This document shows, piece by piece, positions 1 to 64,000 of a DNA stretch of 64,000 nucleotides. Each line of letters opens with the position of its first letter. Positions within the stretch are counted from its first letter, which is position 1. The position numbers and the translations under genes are program-made. The stretch lies in contig QYRS01000006.1 in assembly GCA_006503535.1 (NCBI GenBank), positions 1,550,001-1,614,000 on the forward strand, read 5' to 3'. A model generated the notes under the pieces. It had not been told where the DNA came from and searched no databases. It worked only from the letters and a program-made list of their open reading frames with translations. Origin of the DNA: Arthrinium phaeospermum (Eukaryota > Ascomycota > Sordariomycetes > Amphisphaeriales > Apiosporaceae).

Positions 1-993
1 TCCGCCGACAGTGTCGAATGTGTAAAGTGATATCAATACCGATTCGGTGGCCGTTAACAGGTAAGGATGGGAGTATGCAATTCCGACCAGCTCGCCGTTG
101 GTGGATTTCTCATGTCGGTACTTTCGTATTAATTCGTTCTTGCTGATATCCAGCCTCCAGACGCCGAAGCTACCGTCGTCAAACCCCACGGCCACATTCA
201 AAACTCTAGAATGCAGTTCCTGATCGTCAATAGCCAGGCAGCTCGGTGACACCGGGCTCGACGACTCGGGCTCGAGCAAGGTGATCTGCGCGACCAGCTC
301 CTTTGTCCTCAAATCCCAGGCGCGCAAACCCGACGCAAGATCGGCTGTGACGGCCACGCCCTCAGATATCTTTACGAGCATCGGTCGCGCCGATGGCGCA
401 ATCTCTCTTCCTTCTTCTTCCTCTGTTATTGTGTTGGCAGCCGTCTTGTGGCCGCCGACATGTAGCTCCTCGACCGCGGCTTTCCCCTTCGACCAATTAT
501 GTCGTAGCTTGTACTGCCCCTTCCAATCCCGGGACGACGAAGGGCGATCGACGACGCCGCCATCTCCACCGCCGTTCTTGTCGTTATTATTGCTGCGCAT
601 GTCGACCCAGCCGCCCCTCCTCCCGTCGGCCCATATGGCGCGACGCGACGAGTAGTGCAGCTTGCCCTCGCGAGCGGAGCCATTGCGAAAGCCCGGGATG
701 CGCAGGGCCCGCGGCAGCACGAAGCGGCTATAGTACAGCCGCTTCCATAGCTGGGAGTCCTCGGCGAGGCGGTGGAACCGGCGCGAGACGGGCGCGACGT
801 TGAGGAGGGACGAAAGGGGCAGGCATGTGAGGATGCGCACGAGGAGCTCGTCGGAGAGCGGCGAGAGGTGATCGCGACGGCGGCGGGGAGCGGTTGCGAG
901 CCGAGGTCGCTTGGGGTTCGGGGTCGTGGGAACGTCGTTTTCGTTGTCGCTCGCTTCTGCGACTGGGAATAGCTTTCGCTTTTGAGGAGGCAT
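1..993 (-). CDS. F-box / WD40-like protein (partial, C-terminus beyond window)
   Basis: An uninterrupted reading frame runs from an ATG at 991-993 down to base 1 (331 codons) and leaves the window without a stop. After a basic N-terminus (residues 1-43, KRPR- and RRRR-type stretches that could be a nuclear signal) there is a clear F-box at about residues 44-92 (LSDELLVRIL..LPLSSLLNVAPVSRRFHRLAEDSQLWK). From about residue 200 the chain has beta-propeller-like repeats (GLRAWDLRTKEL, GVWRLDISKNEL). F-box/WD40 proteins are substrate receptors of SCF ubiquitin ligases: the F-box binds Skp1 and the propeller binds the target; the substrate is not evident here. It is transcribed divergently from the kinase gene at 2.1 kb. 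A Gly/Asn/Asp-rich insertion (about residues 135-155) looks disordered. Confidence 0.85.
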   Translation of the reverse strand, partial: MPPQKRKLFPVAEASDNENDVPTTPNPKRPRLATAPRRRRDHLSPLSDELLVRILTCLPLSSLLNVAPVSRRFHRLAEDSQLWKRLYYSRFVLPRALRIPGFRNGSAREGKLHYSSRRAIWADGRRGGWVDMRSNNNDKNGGGDGGVVDRPSSSRDWKGQYKLRHNWSKGKAAVEELHVGGHKTAANTITEEEEGREIAPSARPMLVKISEGVAVTADLASGLRAWDLRTKELVAQITLLEPESSSPVSPSCLAIDDQELHSRVLNVAVGFDDGSFGVWRLDISKNELIRKYRHEKSTNGELVGIAYSHPYLLTATESVLISLYTFDTVGG

Positions 994-2132
994 GCTCACC
1001 AAGTGAAAAGAGATCACCTCCGGTTGGTAGAAAGAAGTCGCAAGAACCACATGCACAAAGCACCAAGTTACAAAGGGTTCTCGAGATAGGTATCGAGTTG
1101 TCGCCCACTATGCGCTGCAGCTGCACCCGGACACCCAGACTTTAGTGGCTTTTAGTGGGCGTTGGCATGGTGGCGGTGATTGGGAACGCTCGGGGTTTGC
1201 GGAGATACAGACCGCGACCGAGATTCAACCGCGTCAACAACCGTCAATCAATTCACATTTGCTGTTGCTTCCTCTGCCTTCCATGTTCCCCAGCAGCATC
1301 CCACAACAGCCCCGGATGCTTGCTTCCCGTTCACCCTGGCTACGATCAAGATAGAATAGGCTCCATATCAATCGGTCAAAGATGGTAGCGTGGATGTCTT
1401 CTGGATGTCCTACTACACCGACTTGCGTTGTGCCTGTCGATCCTTTTACTAAGTAAGTATCGGGCGTTGCTATCCACTTTCCGAAATATGACCTCAGTCT
1501 TGAAGCCCGACCAACGGGTCGTCCCATGTCTTGCCCGCCTTTTCACAGCCTCAGTCGTCCAGTGTTTGTGTAAATTCTTTTGTTTAGCATCAGGTACAGT
1601 CAGTGGCTCCATCTTAACGGCGGCGCTTGCTATGGAGTGCACAACAGCATCTTGGTCTGGACCTCTAAGGAGACACTGTTCGACTGCAGCTATATCAGGT
1701 GGGGGGATGGAGGGTACAGATAGCACCATGGGCCATCTTGGGTCGTGAGATTGAATGAAAAGGGATGAACCACTCACCACTGACGGTCCAGACCGGCTTT
1801 GTCGAATGTCGGGATTTGCGAACCGCCAATGGACCGTCCATGGTAGGGGCCAATTGATTGGGAACAGTGGCTTCGCTTATGCAGTGTTCACCCAAACTCC
1901 CCTGCTCACGGATGCAGCCCGTTCACCCGACTCCCCGTCAGCGTGGTTGTCCAACAGCGACGGCTGTACAAAAACGTTCCTGGCATCTCGATCACGCCCA
2001 GCATTTCTCCCGTGATATGCACGAGGGGGTGAAATCTGCTTAAGGCTAAATGGTCATCCCGGTAATAACGCTCGATGGGATTCTTAACCACCTAACTAAC
2101 CGAATTGACGAACACCACCCTTGCTCGTCAGG
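994..2132. other. Intergenic region between two divergent genes
   Basis: About 1.1 kb between the F-box gene (-) and the kinase gene (+). I see only short unconvincing reading frames, so this is read as a shared upstream region holding both promoters and 5' UTRs. The only structured element I can support is a probable 5'-UTR intron of the kinase gene near its right end. Confidence 0.6.
2062..2131 (+). other. Probable 5'-UTR intron of the kinase gene
   Basis: A 70-nt segment begins GTAATA, has a CTAAC branch-point-like motif at about 2092 and ends in TCGTCAG directly before the first ATG of the kinase frame (2133). Joining its flanks does not extend the coding frame upstream because a stop follows, so it would be a leader intron. 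Confidence 0.45.
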
Positions 2133-4739
2133 ATGAGGTATGATAAATCCCCTGGCGCCCGGGATCCCCACCTCTCCATCCCGATGGGAAATATTGCATA
2201 TCATGAGTTCCTCGCAGAAACCCGTGTCACGGCCACCACCCCAACACTGGATCCATGCCAAATCGCCGACATGGAGACCCGAAAGGCCATGATGGACGAC
2301 GCCCAGGAGATGCAGAAGGCGACCGACCAAGCCTGCCGGGAGGCAGGGCGTGGTGCACCCCCTTACCAGCTTTCCGAGCTCATCGGCAAGGGCAGCTACG
2401 GCCGCGTATACAAGGCGACGGACCGGAAGACAGGCGGCGTCGTGGCCATCAAGATGGTCGACATCGAGGAAGGGGACGGCTATGCACCGGGCACCACCGA
2501 CACCTATGGCGACATCCAGCAGGAGATCAAGACCCTCAAGCTGTTGCGCGACGTCGGCGCTGCCAACGTCAACCTCGTCGTCGACGCTTTCATGGTCGAG
2601 CAGTCTATGTGGATTATTACCGACTACTGCGCCGGCGGCAGCGTCGCGACCCTGATGAAGCCATTCACGGCGGCGTCGATCAAGGGACTCAAGGGCCCGC
2701 GTCTCGATGAGAAGTGGATCATTCCGATCCTTCGGGAGGTCGCTGAGGCTATCCGCTGGATCCACACCCACGGCGTCATTCATCGCGATATCAAGTGCGC
2801 CAATATCTTCGTCACACAAGAGGGCGGCGTCCAGCTGGGTGACTTCGGCGTCGCTGCCATGGTCCAGACCAAGTTCGATAAGCGACGTACCGTCATCGGG
2901 ACGCTGCACTGGATGGCGCCCGAGCTCTTCGATTCGGTTGTTTCATACGGTCCTGCTGTCGACATATGGGCGTTCGGGGCGGTGGCCTACGAGATGGCCT
3001 CGGGCCTACCGCCCAATGCCATGGAGTCGCACAAGGCGAGAGTCGAACCCGCTCAGTTTGGCGAGTTCCTTAACGGACACATCCCGCGGCTCGAAGGGCC
3101 TGAGTATTCCGATGGGCTGAAAGATCTTGTGGCATTTTGTTTGGAGAAGTGCCCCGATCGACGTCCCACAATCGAACGTGTCGTAGACCACTCATACATC
3201 CGGGACACCTCATCGGCGTACCCAGCCGGTTCGCTTTCTCAGCTTGTGCGGAACTACCGAATGTGGGAGCAGCAGGGTGGCGTCAGGCAATCCTTGCTCA
3301 ATCCCAACATGGGGGCTCAGATAGCGGCCATCCGCACTTCTGCCGAGACAGAGCTAGACGAATGGAACTTCAGCACGACCCTGGAGTTTGACCAACAAGT
3401 CGAGAACAGCAATCCGCCGGAACCAGACCCCCAGCAGAACATGATGCCGCCGCCCTTGCAACCGAAGGCCCGCCGCCGTCCCCCTCCCCATGTCCTTGCC
3501 CGACTCAAGGCCCCCTTAGAGAAGGTCTTTGACCCCAACACCAGAACCGACTACACCGAGAACTCGAGGACGTATTATGCCCCTGGTGGTAATGGCTATG
3601 GCGATGATGGCATGCAGTTCTCGTCGGCACCCGACCTTCCACTCCGAGACGACTCCAGCGAAGCTGCAATACGAGAATCGCTGATCGACCTCGACGCCTC
3701 TCTCGGAGGCGACTTCGATACTCCAACATCCTCCATGGACGACATGACCACTCTCCGACCTTCCAGGGGCCCTGTTCCTCTCCCGCATGCGGCCGCTCCC
3801 CATGACCCTTCGAACGGGGCTACCCCCAACCGGGGAGGACCAAGGAGGGGCCCGACACCATCGAATGGCATGTCCTTCGGCAACTTTGGGCGGTCACCAA
3901 ACCAGCCCGGCAAGGAAGGAATGCCGAAGCCGGTCAGAAGCAATACCACCTCAATCTTCGCTCAGCAACACAAGATGGACTGGCGATGGCCCACCAAACT
4001 CCCACCATTGCCCCGCAGCAGCAGTGCAGGGGGTACCCCACGCCGCTTCACCAGAAACAACGACTCGCTGAACGGCGGTAGTCAAAACAACAACAACATC
4101 GTGGTACCGTCCCCCGGCGACCGCGGTTCCCTACAGACCTTGATCGACCTGGACGAGGGCATGTTCGGTATTACGGATGACAACGATTCCAAACACATCT
4201 CGCCCGAGTACCCCAGCACTCCGCCGAGGACCGCCAACGGTGCCGTTCCCCCTTGGGCCATATCCACATCCGCCCTGGTTTCTAACGAAGATTGGCTGCT
4301 GTCGATGAGCCCCCTGGACAGCATAAATCGTCACAGTCGCAGCAACAACAGCAGTAATGGCAGCAATGGCAGTAACCAATACAAACCGCCAGCGGCTTTC
4401 ATGGACACACCCCCGCGCACGAGGAATCCCCTCCTCACGGCCAACTTCCTCCTGTCTCCGCCCGATGAAGATGACGAGGATGACGTTTACGGTGGCGGTG
4501 TTGCTGCCGACGACGATAGCAACGACGACGATGGGGACGGCGGCAGCTCACGCTCGTTCTGGGGCCGACCGCCCGAGCCGCCCTCGGTGCGGGTCATGGA
4601 GGGCCGCGCGAGCCAGCGGGTCGTGGCGGACGAGATGAAGAGGCTGCTCGGGAGCTTGTCGGGTCACCTCAGCGACGTGGGGAACCAGGTCAAGCAGCTG
4701 GAACCCCGACGGGCTGAGGGGGCGAGGCCGGAGTCATGA
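2133..4739 (+). CDS. STE20/GCK-type serine/threonine protein kinase
   Basis: Single-exon frame of up to 868 residues. The kinase domain starts about 30 residues after a second in-frame ATG at 2271, which has a good context (GCCGACATGG) and may be the real start. Visible motifs are the Gly loop IGKGSYGRVYK, VAIK, HRDIKCANIF with catalytic Asp, DFGVAAM, and GTLHWMAPELF. The activation segment and APE region are typical of the germinal-centre (GCK/STE20) group, which acts upstream of NDR/MAPK modules in septation and polarity. After the kinase domain comes a disordered tail of roughly 500 residues rich in Pro, Ser and Asn with a run of acidic residues (DEDDEDDVYGG) and a short helical C-terminus. 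All catalytic residues are present, so an active kinase is expected. Its exact ortholog among fungal GC kinases is not certain. Confidence 0.9.
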   Translation: MRYDKSPGARDPHLSIPMGNIAYHEFLAETRVTATTPTLDPCQIADMETRKAMMDDAQEMQKATDQACREAGRGAPPYQLSELIGKGSYGRVYKATDRKTGGVVAIKMVDIEEGDGYAPGTTDTYGDIQQEIKTLKLLRDVGAANVNLVVDAFMVEQSMWIITDYCAGGSVATLMKPFTAASIKGLKGPRLDEKWIIPILREVAEAIRWIHTHGVIHRDIKCANIFVTQEGGVQLGDFGVAAMVQTKFDKRRTVIGTLHWMAPELFDSVVSYGPAVDIWAFGAVAYEMASGLPPNAMESHKARVEPAQFGEFLNGHIPRLEGPEYSDGLKDLVAFCLEKCPDRRPTIERVVDHSYIRDTSSAYPAGSLSQLVRNYRMWEQQGGVRQSLLNPNMGAQIAAIRTSAETELDEWNFSTTLEFDQQVENSNPPEPDPQQNMMPPPLQPKARRRPPPHVLARLKAPLEKVFDPNTRTDYTENSRTYYAPGGNGYGDDGMQFSSAPDLPLRDDSSEAAIRESLIDLDASLGGDFDTPTSSMDDMTTLRPSRGPVPLPHAAAPHDPSNGATPNRGGPRRGPTPSNGMSFGNFGRSPNQPGKEGMPKPVRSNTTSIFAQQHKMDWRWPTKLPPLPRSSSAGGTPRRFTRNNDSLNGGSQNNNNIVVPSPGDRGSLQTLIDLDEGMFGITDDNDSKHISPEYPSTPPRTANGAVPPWAISTSALVSNEDWLLSMSPLDSINRHSRSNNSSNGSNGSNQYKPPAAFMDTPPRTRNPLLTANFLLSPPDEDDEDDVYGGGVAADDDSNDDDGDGGSSRSFWGRPPEPPSVRVMEGRASQRVVADEMKRLLGSLSGHLSDVGNQVKQLEPRRAEGARPES

Positions 4740-5925
4740 CGATTGCGACTGCTCGGATCCGGGCAAACAGTCATGTAAAAAAAAAACATTACAAAAAGAA
4801 TGGGTCTAGGGGCACAGATTTCATGGAGTTCATGGGACAGGCTAGATGTAATAATAAGGAAGGGGGAGGGTTGGTTTTCGGGGTTGGTTCCAGGATGGTT
4901 GGTATTACACATGTAAGCTTTGGGGACACGATGAATACAAGACTGATGAGCTTTCTTTCGGGAAAGGGACGGAGAATAAAGAGGAGACGTATTGTCGAAA
5001 AGGATATCAAACCCACGGGGGAGGCTTGGTTAGCCCCTGGCTGTGTACTTTACATAGGGCGAATTCGTTGAAGTCATGGAACGAAGGTGGATTGCTTGTT
5101 TCTTCAAATACTTGGTAACTGCGTACGCTGATTTTGAATCTTGTGTTTATCTTTCTAGCTATCGTGAATGGCTCTTGATGGTCTGCCTATATGTAATCGC
5201 AATTCACCGCTGTTGAGACTGCCGAGCACACGACCTGTATGACTATGTCCCGATAGTTGCAGTCTCTTGTATTCATACCTTACGACTTGCTTCCCTATTC
5301 GGCATAGACATATATCTACCTGGGTGATCCATAATTGCTCTGGAAGCCATGTACAGCTGACAAATGTCTGCCGGGTCCAAATATCCCCGGTGGGTGTGAT
5401 CAGAGTTTCAGTGGGCCGAAGCTCCTGTGGGACGATTGTCTAAAGTCGGGGAGCCGTATTAGTGTCAGAATGGATCTCGGGAAAATAATCACCCCTGGCT
5501 ACTTGCATACTTACTTGTTGTTGCTGATTTGAAAGCGCATCTGCATGTTGTTTCCACCATACTCCTCAAATCAGGGGTCATGATGCGTCAGATGCAGGAT
5601 GAGCCCATATGCCTGTGGAGTACCGACACTGACGATAATTAGGACATTGGCATGCTTCCAAATCGACCTGGACCTTTCATGGCCTTGTATCCTGCATCGC
5701 TAACTGGCTCGGGCTGATCTGCTTAGCAAGCTCAAGCAGTTGAGCTCAGTAGGGGTATGTGGCCTCCAAGGCACTGTATATATATATTATCCAAGTCCTT
5801 GTAGCTTCGTTCGTACTCACCCTCAACAGAATTCATACAAAGCAACATCCGGAATATATGGTCGATCATATCCTGCAGATTTCAATATCATACGTATTCT
5901 CAGCAAACTTACAACTTCTATTGCG
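4740..5925. other. Intergenic region
   Basis: About 1.2 kb between the kinase stop and the SDR start. It contains the kinase 3' flank (A-run at about 4778) and a TA-rich stretch (about 5776-5790) in the likely SDR promoter. No gene seen. Confidence 0.6.
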
Positions 5926-6821
5926 ATGTCGAGACAAGGCCAGCTCAGCGGCAGGACTGCAAGTAAGTCGCGCTTTCGTTCACCTTCCCTACATCTGGTT
6001 GGAACCAGTGCTAAAGCGCTACGTCCCTAGTCGTGACTGGGTCCTCTAGATCCAACGGCATTGGCGCTGCTATAGCCGTGGCCCTCGCCGAACAAGGCGC
6101 CAACGTATGTGACTACGGAGAAAGGTCCAGACCTTGTTGGCATGGCCATATACTAACACAAGTCTTACATCAGATCGTCGTACACTATGTCAACTCCGAG
6201 CAAGGGGCGAAGGAAGTGGTCAAGACTTTGCAGGGCATGGGTGTCAAAGCAGTGGCTATCCAAGCCGACGCCGCCAGCGCGGACTTTGGCACCAAGCTGG
6301 TCCAGGGCACGCTGGACGCTCTCCAGGTTTCCACCATCGACATCCTCGTCAACAACGCCGGCATCTCGCGCATCCACGAGGGCATCGCCGACGTCCCCCT
6401 CGGCGCCTGGGACGAGATCTTCCACATCAACGTCCGCGCCCCCTTCCTGCTGATCCAGGCGGCTCTGCCGTACATGCAGGCCGGCGGGCGCATCGTCAAC
6501 ATTGGCAGCATCATCGGCAAGATGGGCCACCGGGTCTTCGCCGTCTACGGCGCGTCCAAGGGGGCGCTGTCGTCCATGTCGGTCTCGATGGCGGAGGAGC
6601 TGGGGGCCCGCGGGATTACGATCAACGTGGTGGCGCCCGGGCCGATCGACACGGACATGAAGGAGGCTGGCGTCAACGAGAAGCTGTTCCGCAACATGCA
6701 CATCAAGCGGGAGGGAACGCCGCGGGAGGTGGCGGGCGCGGTGGCGTGGCTGGCGGGGCCGGATGCTGGGTTTGTCACGGGGCAGTTGATTCCTGTCGAT
6801 GGTGGCAGTGGTTGGCCTTGA
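5926..6821 (+). CDS. Short-chain dehydrogenase/reductase (classical SDR)
   Basis: Three exons: 5926-5962, 6031-6104 and 6174-6821, giving 252 residues. Both introns (68 and 69 nt) have GTAAG/GTATG donors and AG acceptors, the second with a TACTAAC branch point. The N-terminus carries the Rossmann cofactor motif VTGSSRSNGIG, followed by NNAG, the catalytic Ser in VNIGSIIG, and the YGASK active site (YxxxK). The C-terminal VTGQLIPVDGG is the usual end of 3-oxoacyl-reductase-like SDRs. It should catalyse NAD(P)(H)-dependent oxidation or reduction of a small carbonyl or alcohol; VVHYVNS after beta-2 suggests NADP(H). The substrate cannot be told, and it is not part of an obvious pathway cluster. 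Length is normal for the family. Confidence 0.9.
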
Positions 6822-9800
6822 GGGGATTGTTCAGGATGATAGACCGCAAAAACAGCCGCCAGTCATTGCACTGTCAATCGTTGGGTGTATTCTGTTTCGT
6901 CCAATCTATTACACATTTTGCTTAGTGTGACTTTGAAGCGGCCCAACGAGCTATGACGACGGCTCCTTTCGTGCCACCGACCATTCCAAGTTGGTTTGAC
7001 CTGGTCCAGCTCCTTCGATGTCGTCCAAGTCTAGAGCCAATGCAGCTGTCATGCGTCATCTTTCATAAAGTCCGGCATGCAGGAACCTCTGACGCAGGAC
7101 CGTGCCGCATACATACATGCGTAGGAATCAGGACGCTGCAGGTGGCCCCTCCAGGCCCAGGACTACGCCTCTTACATCAATCCAGGAACTGTTAGGGCAA
7201 AGTTGCACCGCCGACAAGAGCTGAAAGCTAGAACCGGGTCATTCCTGAGCCACGGTCCACCCCATTCTATTCTATGGACGGGGTATTGAGCACTGACTTC
7301 ATTTACGTAGGTAGTTACCAGGACCAGCATGCGATGCCACGTGTGGTTTGGTCTTTAAGCGCAACGGCTTTCTTCAGACGAACTGACGAACAGACGATTG
7401 ACGAGCAGACGAATAAGCTTCCGCCAGAGTTGCGCCTAAAAAATTAGGCCAGACGAAATGCGGAGCTAGCCAGCCCTGGAGTCTAGAGCGGGTCGGGGCC
7501 AGGCACCGCGGGCGCACTACCTTCTGACTGCCTCTGTGATGGAACATGGATGCGTGCATGGGAGGGAGGAGTTGAGTAGCACCGGTTCCGCAAGAGCTCA
7601 TTCCCCTATCAGGCCAAAATGACGAGGGGCATGATATCATCCAGAATCCTTCGCATCTTTTGCGACCCGATTTGCTCAATCTGGCCATCCAGCTCCGACA
7701 GGATCGGTTATGTAGCGGGTAGTTACATGTTACATATTGCAGCAGCGCAAGTGTGGCCGAGTGGCCGACCCCGACCGACCCCCAACGCCCAGCTTGCCAG
7801 CTCCAGCTCTGTCCAGGCTAGCCAGGATAAATGGCGCCTAGGACTTTTCGCTGCCCCTCCTTTGTGCTCCCCTGCCAAGCCCAGAGAAGCCCGATGAGGA
7901 AGATCCGCCGCGGGGGGAATTGATCAAAGTGCCTCGAGTGCAAGCCGGGCCCCAGTGAAACCGAGCGGGCGCGCTTGTAACCCAACCCAACCCATGCACC
8001 GTGGCAGCCATGAGCTTTCTGCCATGGATCTCGCTCCTTCCACTACTAAACGAGCGTTGCCAAAGGATGCGTTCCCGTCCTGTATGTCGTCTGCTTTGGG
8101 GAAAGATGTGCAGGACTGCCATATGGCAGAAAGTCCCGTCGGCGTGGTGTAACACGTGGATAGCAAGCAGTCCCTTCAGGCGGGAGGATTCTGGCCCTAG
8201 AAGGAAAAAAAAAAACGCTGGGCAAGACAGGCGGCACCAAAAGGTTTACCGACGACGGGTTCGTGTCTCACCAAACGTCATTTGCTGCTAATTGTAAGCT
8301 CTCGTATTATGTACGCGCAGCGCTGCGCACGCATACATCGCTCGCCCACAGACACACAGCCAGCACCGAAACTGCGCCCACACCAAAAACGAAAAAGCTG
8401 CGCCCGCGCAGGCCGCCCCCTCAGCCCTAGAATACTACGCCGTATCTGCTTGATGTAATAATTACTACGATTTTTTCGGGGGTTTTCCAAAGGCCGCACG
8501 GGAGAGGCGTCGCGATCTGGAGACTAGACGCCGCCGCCTGTCTTTAGAGCGAAAAGAAGGATACGGTACAAGCCTTGTGCGGGGGTCGCGGCGTTTTGTT
8601 TCTGCAGGGACATGGACTCGAACAATTACTTAGTCAAAACGCCCTTGTTTTTTACCTGCATTCCTGTCGGATAATGGACACCACCGACAGGTAAGATGGA
8701 ATCTTTAGTATGACGACCATCCGACTTCAGGGTCCAGGTGGCGTTCGGTTCCATGTGGGAAATTGACATTTCTCATACCGCATGAGGAAGCTCGTTTTGA
8801 GATTCTACTGTCAGCAACGAATGCGCGAATGCGATTCGCCTCATGCGATTGGAACAGGGCGTGCCAGTCGTCGCCATCATTTCCCGTTCATCATGAACTG
8901 GGACCTGATCATCTAATTGGCTTGATGTCCAACCCCGAGTATATGCTACTCCTCGGTCATGATACTAACTGTGCGGGACCGATCGGGGGGTTCGAGAAGA
9001 CTCTCCCTCTCTCCCACACTCCATCGCAGCATTTACTATCATGCCGACGGACGAACAAGATAAGCGGGCATCTCACTTCTGCTCTCGGGGTCATCCTAGG
9101 CGCCCATCCGATTTGTGGATATTGGAGTCGGCAGCACCCGACCATTTGTCCTCGAGCACTGACCTGGCTCTGAACCAACACCAGCCGCAAAGCAGAGAAC
9201 AACCTACACGGTCCGCCTCGTGATGTCGTGAAAGCTATATAGTTAAATATATCTTTCGGGTCCAGTACCCCCGGTTTTGTTGGCTTTAAGGCCGCGCCTG
9301 CGCATCTGCATGCCCATCATGCCCACCCGCTCCGTACCTCTGGCCTGGGCATTATTTTTAGCAGTATGACTGGACCAGAGGTCGCACCACCCCTACAACT
9401 TCTTCGGGCTACGATCCGCGACCAGCGACTGCGCAGGCACTGCAGACCTGCAGACCACTGCAGAAGCGGCACAGCAACTCCTAGCACCCAGCACCTTGCA
9501 CCTTGCACCCCTTCGCGCAGCCCAGAAGCAGCCCTCGCGCAGGCAGTCAGTCAGTCAGTCCCCTTCAAGTGGTTGCCACCTGCATGCCCTGCATACTGTA
9601 TTGATCCCTCAAACGTCAGCAGCTCCGTTTCCGTGCACTCCTGGCACCCGTTGGCACCTCTTCTGCCCCATTTCTCATTTACTGGTCCGACTGCCTGCAC
9701 TTTCTTCTCCTCTTCCCCCCCTTGTCATCCTTCAACCTGCCACCCTGCCACTCTGACAAACCCGGAGCGATTACTACTACCAGCTGCTACCTACTCCTTA

Positions 9801-9956
9801 CGTGGACTTAACGGACCATCCTTCAACAACCAGGCATACACAGACAAACAGAGAATTGGATGCATCGCGAGAGTTGCCGCTGCTCTTATCTCACAGGCCG
9901 TTCTCCCATGAATGCCTTTTCGCAACCTAATATCAATTCCCTTTACCTTTTAAGCC
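6822..9956. other. Long intergenic region (3.1 kb)
   Basis: No coding frame here looks real. It contains a short imperfect tandem repeat (7376-7415), an inverted repeat gcgttttg...caaaacgc (about 8590-8642), a TATA-like stretch near 9237-9252, a (CAGT)n tract at about 9544-9560 and a strongly pyrimidine-rich leader (about 9640-9770) ahead of the G-alpha-like gene. Confidence 0.5.
7376..7415. repeat. Imperfect short tandem repeat (agacga-type)
   Basis: Five diverged copies of a 7-9-bp unit of the form agacgaa/gacgaac follow each other. Function unknown. Confidence 0.5.
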
Positions 9957-12497
9957 ATGGATCCACTTACTATTTTAACCACGGCTAGCACGCTATCGAG
10001 CATGCTCAATGCGCTCGACAGGACCATTTCCAATACAACCGAGGTGCGGGGACACTGGCAGGACGCCGATCTGACGGTGCTTTTGCTCGAAAACCAACTC
10101 GCGACGCTGCGAACGGCGCTCGGCCAGATCAAGGACTGGATCGATGGCTTCTCCGCGTCGCCGGTCGGCTTTCCGGAGCTGCACTCGCAGCTGGTCATGG
10201 ACCTGGACCGCTGCCTCATCTGCTGCCGCCTGCTCATCGCCAATGTCGACTCGGACGTCTCCCAGATCCACCAGAACACCGTCAGCAAGAACATGCCCAA
10301 CAAGTTGACGCGATTGATGAGGACGAGGAATTTGAAGAAGTCGCAACCCATGATCCAGCAGCAGACGACGGCTTTGATGTTTCTGCTCGGCGCTTTCAAT
10401 GCGTAAGTCCACTTCTTTCCAGTTGCATCCCATAGACTTTGGCTTTCTCTGCTCTCCACGTGCTGCTTGCTGCCCGCTGCTGTTACCCGCTAGCCCTCGT
10501 GTCGCTGGCATTCCGTCCGAACACTGCATATGTAATGCACTATCCCGCTGAAGATTATCGCTGATTTGACGGGGGTTTTATTTCCAGTGCTGCTATTTCG
10601 CAACAGAAGGAACTGCTCGATCAACCGCAGACCAAGCGTGCATTGCAGGCAATAGAAGAAGACACCTCGGCCTTGTTCGCACCCCGCTACTCGGACCCCA
10701 ATGTGAGCGCGTCGTCGCCCTCGTCGTCGACCATGGTGACCAGCCCCGGACTTGCCAATGCACCGAGGCCGTCATTGAAATCCGACTTCAGCAACGGCCC
10801 TGTCGTGTCTAGGATATACGAGACTTGGATCCAGAACTCGACGGAAGCGGCCCCACCTTACCAACCACCGGCTGATCCGAATTGGCAACGGCGGCTGGCT
10901 GATGTCAAGGAGCATCATCCAGTGCAGAACGGCGAGAGCTCCTCTGTCGCTGGCAGAGTGAACGGCAATTCGACGAATGGCGGAAGGTATAGCGTATTGT
11001 CGCCAGTCATCAATGGCGACAAGTTCATTGCCGAGCCCATTCCGGAACAGGCGCAAGTAGAACCAAATGACAAGTTCATCCTCTTTCCGCGCGACGAGGA
11101 TGACGGGAAGATTGTCGTCGACTCGGTCGAGACGCAGGAGAAGTTCATCACCAGCCCCACAGACGCGAACGACAAGTATTTCGTCGGCGCCACCCCCACT
11201 TCAATGGAGAGCAGCGACAGGTTCACGGACGACACGTCGGAAAGCCCATTCACACCCACCAGTTCCCGCCCGGGCAGTTGGCTAGCGCCCGCCCGCTCCA
11301 ATAGCGTCATGTCCGCCAAAAGCAAATGGAAACTGCTCCGCAAGAGGCGCGAGAAGAGCGAGGACCAGAAACGGTCCCTCGCAATCGACAGCGCTTTGAA
11401 GGAAGACTACAGGAAGGAGAGGCAGCAGCAGCAATACAAGGCGCTGCTTTTCGGTTCGGACTCGCGATTGCACATTTTGACCGCGGCCAAGATGCTCGAC
11501 AAAGCTAAGTCTTATACCAGCCAGGAGCTCTACGACTACCGGACCTTGATCTTGAAGTTGGTGAGGAGATACACGCATAAGCTCATCCGAGAGATGCGAC
11601 AACAACAGGTCAACACCCATGCGCGGTATCTCTGGGCCTACGTAGAGGTGCTGGAAAGTTATTACAATGGCGGCATCAATGACGTCGACACCGGGCTACC
11701 CGACGAGTTGGACGAGAGATTTTACAGCGCGTTAGAGAACATCCTTCAGGATCCTCATATCGCGAGCATGGTGAAGCCATCTCCATCGGCGACTTTGGTT
11801 AAGGAATCGAAAGACACATCCTGGCCCAGAGCTGCAGAGTAGTAAGTTGCGCTTCACTGAACCGGGGCTGTTTCGGTCTCTGGTCATCACCCTTGTGACT
11901 CTTGACTAATGTGGCAATCGCAGCTTCTTTTCCTCATTACGTCGGATAACTATGCCGGCCTACGTGCCCACCGGCATGGATATCATTTATGCAACGACAT
12001 TCGCCTCCACCACGGGAGGCATCACCAAGACGGACATCCGCGAGCGCGAGCTCGGCGTCGACTTTCTCGACATCGGGGGCCTCACTGGCAAGTGGAAGAA
12101 GTGGATCCACCAGTTCGAGGAGGCGAGATTCGTCGTCTTCGTGGTGGATCTTGAAGAGTACGACAAACCCGAGGTGATGCGCGACACGATGGAGCTACTG
12201 AACGCCGTCGTCAACTCGCAGTGGTTTGCGGCGGCGTCCATCATCCTGCTGCTCAACGTGCCCCCGCTCTGGACCGTCCGCAACACGGCCAACCCCCGCG
12301 ACAACGTCAACATCCCCAAGGCCGCCGACGAGGTCCTCAAGGGGTTCCAGGCCCGCAACCTCGAGCGGCTGTTCATCTCGCCGTGCAGCATGACGGTCGA
12401 CGGCGGCGGCGAGGCCGCCATGCAGTACATCCTCTCCGCCGTCAAAGAGGCGATTCTCATCAAGGCCTTGACGACGGTGGACGACTCCATAATGTGA
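9957..12497 (+). CDS. G-alpha-like protein with degenerate nucleotide-binding motifs and STAND-type N-terminal domain
   Basis: Three exons, 9957-10402, 10588-11841 and 11924-12497, join in phase to give 757 residues. Residues 1-150 resemble the fungal N-terminal domain of STAND proteins (MDPLTILTTASTLSSML..., a helical Helo-like domain). A disordered stretch with repeated DKFI units follows (GDKFIAEP, NDKFILFP, EKFITSP). The last ~350 residues follow the heterotrimeric G-alpha fold: helix after a P-loop-like LLFGSDSRLHIL, switch II LDIGGLTGKWKKWIHQFEEARFVVFVVDLEEYDK, and SIILLLN. Every guanine-nucleotide signature is altered: GxGESGKS is replaced by GSDSRLHI, the catalytic Gln of DVGGQ by Leu, and NKKD by NVPP. 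It is therefore probably a non-GTPase pseudo-G-alpha with a scaffold or sensor role (inference). The frame is intact, so it looks maintained. Confidence 0.8.
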
Positions 12498-13383
12498 GAT
12501 AGCGAGCGAGAGTCCTGGCCTTGGGTCGTTTTTTGTGTTTAATGTTTGGGTTTTAATCTATTTTTATCATGAATTTAGCGGGGGCGCAACGCACAGGATA
12601 TTTGGGGGGTTCCAATGATGCCTTCCCGCTGCCTTCATCTGGCATTCCAAAGTCTTTTCTCAAGTCATGTTATGTACATATTATATATACTTACTCATCA
12701 AGTATGTGGGAGTCGATATCCGAGGGCTCGTTAGTCGGTTTTTATCTCTTGATCTGCAGGGGACGCACACGCACACGCACACACACACACACACACCTCT
12801 GAGCTGGGGATACAATATCCCATCCCAGACACACACGGCCGGGCCTTCTAGGGTACACGGTCGAATACACTCTAGACAACAAAATACAAACACAACTTTA
12901 TAGTGATCTTGCATTAAGAATCATGGCGAAGGTAATGGTGGGACTCAGGATAGGAGATTCGATAAGAGATCTCTTCGATAAACCAAAGCGCTTCTTGAGA
13001 AGCCCCCCAAAGTTGTCTCGCAGAATTCGCACAGAAGCTTTTCATAGAAACAAGGCGTTGGCAAGTGTCAGATATCACAGGTTGACGTGTAGCCAGAAGG
13101 GGGCAGTACCCCGCTCGGGACAACGCCACCGCCGACTTCAGTGTCAACAATGAATGCTCGCCGTCTCGCTGTCACACAACACGCCGTGTCACACCCCGAC
13201 AACCCATGGAGCCAATCAAGAATAAAGAATGATTGGAACCCAAGCAGGCTGTATGCAATATGTCGTTGCGACTGAGTACCGTCAACAGCCCAAGTCGTTA
13301 GGCTACGGTAGGCATCCCTTATCTATTGCCCACCCCCTCGTCTCCGCAGGAAGGGTGAATACTCTCGTCACCAGTTTCTAACC
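12498..13383. other. Intergenic region with microsatellite
   Basis: Between the G-alpha-like gene and HET gene 1. Apart from the AC microsatellite I see no gene or structured element. Confidence 0.6.
12763..12797. repeat. (AC)n microsatellite
   Basis: Runs of AC interrupted by two G substitutions at its left end, then an unbroken AC tract. Likely length-polymorphic. Confidence 0.9.
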
Positions 13384-15542
13384 ATGATATATCAATCTCT
13401 TCAGACTTCAAGGGCCGAGATTCGCCTATTGAGAATCCTCCCTAGCGGTACGACGCAAGTTGAAGCAGGGTCCCCAGTATCTCACCAAGTATCATGCGAG
13501 CTCCAACACTACAGCTTGGATGAATTAGTGTTAGACCTGGAGCAAAAAGCACCGTTGGAATGGGATAGCACCATCGAGCAATCCTCTCAAGGGGTGACTC
13601 TTACTCCAAGATACAAATGGGGGGATTTCGTAGCTCTTTCATATACTTGGGGCGATGCAGCCCACACAGCGGATATACTGGTCAACGGATCCGTCGTGGT
13701 TGTACGCAGCAACCTGGAGGCGGCACTACGGACCCTTCGCCACAAGCGACCCATAGTCGAAGGCATGTTGGTGTGGACAGACGCCATATGCATTAACCAG
13801 GGCGACATGAGGGAGAGGGAGTCGGAGGTGAAACGGATGCGCACAATCTACAAGTCTGCCTACGACGTCGTGGTATGGCTGGGAAAAGAGTATGAAGATA
13901 GCCGGGGCGCCATCGGCATGCTAAAGACAATGGCGGCATCAGTCGCGGGTGGTAGCCAGGACTCGCTCGAGAGGACCATTCGCCAGGATCCGGGCATGTT
14001 CGGCACAGGTTGTTGGAAGGCCCTTGGCCTGCTGCTGAATAGGCCGTACTGGAACTGGGTCTGGATCATACAGGAGTTGGTTATGGGGACCGGAAAGACG
14101 CCGATTCTGTGTGGCGAAGACACCATCACCTGGGGTGAGCTCTACAACGGCGTGTCCGAATTTGGATCGCGGATTGACGACCTGATGTTCCTCCGTATCG
14201 AGATGGAATGCGGCAGGCGGGTGTAAAATACCGAGGCCTAAACCGCCACAAGATCAACCACCTTTGGGAGGAGCAACTGCTGCAGGCAGGGACGTCCATC
14301 TCTCACCACATGCCCATCCTCGACCTTGCTCGGAAGTCCTTCGCGACGGACCTGCGGGACAAGGTCTATGGCATTCTCGGACTTGTTCCGCCAAAAGTTG
14401 CTACCCTGACGGATGTGAACTATCAGAAAGAGCCCCATGAAGTATACACATCGTTTACAATAGCGTGGATGGCAGCCAGTATGTTTCCATTCGCGCTCCA
14501 CGGGATGTGCCTTGTGTACTAACACTAGAACAGCAGATAGATTAGACATACTAGAGCAGTGTTCCTCCAGAATTACGCACAAGCCGACATGGGTCCCAGA
14601 CTGGAACTCGTGGGACCATGTACGTTTGTTCAGCGGTAAGCGACTTTCGGTGTTCATACATCCCTATTCCAGTGTTTATTCCACGCTATCCCAGTGTCTC
14701 ATGAGGGAAAGACTAATCGTTTACTCGAGGAACTCCTATTATTCCCTCTTAAGACATCTTGTTTCCTCCAAAAGGAGTAATTGCTAACGCCGAGAGTCGA
14801 AAGGGTACCCCCTGCTACTTCGCCTCAAAGGGGTTGTCGAACTCCTTTACCATCCTGGAGGGTGGGATGATACTTTCCGTCGAAGGATTACTGGTTGGCA
14901 GAATAGACGGTCTAGGTGCAAGCTACTACGAAAACCATATATCCAATGAGCCCAGTGACCGTATGGTTCAGCCACAAGGGTCCCTCAATGTCTACGAGAC
15001 CGCCGCAGGTCTCGAGAGTGCTGTTTGGCGCACCCTTGTGGGTAATCGTACCCCGGGCGGCAATCTGGCCCCTGATACCTACAGATTTCTTTTGGAGCTC
15101 AGCCTACCCCAGCAGGACGAGTCGGGAATCCCGGATCCAGGGCTCGGACGCGGTCACAAAGCATTCAACCATCTCCTACGCCAGAACAAAGACCTTATGG
15201 TCTCTCGGGAGGAAATTGGGTAGCTTTTTCCTCGAGGAAGACCTTGGGACACCAGCGCAGTCGAAAGACTGCTTAAAGGCGCTGGAGCGCATGCTCCGGT
15301 TCCATCGTTCCCGAAGGCTCGCGGTCACCGACGGGGGACACTTTGGACTCGCCCCGCTGTCGGCCATGAAGAATGACTGCATCTTTCTGTTGCCTGGTTG
15401 TCATGTGCCGATAGCCGCGCGACATGTGCACGATACATATCAGGTCGTCGGCGCATGCTATCTCCAAGGTTTCATGGAAGGGGAGGTTGTGGAAGACATA
15501 CAGAAAGGGAACCAGTGCCTGGAACAAATCCGTCTATACTAG
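13384..15542 (+). pseudogene. HET-domain (heterokaryon incompatibility) protein, frame-broken
   Basis: The N-terminal frame from ATG 13384 contains the three HET blocks: FVALSYTWGD, VWTDAICINQGDMRERESEV and RPYWNWVWIIQEL. The usual downstream landmarks follow: ATDLRDKVYGILGLVP, WVPDW and a C-terminal GLAPLSAMKNDCIFLLPGC...VGACYLQGFMEGE. HET proteins trigger incompatibility cell death or act in STAND pathways. Two clean introns are visible: 14479-14533 (TACTAAC branch) and 14636-14774. Two breaks are not explained by introns. At about 14219-14250 the frame shifts (one base appears missing, or a 32-nt intron, too short to be normal). At about 15218-15224 one extra base shifts the frame again. 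It is convergent with HET gene 2. Read as a decaying or error-containing HET gene. Confidence 0.75.
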
Positions 15543-15866
15543 ACCAACAGGATAGATACATTTGCTTGGAGATCGTTCCTAGACTCTAGAGCGCCTTCAC
15601 GCCCAAAGTCGAAGGAGCAGTGTTTTCATATTGTCACGCCTTTCATTTTAATTTTATTTTATATCGTTATCGCTTGCACCGTATCTTCGCGTCAGATTTC
15701 GATGGACCAGTACTGAAATAGTTTTGAGTGTGTTTTGCCGATTGTTTATTCATGCCACTCTTTCAGCTAATACTTACAACACCCTTTCACTTTAGACAAA
15801 AAGGAAGATCAGTGAGTTAACTCCCTTGCTGATGACTTCACAGTTATGAAGGCCCAGCGGCAAACA

Positions 15867-17996
15867 TCAATGTATGATAATCGTCTGCCTACTCGCTTCG
15901 CCAGTTTCGACGGTCGCCAGCGCCTCGCCATTCATCAGCCCGTGAACGTAGGCTTCGCCGACCAACGTGCAGTTCACCACGTCCCCGTCCTCGCCGGATG
16001 TAATAGGAGTTGCATCTGTCAGCTTTCGCACGAGGAACGGGACGTCGGCCCCAGGGAGTACAGAAATGGTGTCGCCGACCTCGGCCGACTTGGGACCCCA
16101 GCCAATGTACCCCTTTTCCGTGATGAAGAAACGCTTTCCGTTCAACACGGTCGACACGAGGGCATAAATATGAGTTACGTATTCCCGAGGGACGCTGTTG
16201 ATGAGTGACAAGAACTGATCATCCGTGAGGCCTGTCCCAGGCTTAGGCATGACGCCGTTGTGGCCTTCAATGCATAGGTTCCAGAACCTGGTGAACGCTA
16301 CACTTTTCTTACAGGTGACGAGATCTTGATCGAAATCCTCGTCATAAGGCGTGTTGTCATAAGGCCTTCTGTCCAAAGGTCCGTTGGCAACCATGGTCTT
16401 CCAGAAAGCCGTCTGTACAGTCTCGTTCGGCACGTGAGAATAGGCAACGTGGTCGAGCAGCGGCCAATAAGATCCCTGGATGTTGAATTGGCCGCCCTCG
16501 CTACTGTACACGATTTCCGGCGCCTCTCCCTGGCCAGGCTTGCGAAATGCGTGGTCGGGGTGAACCACGCCGACTCTAGGAAGGCACTGGCTGCACGCGT
16601 CGTAGTCGTCGCACACAACACATTTGTAGTGTGTGCCCCCGGGGATTTCGCATTCGCACACATCGCAGTAGGCCCGCCAGACGACATGGCTGCTGGCCAG
16701 CATGAAACACCATTGTTGATAGCATGATCTGTCGTATTGCCAACCAGCGGTATTGCTGCTCGGTTTGCCCAGGTGCGTGATGGTATCGTACAGTGTGCCC
16801 GAGGTCCTCAAAAGGTTTTGCCTAGGAAACGACACCTCAACCGGGCCCTTCCCTCCAGCTGCGAAGCCTCGGCGCATCAAGATACGGGACATGTTCATGT
16901 CCTCTGTGGTCGTACGGTCAGTCTGCTGAGCCCAGTCGGGGCACCAAGTAGGGAGACCACTCCTTCTTTTGTTAGCCCCTTGGATGCCTTGGCCAGGAGA
17001 GCGGTTGGTGGCGCTGTTCAGGTCCTCATCATCGACAATGTATTGCAGGGTGTTCAGGGACCGGGTGTGCTCAATCAACCTGGAAGTGATGTGGACGAGG
17101 CATTCCGTCAGGGAGATATCGTAGCGTACAAAGTTGAGTGGTATATCATGCGCGAGACCCGCAAAGGCATACACAAGGTCGCGAGGGTCCGTTGTACTGC
17201 GAGTCACACTGTACCTCAGGACATCAAGCAACGGCTGTTTCCCCTTTTGCCGAAACTCGGTTCGGGCGCCCATCAAGCCGAGAAGGACCTGCATAGTCGA
17301 GCCAAAGGGGTTGTTGGGCTCCTCTCGGTTCCTCTGGAATTCCCTCGCAACGGCTACACATCATGCACCGTCGCGGAGGAAATGCTGATTGATCGATTCT
17401 AGATAGTCCTCCAGATGCTGGATAGTCAGAAAGTCGTCGCCCGCATGAAACACGAGGTCCTTGGCTAGGACGGCCTCCTGGAAAGTCCACGCCCGGAAAA
17501 CCCAAGCATCCCAGTCAACGTGAAAGTCCAGCAACGCTGGGGGAGTGTTGGTGTAGTGCTGTGTGTGATCTCCCGCAAAAGACTTGACGGTCTGCATGCT
17601 CTCGGACATGTTTGTCTTCTGCCAGAACACCACCACCAAGGAGGCTTGGAGGTAGACCTTGTCCATCATGGAAACCTGAGCGTTGCGCTCCTGAAGGTCG
17701 ACTTGGTTGATGCATACTGCGTCCACCCACAAGGTACGTGACTTTTGAGGGTGTCTCAGGGCCTTCAGTGCATTATGCAGGTTTCTTGTAACGGGATGTG
17801 CTACCCCGTTCAGTAGGATCTCCTTGGGGTCATCTGGGGCTCCCCAGACATAGGAGAGAGTCTCGTACTGTGGTTCTTCCTGTAGGCTGATGGTCCTCAT
17901 TTGACAGGAGATCGTCTGAGGGTCACCGTGACTGGGCTGAAGGTCCAGCACCCGGATCTCCTCCCGGGTCACGTCTAACGGTTGCCAGCGATCCAT
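15867..17996 (-). pseudogene. HET-domain protein with embedded ZZ zinc finger, in-frame TGA
   Basis: One continuous frame of 710 codons from ATG 17996 to the stop at 15867, interrupted only by an in-frame TGA at 17361-17363 (codon 212). HET blocks: YETLSYVWGAPDDP, LWVDAVCINQVDLQERNAQV and VFRAWTFQEAVLAKDL, then TTDPRDLVYAFAGLA and PTWCPDWAQQ. The C-terminal GEAYVHGLMNGE box is intact. Between them, at 16545-16667, is a ZZ-type zinc finger: C-x2-C, then C-x2-C-x5-C-x2-C, then H-x3-H (YCDVCECEIPGG...CVVCDDYDACSQC...HPDHAF), an unusual insertion in a HET protein; ZZ fingers bind peptides such as histone or N-degron tails. No splice pair around the TGA restores the frame, so it is a nonsense mutation (for example CGA to TGA), readthrough, or an error. 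Confidence 0.8.
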
Positions 17997-18849
17997 GTGA
18001 AAAATTTTAAGGAGGTAAAAGGTCGGGTTTGATGGCCGGTTCTGGTGATGGGGGCCAGACGAGAATAAAGGAAATCGGGGTTCATAACTCCGGATTGGAC
18101 ATCAGGTTTTTGACTTGTGTCACACAAGGAATCTCAAGGTGGCTTGCAGCTCGCAGTAGGCCGACATATCATATTGGCCTATCAGAACGCGACGTCTGCA
18201 AGCGCATTTAGGCCAAGTCCGGAATATCCGTGGTATCTTAACTAAAGAGGGGATAGATCAGCGTCAGGCTCTAGCGTCCAGAAAAAGATATCTTGCCGAT
18301 ATGCTTCTCTTCCTGTAGTGACACTATGTAGCCAACAGCTACGTGCAGGGCTTGAAGCTTTCCTCCGGGGCATGTCAATCACTGACTGTCTATGGACTCC
18401 ATCGCCTCTACTTCTATGCGCACAGTTCTTCTCCAATCTCGAAAAGGTTCTCATTGCCAGATAATGCAAATCGGATGGTTATAGGACCACCTCTGTCAGC
18501 GGCTCCACTGGGCAATATCATAGAGTCGTCGTAGCTAGCATGTCACTTGGATCAACTCGGGAGTTGATGCGACGAGCGGAGAAGCAGGCAGGCTCCATTC
18601 AGGTCCGACTCTGCTCGCTGGAATAGCGGGATCTGTCGGGTACGAGCTTGGGCCAACTCGTCCAGCTTCAGCCCCCGGTATTAGCTGACCTTCACCTCAA
18701 CAGGATGTAATTGCCCACAAGCAACAGCAAACTATATCTCTCATTACAAACTCATTCTACAGGCGACAAGGGCTGCCTAACAGAGACAACAAACCCATAT
18801 TTGGTCTCATCTGTATCTTACATCGAACCCCTCTTCATTATCCTTCCTT
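17997..18849. other. Intergenic region
   Basis: Between the start of HET gene 2 and the end of the rvt-like gene. It should hold the HET gene 2 promoter. No gene or repeat recognised. Confidence 0.6.
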
Positions 18850-21510
18850 TCACTGTCCCTCCTTGCTGGTATCGAAGGTGCCCTTGGGTAAAAGCTCCAT
18901 GTCAATCAGTTTCAGGCTTCCGAATCTCTCCATTGCCTCTTGGCCATATAACAGGATAACCCGTCGCCAATACGAACCAATACCTGGGAAATTTCCGCTC
19001 GCGATCTTCTGAAGTGTGTCGCTACCGTATGGTCCGCTCATGAGGGCGTGTAGACCAGTACTATCATACAGTGAGCTCTCCAACGACGGTGACTCCAGTA
19101 GCCGACAGTACACATTCACCAGCTCGCTGCCATACCCGTAATGGAGCTTCTCACGCCACGTCTTGTACTCATGGAAGATGGGGGCTGGGTCACTTCGGAG
19201 ACTTCGATAGCTTTGTCGCTGCAATTGCAATCGATTTCCCCTGAGTTCGGTGTACTGAAACTTGCTAACGGGAGAGGATGAGCTTTCTGCAGCCAAATCT
19301 CGTATCAAGTGCAACGCTATGGAAGCCGATTTCAGTCCAAGACCACCAAGCTCAGTGGGAAAGAATAGGTACGCATCCGGGATGTCAGACTCGGCGAATC
19401 GCTGAGACAACACCGTCTTCAGGTACTCAGCGGCATCGTTACAATCGACGAAGTTATTTCCGTTGCGGGCCTCTGCGTCATACTGGAATATCTGTCGTTC
19501 CACGTGTGTGTAGGTATGAAGCACCATCGTGACATGATCGCGGCCCAAAGAATTGGGCTTGACCCCGAGCAAGTGGAACAATCTTTCTTGTTGGCTGTTC
19601 AGCTCCCGAACCAACGCGAATGTACTCTTGGGATCCCTTCGTAGGCATTTGCGGACAGTGTGGACATGCATATTAACCCTGTCTTGATCGATCTCAAAGC
19701 TTCCCGTAACGGGTGACAACCGCAACAAGCCCCATCTGATTTGGCCCTGTGGAAGCGAGCTGTGCATTGGTAACACGGGGACATCGGGGCGAAAGATTTG
19801 TACGCAGCCGCTGTTGGGAACACAGAGCTGGGTTCCGGTGACATATGCAAAATTCTCTAACGTTTTCCATGCACTCACGACATGGGCTTCAGAGGGGCTG
19901 CAGAACCACAAATCGCCGATAGAACGGTACAGAAGACGACCATCTGTTGCCTGGTGGACGGCACAGTCGAGCCAGAAAAGGACCACCTCACTAAAAACGT
20001 CGCTGAGGACATGGGAGTCGGGGGTGCCTCGGCGTCGTGTTCGGGGACCGGAGTCCGCAGGGTCGGTACGGAATCTTAGAGGTGCCTCAAGGAAGGTGTG
20101 AAAGAACAGAAGCCAAATGCCTGAGACTCCCATGAATTCTAGGACACCAAGTACCGTGGCATGAGGCAGCAGATCGTTCCAGCGGCTGAATGAAGATTGA
20201 AGCACAGTGAACTCCCCATGGAGTCTGATGTTGATGGCACGCTCTGCCGACAGGATCTGGGCAAGCTGTGTTCTGAATTTGACTGGCTCGTTGGTATAGA
20301 CTCGGTTCATTTCGGTCTCTGCTTCCTCAGCTCTTTGAGACTCCATATCCAGCAGACGATTGGCAAGGTGTTGCTCACGATGCATGCTGTGTCTTGCACG
20401 CTGCACGAGTCTGCAGTCGTAGGCGCTGCGGAAGTAAGTGTGCCTCTGCTTGTCGATACTTACCGCTGCTCGACCAGCGCTTAAGTATAGGCCATTCGAA
20501 GAGAAGAAGGAGGGGAGTATGTCCTTGAAGAAGCCCGACCATCTGACTCCAATATAGTGAAGGAAAATCGCCTGGAGAAGATCTTCTTGCATGTCTATGA
20601 TGTACTTGTCTTTGACATCTGATCGGAAATCCAGGGATACACTGTCCCCCTATGACCAGGAACCTAGGTTCTGCATCCTTGTGTTCAGTACATCGCTGAT
20701 CTCATCTAGGAAGAGATGGTTGCTTTGGATAGTCCGAAGAGCTTCCCGCATGTCATGGGATAGACGCTTGGAACCTAGCAAGCTTGAGATGGCCCATTCC
20801 AGCGTTGCTGGGTGGAACTGGTTGGGCGAGGTAAGTGATCTCTCAAACCTCTTGATTGTTGCTGATAGGTCTTCCATCGCGTCTGTTTTTCGGTAGCCTC
20901 CAGCTGTCTCGCGGACGAAAACGTGTTCCAAGAACTGATGTAAAGCGTTGCGGTTGATATGTGTTGACGAGAAAGCATCTTCTTCCCATTGCCGTCTGTA
21001 TCTGTCCTTTGCTTGGTTGAACGAGCTGTTAGGAGATGGAGTAGCCTCTTTGTTTCTTCCATCAGGTTTGGGGTCATCACCAGCTGTGAGTAACCACTCA
21101 TCCATCATATCGGCGTGGAGAGAATCGTACTTGAGCCTGGCAGACATCGTGTCGAAGTGTGCTAACAAAGTACTCTCCCACCGATAAGACATGATGGCCG
21201 AATCTAGAAGGGACTGGTCGGATTGGCGTATGAAGGACATGAGTCTGTTGTGGAATTCGGGCCAGAACAAAGGGCAGTCTTCCTCGTCGGGAGTTCGGAG
21301 GACCAGGTGCTCAAATTTGCCGGCACTGATGGCGTGGCATGTTTCGATTCTGTCGCGAATCATGACCAGGCGCTTGGTTCTGTCGAGTTCGGGGCCCAAC
21401 AAAGTAAGCAGCTGGGCCTTATGTTCTCGAATCTGGGACATCTTGTCTGTTTTTGAGTCGGCAATGATTCGCAGCGTTTGCGACAAGACGCTGCTAGTAG
21501 GCGAGGCCAT
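18850..21510 (-). pseudogene. rvt-type cellular reverse-transcriptase-related gene, broken by in-frame TAG
   Basis: From ATG 21510 to the stop at 18850 there is one frame of 887 codons with a single in-frame TAG at 20650-20652. The N-terminal helical region (SSVLSQTLRIIADSKTDKMSQ...), the central IIDMQEDLLQAIFLHYIGVRW, the RT-like block RSIGDLWFCSPSEAHVVSAWKTLENFAYVTGT and the thumb-like YLFFPTELGGLGLKSA match what I know of fungal rvt genes. These are single-copy domesticated reverse transcriptases, not transposons. At the expected DD catalytic pair the sequence reads GD (SIGDLWF), so the first Asp is lost. The stop lies in TCA-TAG-GGG, as if CAG had become TAG (CpA to TpA, the direction of RIP). 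The frame continues unchanged on both sides and no intron removes it. No LTRs or mobile features flank it. Confidence 0.75.
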
Positions 21511-23064
21511 ATTGACTTTTGCCACTGTGTGAATGGTGAGAAGCTAGAAAGCATGGAGAAAGTCGAGTTGGGAGATGGGCCTTTACCAGTATGGCAGGTT
21601 GTCTCAAGTTAGCCTGGTTTTGGTGGTTGCTGCAATTGGGTTGCGAAGGTGTATTTTTAGGTACCACTACCCATGAACCAACCTTGGGCAGTAGGGTGTC
21701 TTGTGGACGTGAAAGATTGCCCTGTATGAAAAGAGGGAGTGTGTGGGGATAGCAGGTGAGTGCCTAACACCGTTGAACTTCAGTTGCCTTGGTTGACAAC
21801 CTGGCTGTAGGTCACTGGGAAATGAGTGGCAACCAGCTCAGCTAGCTTCAGGATCACGGCCTTTACTGACCCTGAAAACCTCAGTCTTCCAGTGTGGGTG
21901 AGGTAAACAATGGCTCTGTCCATGAGTTCAGGTACCATGACCGGTAAGGTAGGAGAAGCTTGCCCACCGAGAAACCATTGATACCTACTTAGATAAGGGA
22001 CAATCCCATTGTAGGCAGTGCTATCTGATTGTACTGGCATATGTACCAGGAGGCTGCAAGTAAAGGTCATAAGGGAAGGTAGCTCCCCTGTCCCATAACC
22101 CAAGTTCCTCTACCGGTGCACCTCTGACGGGGTTGGTGCAGTGGTAGTGGTGTATGGGCCAGACAACCCTGGCGCCGGGGTTTCGTAGGGCTTCCGATTA
22201 GGATTCGATTTGAGCCGCGGGATCATGCCGATGATCTTCAGGTCACTCCCTTCGAGTCCGACTCGGGGCCTAAGCTTTTGCAATTTTTTAAAATTGCATT
22301 TCTTTTCCTTTACCGTTCATTTTGGTGATCTGACAACCCATCCTACCTGTACGAGTACAACATAATAAATATTCTCATCTCCTCGTCGATACATCCTCAA
22401 ATTTCCATGGCTACCTAGATACCAGCACCTGTCGACTGCGAAGAAACGCGTGCAAGATCTTGCTGCCTAAGTACCCGAGCCACGCTCCTCAGCAAGGTGA
22501 CTCGCCTGTGAGGCTGGGCAACTCGTAAGGCAGCTTTGCCTTGAACATTCTGCCGTTCAAGTCAGATTTGTACTCACATACCACATGCCTAGTAAGTAGT
22601 ATTTGATGTAGGCAGCGGGTTACTGCCACCCGAGGGTTGCTCTAGCATGTGACGTTTGCTGTGCTTGTTGATGCTAACGACCACATCATGGATGCCAAAT
22701 CATGAGGAACATTTGCCAGGTATTGGCATGATATGAAAGCTTGTAAGGCTTGGGTCGGTTCATATATCATGCCACATAGCATTCCATACCATCATTTCCA
22801 GACTGTAGTGCAACAGCAACACATGAACCTTGGAACTCTTTATGATGACTGCTATGAGGCTACTATGAAGTGGCTGTGGCAACGCCTCCAAGACTCTTGG
22901 CCAAGTACAAGTCAACATATACAGCCACCCACCCACGAAAGGGTTCCATGAAGCGAATATTTAATATAGATGAGATATTATTAAAGATTACAGGGTGGTT
23001 TCATCCCCATAACTATGTGTTGAAGATCCAGTTGATGGATTACGTAACTACTACAAGTCCTGCT
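21511..23064. other. Intergenic region (1.6 kb) with possible SINE-like fragment
   Basis: It holds the upstream region of the rvt-like gene and the 3' flank of the MFS gene. A 107-residue frame on the minus strand (21780-22103) is open but matches nothing I recognise. A tRNA A-box-like TGGTGCAGTGG lies at 22134-22144, with a poor B-box-like sequence (ggattcgattt) about 50-70 bases on, then a perfect short palindrome. Together these could be a decayed Pol III-derived element. Confidence 0.4.
22280..22297. repeat. Perfect short palindrome (8-bp stem, 2-base loop)
   Basis: gcaatttt-tt-aaaattgc. Too short to identify. It could be part of a transposon remnant or a transcription-end hairpin, but nothing around it decides this. 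Confidence 0.6.
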
Positions 23065-25282
23065 TTAAGCAACCTGCGGGCTGTTCTGCCGGTGCCGCCC
23101 ATGCAGCCTCGCCAGCCACGACCCCGTCATAGCCACCCGAATGCGTTTGCCGTACGCCATGAAGCCCAGCAGCGCGACATTGTTAGCCACCAGCACCCCG
23201 CCAAAGATACCCGAAATAACCACAGCGTAGCCGCTCTCCAGGACCCAGTCCAACAAATTGATCGACAGCCCGAAGCTGATGGCCTGCTTGCCGAGGTTCA
23301 TGGCGATGAGCATCTCGGACGTGTTGGTATTGTACGAGTCGACGGCGTAGGCGAGGGCAAAACTGAAATAAAAGTAGGCGCCCCACGACATCATGCCGTT
23401 GCCCATCAGGTACCCCATCCAGTGCAGGTCGTGCTCCGCCGTCAGGCCGTACAGGATCAGGCCCGCGGGCGCGATCACCATGGCCGGCAGCATGACGCCG
23501 AGCCGCATCTCGGCCTCGCGGATGCCGCCGTTGCGGCGCGTCAGATGCGCGGCCAGGCGGTCCGAGGAGAAGGAGAAGGGGACCGCGAGGAGGAAGCCGA
23601 AGAGGGCGCCGAAGGCGATGTAGCCGGAGCTCTCCTGTGGGTAAACAAATATTGTCAGCATCAGGTCACTCATTGCGGGCGAGGAATAAAAAATCTCATA
23701 CCTCGGGCCAGTTGTAGGGTGGGGCCATGATCTTGATGGGGAAGGTGTAGTTGTAGGCGAACGCGCCGAGACCGATGTAGATGCCGAACGAGGTGATGAC
23801 CCAGAACACCTGCGGGACCAGGAAGTAGGTGAACGACATGGCCATGGTCCCAAAGAAGCGGGCCTCGGGGTCGTATCTGCCCTTAAGCGACAGCGTCTGG
23901 AGGAACGGCTTGCGAAGGGGCGCCTCCTGCGTCGTCGTCGTCGTCGAAGGGGCCTGGTCGTTGACCCGGGTCGTCGCCTTGTCACTGTCGCTCGGGCTGG
24001 CATCCTCGATCGGCGCGGCGGCGGCGGCGGTGGCTTCGAGGTGCATGTGGGCGTCTCTGTCGTAGGAGGACTCCTCGACGAAGAGGAAGGCCAGGATGAA
24101 GAGCGCCAGGGCGAAGGCCAGCACGACGTAGAAGAACAGGCGCCAGCCCCATGGGTCGATGAGCAAGTGCGCCGACACCAGGGGGGCTACGGTGCCAATG
24201 GACAGGCAGACTGTAGCCCATGTTAGTATGCGGTCTCATGGAAGTAGCACAGGGTCAGGGGTCATACATGTGTAGTACCCGATTCTCTTGCCGCGCTCGT
24301 GCAAGAAGAAGATGTCATTGCAAAGCTGGACCGGGATAGCCTCGCAGACCCCACTGCCGAACGCCGCGAAGACCCGGGCGGTCATGAGACCCCCGAAGTC
24401 ATTGGCCTGCGAAGAGCCGATGAGTCCTGCGATGAACTGCCGAACGGTTGGTCAGCTGTGTTTATTCGTCGTCTCTTCGACATGGATGGGGCTAGCAGCC
24501 CATAAGTTGGAGTTAAGGTTCACCCACAAAGAGCATGGATCCAAGCATGACGGGACGTCGTCCGAACTTGAGGTACAGGGGTACCAGGAACAGCGAGCCG
24601 AACCCGTAGGCGAGGTTGGGGTAGGAGATGAGGGTGGAGGCCTTGGTCGGGCTGACGCCGAACTCCTTGGCGAAGATGGAGATGTAGGGCGAGGGGCCGA
24701 TGAGGGTCGCGTTGCCGAGGAACGAGTAGGCGCAGCAGATGATCAGGATGATCGTTTTCTTGTAAGTCGGCCACTGTGGTGAATCGAACGAATCATGTCA
24801 GCCAGCTAAGCCCCCCTGTCAATCCTTTTCCGGCCGGCAGATCTGGCACATCCATTGCCGGGCCTCATCTGATAGACGGCACACTCACTTGTAGCGGATC
24901 GTTCGGGTCCTCGGCGGGCACGGGGAACAATGCCTGTCCGTAGGCTGTGTCGTCGCCCTCTGCAAGTGCGCGTCTCCATCGTCAGCGTCGTCGGAATTCC
25001 TTGTTTTCGGGTCTCGGATTAAGGTTCGGAATTAGAAGAATTACCGGCTGCCCGCAGGTCCACTGTCCCCGGTATTGCGCCCTCGTGAGCATGGCTACAA
25101 AGTAGAGTTGCGGGTTAGCGTCCGTACAGTCGCATTTCCCCGCACTGCTACCAACCTACCCCAGACAGGGGCAGGTAAATAGCATTGGGGGAATGTCGGG
25201 GTAGGTCATGAGCTCACCTGTGAACCAGATGCCGCCCGTGGCTCTCTGCGGCGTCGTTGACCGGTACGGCTTCGACCGCCAT
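23065..25282 (-). CDS. MFS transporter, DHA1-like
   Basis: Seven exons on the minus strand: 25282-25218, 25094-25045, 24959-24889, 24773-24528, 24436-24268, 24210-23702 and 23634-23065. Phases agree at every junction and give 559 residues. The first 60 residues are a cytosolic tail ending EDPNDPLQWPTYKK, the usual entry to the first membrane helix. The loop between helices 2 and 3 has YLKFGRRPVM (GxxxDRxGRR-like) and the region around helix 5 has ERGKRIGYYTVCLSIGTVAPL. A ~75-residue Ala/Ser/Thr/Asp-rich central loop separates the two six-helix halves. The C-half ends ISGIFGGVLVANNVALLGFMAYGKRIR. It is a plasma-membrane proton-coupled exporter or importer of small molecules; the substrate is unknown. 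The isochorismatase-like gene lies upstream in the same orientation, 1.6 kb away; a functional link is possible but unsupported. Confidence 0.92.
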
Positions 25283-26858
25283 CTTTTCGCGGCGCTTTGC
25301 TGGTGGCGCACAATGGGCGGCGACGAGTATATTTTGCGACAAAGTGGGTCGTGGCTGATTATACAGGAACGAGAGGGAATGCTTCAAGCTCGATGGGAAA
25401 ACCAAAAGCCCAATTGAAGCGATAGCAATGTCCAAGTAGTGGTGGGTATTAGTGGCTAACTCGCTAGAGATAGATGTAAATGAGACGGATGGCAGCAAGA
25501 GAGAAAAGGACCTGGTCCAGACTCTAGGGGGATTTCATCGGTTCTTATCTCTCAATACTTTTTGTTAATCTTGCCCGTTGACAAAACGAGACGTCCCTGC
25601 TTCGCGCATGCATGTCATCTCCACCTGTGAAGATACCGGTGTTGCTTTTCTATCCACACGAGAGATGCAGATTGGCGGAAGGAATTCAGGGCCCTTGGGC
25701 CTTACCCCATTTCGTGGCAATTCCCGTCGATCTCGGGCAAGAATCCGGGGGGGTTAGTCATGTAGCTTGCTTGCAAGTCTGGGCCTGTTCCACCGAGGCC
25801 ACGCCCCTAGCGTTGCACATCTGCAGGGTCGGCCGGGTAGTTCGCCATGGCTGACGTTTGTGATGGCAAGTCTGGGCACGGCAATTGTTTTATGGACGGG
25901 AATGGCAAGATGCGACTGATTGAGACACCACCAGCTGCAACCTGAGGGCCGCCATGTCGCACCGCATCCAATCTCACCCCGCGACGACGAATAGTCACTT
26001 GGCCCCGCGTCGTGCTCGCTTAGGTGGTGTCTTCTTCGTCGGGTATCGCTGTCCACGCATGATCTGATGTTGTTCAAATCGAGTGCAGCACCTTTCGTCA
26101 GGGTGAATTGACAACTTGCATTTACGACGCATGCATTCAGGCCGTCCCAATGCTGTTTTTAGCCTCCAATCCCATCCCGTCTCTTTGGACCAGTCTCCGA
26201 TTGGGCCCAGTGGCGCATCTGTCACTTTTAAGATTGAGCACAGGCTTACCGGTTCCCGGCCAACATTGCGCCTACGACCAAGTGCCTGATTGGCCCGATG
26301 GGCTCAACCACACTGCGCCTACTATTTTGGGTATGAGAAGTTGGGACGACGCTGTATATCAAGAACCATTACGGTGTACTATGTATGAAGCTCCGGGTGA
26401 CGCAGATAAAATACTGCAAAGATCTATCTTCAAATCGGAAGAATTTGCTGCTATGGGCTATGAACGGGCGGGGCTGTGTGGATCCAGTCAGTTCTTATCG
26501 CTCCAACACAAGATTCTGTCTGTGTGAACGACCGGTGACCGGGCCCCCGCCATGAATCTGCGGCTCGGTGGTAATCCGGCACGCTCAGGGTCCTGGCGAT
26601 CTACTATATTACTGCGGCTATAGATGGAGACCCCAATTATCTGCTGGGCTATAAGGCAACGCGCATTCAGAATGACAGACACCAGAGGCGATGACGAGAG
26701 ATAAGACCCATCCGAAAAGTACGCCATGCATATAAGGCCGACCCCGCTCCCCGCTCCGGTGCAAGCCCTACAGCTTTAGTAACCCTTTTCTGTCATTGCG
26801 CCATTTTCCATAAGCCAGCCACCAGCCCGGTTTGCCCCCTTCCCCTTCCCGCCTCCCC
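25283..26858. other. Intergenic region
   Basis: Promoter region of the MFS gene and 3' flank of the isochorismatase-like gene. A 139-codon plus-strand frame (26108-26527) has no recognisable features and I do not call it. Confidence 0.5.
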
Positions 26859-27560
26859 TCATGCCCCGAACACCCCGCGGACGACATCCGCCGTCGCCAT
26901 CACGTGCGCAAACTCCCCGTCCAGACTGGCCAGGCTGACCCGGTGCACCGTCTCCGCGTCGAACCCGCCCTTCGCGTACGTCGCGCACGCGTCGCCGACG
27001 AGCACAACGTCCCCCGCGGACGCCACCCGCACGGACCGCTCGACCCGCTCGGGCCGCCAGACCGTTTCATCCACGACCTCGTCCACGATGCGCAGGTTGG
27101 CGGCCATGCGCGTCGACGTGCTGACGCAGTGGTCCGTGGTCAGGCCGCAGACGACGAGCTGCCGCACGCCCCGCGACCGCAGGAAGCGCTCGAGGCCCGT
27201 GCCGATGAAGGCGCTGTTGACGTTCTTGTAAAAGACCATCTCGTCGGGCCGCGGCGCCGCGAAGCGCTGCGCGGCCACGGCCGCACGGGTAACCCCGTCG
27301 ACGTCGATGGTCTTGGCCGGGTGCAGCATCGAGTCCGGGTCGAGGCTTTCGTGGTGCACGTGGCAGACGAGCACGGTCGTGTCCTGGTCGGGGGTTTTGT
27401 AGACTCTGTCGTTGTGGAACCGCATGGCGGCGAGGACTTGTTCAATGTTTTCCTCGCACCCGGGCGTGCTGCGCTCGGTGCCCCAATGGGTCGGGTGGAG
27501 GAAGCCGTTCTGGACGTCGATTATAATGAGCGCCGTCTTGGCGCTCGCAACAGGCTTCAT
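26859..27560 (-). CDS. Isochorismatase-family cysteine hydrolase
   Basis: Intronless frame of 233 residues from ATG 27560, chosen because the fold starts at once with TALIIIDVQNGF. An in-frame extension upstream to 27698 has no ATG advantage and no homology look. The family active site is visible: Asp in IIDVQ, Lys in MVFYKNVNSAF, and nucleophilic Cys in CGLTTDHCVSTSTRMA. These enzymes hydrolyse isochorismate, nicotinamide-type amides, carbamates or ureides. In fungi several are cytosolic and some are secreted to lower host salicylate; no signal peptide is visible here. The end EFAHVMATADV is the normal C-terminal helix. Confidence 0.9.
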   Translation of the reverse strand: MKPVASAKTALIIIDVQNGFLHPTHWGTERSTPGCEENIEQVLAAMRFHNDRVYKTPDQDTTVLVCHVHHESLDPDSMLHPAKTIDVDGVTRAAVAAQRFAAPRPDEMVFYKNVNSAFIGTGLERFLRSRGVRQLVVCGLTTDHCVSTSTRMAANLRIVDEVVDETVWRPERVERSVRVASAGDVVLVGDACATYAKGGFDAETVHRVSLASLDGEFAHVMATADVVRGVFGA

Positions 27561-27801
27561 TGCAGCAACTGGCTTCGGACAGCTGCTAGTATGGAAAATG
27601 GAGAAATATAGCAAGTATTCAAAGCTCCTGGGTGGCAGGAGCGTATTGAATTGGTAGGTCTGCGGGTTGGTAGGTATAAAGCGAGCAGAATGAGTCAACT
27701 TTTGGTGTGAGCTACGCCGTAATCCTCAATTTGTCAGCCGCCTCCGCCACCCCCTGTTAGCGGGGTTCCATCGTGGCTTTCGTCTTGACAACAGTTGGTT
27801 G

Positions 27802-28122
27802 TTAGTAATATAAACCAAAACGAACGTTGGCAATCACACATGCTGCTTCAAAGAGACGGTGTCTTGACTGTGAAGAGTTCGTCAGAGTCCTGGCAGTTGA
27901 AAGACGTACTGTCGTCTTCTTGCATAAGTGCTTACTTACCCTTGGCGGCAGATCAAATTCATCCCTCCTGGCTGACAGTTCAGTCCACGTGATATTCTGC
28001 GGGTCGGCGTGCTTCGGGGCTGGGAGAGGCACGGCTGTGTCAAACCAGGGTGCAACTCGCCATGTCTGACTTGGTCCCGAGATTGCTTGAAGCGTGAAAA
28101 ACGCGAAAAGTAATGAAGCCAT
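27802..28122 (-). CDS. Possible small secreted protein (two exons)
   Basis: ATG at 28122 (or 28143) opens a frame with a signal-peptide-like start (MASLLFAFFTLQAISG), then about 45 residues rich in Pro, Trp and Asp. A GTAAGTAAG donor follows AGG at about 27941. An acceptor TTCACAG about 72 nt later joins in phase to a short tail ending VRFGLYY and a TAA. About 82 residues after splicing. No Cys pattern and no family recognised; it could also be the remnant of a longer gene. Low certainty. Confidence 0.3.
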   Translation of the reverse strand: MASLLFAFFTLQAISGPSQTWRVAPWFDTAVPLPAPKHADPQNITWTELSARRDEFDLPPRVSKHLCKKTTVRLSTARTLTNSSQSRHRLFEAACVIANVRFGLYY

Positions 28123-28319
28123 GATATTATCTAACAGGGGCATCAGGATCAGCCGATCAAAGTCTTGGCCATGCAACAATCCACTCATGCGACTGGCACC
28201 CTCTCTAAATCGGAGAGGATCTGCCAAGTGCTGACGCGGGACCACTTGACAAAGCTTGTCTCTGACGTCTCCCCCACTCAGCAACTGCTGCTACAAGGTC
28301 CAGATTTATACCACCATCT

Positions 28320-28840
28320 TTGACGTCTAGCTCGGTACTTATACCACTGCCCCTGACTCCGAAAACGGTCTTGTTAAAGGGCCGCGCCGTCGAGGATTGG
28401 CTTCTGGCAATGCAACCGCTCCTGAAAGTGGCCGGCGCCTCCCAGCCCCGGAGACTGCCGCACCACACGTACACCACCCTGGGCGACGAGGACGGCCACC
28501 GACTCTACATCATCATCAAGAACACTGACGAGGGGCGCGCCTACGATCAGCTCGCGACGGACGCCGAGCGCCTCGCCTACATGCAGGCGCACGCGCACGA
28601 GAGCTGGGGCGTGGTACATCTGAGGCAGGCCTCCGTCTTCAACGGGGCAAAGATGTACGTGATCGGGCGGCGGGAGGCTCCCGCAAACTGCAAGGCCATG
28701 CAGAAACTGCGGGTCCGCTGCAGGCCGGCAATGGCGAGTGGAAACACGGGTTGACGGAGCGGAAGGAGCACGTGCAGTTCTTCGAGGATCATGCGACGAG
28801 TGTCGAGAACCCGGACCCTGACGAGGATTTGTGCCATTGT
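28320..28840 (+). pseudogene. GC-rich coding-like fragment of unknown family
   Basis: A frame from about 28320 to 28754 has codon composition like the real genes nearby (GDEDGHRLYIIIKNTDEGRAY, HESWGVVHLRQASVFNGAK). It then continues in another frame (EWKHGLTERKEHVQFFEDHATSVENPDPDEDLCH) without a credible intron between. It runs straight into the HET-gene relic at 28.83 kb. Probably a broken gene; I do not recognise it. Confidence 0.35.
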
Positions 28841-29013
28841 ACGCGACTTTCGGTCTTTATTCTTTCCTGTTCTACTTTTGTCTCCGCGTCATCCTATTGT
28901 CTCATGGGGGATAGAGTAGCCGCTTGTAAGAAGAAATCTCCATTATTCCCTCTCGAGAAATCGTGTTCACTCGAAGAAGAGGAAATGCTGACACCGAGAG
29001 CCGATAGGATACC
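28831..29013 (+). repeat. Relic of a HET-gene segment, paralogous to 14.62-14.81 kb
   Basis: About 170 bases align without gaps (offset 14203-14204) to intron 2 and the following exon start of HET gene 1. Shared blocks include cgactttcggt (14641 / 28844), attccctct (14741 / 28945) and gct(a/g)ac(g/a)ccgagag (14783 / 28987). In this copy the exon start reads into a stop, so it is a dead copy. Confidence 0.6.
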
Positions 29014-29506
29014 TTAGGTAGGTACCTAAGACACGCAATTGCTCGAATAACATGTGTCCGTCGATCTCCGTCATTGAGAGAGGGGCACCACACACTACCC
29101 GTCTGGCTTACCTATGGGTGTACCGTGCTCTGTGTAGAAGTACAACTAAGACGCCGCTCAGGTCGCAATTCATTATGGCAAGGGCTTCGCTCGAAGCTGA
29201 CAAGGCTGATATGTATCTCCTTATAGGTAGCGTTGACCGAAAGTGTCCGTATCCCTGAATCCCTTCAAGTAGCGCAGCAGCCACTTCTGACCGCCTCGAC
29301 CCCTTACCTCTCAGCCACTGTTGGTTGCGTAATATTTGCGTCCACGTTTGACGTCACACGTTTCATGTCCTCCCAACTTGGATTCTACCTCCATGTTACC
29401 AGTTCATATATCTGTTCTATGTGTCCCAAGTTGGGGATCTGCCACTCTCTCAGGGACTTGGTACACCATCTAGCCACTTTCCCCAGGATTACTGCTTAAG
29501 TATACA

Positions 29507-30658
29507 ATGGAGTCCACGGAGCAGTTACCATCTTCTGGGACACCAATGTTTGAGATACCAGTCTGCAAACCAGTGCTGGAGGCTTTCCATTTTTTTACTA
29601 AGCTTCCAGTAGAGTTGCGCTGGCTCATCTGGACTTCATACCTCCAGCAACCGCGCATTATTACATTACAGCTCACGCCGCAACCCGAGCCGTCTGACCG
29701 CCCGTACCTGGTGGAGATGCAGAAGTTGTATCGCCCCAGCACGCTCTTATCGGTAAACCAAGAAGCCAGGCGAGCCGCACAGGAGTCTCTCACTCTACGA
29801 GTCACGTGCGATAATACCACTGTCCCACTATACTGTAGTCCGGCATTCGACACTCTTTTCATTCATCAGGGAAGTCAATGGGGACTAAAGCATATAGCCG
29901 ATTTCCTCCCCAGGCTTGCCAAGCAAGATTCACGGGGTGTCGGGCTTCTCAATCTCGCAATAGAGCGCACGGCCTTGCGAGATTTGGAAAAGACCCGTAC
30001 GCGCCGCGGCTTCCGCAAGGCACCGATCATCGGCCAACTCGAGGCTCCAGCTCGCCGGGCATTCGCCAAGGCACTACGCCGATTGCAGCGTCTCTGGATC
30101 ATGTACATCGAGGGCACAAAAACACGACGAATGGGTGCTTTGGAGTTCATACGCTTTGGTACTCACCACAACCGGTCCGTTCCCGTCTTCCCTGAGGTGC
30201 AGACGTTCCAACGCCTCGCCGTGGACCCAAGGCCTATCGAGTCCGACCTTCGCTACATTGGACAACGGTATAGCCCGCGATGGACCCTGGACGCCTGGCG
30301 GACACTCGAGAAACAACTGCGAGTCAACCGGAAAACCGCCCTGGAGCTCCGTGTCGGGCTTGCGGTCGATTCTTCGCACCAGCCCATTACGGATCGGCCC
30401 ACAGCCCAACAGTACTTCGAGGCAGATGAACAAGAGTTCAGAGAGGAATGTTGTAAGCGTTTCAATCTGAACACCCCACACTGGGGGACCCGTCTCGATC
30501 GCGAAGAATGGGAGGATCTGAGGGGACGTCTTCAAGACGCGGTAGGCTTCTGGCTGTTTACGCCGGCTGCCTTCGACGAGTCATCGTATGGATGGGATAT
30601 AGTGAGGGACCTCACAAAACATCCGCCCGAGCTCTGCGTCTCTGACTTGGGAAGCTGA
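29507..30658 (+). CDS. 2EXR-domain protein
   Basis: Intronless 383-residue frame. Residues about 27-55 show the 2EXR signature FHFFTKLPVELRWLIWTSYLQQPRII, followed by STLLSVNQEARRAAQE. The domain is very common in filamentous ascomycete genomes, usually as the main conserved part of otherwise variable cytosolic or nuclear proteins of unknown role. The remainder is basic and helical with an acidic C-terminal segment. No membrane segment. It stands alone between gene-poor stretches. Confidence 0.8.
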   Translation: MESTEQLPSSGTPMFEIPVCKPVLEAFHFFTKLPVELRWLIWTSYLQQPRIITLQLTPQPEPSDRPYLVEMQKLYRPSTLLSVNQEARRAAQESLTLRVTCDNTTVPLYCSPAFDTLFIHQGSQWGLKHIADFLPRLAKQDSRGVGLLNLAIERTALRDLEKTRTRRGFRKAPIIGQLEAPARRAFAKALRRLQRLWIMYIEGTKTRRMGALEFIRFGTHHNRSVPVFPEVQTFQRLAVDPRPIESDLRYIGQRYSPRWTLDAWRTLEKQLRVNRKTALELRVGLAVDSSHQPITDRPTAQQYFEADEQEFREECCKRFNLNTPHWGTRLDREEWEDLRGRLQDAVGFWLFTPAAFDESSYGWDIVRDLTKHPPELCVSDLGS

Positions 30659-33600
30659 TTATAATACAATCGTACCTAAGATGAATGGAAATTCAAACTG
30701 ACTCTTGTGCCTCGGCTCATTATATCGTCTCGTTGCACGTGTTGCGGCCTATAAGTGGACACAATGCATCGGTCATGGTATCTTATTCGCATAGCACTTG
30801 CCCTAACCCTTTTGGATCAACATGTGATCTGTACCTTGAGACTAAAAGCCCTGCCAGAACCACGGGTCCTCTCTACTCCCTCGAGCTGTTACTGCTACTG
30901 CTACTGCTACCTCCAGTGTTGCAGATCAACCAACCAACCAACCATCGGTATTACTATGATTGGTTGACACAGATGAGCTCTTGGTTGGTTGACGTAATTG
31001 TTGGTTGATAAAATCAGGCTCTTGGTTGGTTGACAGAAATATTGGTTTATTTGGTTGGTTGATCTGCAACACCGGCTGCCTCCCCTCCATTGCCATCACA
31101 AGCGCAGCCCATCGCTAATTACGAGGCGAAGTACGAGGTCGAGCAGGCCAAGAAGATAAATCCCGACAACCATTCTTGGTGGGACCCCTGCCGACTCATC
31201 GATTCTCTGTCTTCTGCCGCCTTCCTGCGATTGTACGCCCGGCTTGAGTCCCTTCGGGCGCAGCCAGCGACAGCGAGTTCGACAGCGCCGAGGGATACTG
31301 CGGACTCCTGCGGCGGGAGAGGCTGGACGGTTCTGCCTTGGTCGGCTTGTGAATATCGCCAATGTAAAAGCCCCATGTAGGGTATCATAATTACGATGTC
31401 ATATCCGAAGCATCTATTTACTGGCATTCTAGAACGATTTCCCAACAACATCTTGGTTACTAGCGTCGTTTCCCGGTTACATCGGACTTTTCGTCCCTTC
31501 GGGGTTTTCCAGGCCCCGTCGCCTTTTGGTGTTTCCTCCTTCTTGAGAGCCGGCCCCTAAGGGCTTTGAGAGAATACCTAGCTTTTTGCCTCCTAGACAA
31601 CGGTCAATAGTAGTGTACAGATGCAACCTGGGTAACGCCACCAAATTGCTTATTTGCCCTCGTCTTTCCCCTTCGTATTCGCGACGCACCTCGGGACCGA
31701 AATGGTGTCCGTTTGTGCCCAGCTCCACCGCCGGCGAAATAAACAACGACGGTGTGGTAGGGCCTGGCTAGCTAGCTGCCGCAGCTCTGCTAGCCAACTC
31801 TTAGCTATTGAGGCTATAACTTCTCATCGCCAGTTCGCGGGCCGTTCAGGGTCTCCAACCTCGCAGAAATTACTCGCCAGCATTGGAATCATCTGTCCCC
31901 GAGAGAAACCAAGATCCAAACCATGTGCTGGTATTATCCCAAGCCGGGTAACATGCAGAGGACAAGGATGCCTGCGTCGGTCGCGTTCTGGCCCCTTTAC
32001 CCTGTCGACCGGGTCCTCGCGGATCCTGGCGACTCATCCGGACGAACAAGCCTCAATAGGCTTGAGCAGGGTGATATCATCATGCTGGAGGAACTGCTGG
32101 GCGCCGCCGCCAGAGAAAGCGAACCACAATCTAGGAGAATTATTTTCCGATCGATTTCCTTTGCAGGGGATTTAAAATAGTGCTTTCACGAACTGGCTAC
32201 CCTTTACGACCTAGGCTGCAGGCTTTAGGGGCAGCTTGAGCGAGAGATGGTGGGGTGTGGAGACGGTTGCCCCCCTCCCCTTTCCGCCTTGCCGCAATTG
32301 GGTTTCCGGACGGTAGGGACCCCTGGTGCCTGGGCTACTGCCCCTGGCTCCCTCCTTCTCCTCCTCCTTCTTGCAGCCTGGGACAACGCTAGCTTCTGGA
32401 AACACCATCGAACGTAGTAAGCATCCCCTTCTTCTATAGCTCTAATCTCCTTCCCACTGGGCGGGCGGCGGCCCCCTTTGATGCCCTCCTCACCCGTCGA
32501 AGCCGTCTTATCCTTTTTCTGTCCTCCCCTCCCGCGAGCGCGCCACGGGTTCGTTCCCCCTCGGGCCTACCATCTTAGCGGCCTCCTCCCTCCGAACGAA
32601 CGATGGGCTCGGCGACCAGATCCGCATCGGGCGTTGGTAGCAAATAGTCCGGCGCACTGATGAGACAAGACGCAGATGGCTTCCCCCACAACCCTTCTTT
32701 TTTCCCTACCAAAGCCAAACGACACCGTTGAGGAGGGCAGGCAACCCGCAGGGCTGGTTCGACTATTTTGGCGAAACAGCAACAACAACCCCTTCAACTG
32801 GGTAGCGTTGGGAATTGAGACGAACCCCCGGGGCACAGGGCCCGTTCATGCCGTCCACTAGGCTGCTTCTCGGATTGTCGGATTAAAAGCTTGTCCTGCA
32901 TATTTGATGCCACGTTTTATGACGTTTTCCCCCGTCCCCGGCACGACTTTACCCGTCGAGTCATCGTTGGCTGTGGCGTTGGGGTTGGGGTCCGGGCGGT
33001 CGCGTGCGCGCCGTGGCTGAAATCGCGTGCTTTGACAACAGCGAAAAACACAATTTTTCTGCGAACTGGCATGATGGAATGGCGCAACGGGGAAAAAATG
33101 TGGCATGACTGCCCGGCTGGAATTCCGTCTGGAAAGGTCTGGGGCCACTGTAGCCCCGGCGCCGTCCACAGGCTAGACTCCAGATCGGCCCATGGCATAT
33201 CCGCATGGGGACTAGCGCTTCAAGGAAGAACGGTCTAAATAGAGTTTCCCGCACCCCTGGGATCCTGATTCAGCCGAGGGAAGGAAAGGAAGTGTGCCCA
33301 CTGTTGCTGAGCAAGCGATGTGCCCTGACGCAAGGGTGACCGAATTGCCTGTAACCTGCGAAGCAGTACTGCTGGGTAGGTATCTCGTTCCCGGATCTAT
33401 AGTACCAAGCCAGCCAAAAAGTCTGTGCCCGCCAATCCCTGGCGCCACGACCCACCCGTTCGTTTGGCTGCAGCTCTCTGGCACGAACTTCTGCGACACA
33501 GAACGCCCTCTTCAGCTCGGAATGACCAGCCGGATTGGGCACAAGAGCCCGAACTTAAAATTGACACGAGCAGCGCCCATGGGAATCGGACGATGCTGGA

Positions 33601-34446
33601 ACTGAGTCGTCCCATCTACTCTGAAATCAACAAAACATGATTGTCGATAGAGCCGTGACTTGTCGAAAACTATTCGGCAATAATTATCAGAGATAAGCGG
33701 CAGTCGATAGATAAACCATGTCTGCTTTTCCACAACATCCCCGAGGGTTCTCCGTCTGACAGCGCAGATCGCGCAGATCGTGCCATGTGCGCAGGTGAGG
33801 AGCAGGAAAAGCATAAAAAAAGTCTATCTATTGTTCGCAGGTGGGTGGTGGAGTCGGGGCAGCAGCCAACCAGGCAGTTTTTCCGGCGTCCGTGTGGCCG
33901 GGGGATCATCCCCGGCCCACCTGCCTGTAGCCGATCCTCGCCCCTTGAGGCATGAGCCTGCAATTAGCGCCCCGGTAGGCTGGGACTATACGCGATCGCC
34001 TGCAGGCTGGACTGATTCATGAACCTGCTGAATATCCGGTGCCCCGAGCCTGCCATTGGCTGGCGGCCGGGAGGGTCGGGGGACTAGCTCAGCTCAGGTG
34101 GCAGAGTGCCGTCGCCGTGTCTGCATTAGCCTGGGTAGCATGGTAGGCTACGACTGGTACGACAGTAGCATCGTCAGCAAAAGCTGGGCCTCCATCCACG
34201 AAATTGTACCCGACGAAACCGGCATCTCGTGCAGGAAACTCTAATCCCCTCCCGGAATTCAAATAAGAATCTGACGTTGCGACATCGCCTCGACACGCCG
34301 AACTTTTGTCTCGACTCCATCCGCCTTTCCGTTCCTTTTGTTCGACGACAACAAACCCGCAGATCAATCCGGGGTTTGCGCCTCCTGCTGCAACCTGGTT
34401 TGTTTTTCCTCTGGCAACGACCACGCTGCTGCTGCGACCCGGTACC
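30659..34446. other. Gene-poor region (3.8 kb) containing a MITE-like element
   Basis: Apart from the element at 30913-31075 and a (ctgcta)n tract just left of it (about 30886-30911), I find no convincing gene. Short coding-like stretches lie at 31090-31380 and 31923-32180 but neither belongs to a family I know. The right end (about 34250-34446) is the pyrimidine-rich promoter/leader of the rhodopsin-domain gene. Confidence 0.5.
30913..31075. mobile_element. MITE-like element with ~25-bp terminal inverted repeats
   Basis: The left end (30913-30937) begins ccagtgttgcagatcaacca. The right end (31051-31075) is its reverse complement with one mismatch; 22 bases match without interruption. The 163-bp body holds several further ttggttggttga units in both orientations and no reading frame. 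This is the form of a miniature inverted-repeat element moved by a DNA transposase elsewhere. Flanks (ctgctacct / ctgcctccc) are only a weak target-site duplication. Confidence 0.7.
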
Positions 34447-36117
34447 ATGGAGAACGAGGACCCGAACGAGTCAAGAGCCCCGCGGCTCCTGGCCGCCACG
34501 TGGTCGCTGACGACGGCCTCGGGCATCTTCCTGGCCCTACGAATATACTGCAAACGGAGACGGTCGACCGGTCTGTGGTGGGACGACCATTTGATGATTG
34601 CGGCCTGGGTGAGTGCTATTTGGGCGGCTTGTCTGTGCTCTAATACCAACAACACCATACCGTTGTAGCACGCATGGTTCCGACTGGAGGAAGACAAGAC
34701 AGGCCCCCCTCGCCCCACTATTATGATGCCTCTCTCGCGCCGGCGGCACAACGCAAAGCAAAGCCCTGTTTGTTGGCTAACCCTTTCCCGGATCCCAGTT
34801 CTCGCTGCTCATCGGCATCTGCATCAACACGTACATCACGACGCTGGGGATGGGGCGGCACTACTCGACCGTCAGCCACGAGAACAAGATCGCCATCAAC
34901 CGCGACACCATCTTCGTGGCGCTGTTCGGCATCATGTCGAGCGGGCTGAGCAAGACGTCCTTCGCCGTGACGCTGTACCGGCTCTTCAGCGACAAGTGGA
35001 TGCGCTTCTTTCTGCTGTTCGTCGTCGTCACCATCAACCTGTTCCTCAACTCGGTCTGGATCACGGGCTTCGCCAAGTGCACGCCCATTGAGAAGGTCTG
35101 GGACAGCAGCGTCGAGGGCACCTGCTGGGACAAGCAGAAGCTCAACAAGTGGCAGGTCTTCGCTTCCTGTAAGGGCAAACTAACCCCCAGCCGCAAAATG
35201 GCATTGCAAACGTACTCAGGGACTAATCATGTTATTTGCAGACTACAGTTCCATCATCGATTTTGTGCTGGCATTCCTTCCCTGGAAGACTCTGCTCAAT
35301 ATGACCATGCCTCTCCGCGAGAAGGTTGGTGTCACGGTGGCCATGAGCATGGGAGCAATGTAAGTCAAATTTGAAGAACCGATGATTAAGTTGCTATGCT
35401 TGAGATCCTGGAAGCTGACATGTGCTCTTTTGTTTAGCGCTGGTATCACTGGAATCGTCAAGTCAGTTTTGGTGTCGGCTATCACGGACCCGGATGTCAC
35501 TTGTAAGTCCCGAATCATTTGAGATAAACACTGTTTCACGCTCTAACAAAGCCCTCCAGATAGCCGTGTTGACCTCACGATATGGACCATTGCCGAGCCG
35601 GCGGTCACCATCATGGCCGCCTCTCTACCTGTTCTGTAAGCAATTTCGTCTCCTCACGAGAAACAAATGACGAAACATGAACTTTTTGCTAACGCCCAAC
35701 CGCAGCCGGATGTTGTACCGCGAATTCCGCAGCAGCCAGCGGAGCTACTACAAGAACGGCGCCTCGTCGAACCAGTACGGCCAGACGGACAACCGCACGG
35801 GCAACCGCCGCAACACGATGACGGCCAACCAACAGAGCCGGGCGCACCGCAAGGGCAACTCGGTCATGGTCATGTCGACGAGCCAGTGGCAGGAGTCGCA
35901 GGAGGCGCTGCAGCGGGACCTCGAGGCGGGGAGCACGGGAGGCGGCAGCCACGCAGGAGCGGCGTCGCGGTCGGGGTCCGGGGTGCGGTCGCCGACGCAT
36001 CACGGCATGGGCATCACCAAGACGCGCGAGGTGACGGTCGAGACGTCACCCGGCACGCCGCACAGCAGCGCGGCCGACTCGTTCGAGATGGTGTCTTTCG
36101 AGAAGGAGCGGATGTGA
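34447..36117 (+). CDS. Fungal rhodopsin-domain integral membrane protein
   Basis: Six exons: 34447-34608, 34799-35168, 35242-35359, 35438-35502, 35560-35635 and 35706-36117, all in phase, giving 400 residues. The N-terminal part ends WWDDHLMIAAW, the typical helix 2 start (DD motif) of the fungal rhodopsin-like domain. Seven hydrophobic segments follow, with GLSKTSFAVTLYRL in helix 3, WITGFAKCTPIEKVWD and an extracellular Cys, SIIDFVLAFLPW, and a last helix TIWTIAEPAVTIMAASLPVLRML. The ~130-residue cytosolic tail is Ser/Gly/Asn-rich. These proteins (related to PTH11-type receptors) have no retinal Lys; their ligands are unknown. Location: plasma membrane. Confidence 0.9.
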
Positions 36118-37646
36118 GGAGGCCCTCGGTGCATGCTTACCTAATAATGATGGCACATGACAATTAGCAAAAACTCCGTTAGCCTTCGAATAGAATATAC
36201 CCACTTTATTAATAATGTTTGTAATGTTCAGAATCATCATGGGCTATCGTCTTGACCGCCCAACTACGGCGTGGAAATGTGGAGACGCCCTGATACCATT
36301 AAGTGTGTGTGGTTACATGTACGAGTCATGGCAACTATCACAATTTGGACAAGGCTTGACACCCGTTGCTTGGCGCTGTCTCCACTACTTTGTGCAATAT
36401 TTAAAACTGGCATACTTGAAAGAGCGAGAGCAAGTGTGCCGGGGGTCTCGTGTTGTCAGCTTTCCAATTTCAAGCCAGCGCAACGGGAATGCAAAGTTAC
36501 TGATTATGGGACGACTATAATAATAATTCCGTCTGGATCCTGTTCGGTCCCGACAGGACCCTTTCGTACGAGTACGGGGCCAAGTCATTTGAGGAGACAG
36601 GGTTCACGGGGCCAAATCGATCGAGTTTGTAACGGATGATTAAGACTATGAATAGCAATGTAACATTGCCGCAAGGGTGCCGCCAGGAGCTAAGCAGCAT
36701 ACAGGAACGGGTTAAGCATGATCTTGGTGTAGTCCTCGGCCACCAAGACTCGCTTAGCAAGATTAGTGAGATGGGAGAGATGCCCTTCAAGGCCAAGCTA
36801 GGGCCCCGACCTTTAGCCGGAAAACGGCGCGGAAGTTTGGGGGGCCGGCAGAGAAATTCGACATTTATGCAAATAATCAATAGAAAGTCGGACAATGGCT
36901 CTAGGGTCGCACGATGCCAGCACGTCTTTTTGTCTCGTGTGTGTGCGGCGCAGATGGAAGGTCCCTAGCTGCCTAGCATCTACTTAGGCCACGGGCGATA
37001 GCCAAGCCCCGACCAACGGCCTAGTCCCCAAATGGTGCACGTGGTGGATACGGTAAGGGGCCCTGCTGCCTCCCCGTTTCGGTCCTTTCTGGAACACTAG
37101 TTCGCAACGGGCAGCTCCCAACCCAGTACGAGTCGCACCCATTTCCGATCCGGGCCTGCTAGGCTGGCTCTGTAAGTCGAGCCAAGCACCAAGCAGAGCG
37201 GCCCGCCCTTGCCCAAATGCCGCACCATGCGCCCAGGAACGGCCAGAACGGCCGCTGGCTCAGGTAATGCCACCTGAGTCTAGGTAATTTCCCCCGTCTC
37301 CATTGCACCATTGGGAAGCGTAAGTGAGCTGTTCGTTGGGTGGGAGTAGTACTGCCTACTACTACTATACGATATTTTTCCTTCTTTCGGGCTTTTTGCC
37401 GAACGGCGGGAGAAAAAAAGGAAAGGGGAGCTAGTCCGACAATGTCTTAGAAGATTTGCAGACGCCTCGTCTTGGCTGCATTCGACTATTTCTAGAACAG
37501 TACGATGGCCGCCACGTTTCTGAAGCTCAGCTGAACTCGAACTTTATTCCTTCACTCGTTTATTCCACGGACGTTCACTCTCTTACGTCACCCAGTCGCT
37601 CTTTTTTGTAGGTCGATCGATCCGTCATCGATCTTCCTCTCCCGCC
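36118..37646. other. Intergenic region
   Basis: 3' flank of the rhodopsin-domain gene and promoter of the carboxylesterase. Several short frames, none convincing; no repeat recognised. Confidence 0.5.
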
Positions 37647-39469
37647 ATGCCGGCCTACTCCCTCATCCGCGCGGCCTACGCCGTCGCCGCCGCGGGCTGT
37701 CTCCTCGTCGACCACGTCGCCGGCGCGCCCCCCACGCCCATCCCCGGCCCGCCCGGTGGTCCATTGCCAGGCGGCCCTGGCCCTGTGCCTCCGCGCAACG
37801 ACGGGCCGCCGACGCCCCCGGCTGGAGGCCCAGCAGGCCCGCTGCCGCTCGGACCCCCCGTCAGGCTGGCCAACGGCACCTACCGCGGCGTGCACAGCGA
37901 GCAGTACCACCAGGACTTCTTCCTGGGCATGCCGTACGCGCAGCCGCCCCTGGGCTCGCTCCGGTTCGCCCCGCCCCAGCCCCTGACCGAGACGTTCCCC
38001 GAGCGGAGCGCGGCCAGCTACGGGCCCATGTGCATCGGTTATGGCGCTGACACTCTCAATAACGGCAACGTCGTCGACGAGGACTGCCTGACTATCAACG
38101 TCGTGCGCCCCGCTGGCGTCAAGGAGGGCGACAACCTGCCCGTCACTGTCTGGATCCACGGTGGTGTAAGTTTGCCCCTGCATATTGGAATCTACTTCGT
38201 CCGAAAGTTCGGATGCCAAATCATCCGATGTCGTTTTTGTAATATCTTGTTTTTGCATCTGCTGACCCATACTAGAGCTACATCATGGGCGGCTCCTCGG
38301 ACCCCCGCTACAACCTGACCTACATCGTCGAGCAGTCCGTCAAGGCCGGCACGCCCATCGTGGCCGCCTCGATCAACTACCGCCTCAACAACTGGGGCTT
38401 CATGTACTCGTCGGAGCTGGCCGCCGCCGGCGCCGGCAACCTGGGCCTGCGCGACCAGCGCCTGGCGCTGCACTGGGTCAACGAGAACATCAACGCGTTC
38501 GGCGGCAGCAAGGACAAGGTGACGCTGTGGGGCGAGTCGGCCGGCGCGCGCTCCGTCGGCATGCAGCTCGTCGCCTACGACGGCCGCAGCGACGGCCTCT
38601 TCCGCGGCGCCATGCTCGAGTCGGGCAGCCCCGTCGCCATCTTCGGCACCGCCGACAAGTGGCAGCCCTACTTCGACGCCCTCGTCGCCCAGACCGGCTG
38701 CGACGCCGACCCCGCCGCCGACCGCGTCGGCTGCCTGCGCGCCCTGCCCTGGCAGACCCTCAACGCCCTCTTCAACAGCTCCGCGCCCGCCGGCGGCGCC
38801 ATCAACGGCGTCGCCACCCCGCCCCTGAGCGCGGTGATCGACGGCGACTTCATCACGGCCCAGGGCGCCAACCTGCTGCGCGAGGGCAAGTTCGCCAAGG
38901 TCCCGCTGCTGCTCGGCAACAACTTCGACGAGGGCACCGCCTACGCCAAGAAGGGCATCGAGACGGACCTGGACTTCGCCGGCTTCCTGTCCGCCTCCAC
39001 CCAGAAGGGCGCCGACGTCGTCGCGGACCTCGCCCGCCTCTACCCCGACGACCCGCTCCTGGGCATCCCCGCCTTCATCATGGGCCGCATCGCCTCCCTG
39101 GGCTACGGCCTGCAGTTCAAGCGCTCGGCCGCCTTCGCCGGCGACTTCCAGCAGCACAGCGGCCGCCGCATGCTGGCGCAGACGTACGCCGCCGCGGGGC
39201 AGGCCGTCTACTCGTACCTGTGGAACCTGCACGTCAACGGGATCCCGATCGAGGTCGGCGCCACGCACTTCCAGGAGGTCGCCTTCGTGTTCAACAATAT
39301 CGAGGGCAAGGGTTATGGCGCCAGCCCCTTCGCCAACCGGCCCGACAGCTACAAGCAGCTCGCCGACATGATGAGCCGCATGTGGGTCGCCTTTGTCAAC
39401 GGCGCGGACCCCAACGGGTGGAACAAGAAGAGCAGTAAGTGCACTCGTAAGACGACCCTTTCTCCTTTC

Positions 39470-39501
<32 letters not shown>

Positions 39502-39720
39502 ATGTCCACCACCCGAGTGCGGTTGTAATTTCCAGGGTTTACTTGATGCTAACCCCGACCAGACTCCAAGGACAACGGCGCGCCCATCTGGCCCCTGTAC
39601 TCCGGCCCCGACGCCCAGGATATCGTCTTCGACGTCAACGCCACGGACCTCCACTACACCACCAAGGACGACTACCGCCAGGAGGGCATCGCTTACATCC
39701 TCGACAACGTGTACAACTAA
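37647..39720 (+). CDS. Secreted type-B carboxylesterase/lipase
   Basis: Three exons (37647-38165, 38276-39434, 39563-39720) give 611 residues. The first ~26 residues are a signal peptide ending VAGA, followed by a Pro/Gly-rich linker to about residue 72, longer than usual. Family marks are FFLGMPYAQPPLGSLRF, DEDCLTINVVRP, the oxyanion HGG, nucleophile Ser in WGESAGARSVG, acidic residue in NNFDEGTAY and catalytic His in ATHFQEVAFVF. Cys residues expected for the family disulfides are present. It should hydrolyse extracellular esters (lipid, feruloyl or xenobiotic; not resolvable). Intron 2 contains a 31-base C run. It is convergent with the GMC oxidoreductase gene, 216 bases between stops. Confidence 0.93.
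39471..39501 (+). repeat. Poly-C tract (31 C) inside an intron
   Basis: An unbroken run of 31 C lies in intron 2 of the carboxylesterase gene, 36 bases after its donor. Such a G/C homopolymer can form quadruplex/i-motif structures and is prone to length change and sequencing error. Confidence 0.9.
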
Positions 39721-39936
39721 GTCTTTTCGTTTGGCACAGCGTGCGGAGATACCAGTTGATTTGATTTGCAAATAAAAACGCATATAGACTTATCATATTC
39801 TAATAATTCACCAGCCACGACGCTGCGTGGTTAACACCTTTGTATTGTTCTGTCGACTTGTGCGAAATATTTGTGACATTTGAGTATGTCACTCTGCTTG
39901 GGAATTGCAACTTTATATCTGACAGGTTCCCCTCAG

Positions 39937-41824
39937 CTACCCCCGCCGAATCAAATCCGCCCCCTTCTCCGCCACCGCATACACCGTCCCCTGCAGCAGC
40001 GCCCCCGGGATCAGCGGGATGACACTGGCATCCACCACCCGCAGCCCCCGGACCCCGTGCACGCCGAGGTCGGGCCCCACGCACCCGCCAAGCGCCTCGG
40101 GCAGCATCGCGCACGTCCCGCACGGGTGCGCCAGCGACGGCCACAGCGCGCCCTGCCCTATGAGCGCCCGCACGATCTCGTCGTCGGTCTGGTATTCGGG
40201 GCCGGGGACCGTTTCTACTATGGGCCCGAGACGTGTGGCCAGGGCCGGGTGCGCCCAGAAGGCGCGGGCGCGCCGCGTGATGGCGAGGAGGGCGGTAAGG
40301 TCGAGGGGGTTTTGCAGGGTGTTGTACTGCACGAGGGGCAGATCGCCGCCTCCGGGGTCGAGGGTGACAGTGCCCCGCGACAGTGGCTTGAGGAGTACGT
40401 TGGGCGAGCGGCCGTTGCCGGAGATGGAGGCTTGGTAGACCGAGGCGTTGGGGGAGGCCAGCAGCGTGGCGAGGACGGTTCGCTGCGCTAGGAAGCCGGC
40501 CATCAGTTGCGGGAGCTGTGGTAGAGTTCTGGTAAGTAGAGCTCCGGCTCTTGGGACAGAAACTCTTGTATTAGGGAGTCGACTTGTGTGGCGTTATTCT
40601 CCAGGACCTGGGACAGCGATAGAAGCACCTGGTTGCTTGAACTCGTCGCCGTGATGGGTCCCGTCTTGTTGGCGTAGTACTCGGCCCATACTGTTGCATT
40701 GTAGTCGGGGTCCTTGGCGATGGTGTCGGGATTGGGGAAGCTCTGGTTAGAGAGGTTAAACCGCAGTTGCACAGTGGGATGGTCTTGCAGGTTGGCGCCT
40801 ACCCCAGGCAAGTCTTTCTTGACCTGGACCCCTGCTCGGCGCAGTACGGCTGCCGGACCGATGCCGCTTGCTTGCAGCAGCTGGGGAGTCTGGATCGCCC
40901 CTGTGGCCACGATCACCTCCTTGCTCGCATAGGCTTTGTGGGACGAGTTGTCCGCCCCTGACACAAACCGGACTCCGGTGGCGCGGAGACCCTCGAAAAG
41001 GATCTCTTGCGCGGTCTGGCCGGTGACCAGTCTCAGGTTGGAACGGGTGCGGTTGACTGGGTCGTAGTAGGCCTTCCGCGCGGTAGAACGTGTCATGTCG
41101 CGCGCATCGATCGTCGACGGCACCCAGTATGCCCCCGGACCGTACCCAGCATTCGACTCCCCCGGCAGCTGAAGCCCCGGCTCCTGGCGATACACGTCCC
41201 AGAACGCCGCCATGTCTGGGTACTGGAAGTTCGGGATGTGCGTGTGGACCGGGCCGTTGCCGTAAACTTCATTATCCCACGACATGTTCCACGCCGCGGC
41301 CGTTTCCATTGAAGGGGGTGTAAAGGTGCTGCTCTTCCGGAAGTAAGGCAGCAGGCCGTCCCAGCCCCACCCGGGGTTCCCGAGGGCCTCCCAGGCGTCG
41401 TAGTCGCCTTTGCTGCCGCGCAGGTAGCCCATCCCGTTCACCACCGAGCCTCCACCGACCACTGCCGCCACATTCACGTCCCACTGCGAGTTGTTGAGAT
41501 TCGGTACCGGTGCCGATCTTGGTCGGATCATGACACTGGTGTCCAGCCCGGTGGCGTAATAGGGCACGATGGCTTGCGGCTTGTCGTCGAAACCGCCACG
41601 CTCAATTACCAACACCGAGGCTGCCGGTCATGTCAGCTAGTCACAGGACTTAGGACTGCTTCGGTCGGTGCATTTAGGGGCTTACTATGCGGGTCTTCCG
41701 TCAGTCGATTTGCGACGACCAGACCCGAGGTGCCGCCTCCCACAATCACATAGTCATAGGTATCAGAGACAACACCTTTAGCACCTTCGACAAAGATTGC
41801 AGAAGCAAAGAGAATCCACTGCAT
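39937..41824 (-). pseudogene. GMC-family FAD oxidoreductase with one frameshift
   Basis: Exon 1 (41824-41686) and exon 2 (41620 onward) join in phase. The start has a signal-like MQWILFASAIFVEGAKG and then the FAD Rossmann motif YDYVIVGGGTSGLVVANRL, followed by VVGGGSVVNGMGYLRGSKGDYDAWE and ATGAIQTPQLLQASGIGP, all typical of GMC (glucose/alcohol oxidase, choline dehydrogenase) enzymes. At about 40500 the frame ends ...YHSSRN-stop. The rest of the protein (MAGFLAQRTVL... to SLAHPCGTCAM with catalytic His and QGTVYAVAEKGADLIRRG, stop at 39937) continues in another frame, as if one base were missing; no intron fits. Either inactivated or an assembly error. Likely extracellular oxidation of alcohols or aldehydes if intact. 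Confidence 0.8.
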
Positions 41825-42935
41825 TCTGGAAGTCTCGAAACGACATGCAGGAAGTAGATGAGAACAGAAAAGATAGTTGATATTGGCAGGACAAGAGGGC
41901 TAGGAAAACCCCAGATGGCAGCAACATATTCAACCGTATCAGGAATTCTTTATGCGATTAAACAATTGCACAATGTATCGACTAGGAATTTTACCGGTGA
42001 CTAGTGCTGCGACTTGTGAAAGGTATGCATGTGGCTAGCCAGGGATCGCATATACCTGCGAATGGTAAATGGATGGGTCGTGATACATGATGCATGCACA
42101 TCCCTTGAGATACATCCGATGTAACATCAAAAGCAGATCTGTCGTAATTCGAACCAATCTGGTATCTTCTCGATCTCTCCCCGCATATATCAACACAAGG
42201 CCGATTGGTTCCAACCCCACCGCTCTCCTGCGGAGACGGTCTCATACGAATTTCGCATATAGTAAAAGCATTCAGTTCAGGGTCATGAAAGGCTCTTGCA
42301 CCTACGCATTTCGCGCTGCTCTTGAACTCTCAACACGCCGAATCGCTGGCTCTTGCTGTCACTCCGAACGATAGACTTCTCACCAATCGCCGCCACGAAA
42401 AATGCTCTCCATATAATACAGTGCCTCTTGTTCAGATGGCACGAGAGGACTAATATGGGACTGGTCGACTTGAGGGCAAATGGACGGAAAATCTCAACTT
42501 CTTCATTATCTGGGTACAGTATTTGTGGGTATAATAACTCTTTTCTCTCCTGTTCGCTTTCCACCGATTCCCGCCGACTTCTGGCCACTCCCGTTCCAGC
42601 CCAGACTCTCCCCCTTCTCGCCGAAAAAATGGCGAACCAAACACGACAAGCACACAGCTCAGCGCCGTCCTAAACGCCATGGATCTGATCCGAGCACTTG
42701 GGGTAATAACCCATGCGGCGTCGGATGTATCAAAAGAAACTATCCTGTCGGCACGAAACCAACCCGCCTTCGTGACCCTGGGCATCACGGGCGAGATCTT
42801 CGACACACATCTCATTGGCAGGACCCACTTGCAAGATCGGCGTATTCCATTAGGGTTATTTTTTCGTCTTAAATTGTGATTGGTAAAGCATCCGATTACC
42901 AAAAAGTAGGTGTAATAAACGCTCAAGCCTTAGCT
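41825..42935. other. Intergenic region
   Basis: Promoter side of the GMC gene and 3' flank of the NYN gene. Several short frames overlap on both strands but none has recognisable protein features. Confidence 0.5.
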
Positions 42936-43745
42936 TCAATCAGAATAGAATTGGTTATCGCGCGCAAAGGCCACGGGCGGCAGACCACCGCCGGGGCTGC
43001 GCTGCGTGAGCTGGAACTTGGAGGTGGCCGTGATCAATTCGCCCAGCTTCAGGTGGCCGTAATTGCGGGGGTCAAAATCGGGGAAGCGCTTGGTGATGAG
43101 GAGGTCCACCTTGCCCAGCGGGGCCCAGCCGTCGTCGCCGGCGACGTCGCGCACGACGGCGCGGAGCTGGTGGATGACGTTGGGGTCGATGGTGGCGGGG
43201 GCGGGCGCGCTGTGCGCCCGCTGCAGGTGCGGCTTGCGCGAGGGCGACGACGAGGGCGTGTCGTCGTTGCCCATGCCGCTGGGGGGCAGGGGCAGGTTCT
43301 GCGCGCGCTCGATGGCGAGGTTCTCGACGTAGATGAAGCGGTCGCAGGAGGCGACGAAGGGCTCGGGCGTCTTGCGCTCGCCCAGCCCGTACACGACGAG
43401 GCCGGACTCGCGGATGCGGGCGGCCAGGCGGGTGAAGGCGGCGTCGTTGGAGATGATGCAGAAGCCGTCAAAGGTGCCCATGTGCAGCAGGTCCATGGCG
43501 TCGATGATGAGGGCCGACGCGTTGGCGCTCTTGCCCTGGATGGCGAACTGCTGGATCGGCTGGATCGACTGCATCAGCAGCTGGCCCTTCCACCCCTTGA
43601 GGCCCGGGCTGGTCCAGTCGCCGTACGCGCGCTTCACGGACGCAATGCCGTACTTGGCCACCTCGGACAGGAGCAGGCCGACCGACGACGCCTGCGCATT
43701 GTCGGCGTCGATCAACACCGCTAGTTTTGTGGGGTGAGTATTCAT
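42936..43745 (-). CDS. NYN-domain (PIN-like) protein with OST-HTH/LOTUS domain
   Basis: Intronless 269-residue frame. Residues 8-140 form an NYN (LabA-like, PIN-superfamily) domain: LAVLIDADNAQ, ALIIDAMDLLHMGTFDGFCIISNDAAFTRLAARIRESG, VYGLGERKTPEPFVASCDRFIYVE. After a Ser/Pro linker, residues ~180-255 look like an OST-HTH (LOTUS) winged helix (LRAVVRDVAGDDGWAPLGKVDLLITKRFPDFDPRNYGHLKLGELI). NYN domains are metal-dependent RNases and LOTUS domains bind RNA, so RNA processing is the expected role. Its architecture is very like that of common bacterial proteins. In the usual SxDxDF metal-binding motif the second Asp is Ala (SNDAAF), which may reduce or abolish nuclease activity. GC content is as high as that of its neighbours. 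Confidence 0.85.
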   Translation of the reverse strand: MNTHPTKLAVLIDADNAQASSVGLLLSEVAKYGIASVKRAYGDWTSPGLKGWKGQLLMQSIQPIQQFAIQGKSANASALIIDAMDLLHMGTFDGFCIISNDAAFTRLAARIRESGLVVYGLGERKTPEPFVASCDRFIYVENLAIERAQNLPLPPSGMGNDDTPSSSPSRKPHLQRAHSAPAPATIDPNVIHQLRAVVRDVAGDDGWAPLGKVDLLITKRFPDFDPRNYGHLKLGELITATSKFQLTQRSPGGGLPPVAFARDNQFYSD

Positions 43746-44349
43746 GATGCCGCGAATTCTGCTGAAATAGTGATTAAAACAAGGAAGAATGGAATATGCA
43801 TTCAGTAAGATATATTAAATAGGTGTCTTGACATGGCAAAAGGGGGTTCCCCAGCTTCACGAGAATCCAATCAAGCATAAGCTGGCTCCGAGTGATTTGG
43901 TAATGTACAGATTTCAGGAGTCGACAGGTCGGCATTGGGCGCTTCGCAGCCAGAGCTGCGTACCCCGCAGTGCGCCCGTAGTGCGACAAAGCCCTTGGTC
44001 CCTGAGTTTTCCAGGGCGTTTGGCGCCTGTTACTGGCCTGTCTGGACCCTTAGCGCGGTGGAGTAGGATTACATTACTGACATGGAATCATGCAATTGGT
44101 TTCAGACTCCGGCGACGGGGTTTAGCGGTGGGATAATGGGCAACACATTAAGTGGTTACAAAAACCAATCGTGACCAAACAGACGGGTAGGTAACAGAAT
44201 AATTGACTGCTGCAATCACCCCGAATTGGCGAGGCTGCCGAGTGCTGCCAGTCGGCAGCATAATTTGGTTCGGTTGGCAATAGTGAAGAGAATTAAAATG
44301 AAAATGCAATAGGGGGCGGGGCACGATCGTGTTCAATTGCCCATCATCA
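43746..44349. other. Intergenic region
   Basis: Between the NYN gene start and the NLR stop, both on the minus strand. Nothing recognised. Confidence 0.6.
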
Positions 44350-47300
44350 TTATCCAAAACTCACCCACCGTATCTGCTGCGTGTGCCCTGCCAATTCCGC
44401 AACCTCCATGGGCGTCTTCCCTTGCTTGTTCCGCAAGTGCATGTCGCCTTTGTGCGACAGCAACGTCGGCATCAGGTCCTTGTCTCCCAGCGCCGCCGCA
44501 TGGTGCAGCGCGCTGTAGCCGTCGTGGTCCGCGAGGTTTACGTCGGCGCCCTGGAGCACCAGGTAACACGCGATGACACGACTGCGCGCGTGGACGATGG
44601 CGGCGTGCAGCGGCGTGCGCCCCTGGACGTCCGGCTGGTCGATCGGAATGACGCCGGCGGCCAGCACCGTCTGGACCAGCGCAAACTCGCCCGAGAGGGC
44701 CGCGAGGTGCAGGTAGGACTGCTGCTCGTAGTCGGCCGCCGCGCCGAGCTGCCGCGTCGCGTAAACGAGCATGGCGACGGCCTCTGGGCTCCTCGCCTCC
44801 ATGATGGCCAAGTACAAGGGCGTGCGGCCGGAGCGGTCGCTGACGTCGGGGTCGGCGCGGTGCTGTAGAAGCAGTTGGATGGCGGCGGTGCGCTTCCCCA
44901 ATACCGCGACGTGGAGAGGCGTGTGCCCGGACTTGTTCCGCACCTCCCCGCCCTTGCCGCGGACGAGAAAGGCGTCCATCACAGCGTGATTGTCCAAGGC
45001 GGTGGCGCGATGCAGCGGGGAATACCCGCTATTGTCAAGGACTTCGTAGTTTGCGCCATGGTCATGGTCTAGCAGGAGACTCACAAGCAGAGGTTGATTG
45101 TTTTCTACGGCTGTGTGAAGCGGGGTGCGGCCTTGGCTGTCTTGGGTCCCCAGCAGAGCGCCCTTTTGCACGAGCAGCCAGGTTGCCGATATGTTGCCTA
45201 GAGTGACTGCCAGTTGAAGCACCGTCCGGTCGTATGTGTTGTCCCTCAGCTCCAGATCACACCCCTGCTCGACCAGGAGCCAGAGCAAAGACTTGTCCTG
45301 AACCTTGTGCCAATCCTCGATCAGGTGATGTAGGAGTGTCCTGCCTGCTTCGTCCCTAATATCTGGATCAGCACCGGCCTTCAGTAGCAGGTACGCCACC
45401 TCGGGCCTTCCATACTCTACCGCCCACTGAAGGGGCGTCCTGTCGCCCCAATCTTGTCTATTCAGATCAACGGAAAGACCTGGCCTTTTCGATAATAGGT
45501 AGCCGATGAGCTGCGTTCTATGCTCTCCAATGGCTGCAGCTTCGCTCAGTATTAACCAGCGGTCGTAGGTTGCCGGTGTGTTGATACTAGCCCCAGCGTC
45601 AACGAGAAGTCGGACGATGCTGTCGTGATCCCTGTTGAAGGCCCACCGAAGTGCGCTATAACCGTCCTGATCCTCGGCGTCTATGTTGGCACATACAGGA
45701 AGCATCAGCTTGACGGCCCACAAAAGACCCTCACGGGCGGCGAAACGAAGTGGGGTAAAGCCTTTGTCGTCTTCGAGGTCTCCGTTCAAGTTGTAGGCGT
45801 GCTCGAGCAGTATCCTGATACTCCATTCGTCCTGATTGGATGTTGCAAGATGAAGTGGTGTCCTCCCTTTGGCGTCTTGGGCATTAGCATTCGCCCCTTG
45901 TTCCAGCAACACTTGCAGTATACGGCGTTGATGAAATATTACTGCCCAATGAGTTGCGGTGTAAGACATAGCTGCGCCGGTATCAACATGGACGGCCACG
46001 TTATTTATCGAGTGCAAAACAAGTTCTTTTGACCCAAAGAACGTTGCTATATGCAGAGCCGTTACATCAGGTTTGAGATGGGAGGGGATGGTGTCCATGT
46101 ATTCCGCAGCTTCTGAAACCTTTCCTTGGTCTCCCAGTAATTCCAATGCCAGCCTAGAAACTTCAGGGTCCACGCGTGCACGGCGGAAGTGGTATCCCCA
46201 ATGATCCGCGGCATATGTCAAATACGCTGACCTATCGGAAGAGACGCGATGTGAGTCATCGGGCATGTGGGCACTGGACAATTCCAGAAGGTCGTGCAGG
46301 CATCTTTGGGCCAGTTGGATATGTGATTCTTTGCAGCGGACATACGCCTTGCGCTCCAGGTACTCGTGCGCGGTATAGTGGAACAAGCGAACAATACCGG
46401 AGTCGTCAACAGTGACCAACCCGGCACAAATGGATTCCAGGGTATGGCTGTTGACTGTACGGGCAACTTGCTGACCCGCCACGGCCTGACTGAACTCAGC
46501 GATGGAAAGTGGTCGGGCAGCATAGCATACCCAGCTAAGAGCTGCCAGTGCAATCTTCCTTTTGGACTCATGTTTGGCCTCGAGTCGGCGTAAAGCGCGT
46601 TCGTAGAAGTAGGCTGAATCTGCGTGGAAACCCTCAATCGCGTCCTCGCTCGGGTTCGTTTCGAGGGCATTCATCTGTAGTCGAGCAAGGAGGAAGCTGT
46701 ATTGTGTCATGTCAGTCGGGCGAGTGAGCTAGGACTCTAAGGCTCTGCAGACTGTACTCACTTTCCTTGCAACTTGGTCACAAGTTTATCATGGTTCTTC
46801 CCTTCGACAGCCATTGCTCGCTTGAGAACATCTGAGCGGCCAATCCTCCACTCCATGAATGCCGCTAGGTCCTTGGTGCTTGCCTGGATCGGAATTCTTT
46901 TGTCGAATTTAACGGATTCGGCGATGGTCTTGTGGCCTCGGGAGGTGACTAGAACCTTGAAGATTCCCGGCAGATTTGAGATAATCTCCATCATGATTTG
47001 AGGTCGTCTCTCATCGGTATCGTCAAAGTATTCGTCTAGTCCGTCCAGGACGAGGTATACTTGGTGGAACGCAGCTGCTTCTGCCTCTAGCTGATGCAGA
47101 TACACGAGGTGGTTCGATAGCTCATCTGCTTCCCCTGATTCCTCACACACACTCGCCGTCTCCGGCAAGGCATATGGTTTCTGGTACAGCAGCTGTGACA
47201 AAAGGTCAGCCAAGATGGCCGCAGGAGTCTGCTTCTCACGTTGCTGGTAATCGAAGTACATGTAAAGAACCCCTCTGGTCTTTGCATCCTGTAGTCCTCT

Positions 47301-48056
47301 TTGGTAAATCACATCTCGAAGATGACGAATGATCTTTGCTCTGGGCACAGTTAGCCAACGCTACAACGCCTATGGGCAACTGAATCGTACGCCAACACGG
47401 TTTTGCCGACCCCAGCTAAGACTCGGTCAGATACAGCTGAATGCTTCAGGCGCATTTGAATAACAACGTACCTTTTCCAAAACACCAAAGGTGATTGAAC
47501 TCTCCACGTTGCCATTGAAGAAACGTATCATCTTCCAGTATCCAGTCACCGGTGCTAGGCACAGCTTGCGCAGTTTCTTCATGCTGCCGATGCGTCTTGC
47601 TAGAACCAAGTCGTGCAAGCTTTCTCAACCTTCGGGCGACCCGCCTCGGAGAAACAGCTATATTGCAGATTCCGAGGTAAGTCGATACTCTAATCTGTGG
47701 CTCATCGTCGCATTACATACCCCGGGTGTTTACTATGGTTTCTTGAAAGTAGATTAGCTTATATTAGCTGGATGCAAGTCTTGTGTAATGCCCGGGGTAA
47801 AGATTGCGTACTGTATTTGATGTGACCTCCAACTGAAAGTGAGTTGGTAATCGTAGAGTTGAGGTATGTTGCTTTGGCAGAGCCTTTGACTTCTTCTCAT
47901 TGTTAGTCAGCCCGGACTTTTTACCGACGTCTCATACGTACCAAACCCCACGCTGCCACCTACTGCAACATCCTTTGCAACAACAGAATGGTCGGCATTA
48001 CCAACGACAACGCGATCCACATTAGGGGGTCCTTGTCGGCCTCTTTCGTCGTCCAT
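44350..48056 (-). CDS. NLR-type protein: amyloid-like N-terminal motif, NACHT, ankyrin repeats
   Basis: Six exons (48056-47942, 47883-47812, 47687-47472, 47415-47391, 47340-46762, 46696-44350) join in phase to 1117 residues. Residues 1-62 are a short Gly/Val-rich N-terminus with a GNADHSVV...GFG motif and a weaker second unit (NSTITNSLSVGGHIKY), no folded effector domain. Then HEETAQAVPSTGDWILEDDTFLQW leads to the NACHT: P-loop AGVGKT (135-140, on a 25-nt exon of its own), Walker B VYLVLDGLDEY (237-247), sensor VTSRGHK, and a winged helix ALAALSWVCYAARPLSIAEF. About 15 ankyrin repeats fill residues 544-1110. Fungal NLRs with ankyrins sense non-self or damage and trigger effectors through motif templating. 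The last codons (RW then GTGAGT) could be a donor to a further small exon; I see no clear partner. Confidence 0.82.
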
Positions 48057-49204
48057 TGCGAGAGTCTCGATGTTTCAATTAGCGACAAACCAAGCATCTG
48101 CGCACAAACCGAAGTTTACATGAGTGGAACTGGGGAAACTTGGTTGTGGGGCTTGAGACGCAAAATGCTTTGGAACAAGTACTGGTTCTCGCAAGTAGGC
48201 TTAACTCTGCACCTGCGCCTTTCTTGCCTGTCTCTTTTATCGTAAGTAGCTGCCTTCAAGCGGCAGTCCAGGCACACTGTGTTCGCTTGGGAGAGCTTAG
48301 CGCATCTCAGCCTGCCTACTGTAGCATCGTGTTTGTTATCTTCCCGACACCCCTGTGTGCGGTAACCCCGGGCCCAAACTTACGAATCGAGACGAGCGCT
48401 GCCAGTGTATCCACCAACTACGTTGCTCACCGAAGCGCCTCTTCAGTTACCGCCATGCAGCCCCCTGCAGGTCACCGCCCGCACGCTGATTAAAAGGGAA
48501 GGTGGAAAGGGTGGCATCTGGGAGATAGGAGATCTGCGACAGCCACGGAGACAGCCTTTGACTATTTTACATGGGCGTCGCTCAGGATATTCCTAAGCTT
48601 GCTTACTGATTCGGACAGTGGAGCAAGTTCCGATGCTGGAAAGCTCAAATCGGGGGTTTATGTGAACTTCCGTGCGGATGGGTGCTGACTGTGACCAGGC
48701 TCTGGCAACACCCCCAGCCCTACCAATGCCAATAGTATCAGCCGAGGGATACTACACACACACTCCCAGGACTCACCTGCGGGGTCAGTGGGCAAGTGGG
48801 CTAACTGCGACAAGGATTGCTGTCTGCTGTCAGCTTACTCGACCAGTATGTAACCCTGCAATGTTTTGGACCCCACCCCAGCCTTCTTGTTCTATTTCCA
48901 TACATACTTCACCAAGGATTACCAGAAGGCCTATGGGGTAGATTGATTGCCCAAGCAGAAGGTGTGAGGCAGGACGGCAGGGGGTATACCGATGTATGTG
49001 CTCCTCTCAACAGGATGAGCCATTTGTTTTCTTTCGTCGTTTCTTGGTATCCACTGGCCTGGGCGTGATCTTTTAATTATGCCATTGGCAATCGTCCAAG
49101 GTCGATTAGTTCCACCTTTTTGGGGTATACAATCTTTTCAATCGATCCTTCCATCCTATGAGCGAATAAGACCGCAGAACAAGTTTCTGCCTTGAAAAAG
49201 CGGC
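48057..49204. other. Intergenic region between divergent genes
   Basis: Upstream of the NLR (-) and of the coiled-coil gene (+). No effector gene and no copy of the shared motif is visible here; only short unconvincing frames. Confidence 0.5.
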
Positions 49205-52138
49205 ATGCCGGACAGTCTCAAAAGCGACTCCAGCAAGAACGGTCCAAATGATGTATTGGACGATGACGCCGAGATACGATATGCAACCGGAGTTCCCAAG
49301 CGGCCAGAAGCTCCGGCACCACCACCCTCGCGACAACCACAACCCAGTGGCAGTGGAACCGTCAAGGACTTCCCAGACGGTGATGCACCAAATCCTGGCG
49401 ACCATGAAAGAGATGGTAAACAGCCAAAGACCAGTGACCGACAGAGAACTCTGTTTGTCACTGGGGAGCCATCGGGTGAAACAGTACAAGTCCCTTTCAC
49501 AGGAAACCCCAAGATCGCAGTTCGAGCCCCCAGTGATCCGGATCGCCTGCCACAGGATACCTGGAGTGATCAGGTAGAGCATGATGGGACCGAGCAGGGA
49601 CAATGGGGGCTTTCTGACGCCGAGAATGACCCTCATGTTGTAAGATCGCGAAGATCTCGGGCGGGCCAAGGACCTACTACAGATCACTCCCGGAAACGAG
49701 CCGAGGACGGTGTGAGGGTCGGCACTGCCCGGAACCGCGCCGTGCACATACCACGAACAACAAATTTCGGGGGGCCTGGCAAGGATGAGACGTACGCAGG
49801 CCGTAGGTATGAAAACCTGGATTCTGCTTATCGAGATATGCCACCTAGGCCGGCGGGACAAATGGCACCTTATCACAGCTACTCTAGATATCCGAACCCA
49901 TTTGCAGGGCCGGATGAGTACATTCAACCACCTTACTTTGGAGGACCGAACCACTACGCACCAAATATGGGTCCTTATCCAAACCAAGCACTCACCTACG
50001 TACAACCGATGGGTTACGGCCAACCAGGTTCTTACCAGGCGTCTCAATACCCCTTTACTTATGGCTATCTACCACCTCAACCATTCCCCCCCTACAACGC
50101 TCCTCCCCCGCAGCCGCCATGGACTCCACCAGAATCACGACCGGTACCAGCGCCATCTGCACGAAATCATGCTCATTCCAAGGATGACATGAATTCAATG
50201 CTGAACAAAGTCTTGAGAGAGTTGGAAGACAACAAAAGGAAGCTGGCGGATAAGGACGATCTCATCCAGAAGTTCAGGTCCAAAGACAGAGAGAGCGAGA
50301 TATTACACAAAGCAAAAACGACGGAAGCCCGGGCACAGCAAAAGGAGGAACAGGCCAAGATTGAGCTGGAAGCTGCTAACCAAAAAAGGCTAGAGGAGGA
50401 GAAACTGGAACTGGCCAAGCGAGAGCACCAGGAAAAGCTGAACCGGGCGGAGGCCGAAGTCAGAGAGCAGCTGGAGAAAAGAATACGTGAGGAAGAAAGA
50501 CTCAGAAAAGCCGAAGAGCTGAGACTCGAGAATCTGGAAGCCGACCTCCGGAGACGAATCGAGGCCGAGATTGCCGAGGAGCAAGAGCGCCGGAACAGAG
50601 AAGCCGAGAAGCGGCTGTATCTCGAGATGGAGATCAGGGAAAAGATCATGGCAGAGAGGAGAGAGCAGGAGGAGATGACGCTCAGAGAGGAGCTCCGGAA
50701 ACAGCAGATCGAGAAGCGACTCGAGCACGAGTTTGAGATGAAGCGACGGAGAGATGCTGAGCTTCAACAGCATAAAGAGAACATCGAAGCACGGTTCAGG
50801 ATGGAAGCCTCACAGATCATCAGTGCTGAAAAACGGAAATTGGACCTGGAAAAGCTCAAGCTCGAGATTCAACAAGACACCAACCGAGTCATCAGGGATA
50901 CGATGCAGGCGCCACCGGACTCGGCATCGAGTATCAGTTCGAGTATCAGTCAATCGGAGCCAGATGAGACCACAGCAAGTTTTCACCGCCCGTCGGTAAA
51001 CGTGAATGATTATCTTGATCCTGATCAGCGCACAGCTACCAGCGACGGAGTGCGCCAAAATTACGCCCATTCCCAGACGGATGCCCCGAGTGCTTACGAC
51101 CGTATCAACCACGACACGCAGCCCATTTTGTACCATTCCAACCATGGTGATCTCTCGGAGACAATGGTGCCGCAAACGAAGAACCGGTCCACCCCGTTGC
51201 CCTCTTGGACAAGCATCAGTGCCCAGGTCGGATCTTCTCGGCCAATCTCGCAACATACCGAAATAGGGCGACCGGAGAGCGTACGCCAGCACCTCTACAA
51301 CCACAACAGAAACCCGTTGACCACGCAGCAATACCGGCATGTCGGGTCTCAGCAGCACCTTCACCAGCCGACCCCGGTGCACCAGCCAAACCCATTCAAT
51401 ATACTGCGAGGGATGGCGGCGGCAATGCCATCGCCTTCGGGCCTCAGCTCCAACATCAACATCCCGAACCCCCACAGCGAAGCTGATCAGTTCAGTCCAG
51501 GCCTGACAGAAAGAAACCTACGGTCGCAGGACCAATCGCGCATCGACAGCTCCCTCCAGGCTCATGTCGAAAGTGAAATCGGTTCCGAGCCCGGAGGCGC
51601 TTCTAGCTTTCGGCAACGTGCCTCAAAGATACGGATCGCCCCAAGCACCGGACAAACCTGGTCGCCGCCTTCCCACACGGCCCATCCCGATCCAGTAGAT
51701 GTACATGGAGCACCCATGAACCCAAACCCGGCGAACCCCCCTCGTGCCCGCGTGGGAAGTACTGATATGATGCGGCGGGCGCATACTCGGGGCTATCCAA
51801 TTGCACTGAGCGCCGACACTCCCCTTTCACCGCCAGATCCCGACGCGGCTCCGGCGCCCACGCCGCCGGGCGTAACAACCAACATCAGAGGCTCTCCGCC
51901 ACGGACGGCGAGCACCGCGGGATCCCTACCGTTCAGGTCGGTCTCCAGCTCTTTCGGTGGCGACAACTACCACACCGCGAGGGACTCTTGGAGCCCCGAA
52001 GCTCACCCCAAGCTGAGCAGGTCGGAGATGGGATCTTCCCAAGAGTTCCCCATGTCGGAAGGGAGTAGACCTGTTTCGGGGGCGTCGCAGAACCAACACA
52101 TGCCACAACTGAAGCGGATGAAACGGTTTTCAAGATGA
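49205..52138 (+). CDS. Long coiled-coil protein with disordered flanks
   Basis: Intronless 977-residue frame. Residues 1 to about 320 are low-complexity, first charged, then Tyr/Pro/Gln/Gly/Asn-rich (SYSRYPNPFAGP, PQPFPPYNAPPP), prion-like in composition. Residues ~325-590 are an almost unbroken highly charged coiled coil (LEEEKLELAKREHQEKLNRA, RIREEERLRKAEELRLENLE). The C-terminal ~380 residues are again disordered, Ser/Pro/His-rich, ending QLKRMKRFSR, a basic tail. No enzymatic domain. The arrangement suggests a self-associating scaffold that may form condensates; function unknown. It sits between the NLR and the two other motif-bearing genes but I do not find the shared motif in it. Confidence 0.75.
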   Translation: MPDSLKSDSSKNGPNDVLDDDAEIRYATGVPKRPEAPAPPPSRQPQPSGSGTVKDFPDGDAPNPGDHERDGKQPKTSDRQRTLFVTGEPSGETVQVPFTGNPKIAVRAPSDPDRLPQDTWSDQVEHDGTEQGQWGLSDAENDPHVVRSRRSRAGQGPTTDHSRKRAEDGVRVGTARNRAVHIPRTTNFGGPGKDETYAGRRYENLDSAYRDMPPRPAGQMAPYHSYSRYPNPFAGPDEYIQPPYFGGPNHYAPNMGPYPNQALTYVQPMGYGQPGSYQASQYPFTYGYLPPQPFPPYNAPPPQPPWTPPESRPVPAPSARNHAHSKDDMNSMLNKVLRELEDNKRKLADKDDLIQKFRSKDRESEILHKAKTTEARAQQKEEQAKIELEAANQKRLEEEKLELAKREHQEKLNRAEAEVREQLEKRIREEERLRKAEELRLENLEADLRRRIEAEIAEEQERRNREAEKRLYLEMEIREKIMAERREQEEMTLREELRKQQIEKRLEHEFEMKRRRDAELQQHKENIEARFRMEASQIISAEKRKLDLEKLKLEIQQDTNRVIRDTMQAPPDSASSISSSISQSEPDETTASFHRPSVNVNDYLDPDQRTATSDGVRQNYAHSQTDAPSAYDRINHDTQPILYHSNHGDLSETMVPQTKNRSTPLPSWTSISAQVGSSRPISQHTEIGRPESVRQHLYNHNRNPLTTQQYRHVGSQQHLHQPTPVHQPNPFNILRGMAAAMPSPSGLSSNINIPNPHSEADQFSPGLTERNLRSQDQSRIDSSLQAHVESEIGSEPGGASSFRQRASKIRIAPSTGQTWSPPSHTAHPDPVDVHGAPMNPNPANPPRARVGSTDMMRRAHTRGYPIALSADTPLSPPDPDAAPAPTPPGVTTNIRGSPPRTASTAGSLPFRSVSSSFGGDNYHTARDSWSPEAHPKLSRSEMGSSQEFPMSEGSRPVSGASQNQHMPQLKRMKRFSR

Positions 52139-52629
52139 TAAGCGCAATACACCAATTTATTAACCATAGCTAGAGTATGCGGAATGAGGATCTGGTATAG
52201 AATATTCATGACACGTAGCCGAGATGTTTTAACGTTATGAAAAGTGTGGGGAGTGAATAGCCCCTGTTTCCTCCAACCAGCGGGGATCCTAACAAAAAGG
52301 AAAATTCCATATGACGTAGTAGTCTGTCATCTTGATAAATGAAACAGACATTTCGTGTTGGTATGAGAGGCCAGACCGACATTTGGGTAAGTTGCCTTAC
52401 CCAAATGTGACATCGTCGTCGGCTGTAACCTTTTCGCTCACCACGGAGGATGCGACGTTGCCTCCAACACAAATAGCCTTTTTGGAATGGACTTCTGTAT
52501 GTACAGATCTCTTTACATCCCCGTGGGCCTTCTGTATGTACACGATTAAATCAAGTTGGCATCGCTGGTTTGAAAAGGATAATTGGCCCTCTGTGGGCTG
52601 CTAGGGAGCTTTTACATACCGTTTCAGTC
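52139..52629. other. Intergenic region between convergent genes
   Basis: 3' flanks of the coiled-coil gene (+) and the 119-residue protein (-). It contains a direct repeat gtatgtacag(a)tct / gtatgtacacgat near 52497-52545 and nothing else recognised. Confidence 0.5.
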
Positions 52630-53043
52630 TCACTCATCGCCGCTGCCGTGGAAGTCGATTCTCAGGTAAGCGACTGAGTCATCCCAATAGAGGGTTTTCT
52701 CCCGTTCTTCTAAAAGTAAGGGAGGGAAATAGTATAACGAACCGAATTTAATTTTCTTGCCGTGAAAGTTCTCTGCCACCACGGATTTCTGCACATTGCC
52801 AAGAATCTCCACCCCTTTATGCTTTTCCGCCTTGCTCTTATCGGTGTGCGCCTTGTGCTTCTCATCATGCTACGATTGCTGTTAGGGAGACTTTCATTGG
52901 TCGCGACCAGGAATATTGCCTACCCGGGCGTCGGGTTCCGTGGCAGCTCGATGCCCATCCAATCTCACACCCTCTTTTGGGGTCCCTCTCAAATCTGACA
53001 AGGTGGTGATAGTGGTAGAACCGGATTTTCTCGAAGTCGACAT
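52630..53043 (-). CDS. Small protein (119 residues) with central amyloid-signalling-like motif
   Basis: Two exons: 53043-52924 (40 codons) and 52869-52630 (80 codons with stop). The 54-nt intron has a GTAGGC donor, a CCTAAC branch point and a TCGTAG acceptor, and both exons are phase 0. Residues 1-58 are polar and disordered with a Lys/His-rich run (HDEKHKAHTDKSKAEKHKG). Residues 59-83 carry GVEILGNVQKSVVAEN...KIKFG, which aligns with the NLR N-terminus and the hydrolase C-terminus: G-N at 64-65, Ser at 69, F-G at 82-83. The last 36 residues (SLYYFPPLLLEEREK...VAYLRIDFHG) are hydrophobic and acidic, possibly membrane-interacting. It has no known domain. It is divergent from the hydrolase gene with 562 bases between the starts, as expected for co-regulated partners. 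Confidence 0.6.
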
Positions 53044-53605
53044 GGTAAGTAACGCCCGACGACTGGGTCTCGTATGTGGATCACAGGGAGATGGGTGTCA
53101 GTTACAAGATTGGGGGGTGATGGAACGAACGGGCAAGGCGTTTTTTTTTGTTGTCGGGGGGACCTTGTGCCTACATTAAATACAATTCGTGGGACCAGGC
53201 AGGCGGTTGGTTGCCCTGTCTTCAGGCATCGGGTTAGTCTTGGCAAATGGGAAAAGGCCTCCAACGCAAAATGCTGCCTTTCGGATGAGCATCCAAGGCA
53301 TACTCGAGCCCCGCGTGAGATAGACTTAGCGGCACGCCCGTGCCGATGATAATCGGACTCCCCAGCCGAGGGTGTATGCCTTGGCTGCATCAAAGGCACG
53401 AATGAACCGCCTCCAAGTCGCATCCAGCCTCTGATTGGGTGCAGCGTAGACATCCCCTTGTATGGCCCCACACACCACCTACCATCCTTGACACAGCCTG
53501 CTTCTCTCCCACGTAAAGCCTCTGATCTCCTCACGCACAGATTTGGAGGAATGCCCGACTAAGTGAGCGTTTGAAAGAAAGCCCATACTTCCGCGAAATT
53601 TCAAA
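53044..53605. promoter_or_regulatory. Shared divergent promoter region
   Basis: 562 bases between the start codons of the 119-residue motif protein (-) and the alpha/beta-hydrolase (+). A bidirectional promoter would co-express the two motif-bearing genes; no specific binding sites are claimed. Confidence 0.4.
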
Positions 53606-54920
53606 ATGACATTTTTGACTCGAAGGTCCTGGACATCGTCCGAGAGGACCATCGTAACAGACGACGCCACGCCCCCGAAGTACGGGATCAAAGCTCTGTA
53701 TGAGCCGACGGAGACGGCAGAGGCCGCTGTAGAGTAAGTTCAGTACCCCCGCGCCCAATATGCCTCAGTGAGACGGCTCTTGGGGGCCACCTACAAGGGT
53801 GGGCGGTGCGCGGACTGAAAGCTGACGCATCCCTGAAAGTGTGGTTTTTGTTCATGGTCTCAAAGGTGACCGCGACCGAACCTGGACCGCGCCGGGCTCC
53901 GACTCCTCCTGGCTCGAGACTTTGTTACCACCCGAGATCCCTGATTGCCGCATCCTTACCTACGGCTACGATTCGAATCCCGTCAGCGTGCGTGGCGTGG
54001 TGTCCAGCAATACCATCGGCAACCATGCGAGAAATTTCCTCAATCTGCTCACCTCGTACAGAGCCCAGAGCCAAAGCGTATGTTGCGTATGCGCCGATGT
54101 CACGGTGCCAATTTGCTAATAAGCCTAAAGGTCGACCGGCCAATCATATTGGTCGCCCACAGCATGGGCGGGCTGATGTGTGAAGATGTGAGTAGCGACA
54201 CCGCCATCGGATAGGGTATCTTACTGTCTATCATACACTGAAACCTATCCCCAATTATGCTAGGCTCTACTAGCCTCCCAAAATAGCTCCGAGCACCACC
54301 TACGAGCTATCCTGGAATGCACCTACGGGATCCTGTTCCTTGGCACACCCCATTCCGGCTCCGGGCTGGCAACGTCGGCCGAGCGCCTCGCCAAGCTGAT
54401 CGGGCTCATCAAGAACACGAACCCGCAAATCTTAGGTGTGCTGAGAAGGGACTCGGAAGTCCTGTCGAGGATCCAGGATGACTTCCACGCGATGCTCCGC
54501 TCCAGGATCTGCGATGGGTACCCTCCTATCAACATCTCCTGCTGCTACGAGGAGCTGCCGCTGCCAGGGATCGGCGAGGTCGTGCCCAAGACGTCAGCGA
54601 TCCTGCATGGCTATACCGCCATTGGGATTCGGAGCAACCACCGAGATATGGTGCGATTCTCTAGTCCAGAAGACTTGGGTTTTTTGAGTATTACGGGCGA
54701 GCTGAAACGATGGATTGACGACCTGAGGTCGACAGATGGCAAGATGCGGCGAAGCTTGGCAAGAGTGAACAGTCTACCCCTGAAAGGGCTCATGTTGGCG
54801 GAAGCTGCCAACCAGCCCAGTGGCATCACCATTTGGGGCAACGTGGTGCAGTCGAACGTGGTCAACGGCTCACAGACGGTAAATGGCGATATGTATTTTG
54901 GCGATTACAAGCCGGCCTGA
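53606..54920 (+). CDS. Alpha/beta-hydrolase (SesB-like serine esterase) with C-terminal amyloid-like motif
   Basis: Four exons, 53606-53733, 53840-54077, 54131-54187 and 54264-54920, in phase, give 359 residues. The N-terminal YGIKALYEP...VDVVFVHGLKGDRDRTWTAP is the classic opening of fungal serine esterases linked to NLRs. The nucleophile is Ser in VAHSMGGLM, with LGTPHSGSG further on and a His candidate in SNHRDMVRF. The last ~30 residues (328-354) leave the hydrolase fold and carry GITIWGNVVQSNVVNG...GDMYFG, a beta-prone Gly/Asn/Val segment like the motifs through which NLRs recruit SesB-type lipases in fungal cell-death pathways. Predicted role: lipid or protein ester hydrolysis at membranes after motif-driven assembly. 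That role is inferred from the family. No signal peptide. Confidence 0.85.
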
Positions 54921-55445
54921 TTGCAGGTGGCGTGAAGACACTCCTGCACACATTTGATAAATGAGCTTATCGGATAATTCCAGGATAAGCACAGTGCGTG
55001 CGCATCATATAAACGTATATGTTTCTCATGGCTGATTGCGGCTGACTCATAAAGGAGACAGTTTGCAAATGTTGCAACCCATTCTGTTGCCATTTGACTA
55101 CAAGCATGTGCACGATCTTGGGACGGACGAAACTACATAACAGGATGCTAGTTCTAGTTGGAAACCTATCGAATGAGACCACTAGGCAGCCGACGAAATA
55201 TTCGTAGATCCGGTAACATGACACAAGGACCACTGCATTATGATTCAAACCAATCGCAGTCGCATCTATTAAAGGGAAAATAAATCAAACTATTCAAGAT
55301 TGGCTCGTATACACGAGGAAAAGGAGGAAATCTCCTTGCAAGAACAAATTGTCTTATACGGCCAAATAAGATAGCAAATGAACATCCAGCGATACTTGTT
55401 TTTACCCAAACCAATAGGGGTAGTGCTGAGCTGTCACCGTTCTTC
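54921..55445. other. Intergenic region between convergent genes
   Basis: Between the stops of the hydrolase (+) and the Cys-rich surface protein (-). AT-rich, nothing recognised. Confidence 0.6.
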
Positions 55446-56488
55446 TTATCCCAACTCTGCAACCACGCGACGCTCTTCAGCATGTAGTTGAGGCTTTTCC
55501 CACTTGTGTTGCCCGTCAACATACTCATAATGCAACTTATCTGGTTGGCGACGGGGCTGCGTTGCTTTCGGCTCTTCCGAGTCGCTGCCTGGGCCTGGCC
55601 TATTCGTAAACTCTGGCTTATGGTATCTCTGTTTTGCCAGTAACCACAACAGGACTGCGAGTACCACAAGCAATGGTACACCTAAGCCCACAGCAAGGCC
55701 GGCCCCGAGAGCGAGAGACGGCGTCGGCGTTGGCGGACACGTGTCCGTGGGAAGTGCTGAAGTGACGGAGCTGGTGGCTGAGCTGCTACCCGTTGGCGTC
55801 ACCACGGGTGTCGATAGCCCGGTCTGGATTGTGCTGGAGCTCGTGGGGAGTGGTGGATTCGTCAATCCGACTGTTTCCGAGAGATCGGCGTGGTATTGAC
55901 GGGCCTGATGGAAACCGTAGCCCGTCTGCACTTGGGATAAGGCGTAGTTGACCAAAGTTGCATTGCTCCACTCGAGTCCCACACCGTCGGCGCAACAGTC
56001 TCGCTTCAAATCAAATGGATCACAGCACCATCCATTGAACCCCTTACAGTAGCGGAGGAGGGCCTGCTCGTTGCGGGCTTCTTCAGTTAGCACATATGGT
56101 ATCATCCAGGGTCTCATCCCCATCTTCCATCCTTGAGCCGTATCAGGGCTTTGCCGCTTCGTAGCATGATGTCCATCTTCAAGATTGCATCAGTGGACTT
56201 ACTATCAGTGCAGACGTTAGGACAACTGCTTCCCCAGTTTCTGTCGGTACATGAGCCTCGATACATTCTGCCGAATAGGAGACTCTGGCAGAGGCCGTTG
56301 CTGTAGCATGCGTCGCGATGTGCCTCGTCGTACTTGGCACAGCAGGCACCACCGGCGCTACTACAAGGCTCATAACCCGCAGCTGGCCCGCCGTCTGGAT
56401 AATAACATGACGTCGCTTCGACCGTGGATGCTATACCGATGATGAGAAATCTGACCCCGGGGATCGCGAGTGTGTTCAAACGAAGCAT
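55446..56488 (-). CDS. Cys-rich single-pass cell-surface protein
   Basis: Exons 56488-56203 and 56131-55446, 71-nt intron, 323 residues. ATG 56488 is chosen because a signal peptide follows at once (LRLNTLAIPGVRFLIIGIASTVEA). The ectodomain has about 16 Cys in two blocks (TSCYYPDGG..YEPCSSAGGACC, YCKGFNGWCCDPFDLKRDCCADG). A Ser/Thr-rich stalk follows, likely O-mannosylated, then one transmembrane helix (LAVGLGVPLLVVLAVLLWLL) and a ~65-residue cytosolic tail. This layout is common in ascomycete surface sensors or adhesins; the ligand is unknown. It lies head-to-tail with the large membrane protein upstream on the same strand. Confidence 0.85.
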
Positions 56489-56970
56489 TATGTAGGATGA
56501 TTTGAGTGGTAGCGTGTCGAGTGCACGTGAAATTGGACTAGAAAGCCCTGTGCTGTTCGGAAGTGAGAAGGGATCGCATAAAATACCACACATAAGTGCT
56601 AGCCGCCGGCCCCCGTTGAAAATCACTGGATCATGGCGGAAGAGCTGACCACCTTCATTTATCTCCTTCTAACGTGAAGCAGAGGCGCCTCACTTGTGTT
56701 AGGGGCCAAACGTGGATTTAATTTAGCTCTTGTTGGGGGTTAATACATCTGAGTTTTGTCTGGCTAATGCTGTAACGGTTTGGGTTAATATTATGTCCCT
56801 AGTAGTGAAGTGAACATGAAAAAGATGACCACCATAATTGTGGCCCTCGCAGGGTTCTAATTGACATAACATCCTGCAATTTGCAGCTATCTCTGTCCTT
56901 TCAATGCTTGTTACACGTTTGATCTTATTACCACACACTGACCAAGTCTTTATGTCCACATTGACCAACC
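56489..56970. other. Intergenic region
   Basis: Between two minus-strand genes. It should contain the promoter of the Cys-rich surface protein. Nothing else recognised. Confidence 0.6.
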
Positions 56971-58991
56971 TTAACCCGTGCGTCCAAGACATGTCCTTAC
57001 GGATCGCTGAACCGCCCGCTTTGCGTTCAATGATTGACGCCACAGGAAGCGAAGTATAAGCCAAAATATAACGATAATGTAGTATAGTACGAAATCGAAG
57101 ACCATCCATGATCCAGGACATGGCGACTCCTCGCCAGAAGTACCGGTTTCCAAGCTGCCGACGAACAACGCAATAGGGATGAGGAAGAAAAGGAAATCGA
57201 TAATTCTGATGTTGGCGTACTGACCCGGAAGAGGGAACTTGTACGGGATGCAGTTTTCCCTGCGCGCCCAATCCGGCGTGGTGTTGTTGTATGCGTCTGT
57301 GTATAGGCCTTGGGGACGGTCGCCCATGGCGAAATCCCTCGCATTGAATTGGAGACGCGCCAGAGACGTCCGGAACAGAGCTTGACTCTCGATGATCCAC
57401 TGCTCGTCACTGAAATGTCTCGACTCAAAGTCACTGATACCGTCGGCCGCCCTGAGAGCGCTGCCCCGCCTGTATCGAAGTGAATTGTAGGCCGAGGTGC
57501 GCTTGAAGACCGTACGGGCCATCTCGTAGGCCGATCGCAGCTCGAGGCTGATCCCCGTGGGAAGCTCGTCTGGAGAGTCGCAGATGGTCTCGTCGTTGGC
57601 ACATACCCGCATTTCATCTATAGCAACCAGCACTCGAGGGCGGGGATCCGAGTTGTAATATTTTGGGACTGGTCGACCAATGGGGAAGAGCTCGCGATTT
57701 GCAGGGAACACCGGGTCTTCGCAGCGTCCGTTGTAGAATATCCTGCAGGAAGAAATGAAAATCACCGTCATATACATCTTCTTCTCGCGCGATAGCTCTT
57801 TGATGGGCTGCCATGCATCATAATCGCTTCCCGATGGCGTTGACTCATATGCGCTGGCGAAGTTGTTAGCAAAGTCATCAGTTGCGAAAAGGGGGGCGAA
57901 AGAGTACCTAACTGCATAGCCCGAAATGTCCCAGTTGAAAGGGAGTCCGTGCATGCTGAATGTGAAGTTTCTGACGCCAGCAGTGTTGTTAATGGGGCCG
58001 AGGTAGTACTCAAACTCGAAGTCATCGCCAGGGCCAGACTTGTCGACCACGAAACCGTAGTCAATGTTGAGTGGTACAAAGGTCGACGTTCGCCTGACAA
58101 GAGGCAGATTCGCCGCATTCAAGCCAAGCTTGTCGACACGGAACGGGCCGCTATCGAGTCTCACCGCACTGTTGTAAATCCCGTTCGCACATATGCAATT
58201 CTCTGGATCGGGGCAAGGAAATGGACAGTCAACCTTCTCCAGGCTGTGTGCAATCTCGGTGTTTTGGAAGATATCGCACCCGGCAGAATGGCCGAATTGC
58301 CCATCCCCGTAACAGTTCTTTGCGTACCGTGCTGCTCGCATCTCCTTCTCGGCCTGGACTAGATCGTCATTATCCTGAATCCCCCAATCAGCGTTGCGTT
58401 TCAGTTCCCAGAACCCGCAGTTCCCGTTGTTGGACAATCCTATGGTGTTGGCCGGCAGCTCCCCGACAGCACCGCCTGCAAAGGCGTAAAAGACTGCCAC
58501 GATGGCAACGAGAACTGATGCCAGCATTTCCGGCCAACGTTGAATTTTGTGATGCTGTTCCAAGTTACCAAGAGGCCATGATTGTCGTGCATCTTGGGAA
58601 ACACTGGATGCATTGCTATCTTGGTAATCGGGTTGAACAATTGTAATAGCCGTAACATCGGACTCGCTCGAAAGCTCGGCGAAAGTCCCATGTAAGAGCG
58701 GTTGTTGCTCATTTTGTCCGGCGTCGTCCTCTGGCGATTTTCGCATGATTCGAAGCGTCCAAGCCTGACACCGAATCATAATAAGCTTGACACAAGGCCA
58801 GCTGAGACCAATCACAACACCAAGAGAGAGTTTCCAGATCGTCCCCCAAGCTGCGGCGACAGTGAGAAGGTGCGTTGTGCCTTGAAGGTGTTAACAATGC
58901 CACCGTCACAGGACAAGCACTTACTATCAGCTGTATCTTTCCAATCGTGATCCGTCCAGTACCCAAGCTTGACGACTGGTTGGGTTTCCAT
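56971..58991 (-). CDS. Fungal membrane protein of unknown function (four TM helices)
   Basis: Exons 58991-58925 and 58850-56971, 74-nt intron, 648 residues. Hydrophobic helices are WKLSLGVVIGLSWPCVKLIMI (near residue 30), SVLVAIVAVFYAFAGGAVGEL (near 125), and a C-terminal pair IIDFLFFLIPIALFVGSLE and FVLYYIIVIFWLILRFLW. Between helices 2 and 3 is a ~430-residue, probably extracellular domain with several Cys (CPFPCPDPENCICANG, CRIFYNGRCED, CANDETICD) and Asn-glycosylation sites. Conserved-looking segments include RSAYEMARTVFKRTSAYNSLRYRRGSALRAADG. I recognise it only as the type of large uncharacterised membrane protein found in filamentous ascomycetes. Confidence 0.8.
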
Positions 58992-59417
58992 GATGGCTCT
59001 CACTAGACTTTTGTCTTGGTATTGAAGGACTCAGTACTGGTACAACCTAAGCGCTTATGACAGAATTGAAAATTGCCCAACGGACTAGGTTCTCCACAGG
59101 CTGCAATTTCACAAAAGACAATTTTATGGTGAAGTATTGATATATGACAGTTTTTCATCAAGTCTGTGCGGTGCAACGTTTTCAGGGGTTTCAGACAGGG
59201 ATACGACGAATGAACATCTGAACTCGTGGCGGTCTGCAAGGGCCATACAGGGGCGTATCGGGGCCCTACACAGGGCTGAGTAGAATTAGAACAAAAGTTG
59301 GAAATCCCCTTGCCCAGACTCCTTGGGCAATTCTGGCGCACGGCTTAGAGAAAAACCCCTTTCAATTTGCGCAATCGCTTCAGTCATCATTCCTGCCTAT
59401 CTTAGTCGACTACAATC
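58992..59417. other. Intergenic region between divergent genes
   Basis: Shared upstream region of the membrane-protein gene (-) and the His-rich gene (+). Nothing recognised. Confidence 0.6.
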
Positions 59418-60439
59418 ATGTCTCCAACAATAATATCAAGATGGTTGTCGCAAGACGATCCGTGGGTATGTACGAATGCACTTTACCACGCCAACCAATC
59501 TAATTACTTACTTGGACAGAATCTTTTGGAGCGCGATCCGAACTGGGACCACGACGCAGAACGCGACCGAGATGGCCAGGGAAAACATGACATTCACAGA
59601 GACCCGGGACTCACAGATCCCGAGTTCGGAGTGCCAAAGAAACGGACATCATCTACCGTTTATAGTGTCAACTACCACTTTCACTACAATCATGAAGGTC
59701 CTCCAGTAAGCAAACCAGTCCCCCGTTGCTTAAGTTCAGTTCTCACCAAGGGCTGGAATAGGCCCCCATCAGAGGAAACGAAACAGATTCCATGTTCCTC
59801 AACACCTCCCGCGCCGCTTCTCTCGAACCATACAGGCGACCTGCGGGCTACGAGAGTCAGTATGATACAACGGAAGAGGACGATACAGTGCCGGGCACCG
59901 TTGGGTGTCTCCACCACCATCAATTTCACCCACCGATTGATTACTCGATTCCCCGAAACCCAGACGAGTTGCCCTGTATTACCTCAATATTTGACAAAGA
60001 ACACATGTTGTTCAAGCGTATGGAACATGCTTTGATGAAGCCTTGGTACAAACGAGGGTACGAGAAACGACACAAAACCGCACAGAACACACATCATGGC
60101 CATGACCATCAGTCAGGGGAGCCAAAGACGAAACCACGATCCAAAGCAAACTCCAAGATCAGTGCTGCAAACCACCGAAGCCATACCCATTCGCATCGGG
60201 GAGTAAAGCCGAGCAAAGTAGAAGATGACACGGCGTCCCAAGGTATACTGCAGTCATTCCTTACAGGGTTCTTTGGAACGCCCCCGGGTAGTGATAAGGA
60301 TTCGAGCCACCCCAAAATACTTCCAGACAGCGATAAATCATTGCTACGGGCGCAAGAGTTACGAATCAGGGAGCTGGAGTACGTGATTTCGGATGTGTTG
60401 CGACATGCGAACTTATACTACGGTCAAGAGCCGCTTTAG
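59418..60439 (+). CDS. Hypothetical His-rich cytosolic protein
   Basis: Three exons (59418-59465, 59520-59705, 59762-60439) with 54- and 56-nt introns join in phase to 303 residues. The protein is polar, with His-rich runs (NYHFHYNHEG, LHHHQFHP, HHGHDHQSG, HRSHTHSHRG), a basic middle, and a short helical C-terminus (LLRAQELRIRELEYVISDVLRHANLYY). No membrane segment or known domain. The His clusters could bind metal; that is only compositional. Gene structure is well supported by splice sites and phase; function is not. Confidence 0.65.
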
Positions 60440-60479
60440 GTGCTTGAAGACGGCCTAAATCAACAGTAGTATCTGTTCT

Positions 60480-60818
60480 GCACTATGGTGCCCAAGTGCC
60501 TGCCTTCCCTCACCAGTTTCCGAGTCGAGCTGTGCAGATTTGGGTGGTCCTTTGGTTGCAACTTGCGAGAACGGGGACTTGGCGTCCTTTCCAATGATAC
60601 TCTTGAGTCCCGACAGTGGAAAAGGCATGCAGTCAATCGAAATCCCTCCATCATTTTACCTAAACTATTGGCACAATCTAAACAGCGCGTGTCTGGGTCT
60701 GATGGTTCTCGAAGTATGGCTCGACGTTGGGGAGGGCTTCTTCTTCTGTCGGCGACAGCAAAAGGATGTTCCTATTATCTGTTTTTCATCGCGGAAGCTT
60801 GACGAAGACTTAATATGA
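60480..60818 (+). pseudogene. Possible coding remnant of unknown family
   Basis: One frame reads AQVPAFPHQFPSRAVQI and is followed, one frame over, by GPLVATCENGDLASFPMILL...IEIPPSFYLNYWHNLNSACLGL. The two read like one protein split by a frame change near 60540. No start or family is evident. Confidence 0.3.
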
Positions 60819-61886
60819 ACTGGGAGCAGAAGTTCTCCTTGCCCACCGGATCCTTTGCGTAGATCCATCTACCTGTGACTTGATTGCGTGATGATCGTGA
60901 CGGTAAAGCCGAAATGAGGTCTGGGAAAGTTACTTGTCACCACTTTGAGTTGAACTTATATCGCTAGGGGTTCTAGCATAGGTCTACTTGCGTGATATAC
61001 TTCTGTCGACGACATTTCTCCGCCCTTGATTGATAGGGAGAAGAAACAGACCCGATGACATCTCCGCTATCTCGCGATTCGAAGTAGTGACGTTGAAATA
61101 AGGTAGGGTAGGTTTGCGCTATGAGTGAATATCAAGTTCCACCACCCCACGGGTGGCCCCACCTCTTGTCTGTGCGATGGGGTCTATGTAGAGTGCATTT
61201 CGCTCTACGGGACGTATGATGAGGCTACGATTACGATTTTGAAAAAAAGTGCAAGTAAATCGATATCCGTTCGTCGCTGACAATCAACAGTAGATGGTAT
61301 GAAACGACTTCTGTCGCTATGAAGCACTCTGTATCACAAACCCAGTAAAATTGATGAACTCCGCTCTGAATACTGACATTGCTGTAGTAAGCCAACAACA
61401 CCCCGGGCGATACATGATGGGGGGGCAATCTAACGCGGGAACAAGACGCGCGAGGTCGAGCCATCTTTCGGAGCTGGGTAAACTTGACATACCGGCTAGC
61501 TAGCTCACAACATGGTCTGGTCATCCGATGAGTTTGGCTGGCTGGTCAATTGGTTGGGGCGATGGTATCCTAGAGATGAAACCCCCTTGCGCCTATCCCT
61601 TGCGACTGTTGGTAATTGAATTGGCAGTGCGTGTGAAGTAGGCATCAAGTTGCGGATCAATACCCTGATGGGGCGCCAGCTCTGACGCTAGCAGGCGCTG
61701 TTGGGTCTCTAGCCCCCTGTAAATTCAAGGGCGGGGTGACGTGGATGGTCGCGCTGCACACCAGCATTCAACCAACTGCCGACTCACCCTTTTGTCCATA
61801 AGTAGATAACTTCGGCCGTGAAGGAATGAAAGCTCGTTATATTGCAATTATATTTTGGATTCCTACCACTTCCTTCAGTTGCGACG
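60819..61886. other. Intergenic region
   Basis: About 1 kb ahead of the atypical SDR gene. No gene or repeat recognised. Confidence 0.6.
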
Positions 61887-62924
61887 ATGGTGAAGGTTCG
61901 CGACGTCGTTGAGAGCAATGCCCGCTTTGCCCACGGGCAGCATGAGGGGCGCGTCTGCGTCTTCGCTGGCGCCACCAGCGGCATTGGGTATGGTACCTTG
62001 TGCCGCCTGATCACCATGATGCGATCCTCGACCTTTTACGTCCTTGGCAGGAACGAATCCCGTTTTACCACGCAGCTAAACGAACTGCGGGCTTCTGCGC
62101 CCACCAACAAGGTCGTCTTCGTCGAATGTCAGCTTTCTCTGATCCGTGACGTTGATGCTGGCTGCCAGAGGATTGCAGCGACAGAGAAGAAGGTTGACCT
62201 ACTCTGCATGAGCCCCGGTGGCATGCCTTTCCAGGGCGCAGTCTGTAAGCTATTGAGACGGGGGACCCCTCATTTCCAGAGCAACCAAATCTGACTTTTG
62301 GCGCTTGTAGATACAGACGAAGAGGGGCTCGAGGTCAACTTCGCCGTATCCTATTACTCCCGGGCACGCATATTGGCCGACCTCCTGCCGCTCCTCCATC
62401 AATCTCCACAAGCCCGGGTTCTCTCCATTCTCAACGGGACTAAGGAGAAGCGGATCAACGAGGAGGACATTGGGCTTAAGGACAAATGGAGCATAGTCTC
62501 CCTCGTAAGCCACACGACCATCTGCACCAGCCTGACCTTCGACTACCTGTCGGCGGCCGAGAGCCCCGCGCAGACCGTCTTCATCCACGCCACGCCAGGC
62601 CTCGTCCACACGGGCGTGCCGCGGACCCGGTATCCCTCCCGAAAGAAGCTCGGGCTCTTCTGGTGGGCCTTGACCTCGGCCTTTCAGGTCGTCTCGGGCT
62701 GGATCATCGTCTACTTCGGCCGGTCGCTGCCGGACGCGGCCGAGAGGCACGCCTATCTGCTGACTACCGACTCTATCGGACCGGGGTCGTGGCGCACGAA
62801 TAGGAACAATGATGTGGTGCCGGATAATGAGGCGCTGCAGTACTACCACGAGCGTGGTTTCGGCGAAACCATTTGGAATCATACGGTGCAAGTGTGGGAA
62901 GCTGCACTGGGTCGGTCGTCATGA
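61887..62924 (+). CDS. Atypical short-chain dehydrogenase-like protein
   Basis: Exons 61887-62244 and 62311-62924 (66-nt intron with CTGAC branch) give 323 residues. The Rossmann start VCVFAGATSGIGYGTLCRL and YVLGRNESRF are clear. LCMSPGGMPF replaces the NNAG stretch, and no YxxxK is present where expected: after VLSILNGTKE the segment reads KWSIVSLVSHTTICTSL. It is close to the group of fungal NAD(P)-binding oxidoreductases found near secondary-metabolite genes (EGLEVNFAVSYYSRARIL, FIHATPGLVHTGVPR). Catalysis may use other residues or be lost. It neighbours an FAD-linked oxidoreductase transcribed toward it, which fits a small redox or metabolite cluster continuing beyond the window. Confidence 0.82.
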
Positions 62925-63159
62925 GATATGCCAGAACATTTATATTTGATCGTCTTCTTGCTACGGAGTTTCCTGGGTCAAACTTGATCAAATGAAAGAA
63001 ATCTACTCTGTCTACTGCTTGCTGGTCTATTTCATCTAACTGAGCGGGTATCTAGTGTAGAAGAGGCCGGGGTTACTGCCAAGCGTGACACCAATGGTCA
63101 GGCCCCAGTAATACAGTACAGAATTTGTTCCAGGGCATGTGACAAAGGGGGTACAAAGA

Positions 63160-64000
63160 TCACATGACTCTAGAAATCTTGAATCCCCCCGGTATGCGCC
63201 TCTGAAACACCCCCGTAGGGTCATACGCCGACGCCACCTCCCGCATATGCCCAACACTAGCCGCCCCGTAGCTCCCGAGCGGGTCCTGGCTCAAGTCCGC
63301 GTAGTTCATGTACACGAAGTCCGAGTCCCCGCCGACGGAGCGCGCGAACTCCTTGACTTTGGCGGTCAGCTTGTCCCACTCGGCGCGGGCCACGGCCAGG
63401 GCGGCGTCGTCCCCCGTCACTATGGGCCCGCCGCACAGCATGACGGCATCGTGGTCCGCGGCGTCGCGCCCCAGCATGTTGCCGCCGCTTTCCGTCCCGA
63501 TTCGCGCCCAGAAGGCCGGCAGGGGCTGGAAGATGGTCGGCAGGGTGAATTTGTCTGGACCGATGACGCGGCCGAGGGTGCGGATGAGTTCGCGTTTGAG
63601 ATCGAGGCATCGATGGATTATGCGGGGGTCGTTGTGGAACGCCAGGAATTTTGAGTATGCTCTGAGAACCGCTGACATTAGCATCTTTCGTTCAGGATGA
63701 GCTTGGGGGGAAATGCTTTACTTACTTTCCTTCAATCGCGGCCGGGTCCGCTGCTTTGGCCATGGGTACCAGAGACTGTTCATGGGACAGCGCCGGGAGG
63801 CTTCTGACCTTGTCATACGCCGTTGTCGAATTCGGCTTTCCGTCCGTGTTGACGTAGACGGTCGTCATGAACAAGTCAGAGCCCAGACGCGAGTCGTACA
63901 TGTAGATCAAGTTGAACGCGTTACTCCCCAACACCCCCTCGCCCTGGCCGGCAAACTTGGCCATGGCCCCCGCGGCCGCGAAGGAGTAGTTCGCGCTAAA
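63160..64000 (-). CDS. FAD-linked oxidoreductase, BBE-like (partial, N-terminus beyond window)
   Basis: Two exon parts are in the window: 64000-63726 (open at the edge) and 63661-63160. They are joined over a 64-nt intron with a GCTAATG branch and CTCAG acceptor. The C-terminal VYMNYADLSQDPLGSYG..HMREVASAYDPTGVFQRRIPGGFKI is the BBE (berberine-bridge-like) end, where the Tyr/Asn-rich stretch packs on the flavin and YDPxxVF closes the domain. The FAD-binding half with any bicovalent His/Cys sites lies outside. These secreted or vacuolar oxidases act on sugars, monolignols or secondary metabolites. It is convergent with the atypical SDR (235 bases between stops). Confidence 0.82.

What the first reader, a model, noticed from the sequence alone, without database searches (positions are those of the whole stretch)
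47812..54920. Three linked genes share a ~25-residue amyloid-signalling-like motif: candidate new NLR-effector module
The NLR N-terminus (residues 15-39), the centre of the 119-residue protein (59-83) and the C-terminus of the alpha/beta-hydrolase (328-354) align: hydrophobic-x-hydrophobic-x-G-N-[VA]-x-x-S, then 13-15 residues rich in V/N/G, then F-G. The Ser is exactly 4 residues after the Asn in all three. Fungal NLRs are known to signal to HeLo- or SesB-type effectors through such short prion-like motifs (HET-s, sigma and PP types). This one resembles them in style but I cannot match it to a named type. Two possible effectors with one NLR within 7 kb is unusual.
Basis: partly seen in the sequence, partly recalled or inferred. 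Interest (0 to 1): 0.92.

Follow-up and report, generated by a model that had tools for sequence, protein, structure and literature searches.

The report
Candidate new fungal amyloid-signalling motif
In a mould related to Apiospora, an immune receptor, a lipase-like enzyme and a tiny protein encoded close together share a short sequence that may pass a self-destruct signal from one protein to the next, and the enzyme's copy of it recurs in many other fungi without fitting the known classes that could be tested.

Summary
The window is fungal; its hydrolase is 95% identical to an Apiospora marii protein. The three-way motif is more than chance: a profile built only from the two copies in the small protein ranks the NLR N-terminus first and the hydrolase C-terminus second of 2188 non-self six-frame segments; with shuffled profile columns 0 of 500 put both in the top 10. 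The hydrolase is SesB-like. Its tail (xxITIxGxVxxSxVVNGxQTIxGxLxF) occurs in 33 of the 120 listed relatives and has an internal 16-residue pseudo-repeat. It fails the HRAM spacing and no Pfam amyloid-motif model hits it. Most likely: a new sequence class of NLR-to-effector amyloid signalling, possibly with a motif-only adaptor. Against: no second NLR with the motif was found (limited sensitivity), amyloid formation is untested, the small gene model has no homologue behind it, and published unassigned motif logos could not be viewed.

The parts
44350..48056 (-). NLR gene, inferred exons 48056-47943, about 47889-47813, 47657-47472, 47415-47392, 47340-46763, 46696-44350; about 1077-1122 residues by choice of acceptor
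   Evidence: hand splicing at GT-AG sites (16 models without an internal stop); Pfam NPHP3_N (61.8 and 66.9 bits, cut-off 24.8), GPIID_WHD (35.1, cut-off 27), ankyrin repeats. No transcript evidence
47943..48023 (-). NLR N-terminal motif NVDRVVVGNADHSVVAKDVAVGGSVGF (exon 1)
   Evidence: first of 2188 non-self window segments for the small-protein profile; 0 of 500 shuffled profiles score as high; not found by the hydrolase profile
47813..47889 (-). possible partial second copy in NLR exon 2 (STITNSLSVGGHIKY)
   Evidence: spacing matched by eye to SVVAKDVAVGGSVGF; no statistic run on it alone
52397..53043 (-). small two-repeat protein, best model 134 residues: exons 53043-52924, 52869-52743, 52642-52620, 52531-52397
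Evidence: splice enumeration, which assumed the gene ends at the stop after copy B; 84 models passed.
52743..52815 (-). small-protein motif copy A (GVEILGNVQKSVVAENFHGKKIKF)
   Evidence: found by the profile of other species' hydrolase tails, E 0.0085; 0 of 5000 shuffles
   Evidence: E 0.0007 with the same profile; 0 of 5000 shuffles
53606..54920 (+). SesB-like alpha/beta-hydrolase, 359 residues: exons 53606-53733, 53840-54077, 54131-54187, 54264-54920 (stop included)
   Evidence: spliced model; 95% identity to Apiospora marii PG985_011060 over the whole length; Abhydrolase_6 27.1 bits, cut-off 26.3; GHSxG Ser and a His invariant in 60 relatives
54819..54905 (+). hydrolase C-terminal motif SGITIWGNVVQSNVVNGSQTVNGDMYFGD
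   Evidence: same motif in 33 of 120 listed relatives; internal 16-residue pseudo-repeat

Best explanation
A receptor-effector cell-death module that works like the known fungal NLR amyloid signalosomes but uses a sequence class of motif that I could not match to a described one. The ankyrin repeats of the NLR sense a cue and the receptor oligomerises (inferred). Its N-terminal motif copies, brought together, fold into a cross-beta seed (inferred). The seed templates the homologous C-terminal motif of the SesB-like hydrolase, which is thereby clustered and activated as a lipase or esterase that damages membranes (inferred from the family). The two-repeat small protein, divergently transcribed from the hydrolase and with no recognised effector domain, is the best sequence bridge between the two and most likely acts as an adaptor or amplifier that is seeded by the NLR and seeds the hydrolase, or else as a regulator (inferred). 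Shown here: the motif sharing, the positions, the gene neighbourhood, the enzyme family, and the conservation of the hydrolase tail.
For: Small-protein-only profile ranks NLR N-terminus and hydrolase C-terminus 1st and 2nd of 2188 segments, 0 of 500 shuffled profiles put both in the top 10; small-hydrolase link 0 of 5000 and 0 of 1000; NLR-small link 3 of 5000 and 5 of 1000; tail conserved in 33 of 120 listed SesB-like relatives although residues between core and tail vary; other SesB-like relatives carry recognised amyloid-motif tails at the same place (PF17046 in P0035, PF17106 in P0110 and P0119); AlphaFold puts strands at 325-329 and 341-345 in the tail of P0001; NLR + SesB lipase clusters with shared motifs are published (PMC5485727 section 7).
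Against: No NLR-sized protein with the motif was found: NLR residues 1-70, 92 candidates, none at E <= 10; five hydrolase tails, 561 candidates, none at E <= 10. Calibration of the scoring step alone: 19 of 32 tails, 11 of the 24 not used or nearly identical to those used, would have scored E <= 10 if placed on an NLR-sized protein, so this negative counts. NLR versus hydrolase is not significant directly, nor against the mixed profile (954 of 5000). The NLR is not adjacent: a 977-codon frame on the other strand lies between. AlphaFold of the isolated tail gave no strands (pLDDT 73.8, pTM 0.29). No amyloid assay.
Confidence: 0.5

Rival explanations
1. The tail is a conserved self-assembly or targeting element of a SesB hydrolase subfamily that works without this NLR (homo-oligomer or filament formation, membrane docking). 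The small protein is its partner or regulator, and the NLR resemblance is coincidental.
For: The hydrolase-small protein link is strong while NLR-hydrolase is not significant; no NLR with the motif was found elsewhere; another gene separates NLR and small gene.
Against: The NLR N-terminus is the single best non-self window hit of the small-protein profile and 0 of 500 shuffled profiles score it as high; it lies exactly where such motifs lie in NLRs; tails of other SesB relatives are known NLR-signalling motifs.
Confidence: 0.27
2. The small gene is the remnant of a two-repeat effector of the HET-S kind that has lost its pore-forming domain, or not a working gene; the live module, if any, is NLR plus hydrolase.
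For: No HeLo or other Pfam domain upstream or inside; coding-frame scores are best in the used frame for 3 of 3 exons tested but with small margins in two; no copy elsewhere in the genome.
Against: Two well-separated copies with a polar linker keep the motif better than drift would suggest; open frames with GT-AG introns join them.
Confidence: 0.13
3. Chance likeness of Gly/Val/Asn-rich segments.
For: Individual E-values of the NLR (0.1) and hydrolase (1) with the small-protein profile are modest; shuffled profiles put the NLR segment first in 5 of 500 trials and reached the real top score in some other segment in 16 of 500.
Against: 0 of 500 shuffles reproduce either score or the pair; the hydrolase-small link was found with a profile from other species.
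Confidence: 0.1

Closest known systems
sigma and PP clusters (HET-eN/SESA/SESB; PNT1/HELLP/SBP)
   Same: one NLR with a SesB-type lipase and a further partner sharing a C-terminal motif, genes clustered (PMC5485727 section 7)
   Different: motif sequence: no PF17046 or PF17106 hit at E <= 10 in the hydrolase, small protein or NLR N-terminus, while both models hit tails of sister hydrolases
HRAM family (HET-S/NWD2 and relatives)
   Same: a protein with two motif copies and an NLR with a copy at its N-terminus
   Different: HRAM spacing not met by NLR residues 1-150, either small-protein reading or the hydrolase, nor by any of 33 tail carriers, although the same pattern finds both repeats of this genome's own HET-s-type domain; no pairwise similarity to that domain (810, 323 and 983 of 1000 shuffles); no HeLo domain
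PUASM and GDQN motifs
   Same: short Gly-rich motifs shared by NLR N-terminus and effector C-terminus (PMC9815663 section 24; PMC12261475 section 3.3)
   Different: printed patterns absent; effector here is SesB-like, not PNP_UDP or SesA. My pattern versions had no positive control (0 of 120 tails)
Unassigned NLR motifs of Wojciechowski 2022 (NLR17, 19, 20, 34)
   Same: short N-terminal amyloid-like motifs; NLR34 is 28 long and from Ascomycota
   Different: cannot tell: logos and supplements were not viewable; the paper reports no neighbouring or effector-side copies for them, unlike here

Membership tests
NLR amyloid signalosome (general kind) | NLR with a short motif at its N-terminus | tested here: met
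   motif in exon 1, ahead of NACHT/WHD/ankyrin; best non-self hit of the small-protein profile
NLR amyloid signalosome (general kind) | homologous motif at the C-terminus of an effector encoded nearby | tested here: inconclusive
   hydrolase tail 5.5 kb away ranks 2nd with the bridge profile, but the direct NLR-hydrolase comparison is not significant
NLR amyloid signalosome (general kind) | recurrence of NLR/effector motif pairs in other genomes | tested here: inconclusive
   effector side recurs (33 of 120); no NLR side found; neighbours in other genomes not viewable
NLR amyloid signalosome (general kind) | motif forms amyloid and cross-seeds | not testable with these tools
   needs peptides or tagged expression
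HRAM | N/Q/H at 3, hydrophobic at 5, 8, 10, 16, 18 and Gly at 19 (PMC4518210 section 5) | tested here: not met
   no match in 4 sequences or 33 tails; positive control matched twice
HRAM | HET-s Pfam model PF11558 | tested here: not met
   no hit at E <= 10; model does find another locus of this genome at E 6.9e-17
sigma | NACHT_sigma PF17106 | tested here: not met
   no hit; hits P0110 and P0119
PP | PF17046 (called PP in PMC12261475), NxGxQxGxN core | tested here: not met
   no hit, pattern absent; PF17046 hits P0035
PUASM | FxGxGxQxxGxGxF with PNP_UDP effector | tested here: not met
   pattern absent, effector is a hydrolase; no positive control for the pattern
SesB-like hydrolase | alpha/beta-hydrolase fold with GxSxG nucleophile | tested here: met
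   Pfam, relatives named sesB-related, invariant Ser and His, Foldseek best match thioesterase 8w2c E 3.1e-8 for the P0001 model

The most novel reading that the evidence does not exclude
A three-step amyloid relay in which a motif-only, two-repeat protein is an obligate adaptor between an NLR and a SesB lipase: the receptor motif seeds the adaptor and the adaptor, not the receptor, seeds the enzyme, which would explain why adaptor resembles both partners while they hardly resemble each other. The motif would be a new fungal class built of two consecutive strand-Gly-strand units 16 residues apart.
Probability: 0.2. Interest if true: 0.82.

Novelty: new variant of a known kind. Interest (0 to 1): 0.6.

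Why it matters
Fungal NLR pathways use few described amyloid motif classes, and the review and surveys seen here describe discrete classes that may keep pathways apart. A class tied to SesB lipases, with the effector side conserved across many genera, would add a pathway; a motif-only adaptor would be a fungal analogue, by layout, of adaptor-based inflammasomes. It is directly testable with the tagged-motif assays already used for other classes.

Tried and rejected
HET-s kinship: rejected by Pfam, by PDB sequence search of the two-repeat region (no match), by spacing and by pairwise shuffles against this genome's own HET-s-type domain. The PDB search with the tail profile A1 gave five weak matches (E 0.18-4.5), all to repeat regions of clostridial proteins, taken as chance. 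Other copies in the genome: protein searches with the small protein, the NLR N-terminus and the hydrolase tail each found only their own place (the first look is heuristic). Sigma and PP models found nothing in the genome, but their control was silent. HeLo remnant upstream of the small gene: none. Coding-bias test: weak; for NLR exon 1 an antisense frame scored higher. String search of papers for six tail words: none. A search for Apiospora with NLR or amyloid gave nothing specific.

Before counts: P0003 (tail differs after NGTQT) was dropped from the 33 carriers when the 32-tail profile was built. P0018 has the motif by eye but is missed by my pattern, so 33 is a lower bound. Only 120 of 597 hits were listed and examined.
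Full report
WHAT IS THERE. The window is part of a 48.4 Mb assembly in 19 contigs. Its hydrolase is 95% identical over its whole length to a protein of Apiospora marii, and the next five hits are other Apiospora, so the source is an Apiospora or close kin (inference). On the minus strand lies an NLR with NPHP3_N/NACHT, a winged-helix domain and ankyrin repeats; then a 977-codon frame on the plus strand with no Pfam family; then a small gene on the minus strand; then, 563 bases from its start and divergent, a four-exon alpha/beta-hydrolase on the plus strand.

THE SMALL PROTEIN HAS TWO COPIES. A second copy, ending in FG and a stop, lies 0.3 kb downstream. Enumerating GT-AG introns gave 84 open models that join both, the best of 134 residues; that enumeration assumed the gene ends at the second copy, so it shows that the join is possible, not that it happens. 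The result is copy A, a polar linker and copy B, the layout of HET-S-type prion domains, but with no effector domain in front.

IS THE MOTIF MORE THAN CHANCE? Three independent tests. First, a profile made from 32 hydrolase tails of other sequences finds in the six-frame window only the hydrolase and both small-protein copies above threshold; shuffles 0 of 5000 for each copy. Second, a profile made only from the two small-protein copies ranks NLR exon 1 first and the hydrolase C-terminal frame second among 2188 other segments. Against: the hydrolase profile does not find the NLR (951 of 5000 shuffles as good), a mixed profile does no better (954 of 5000), and the pairwise NLR-hydrolase score is matched by 831 of 1000 shuffles. 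So the chain is NLR - small protein - hydrolase, with a strong right link and a moderate left one.

THE HYDROLASE TAIL IS A CONSERVED MOTIF. Of 597 relatives, 120 were listed; 33 of these carry the tail by a simple pattern, and P0018 by eye. Named carriers include Apiospora, Neoarthrinium, Neopestalotiopsis, Monosporascus, Xylaria, Nemania, Microdochium, Thelonectria, Podospora, Phialemonium, Halenospora and Acephala. In the alignment of 19 tails Gly7, Ser12 and Gly23 are invariant. The tail is two consecutive units, (I/V)TIxG(N/D)h and QTIxG(N/D)h, 16 residues apart: self-similarity at that offset is reached by 1 of 2000 column shuffles, and the best offset of 5-20 by 3 of 300. Other SesB relatives have different tails at the same place, some recognised as amyloid motifs (PF17046 in P0035; PF17106 in P0110, P0119). 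AlphaFold on P0001 with 60 sequences (pLDDT 74.2, pTM 0.72) gives the enzyme core and strands at 325-329 and 341-345 in the tail at pLDDT about 59-74; the isolated 43-residue tail gave no assigned strands and pTM 0.29, so structure prediction is inconclusive on the motif. Foldseek places the P0001 model among thioesterases and lipases (best 8w2c, E 3.1e-8; 242 matches at E <= 0.001). Ser130 and His264 are among the invariant columns of 60 relatives.

KNOWN CLASSES. HRAM requires N/Q/H at 3, hydrophobics at 5, 8, 10, 16, 18 and Gly at 19 (PMC4518210 section 5). None of the four sequences tested fits, nor any of the 33 tails, whereas the same pattern finds both repeats of the genome's own HET-s-type domain, found by PF11558 at C1:1996141-1996338. 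PF11558, PF17046 and PF17106 do not hit the three proteins at E <= 10. PUASM and GDQN patterns from the papers are absent, but these and the PP patterns matched none of 120 tails, so they had no positive control. The logos of unassigned motifs in PMC9815663 (NLR17, 19, 20, 34) could not be seen, and supplements were not available; NLR34 is the one that could coincide. Six words of the tail occur in no paper of the library.

RECURRENCE ON THE NLR SIDE. A search with NLR residues 1-70 met 92 candidates, none at E <= 10. A query of five hydrolase tails on an NLR-sized body met 561 candidates, none at E <= 10. Placing each tail on an NLR-sized protein, 19 of 32 would have scored E <= 10; that calibrates scoring only, not the word filter, and 8 of the 19 were used in the query or nearly identical to those used. 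So an NLR with a hydrolase-like motif is unlikely to be common among close relatives in that database, while a diverged one, like the NLR here, would have been missed.

MECHANISM. By position and family the parts behave like an NLR amyloid signalosome: receptor oligomerisation, N-terminal seed, templating of effector tails (PMC12881547 passages; PMC5485727 sections 6, 7, 14 and abstract). One receptor with a lipase and a further partner is the PP and sigma layout. The small protein differs from those partners in having no recognised effector domain, and it resembles both neighbours better than they resemble each other, which suggests an adaptor; a decoy, regulator or remnant remains possible. 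Every step of signalling is inference.

PAPERS, what was seen: PMC9815663 abstract, sections 6, 19, 24 and passages; PMC5485727 abstract and sections 6, 7, 14; PMC4518210 abstract opening, sections 5, 9 and one passage; PMC12261475 abstract and section 3.3; PMC12258605, PMC7889193, PMC12881547, PMC4986451 passages only. Assignment of genera to classes is recalled.

Noticed in passing
G000 C1:1996141-1996338 (L027, 437-codon frame): The same genome has one canonical HET-s-type two-repeat domain (PF11558, E 6.9e-17) at another locus.
   Followed up: partly
P0038, P0046-P0049, P0062, P0070, P0100, P0102, P0104: Many SesB-like relatives (Aspergillus, Penicillium and others) end in a different conserved tail resembling GDNNRQYN..GTQK..GHYFEAKGDQNFG; Pfam gave no motif hit in P0062 and P0102.
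   Followed up: no
P0017, P0028, P0037, P0041, P0087: Another recurring SesB tail, roughly ITQGGSxFxGxTTVxGGSxFQGNF, with no Pfam motif hit in P0017.
   Followed up: no
window 49205-52138 (+): A 977-codon open frame with a charged coiled-coil-like centre and no Pfam family lies between the NLR and the small gene.
   Followed up: no
G000 C14:646089-647175 (L018, L023): A second hydrolase relative (41% identity) whose matched stretches hold several stops; introns or decay not told apart.
   Followed up: no
window 42939-43814 (-): NYN plus OST-HTH/LOTUS domain protein next to the NLR gene.
   Followed up: no
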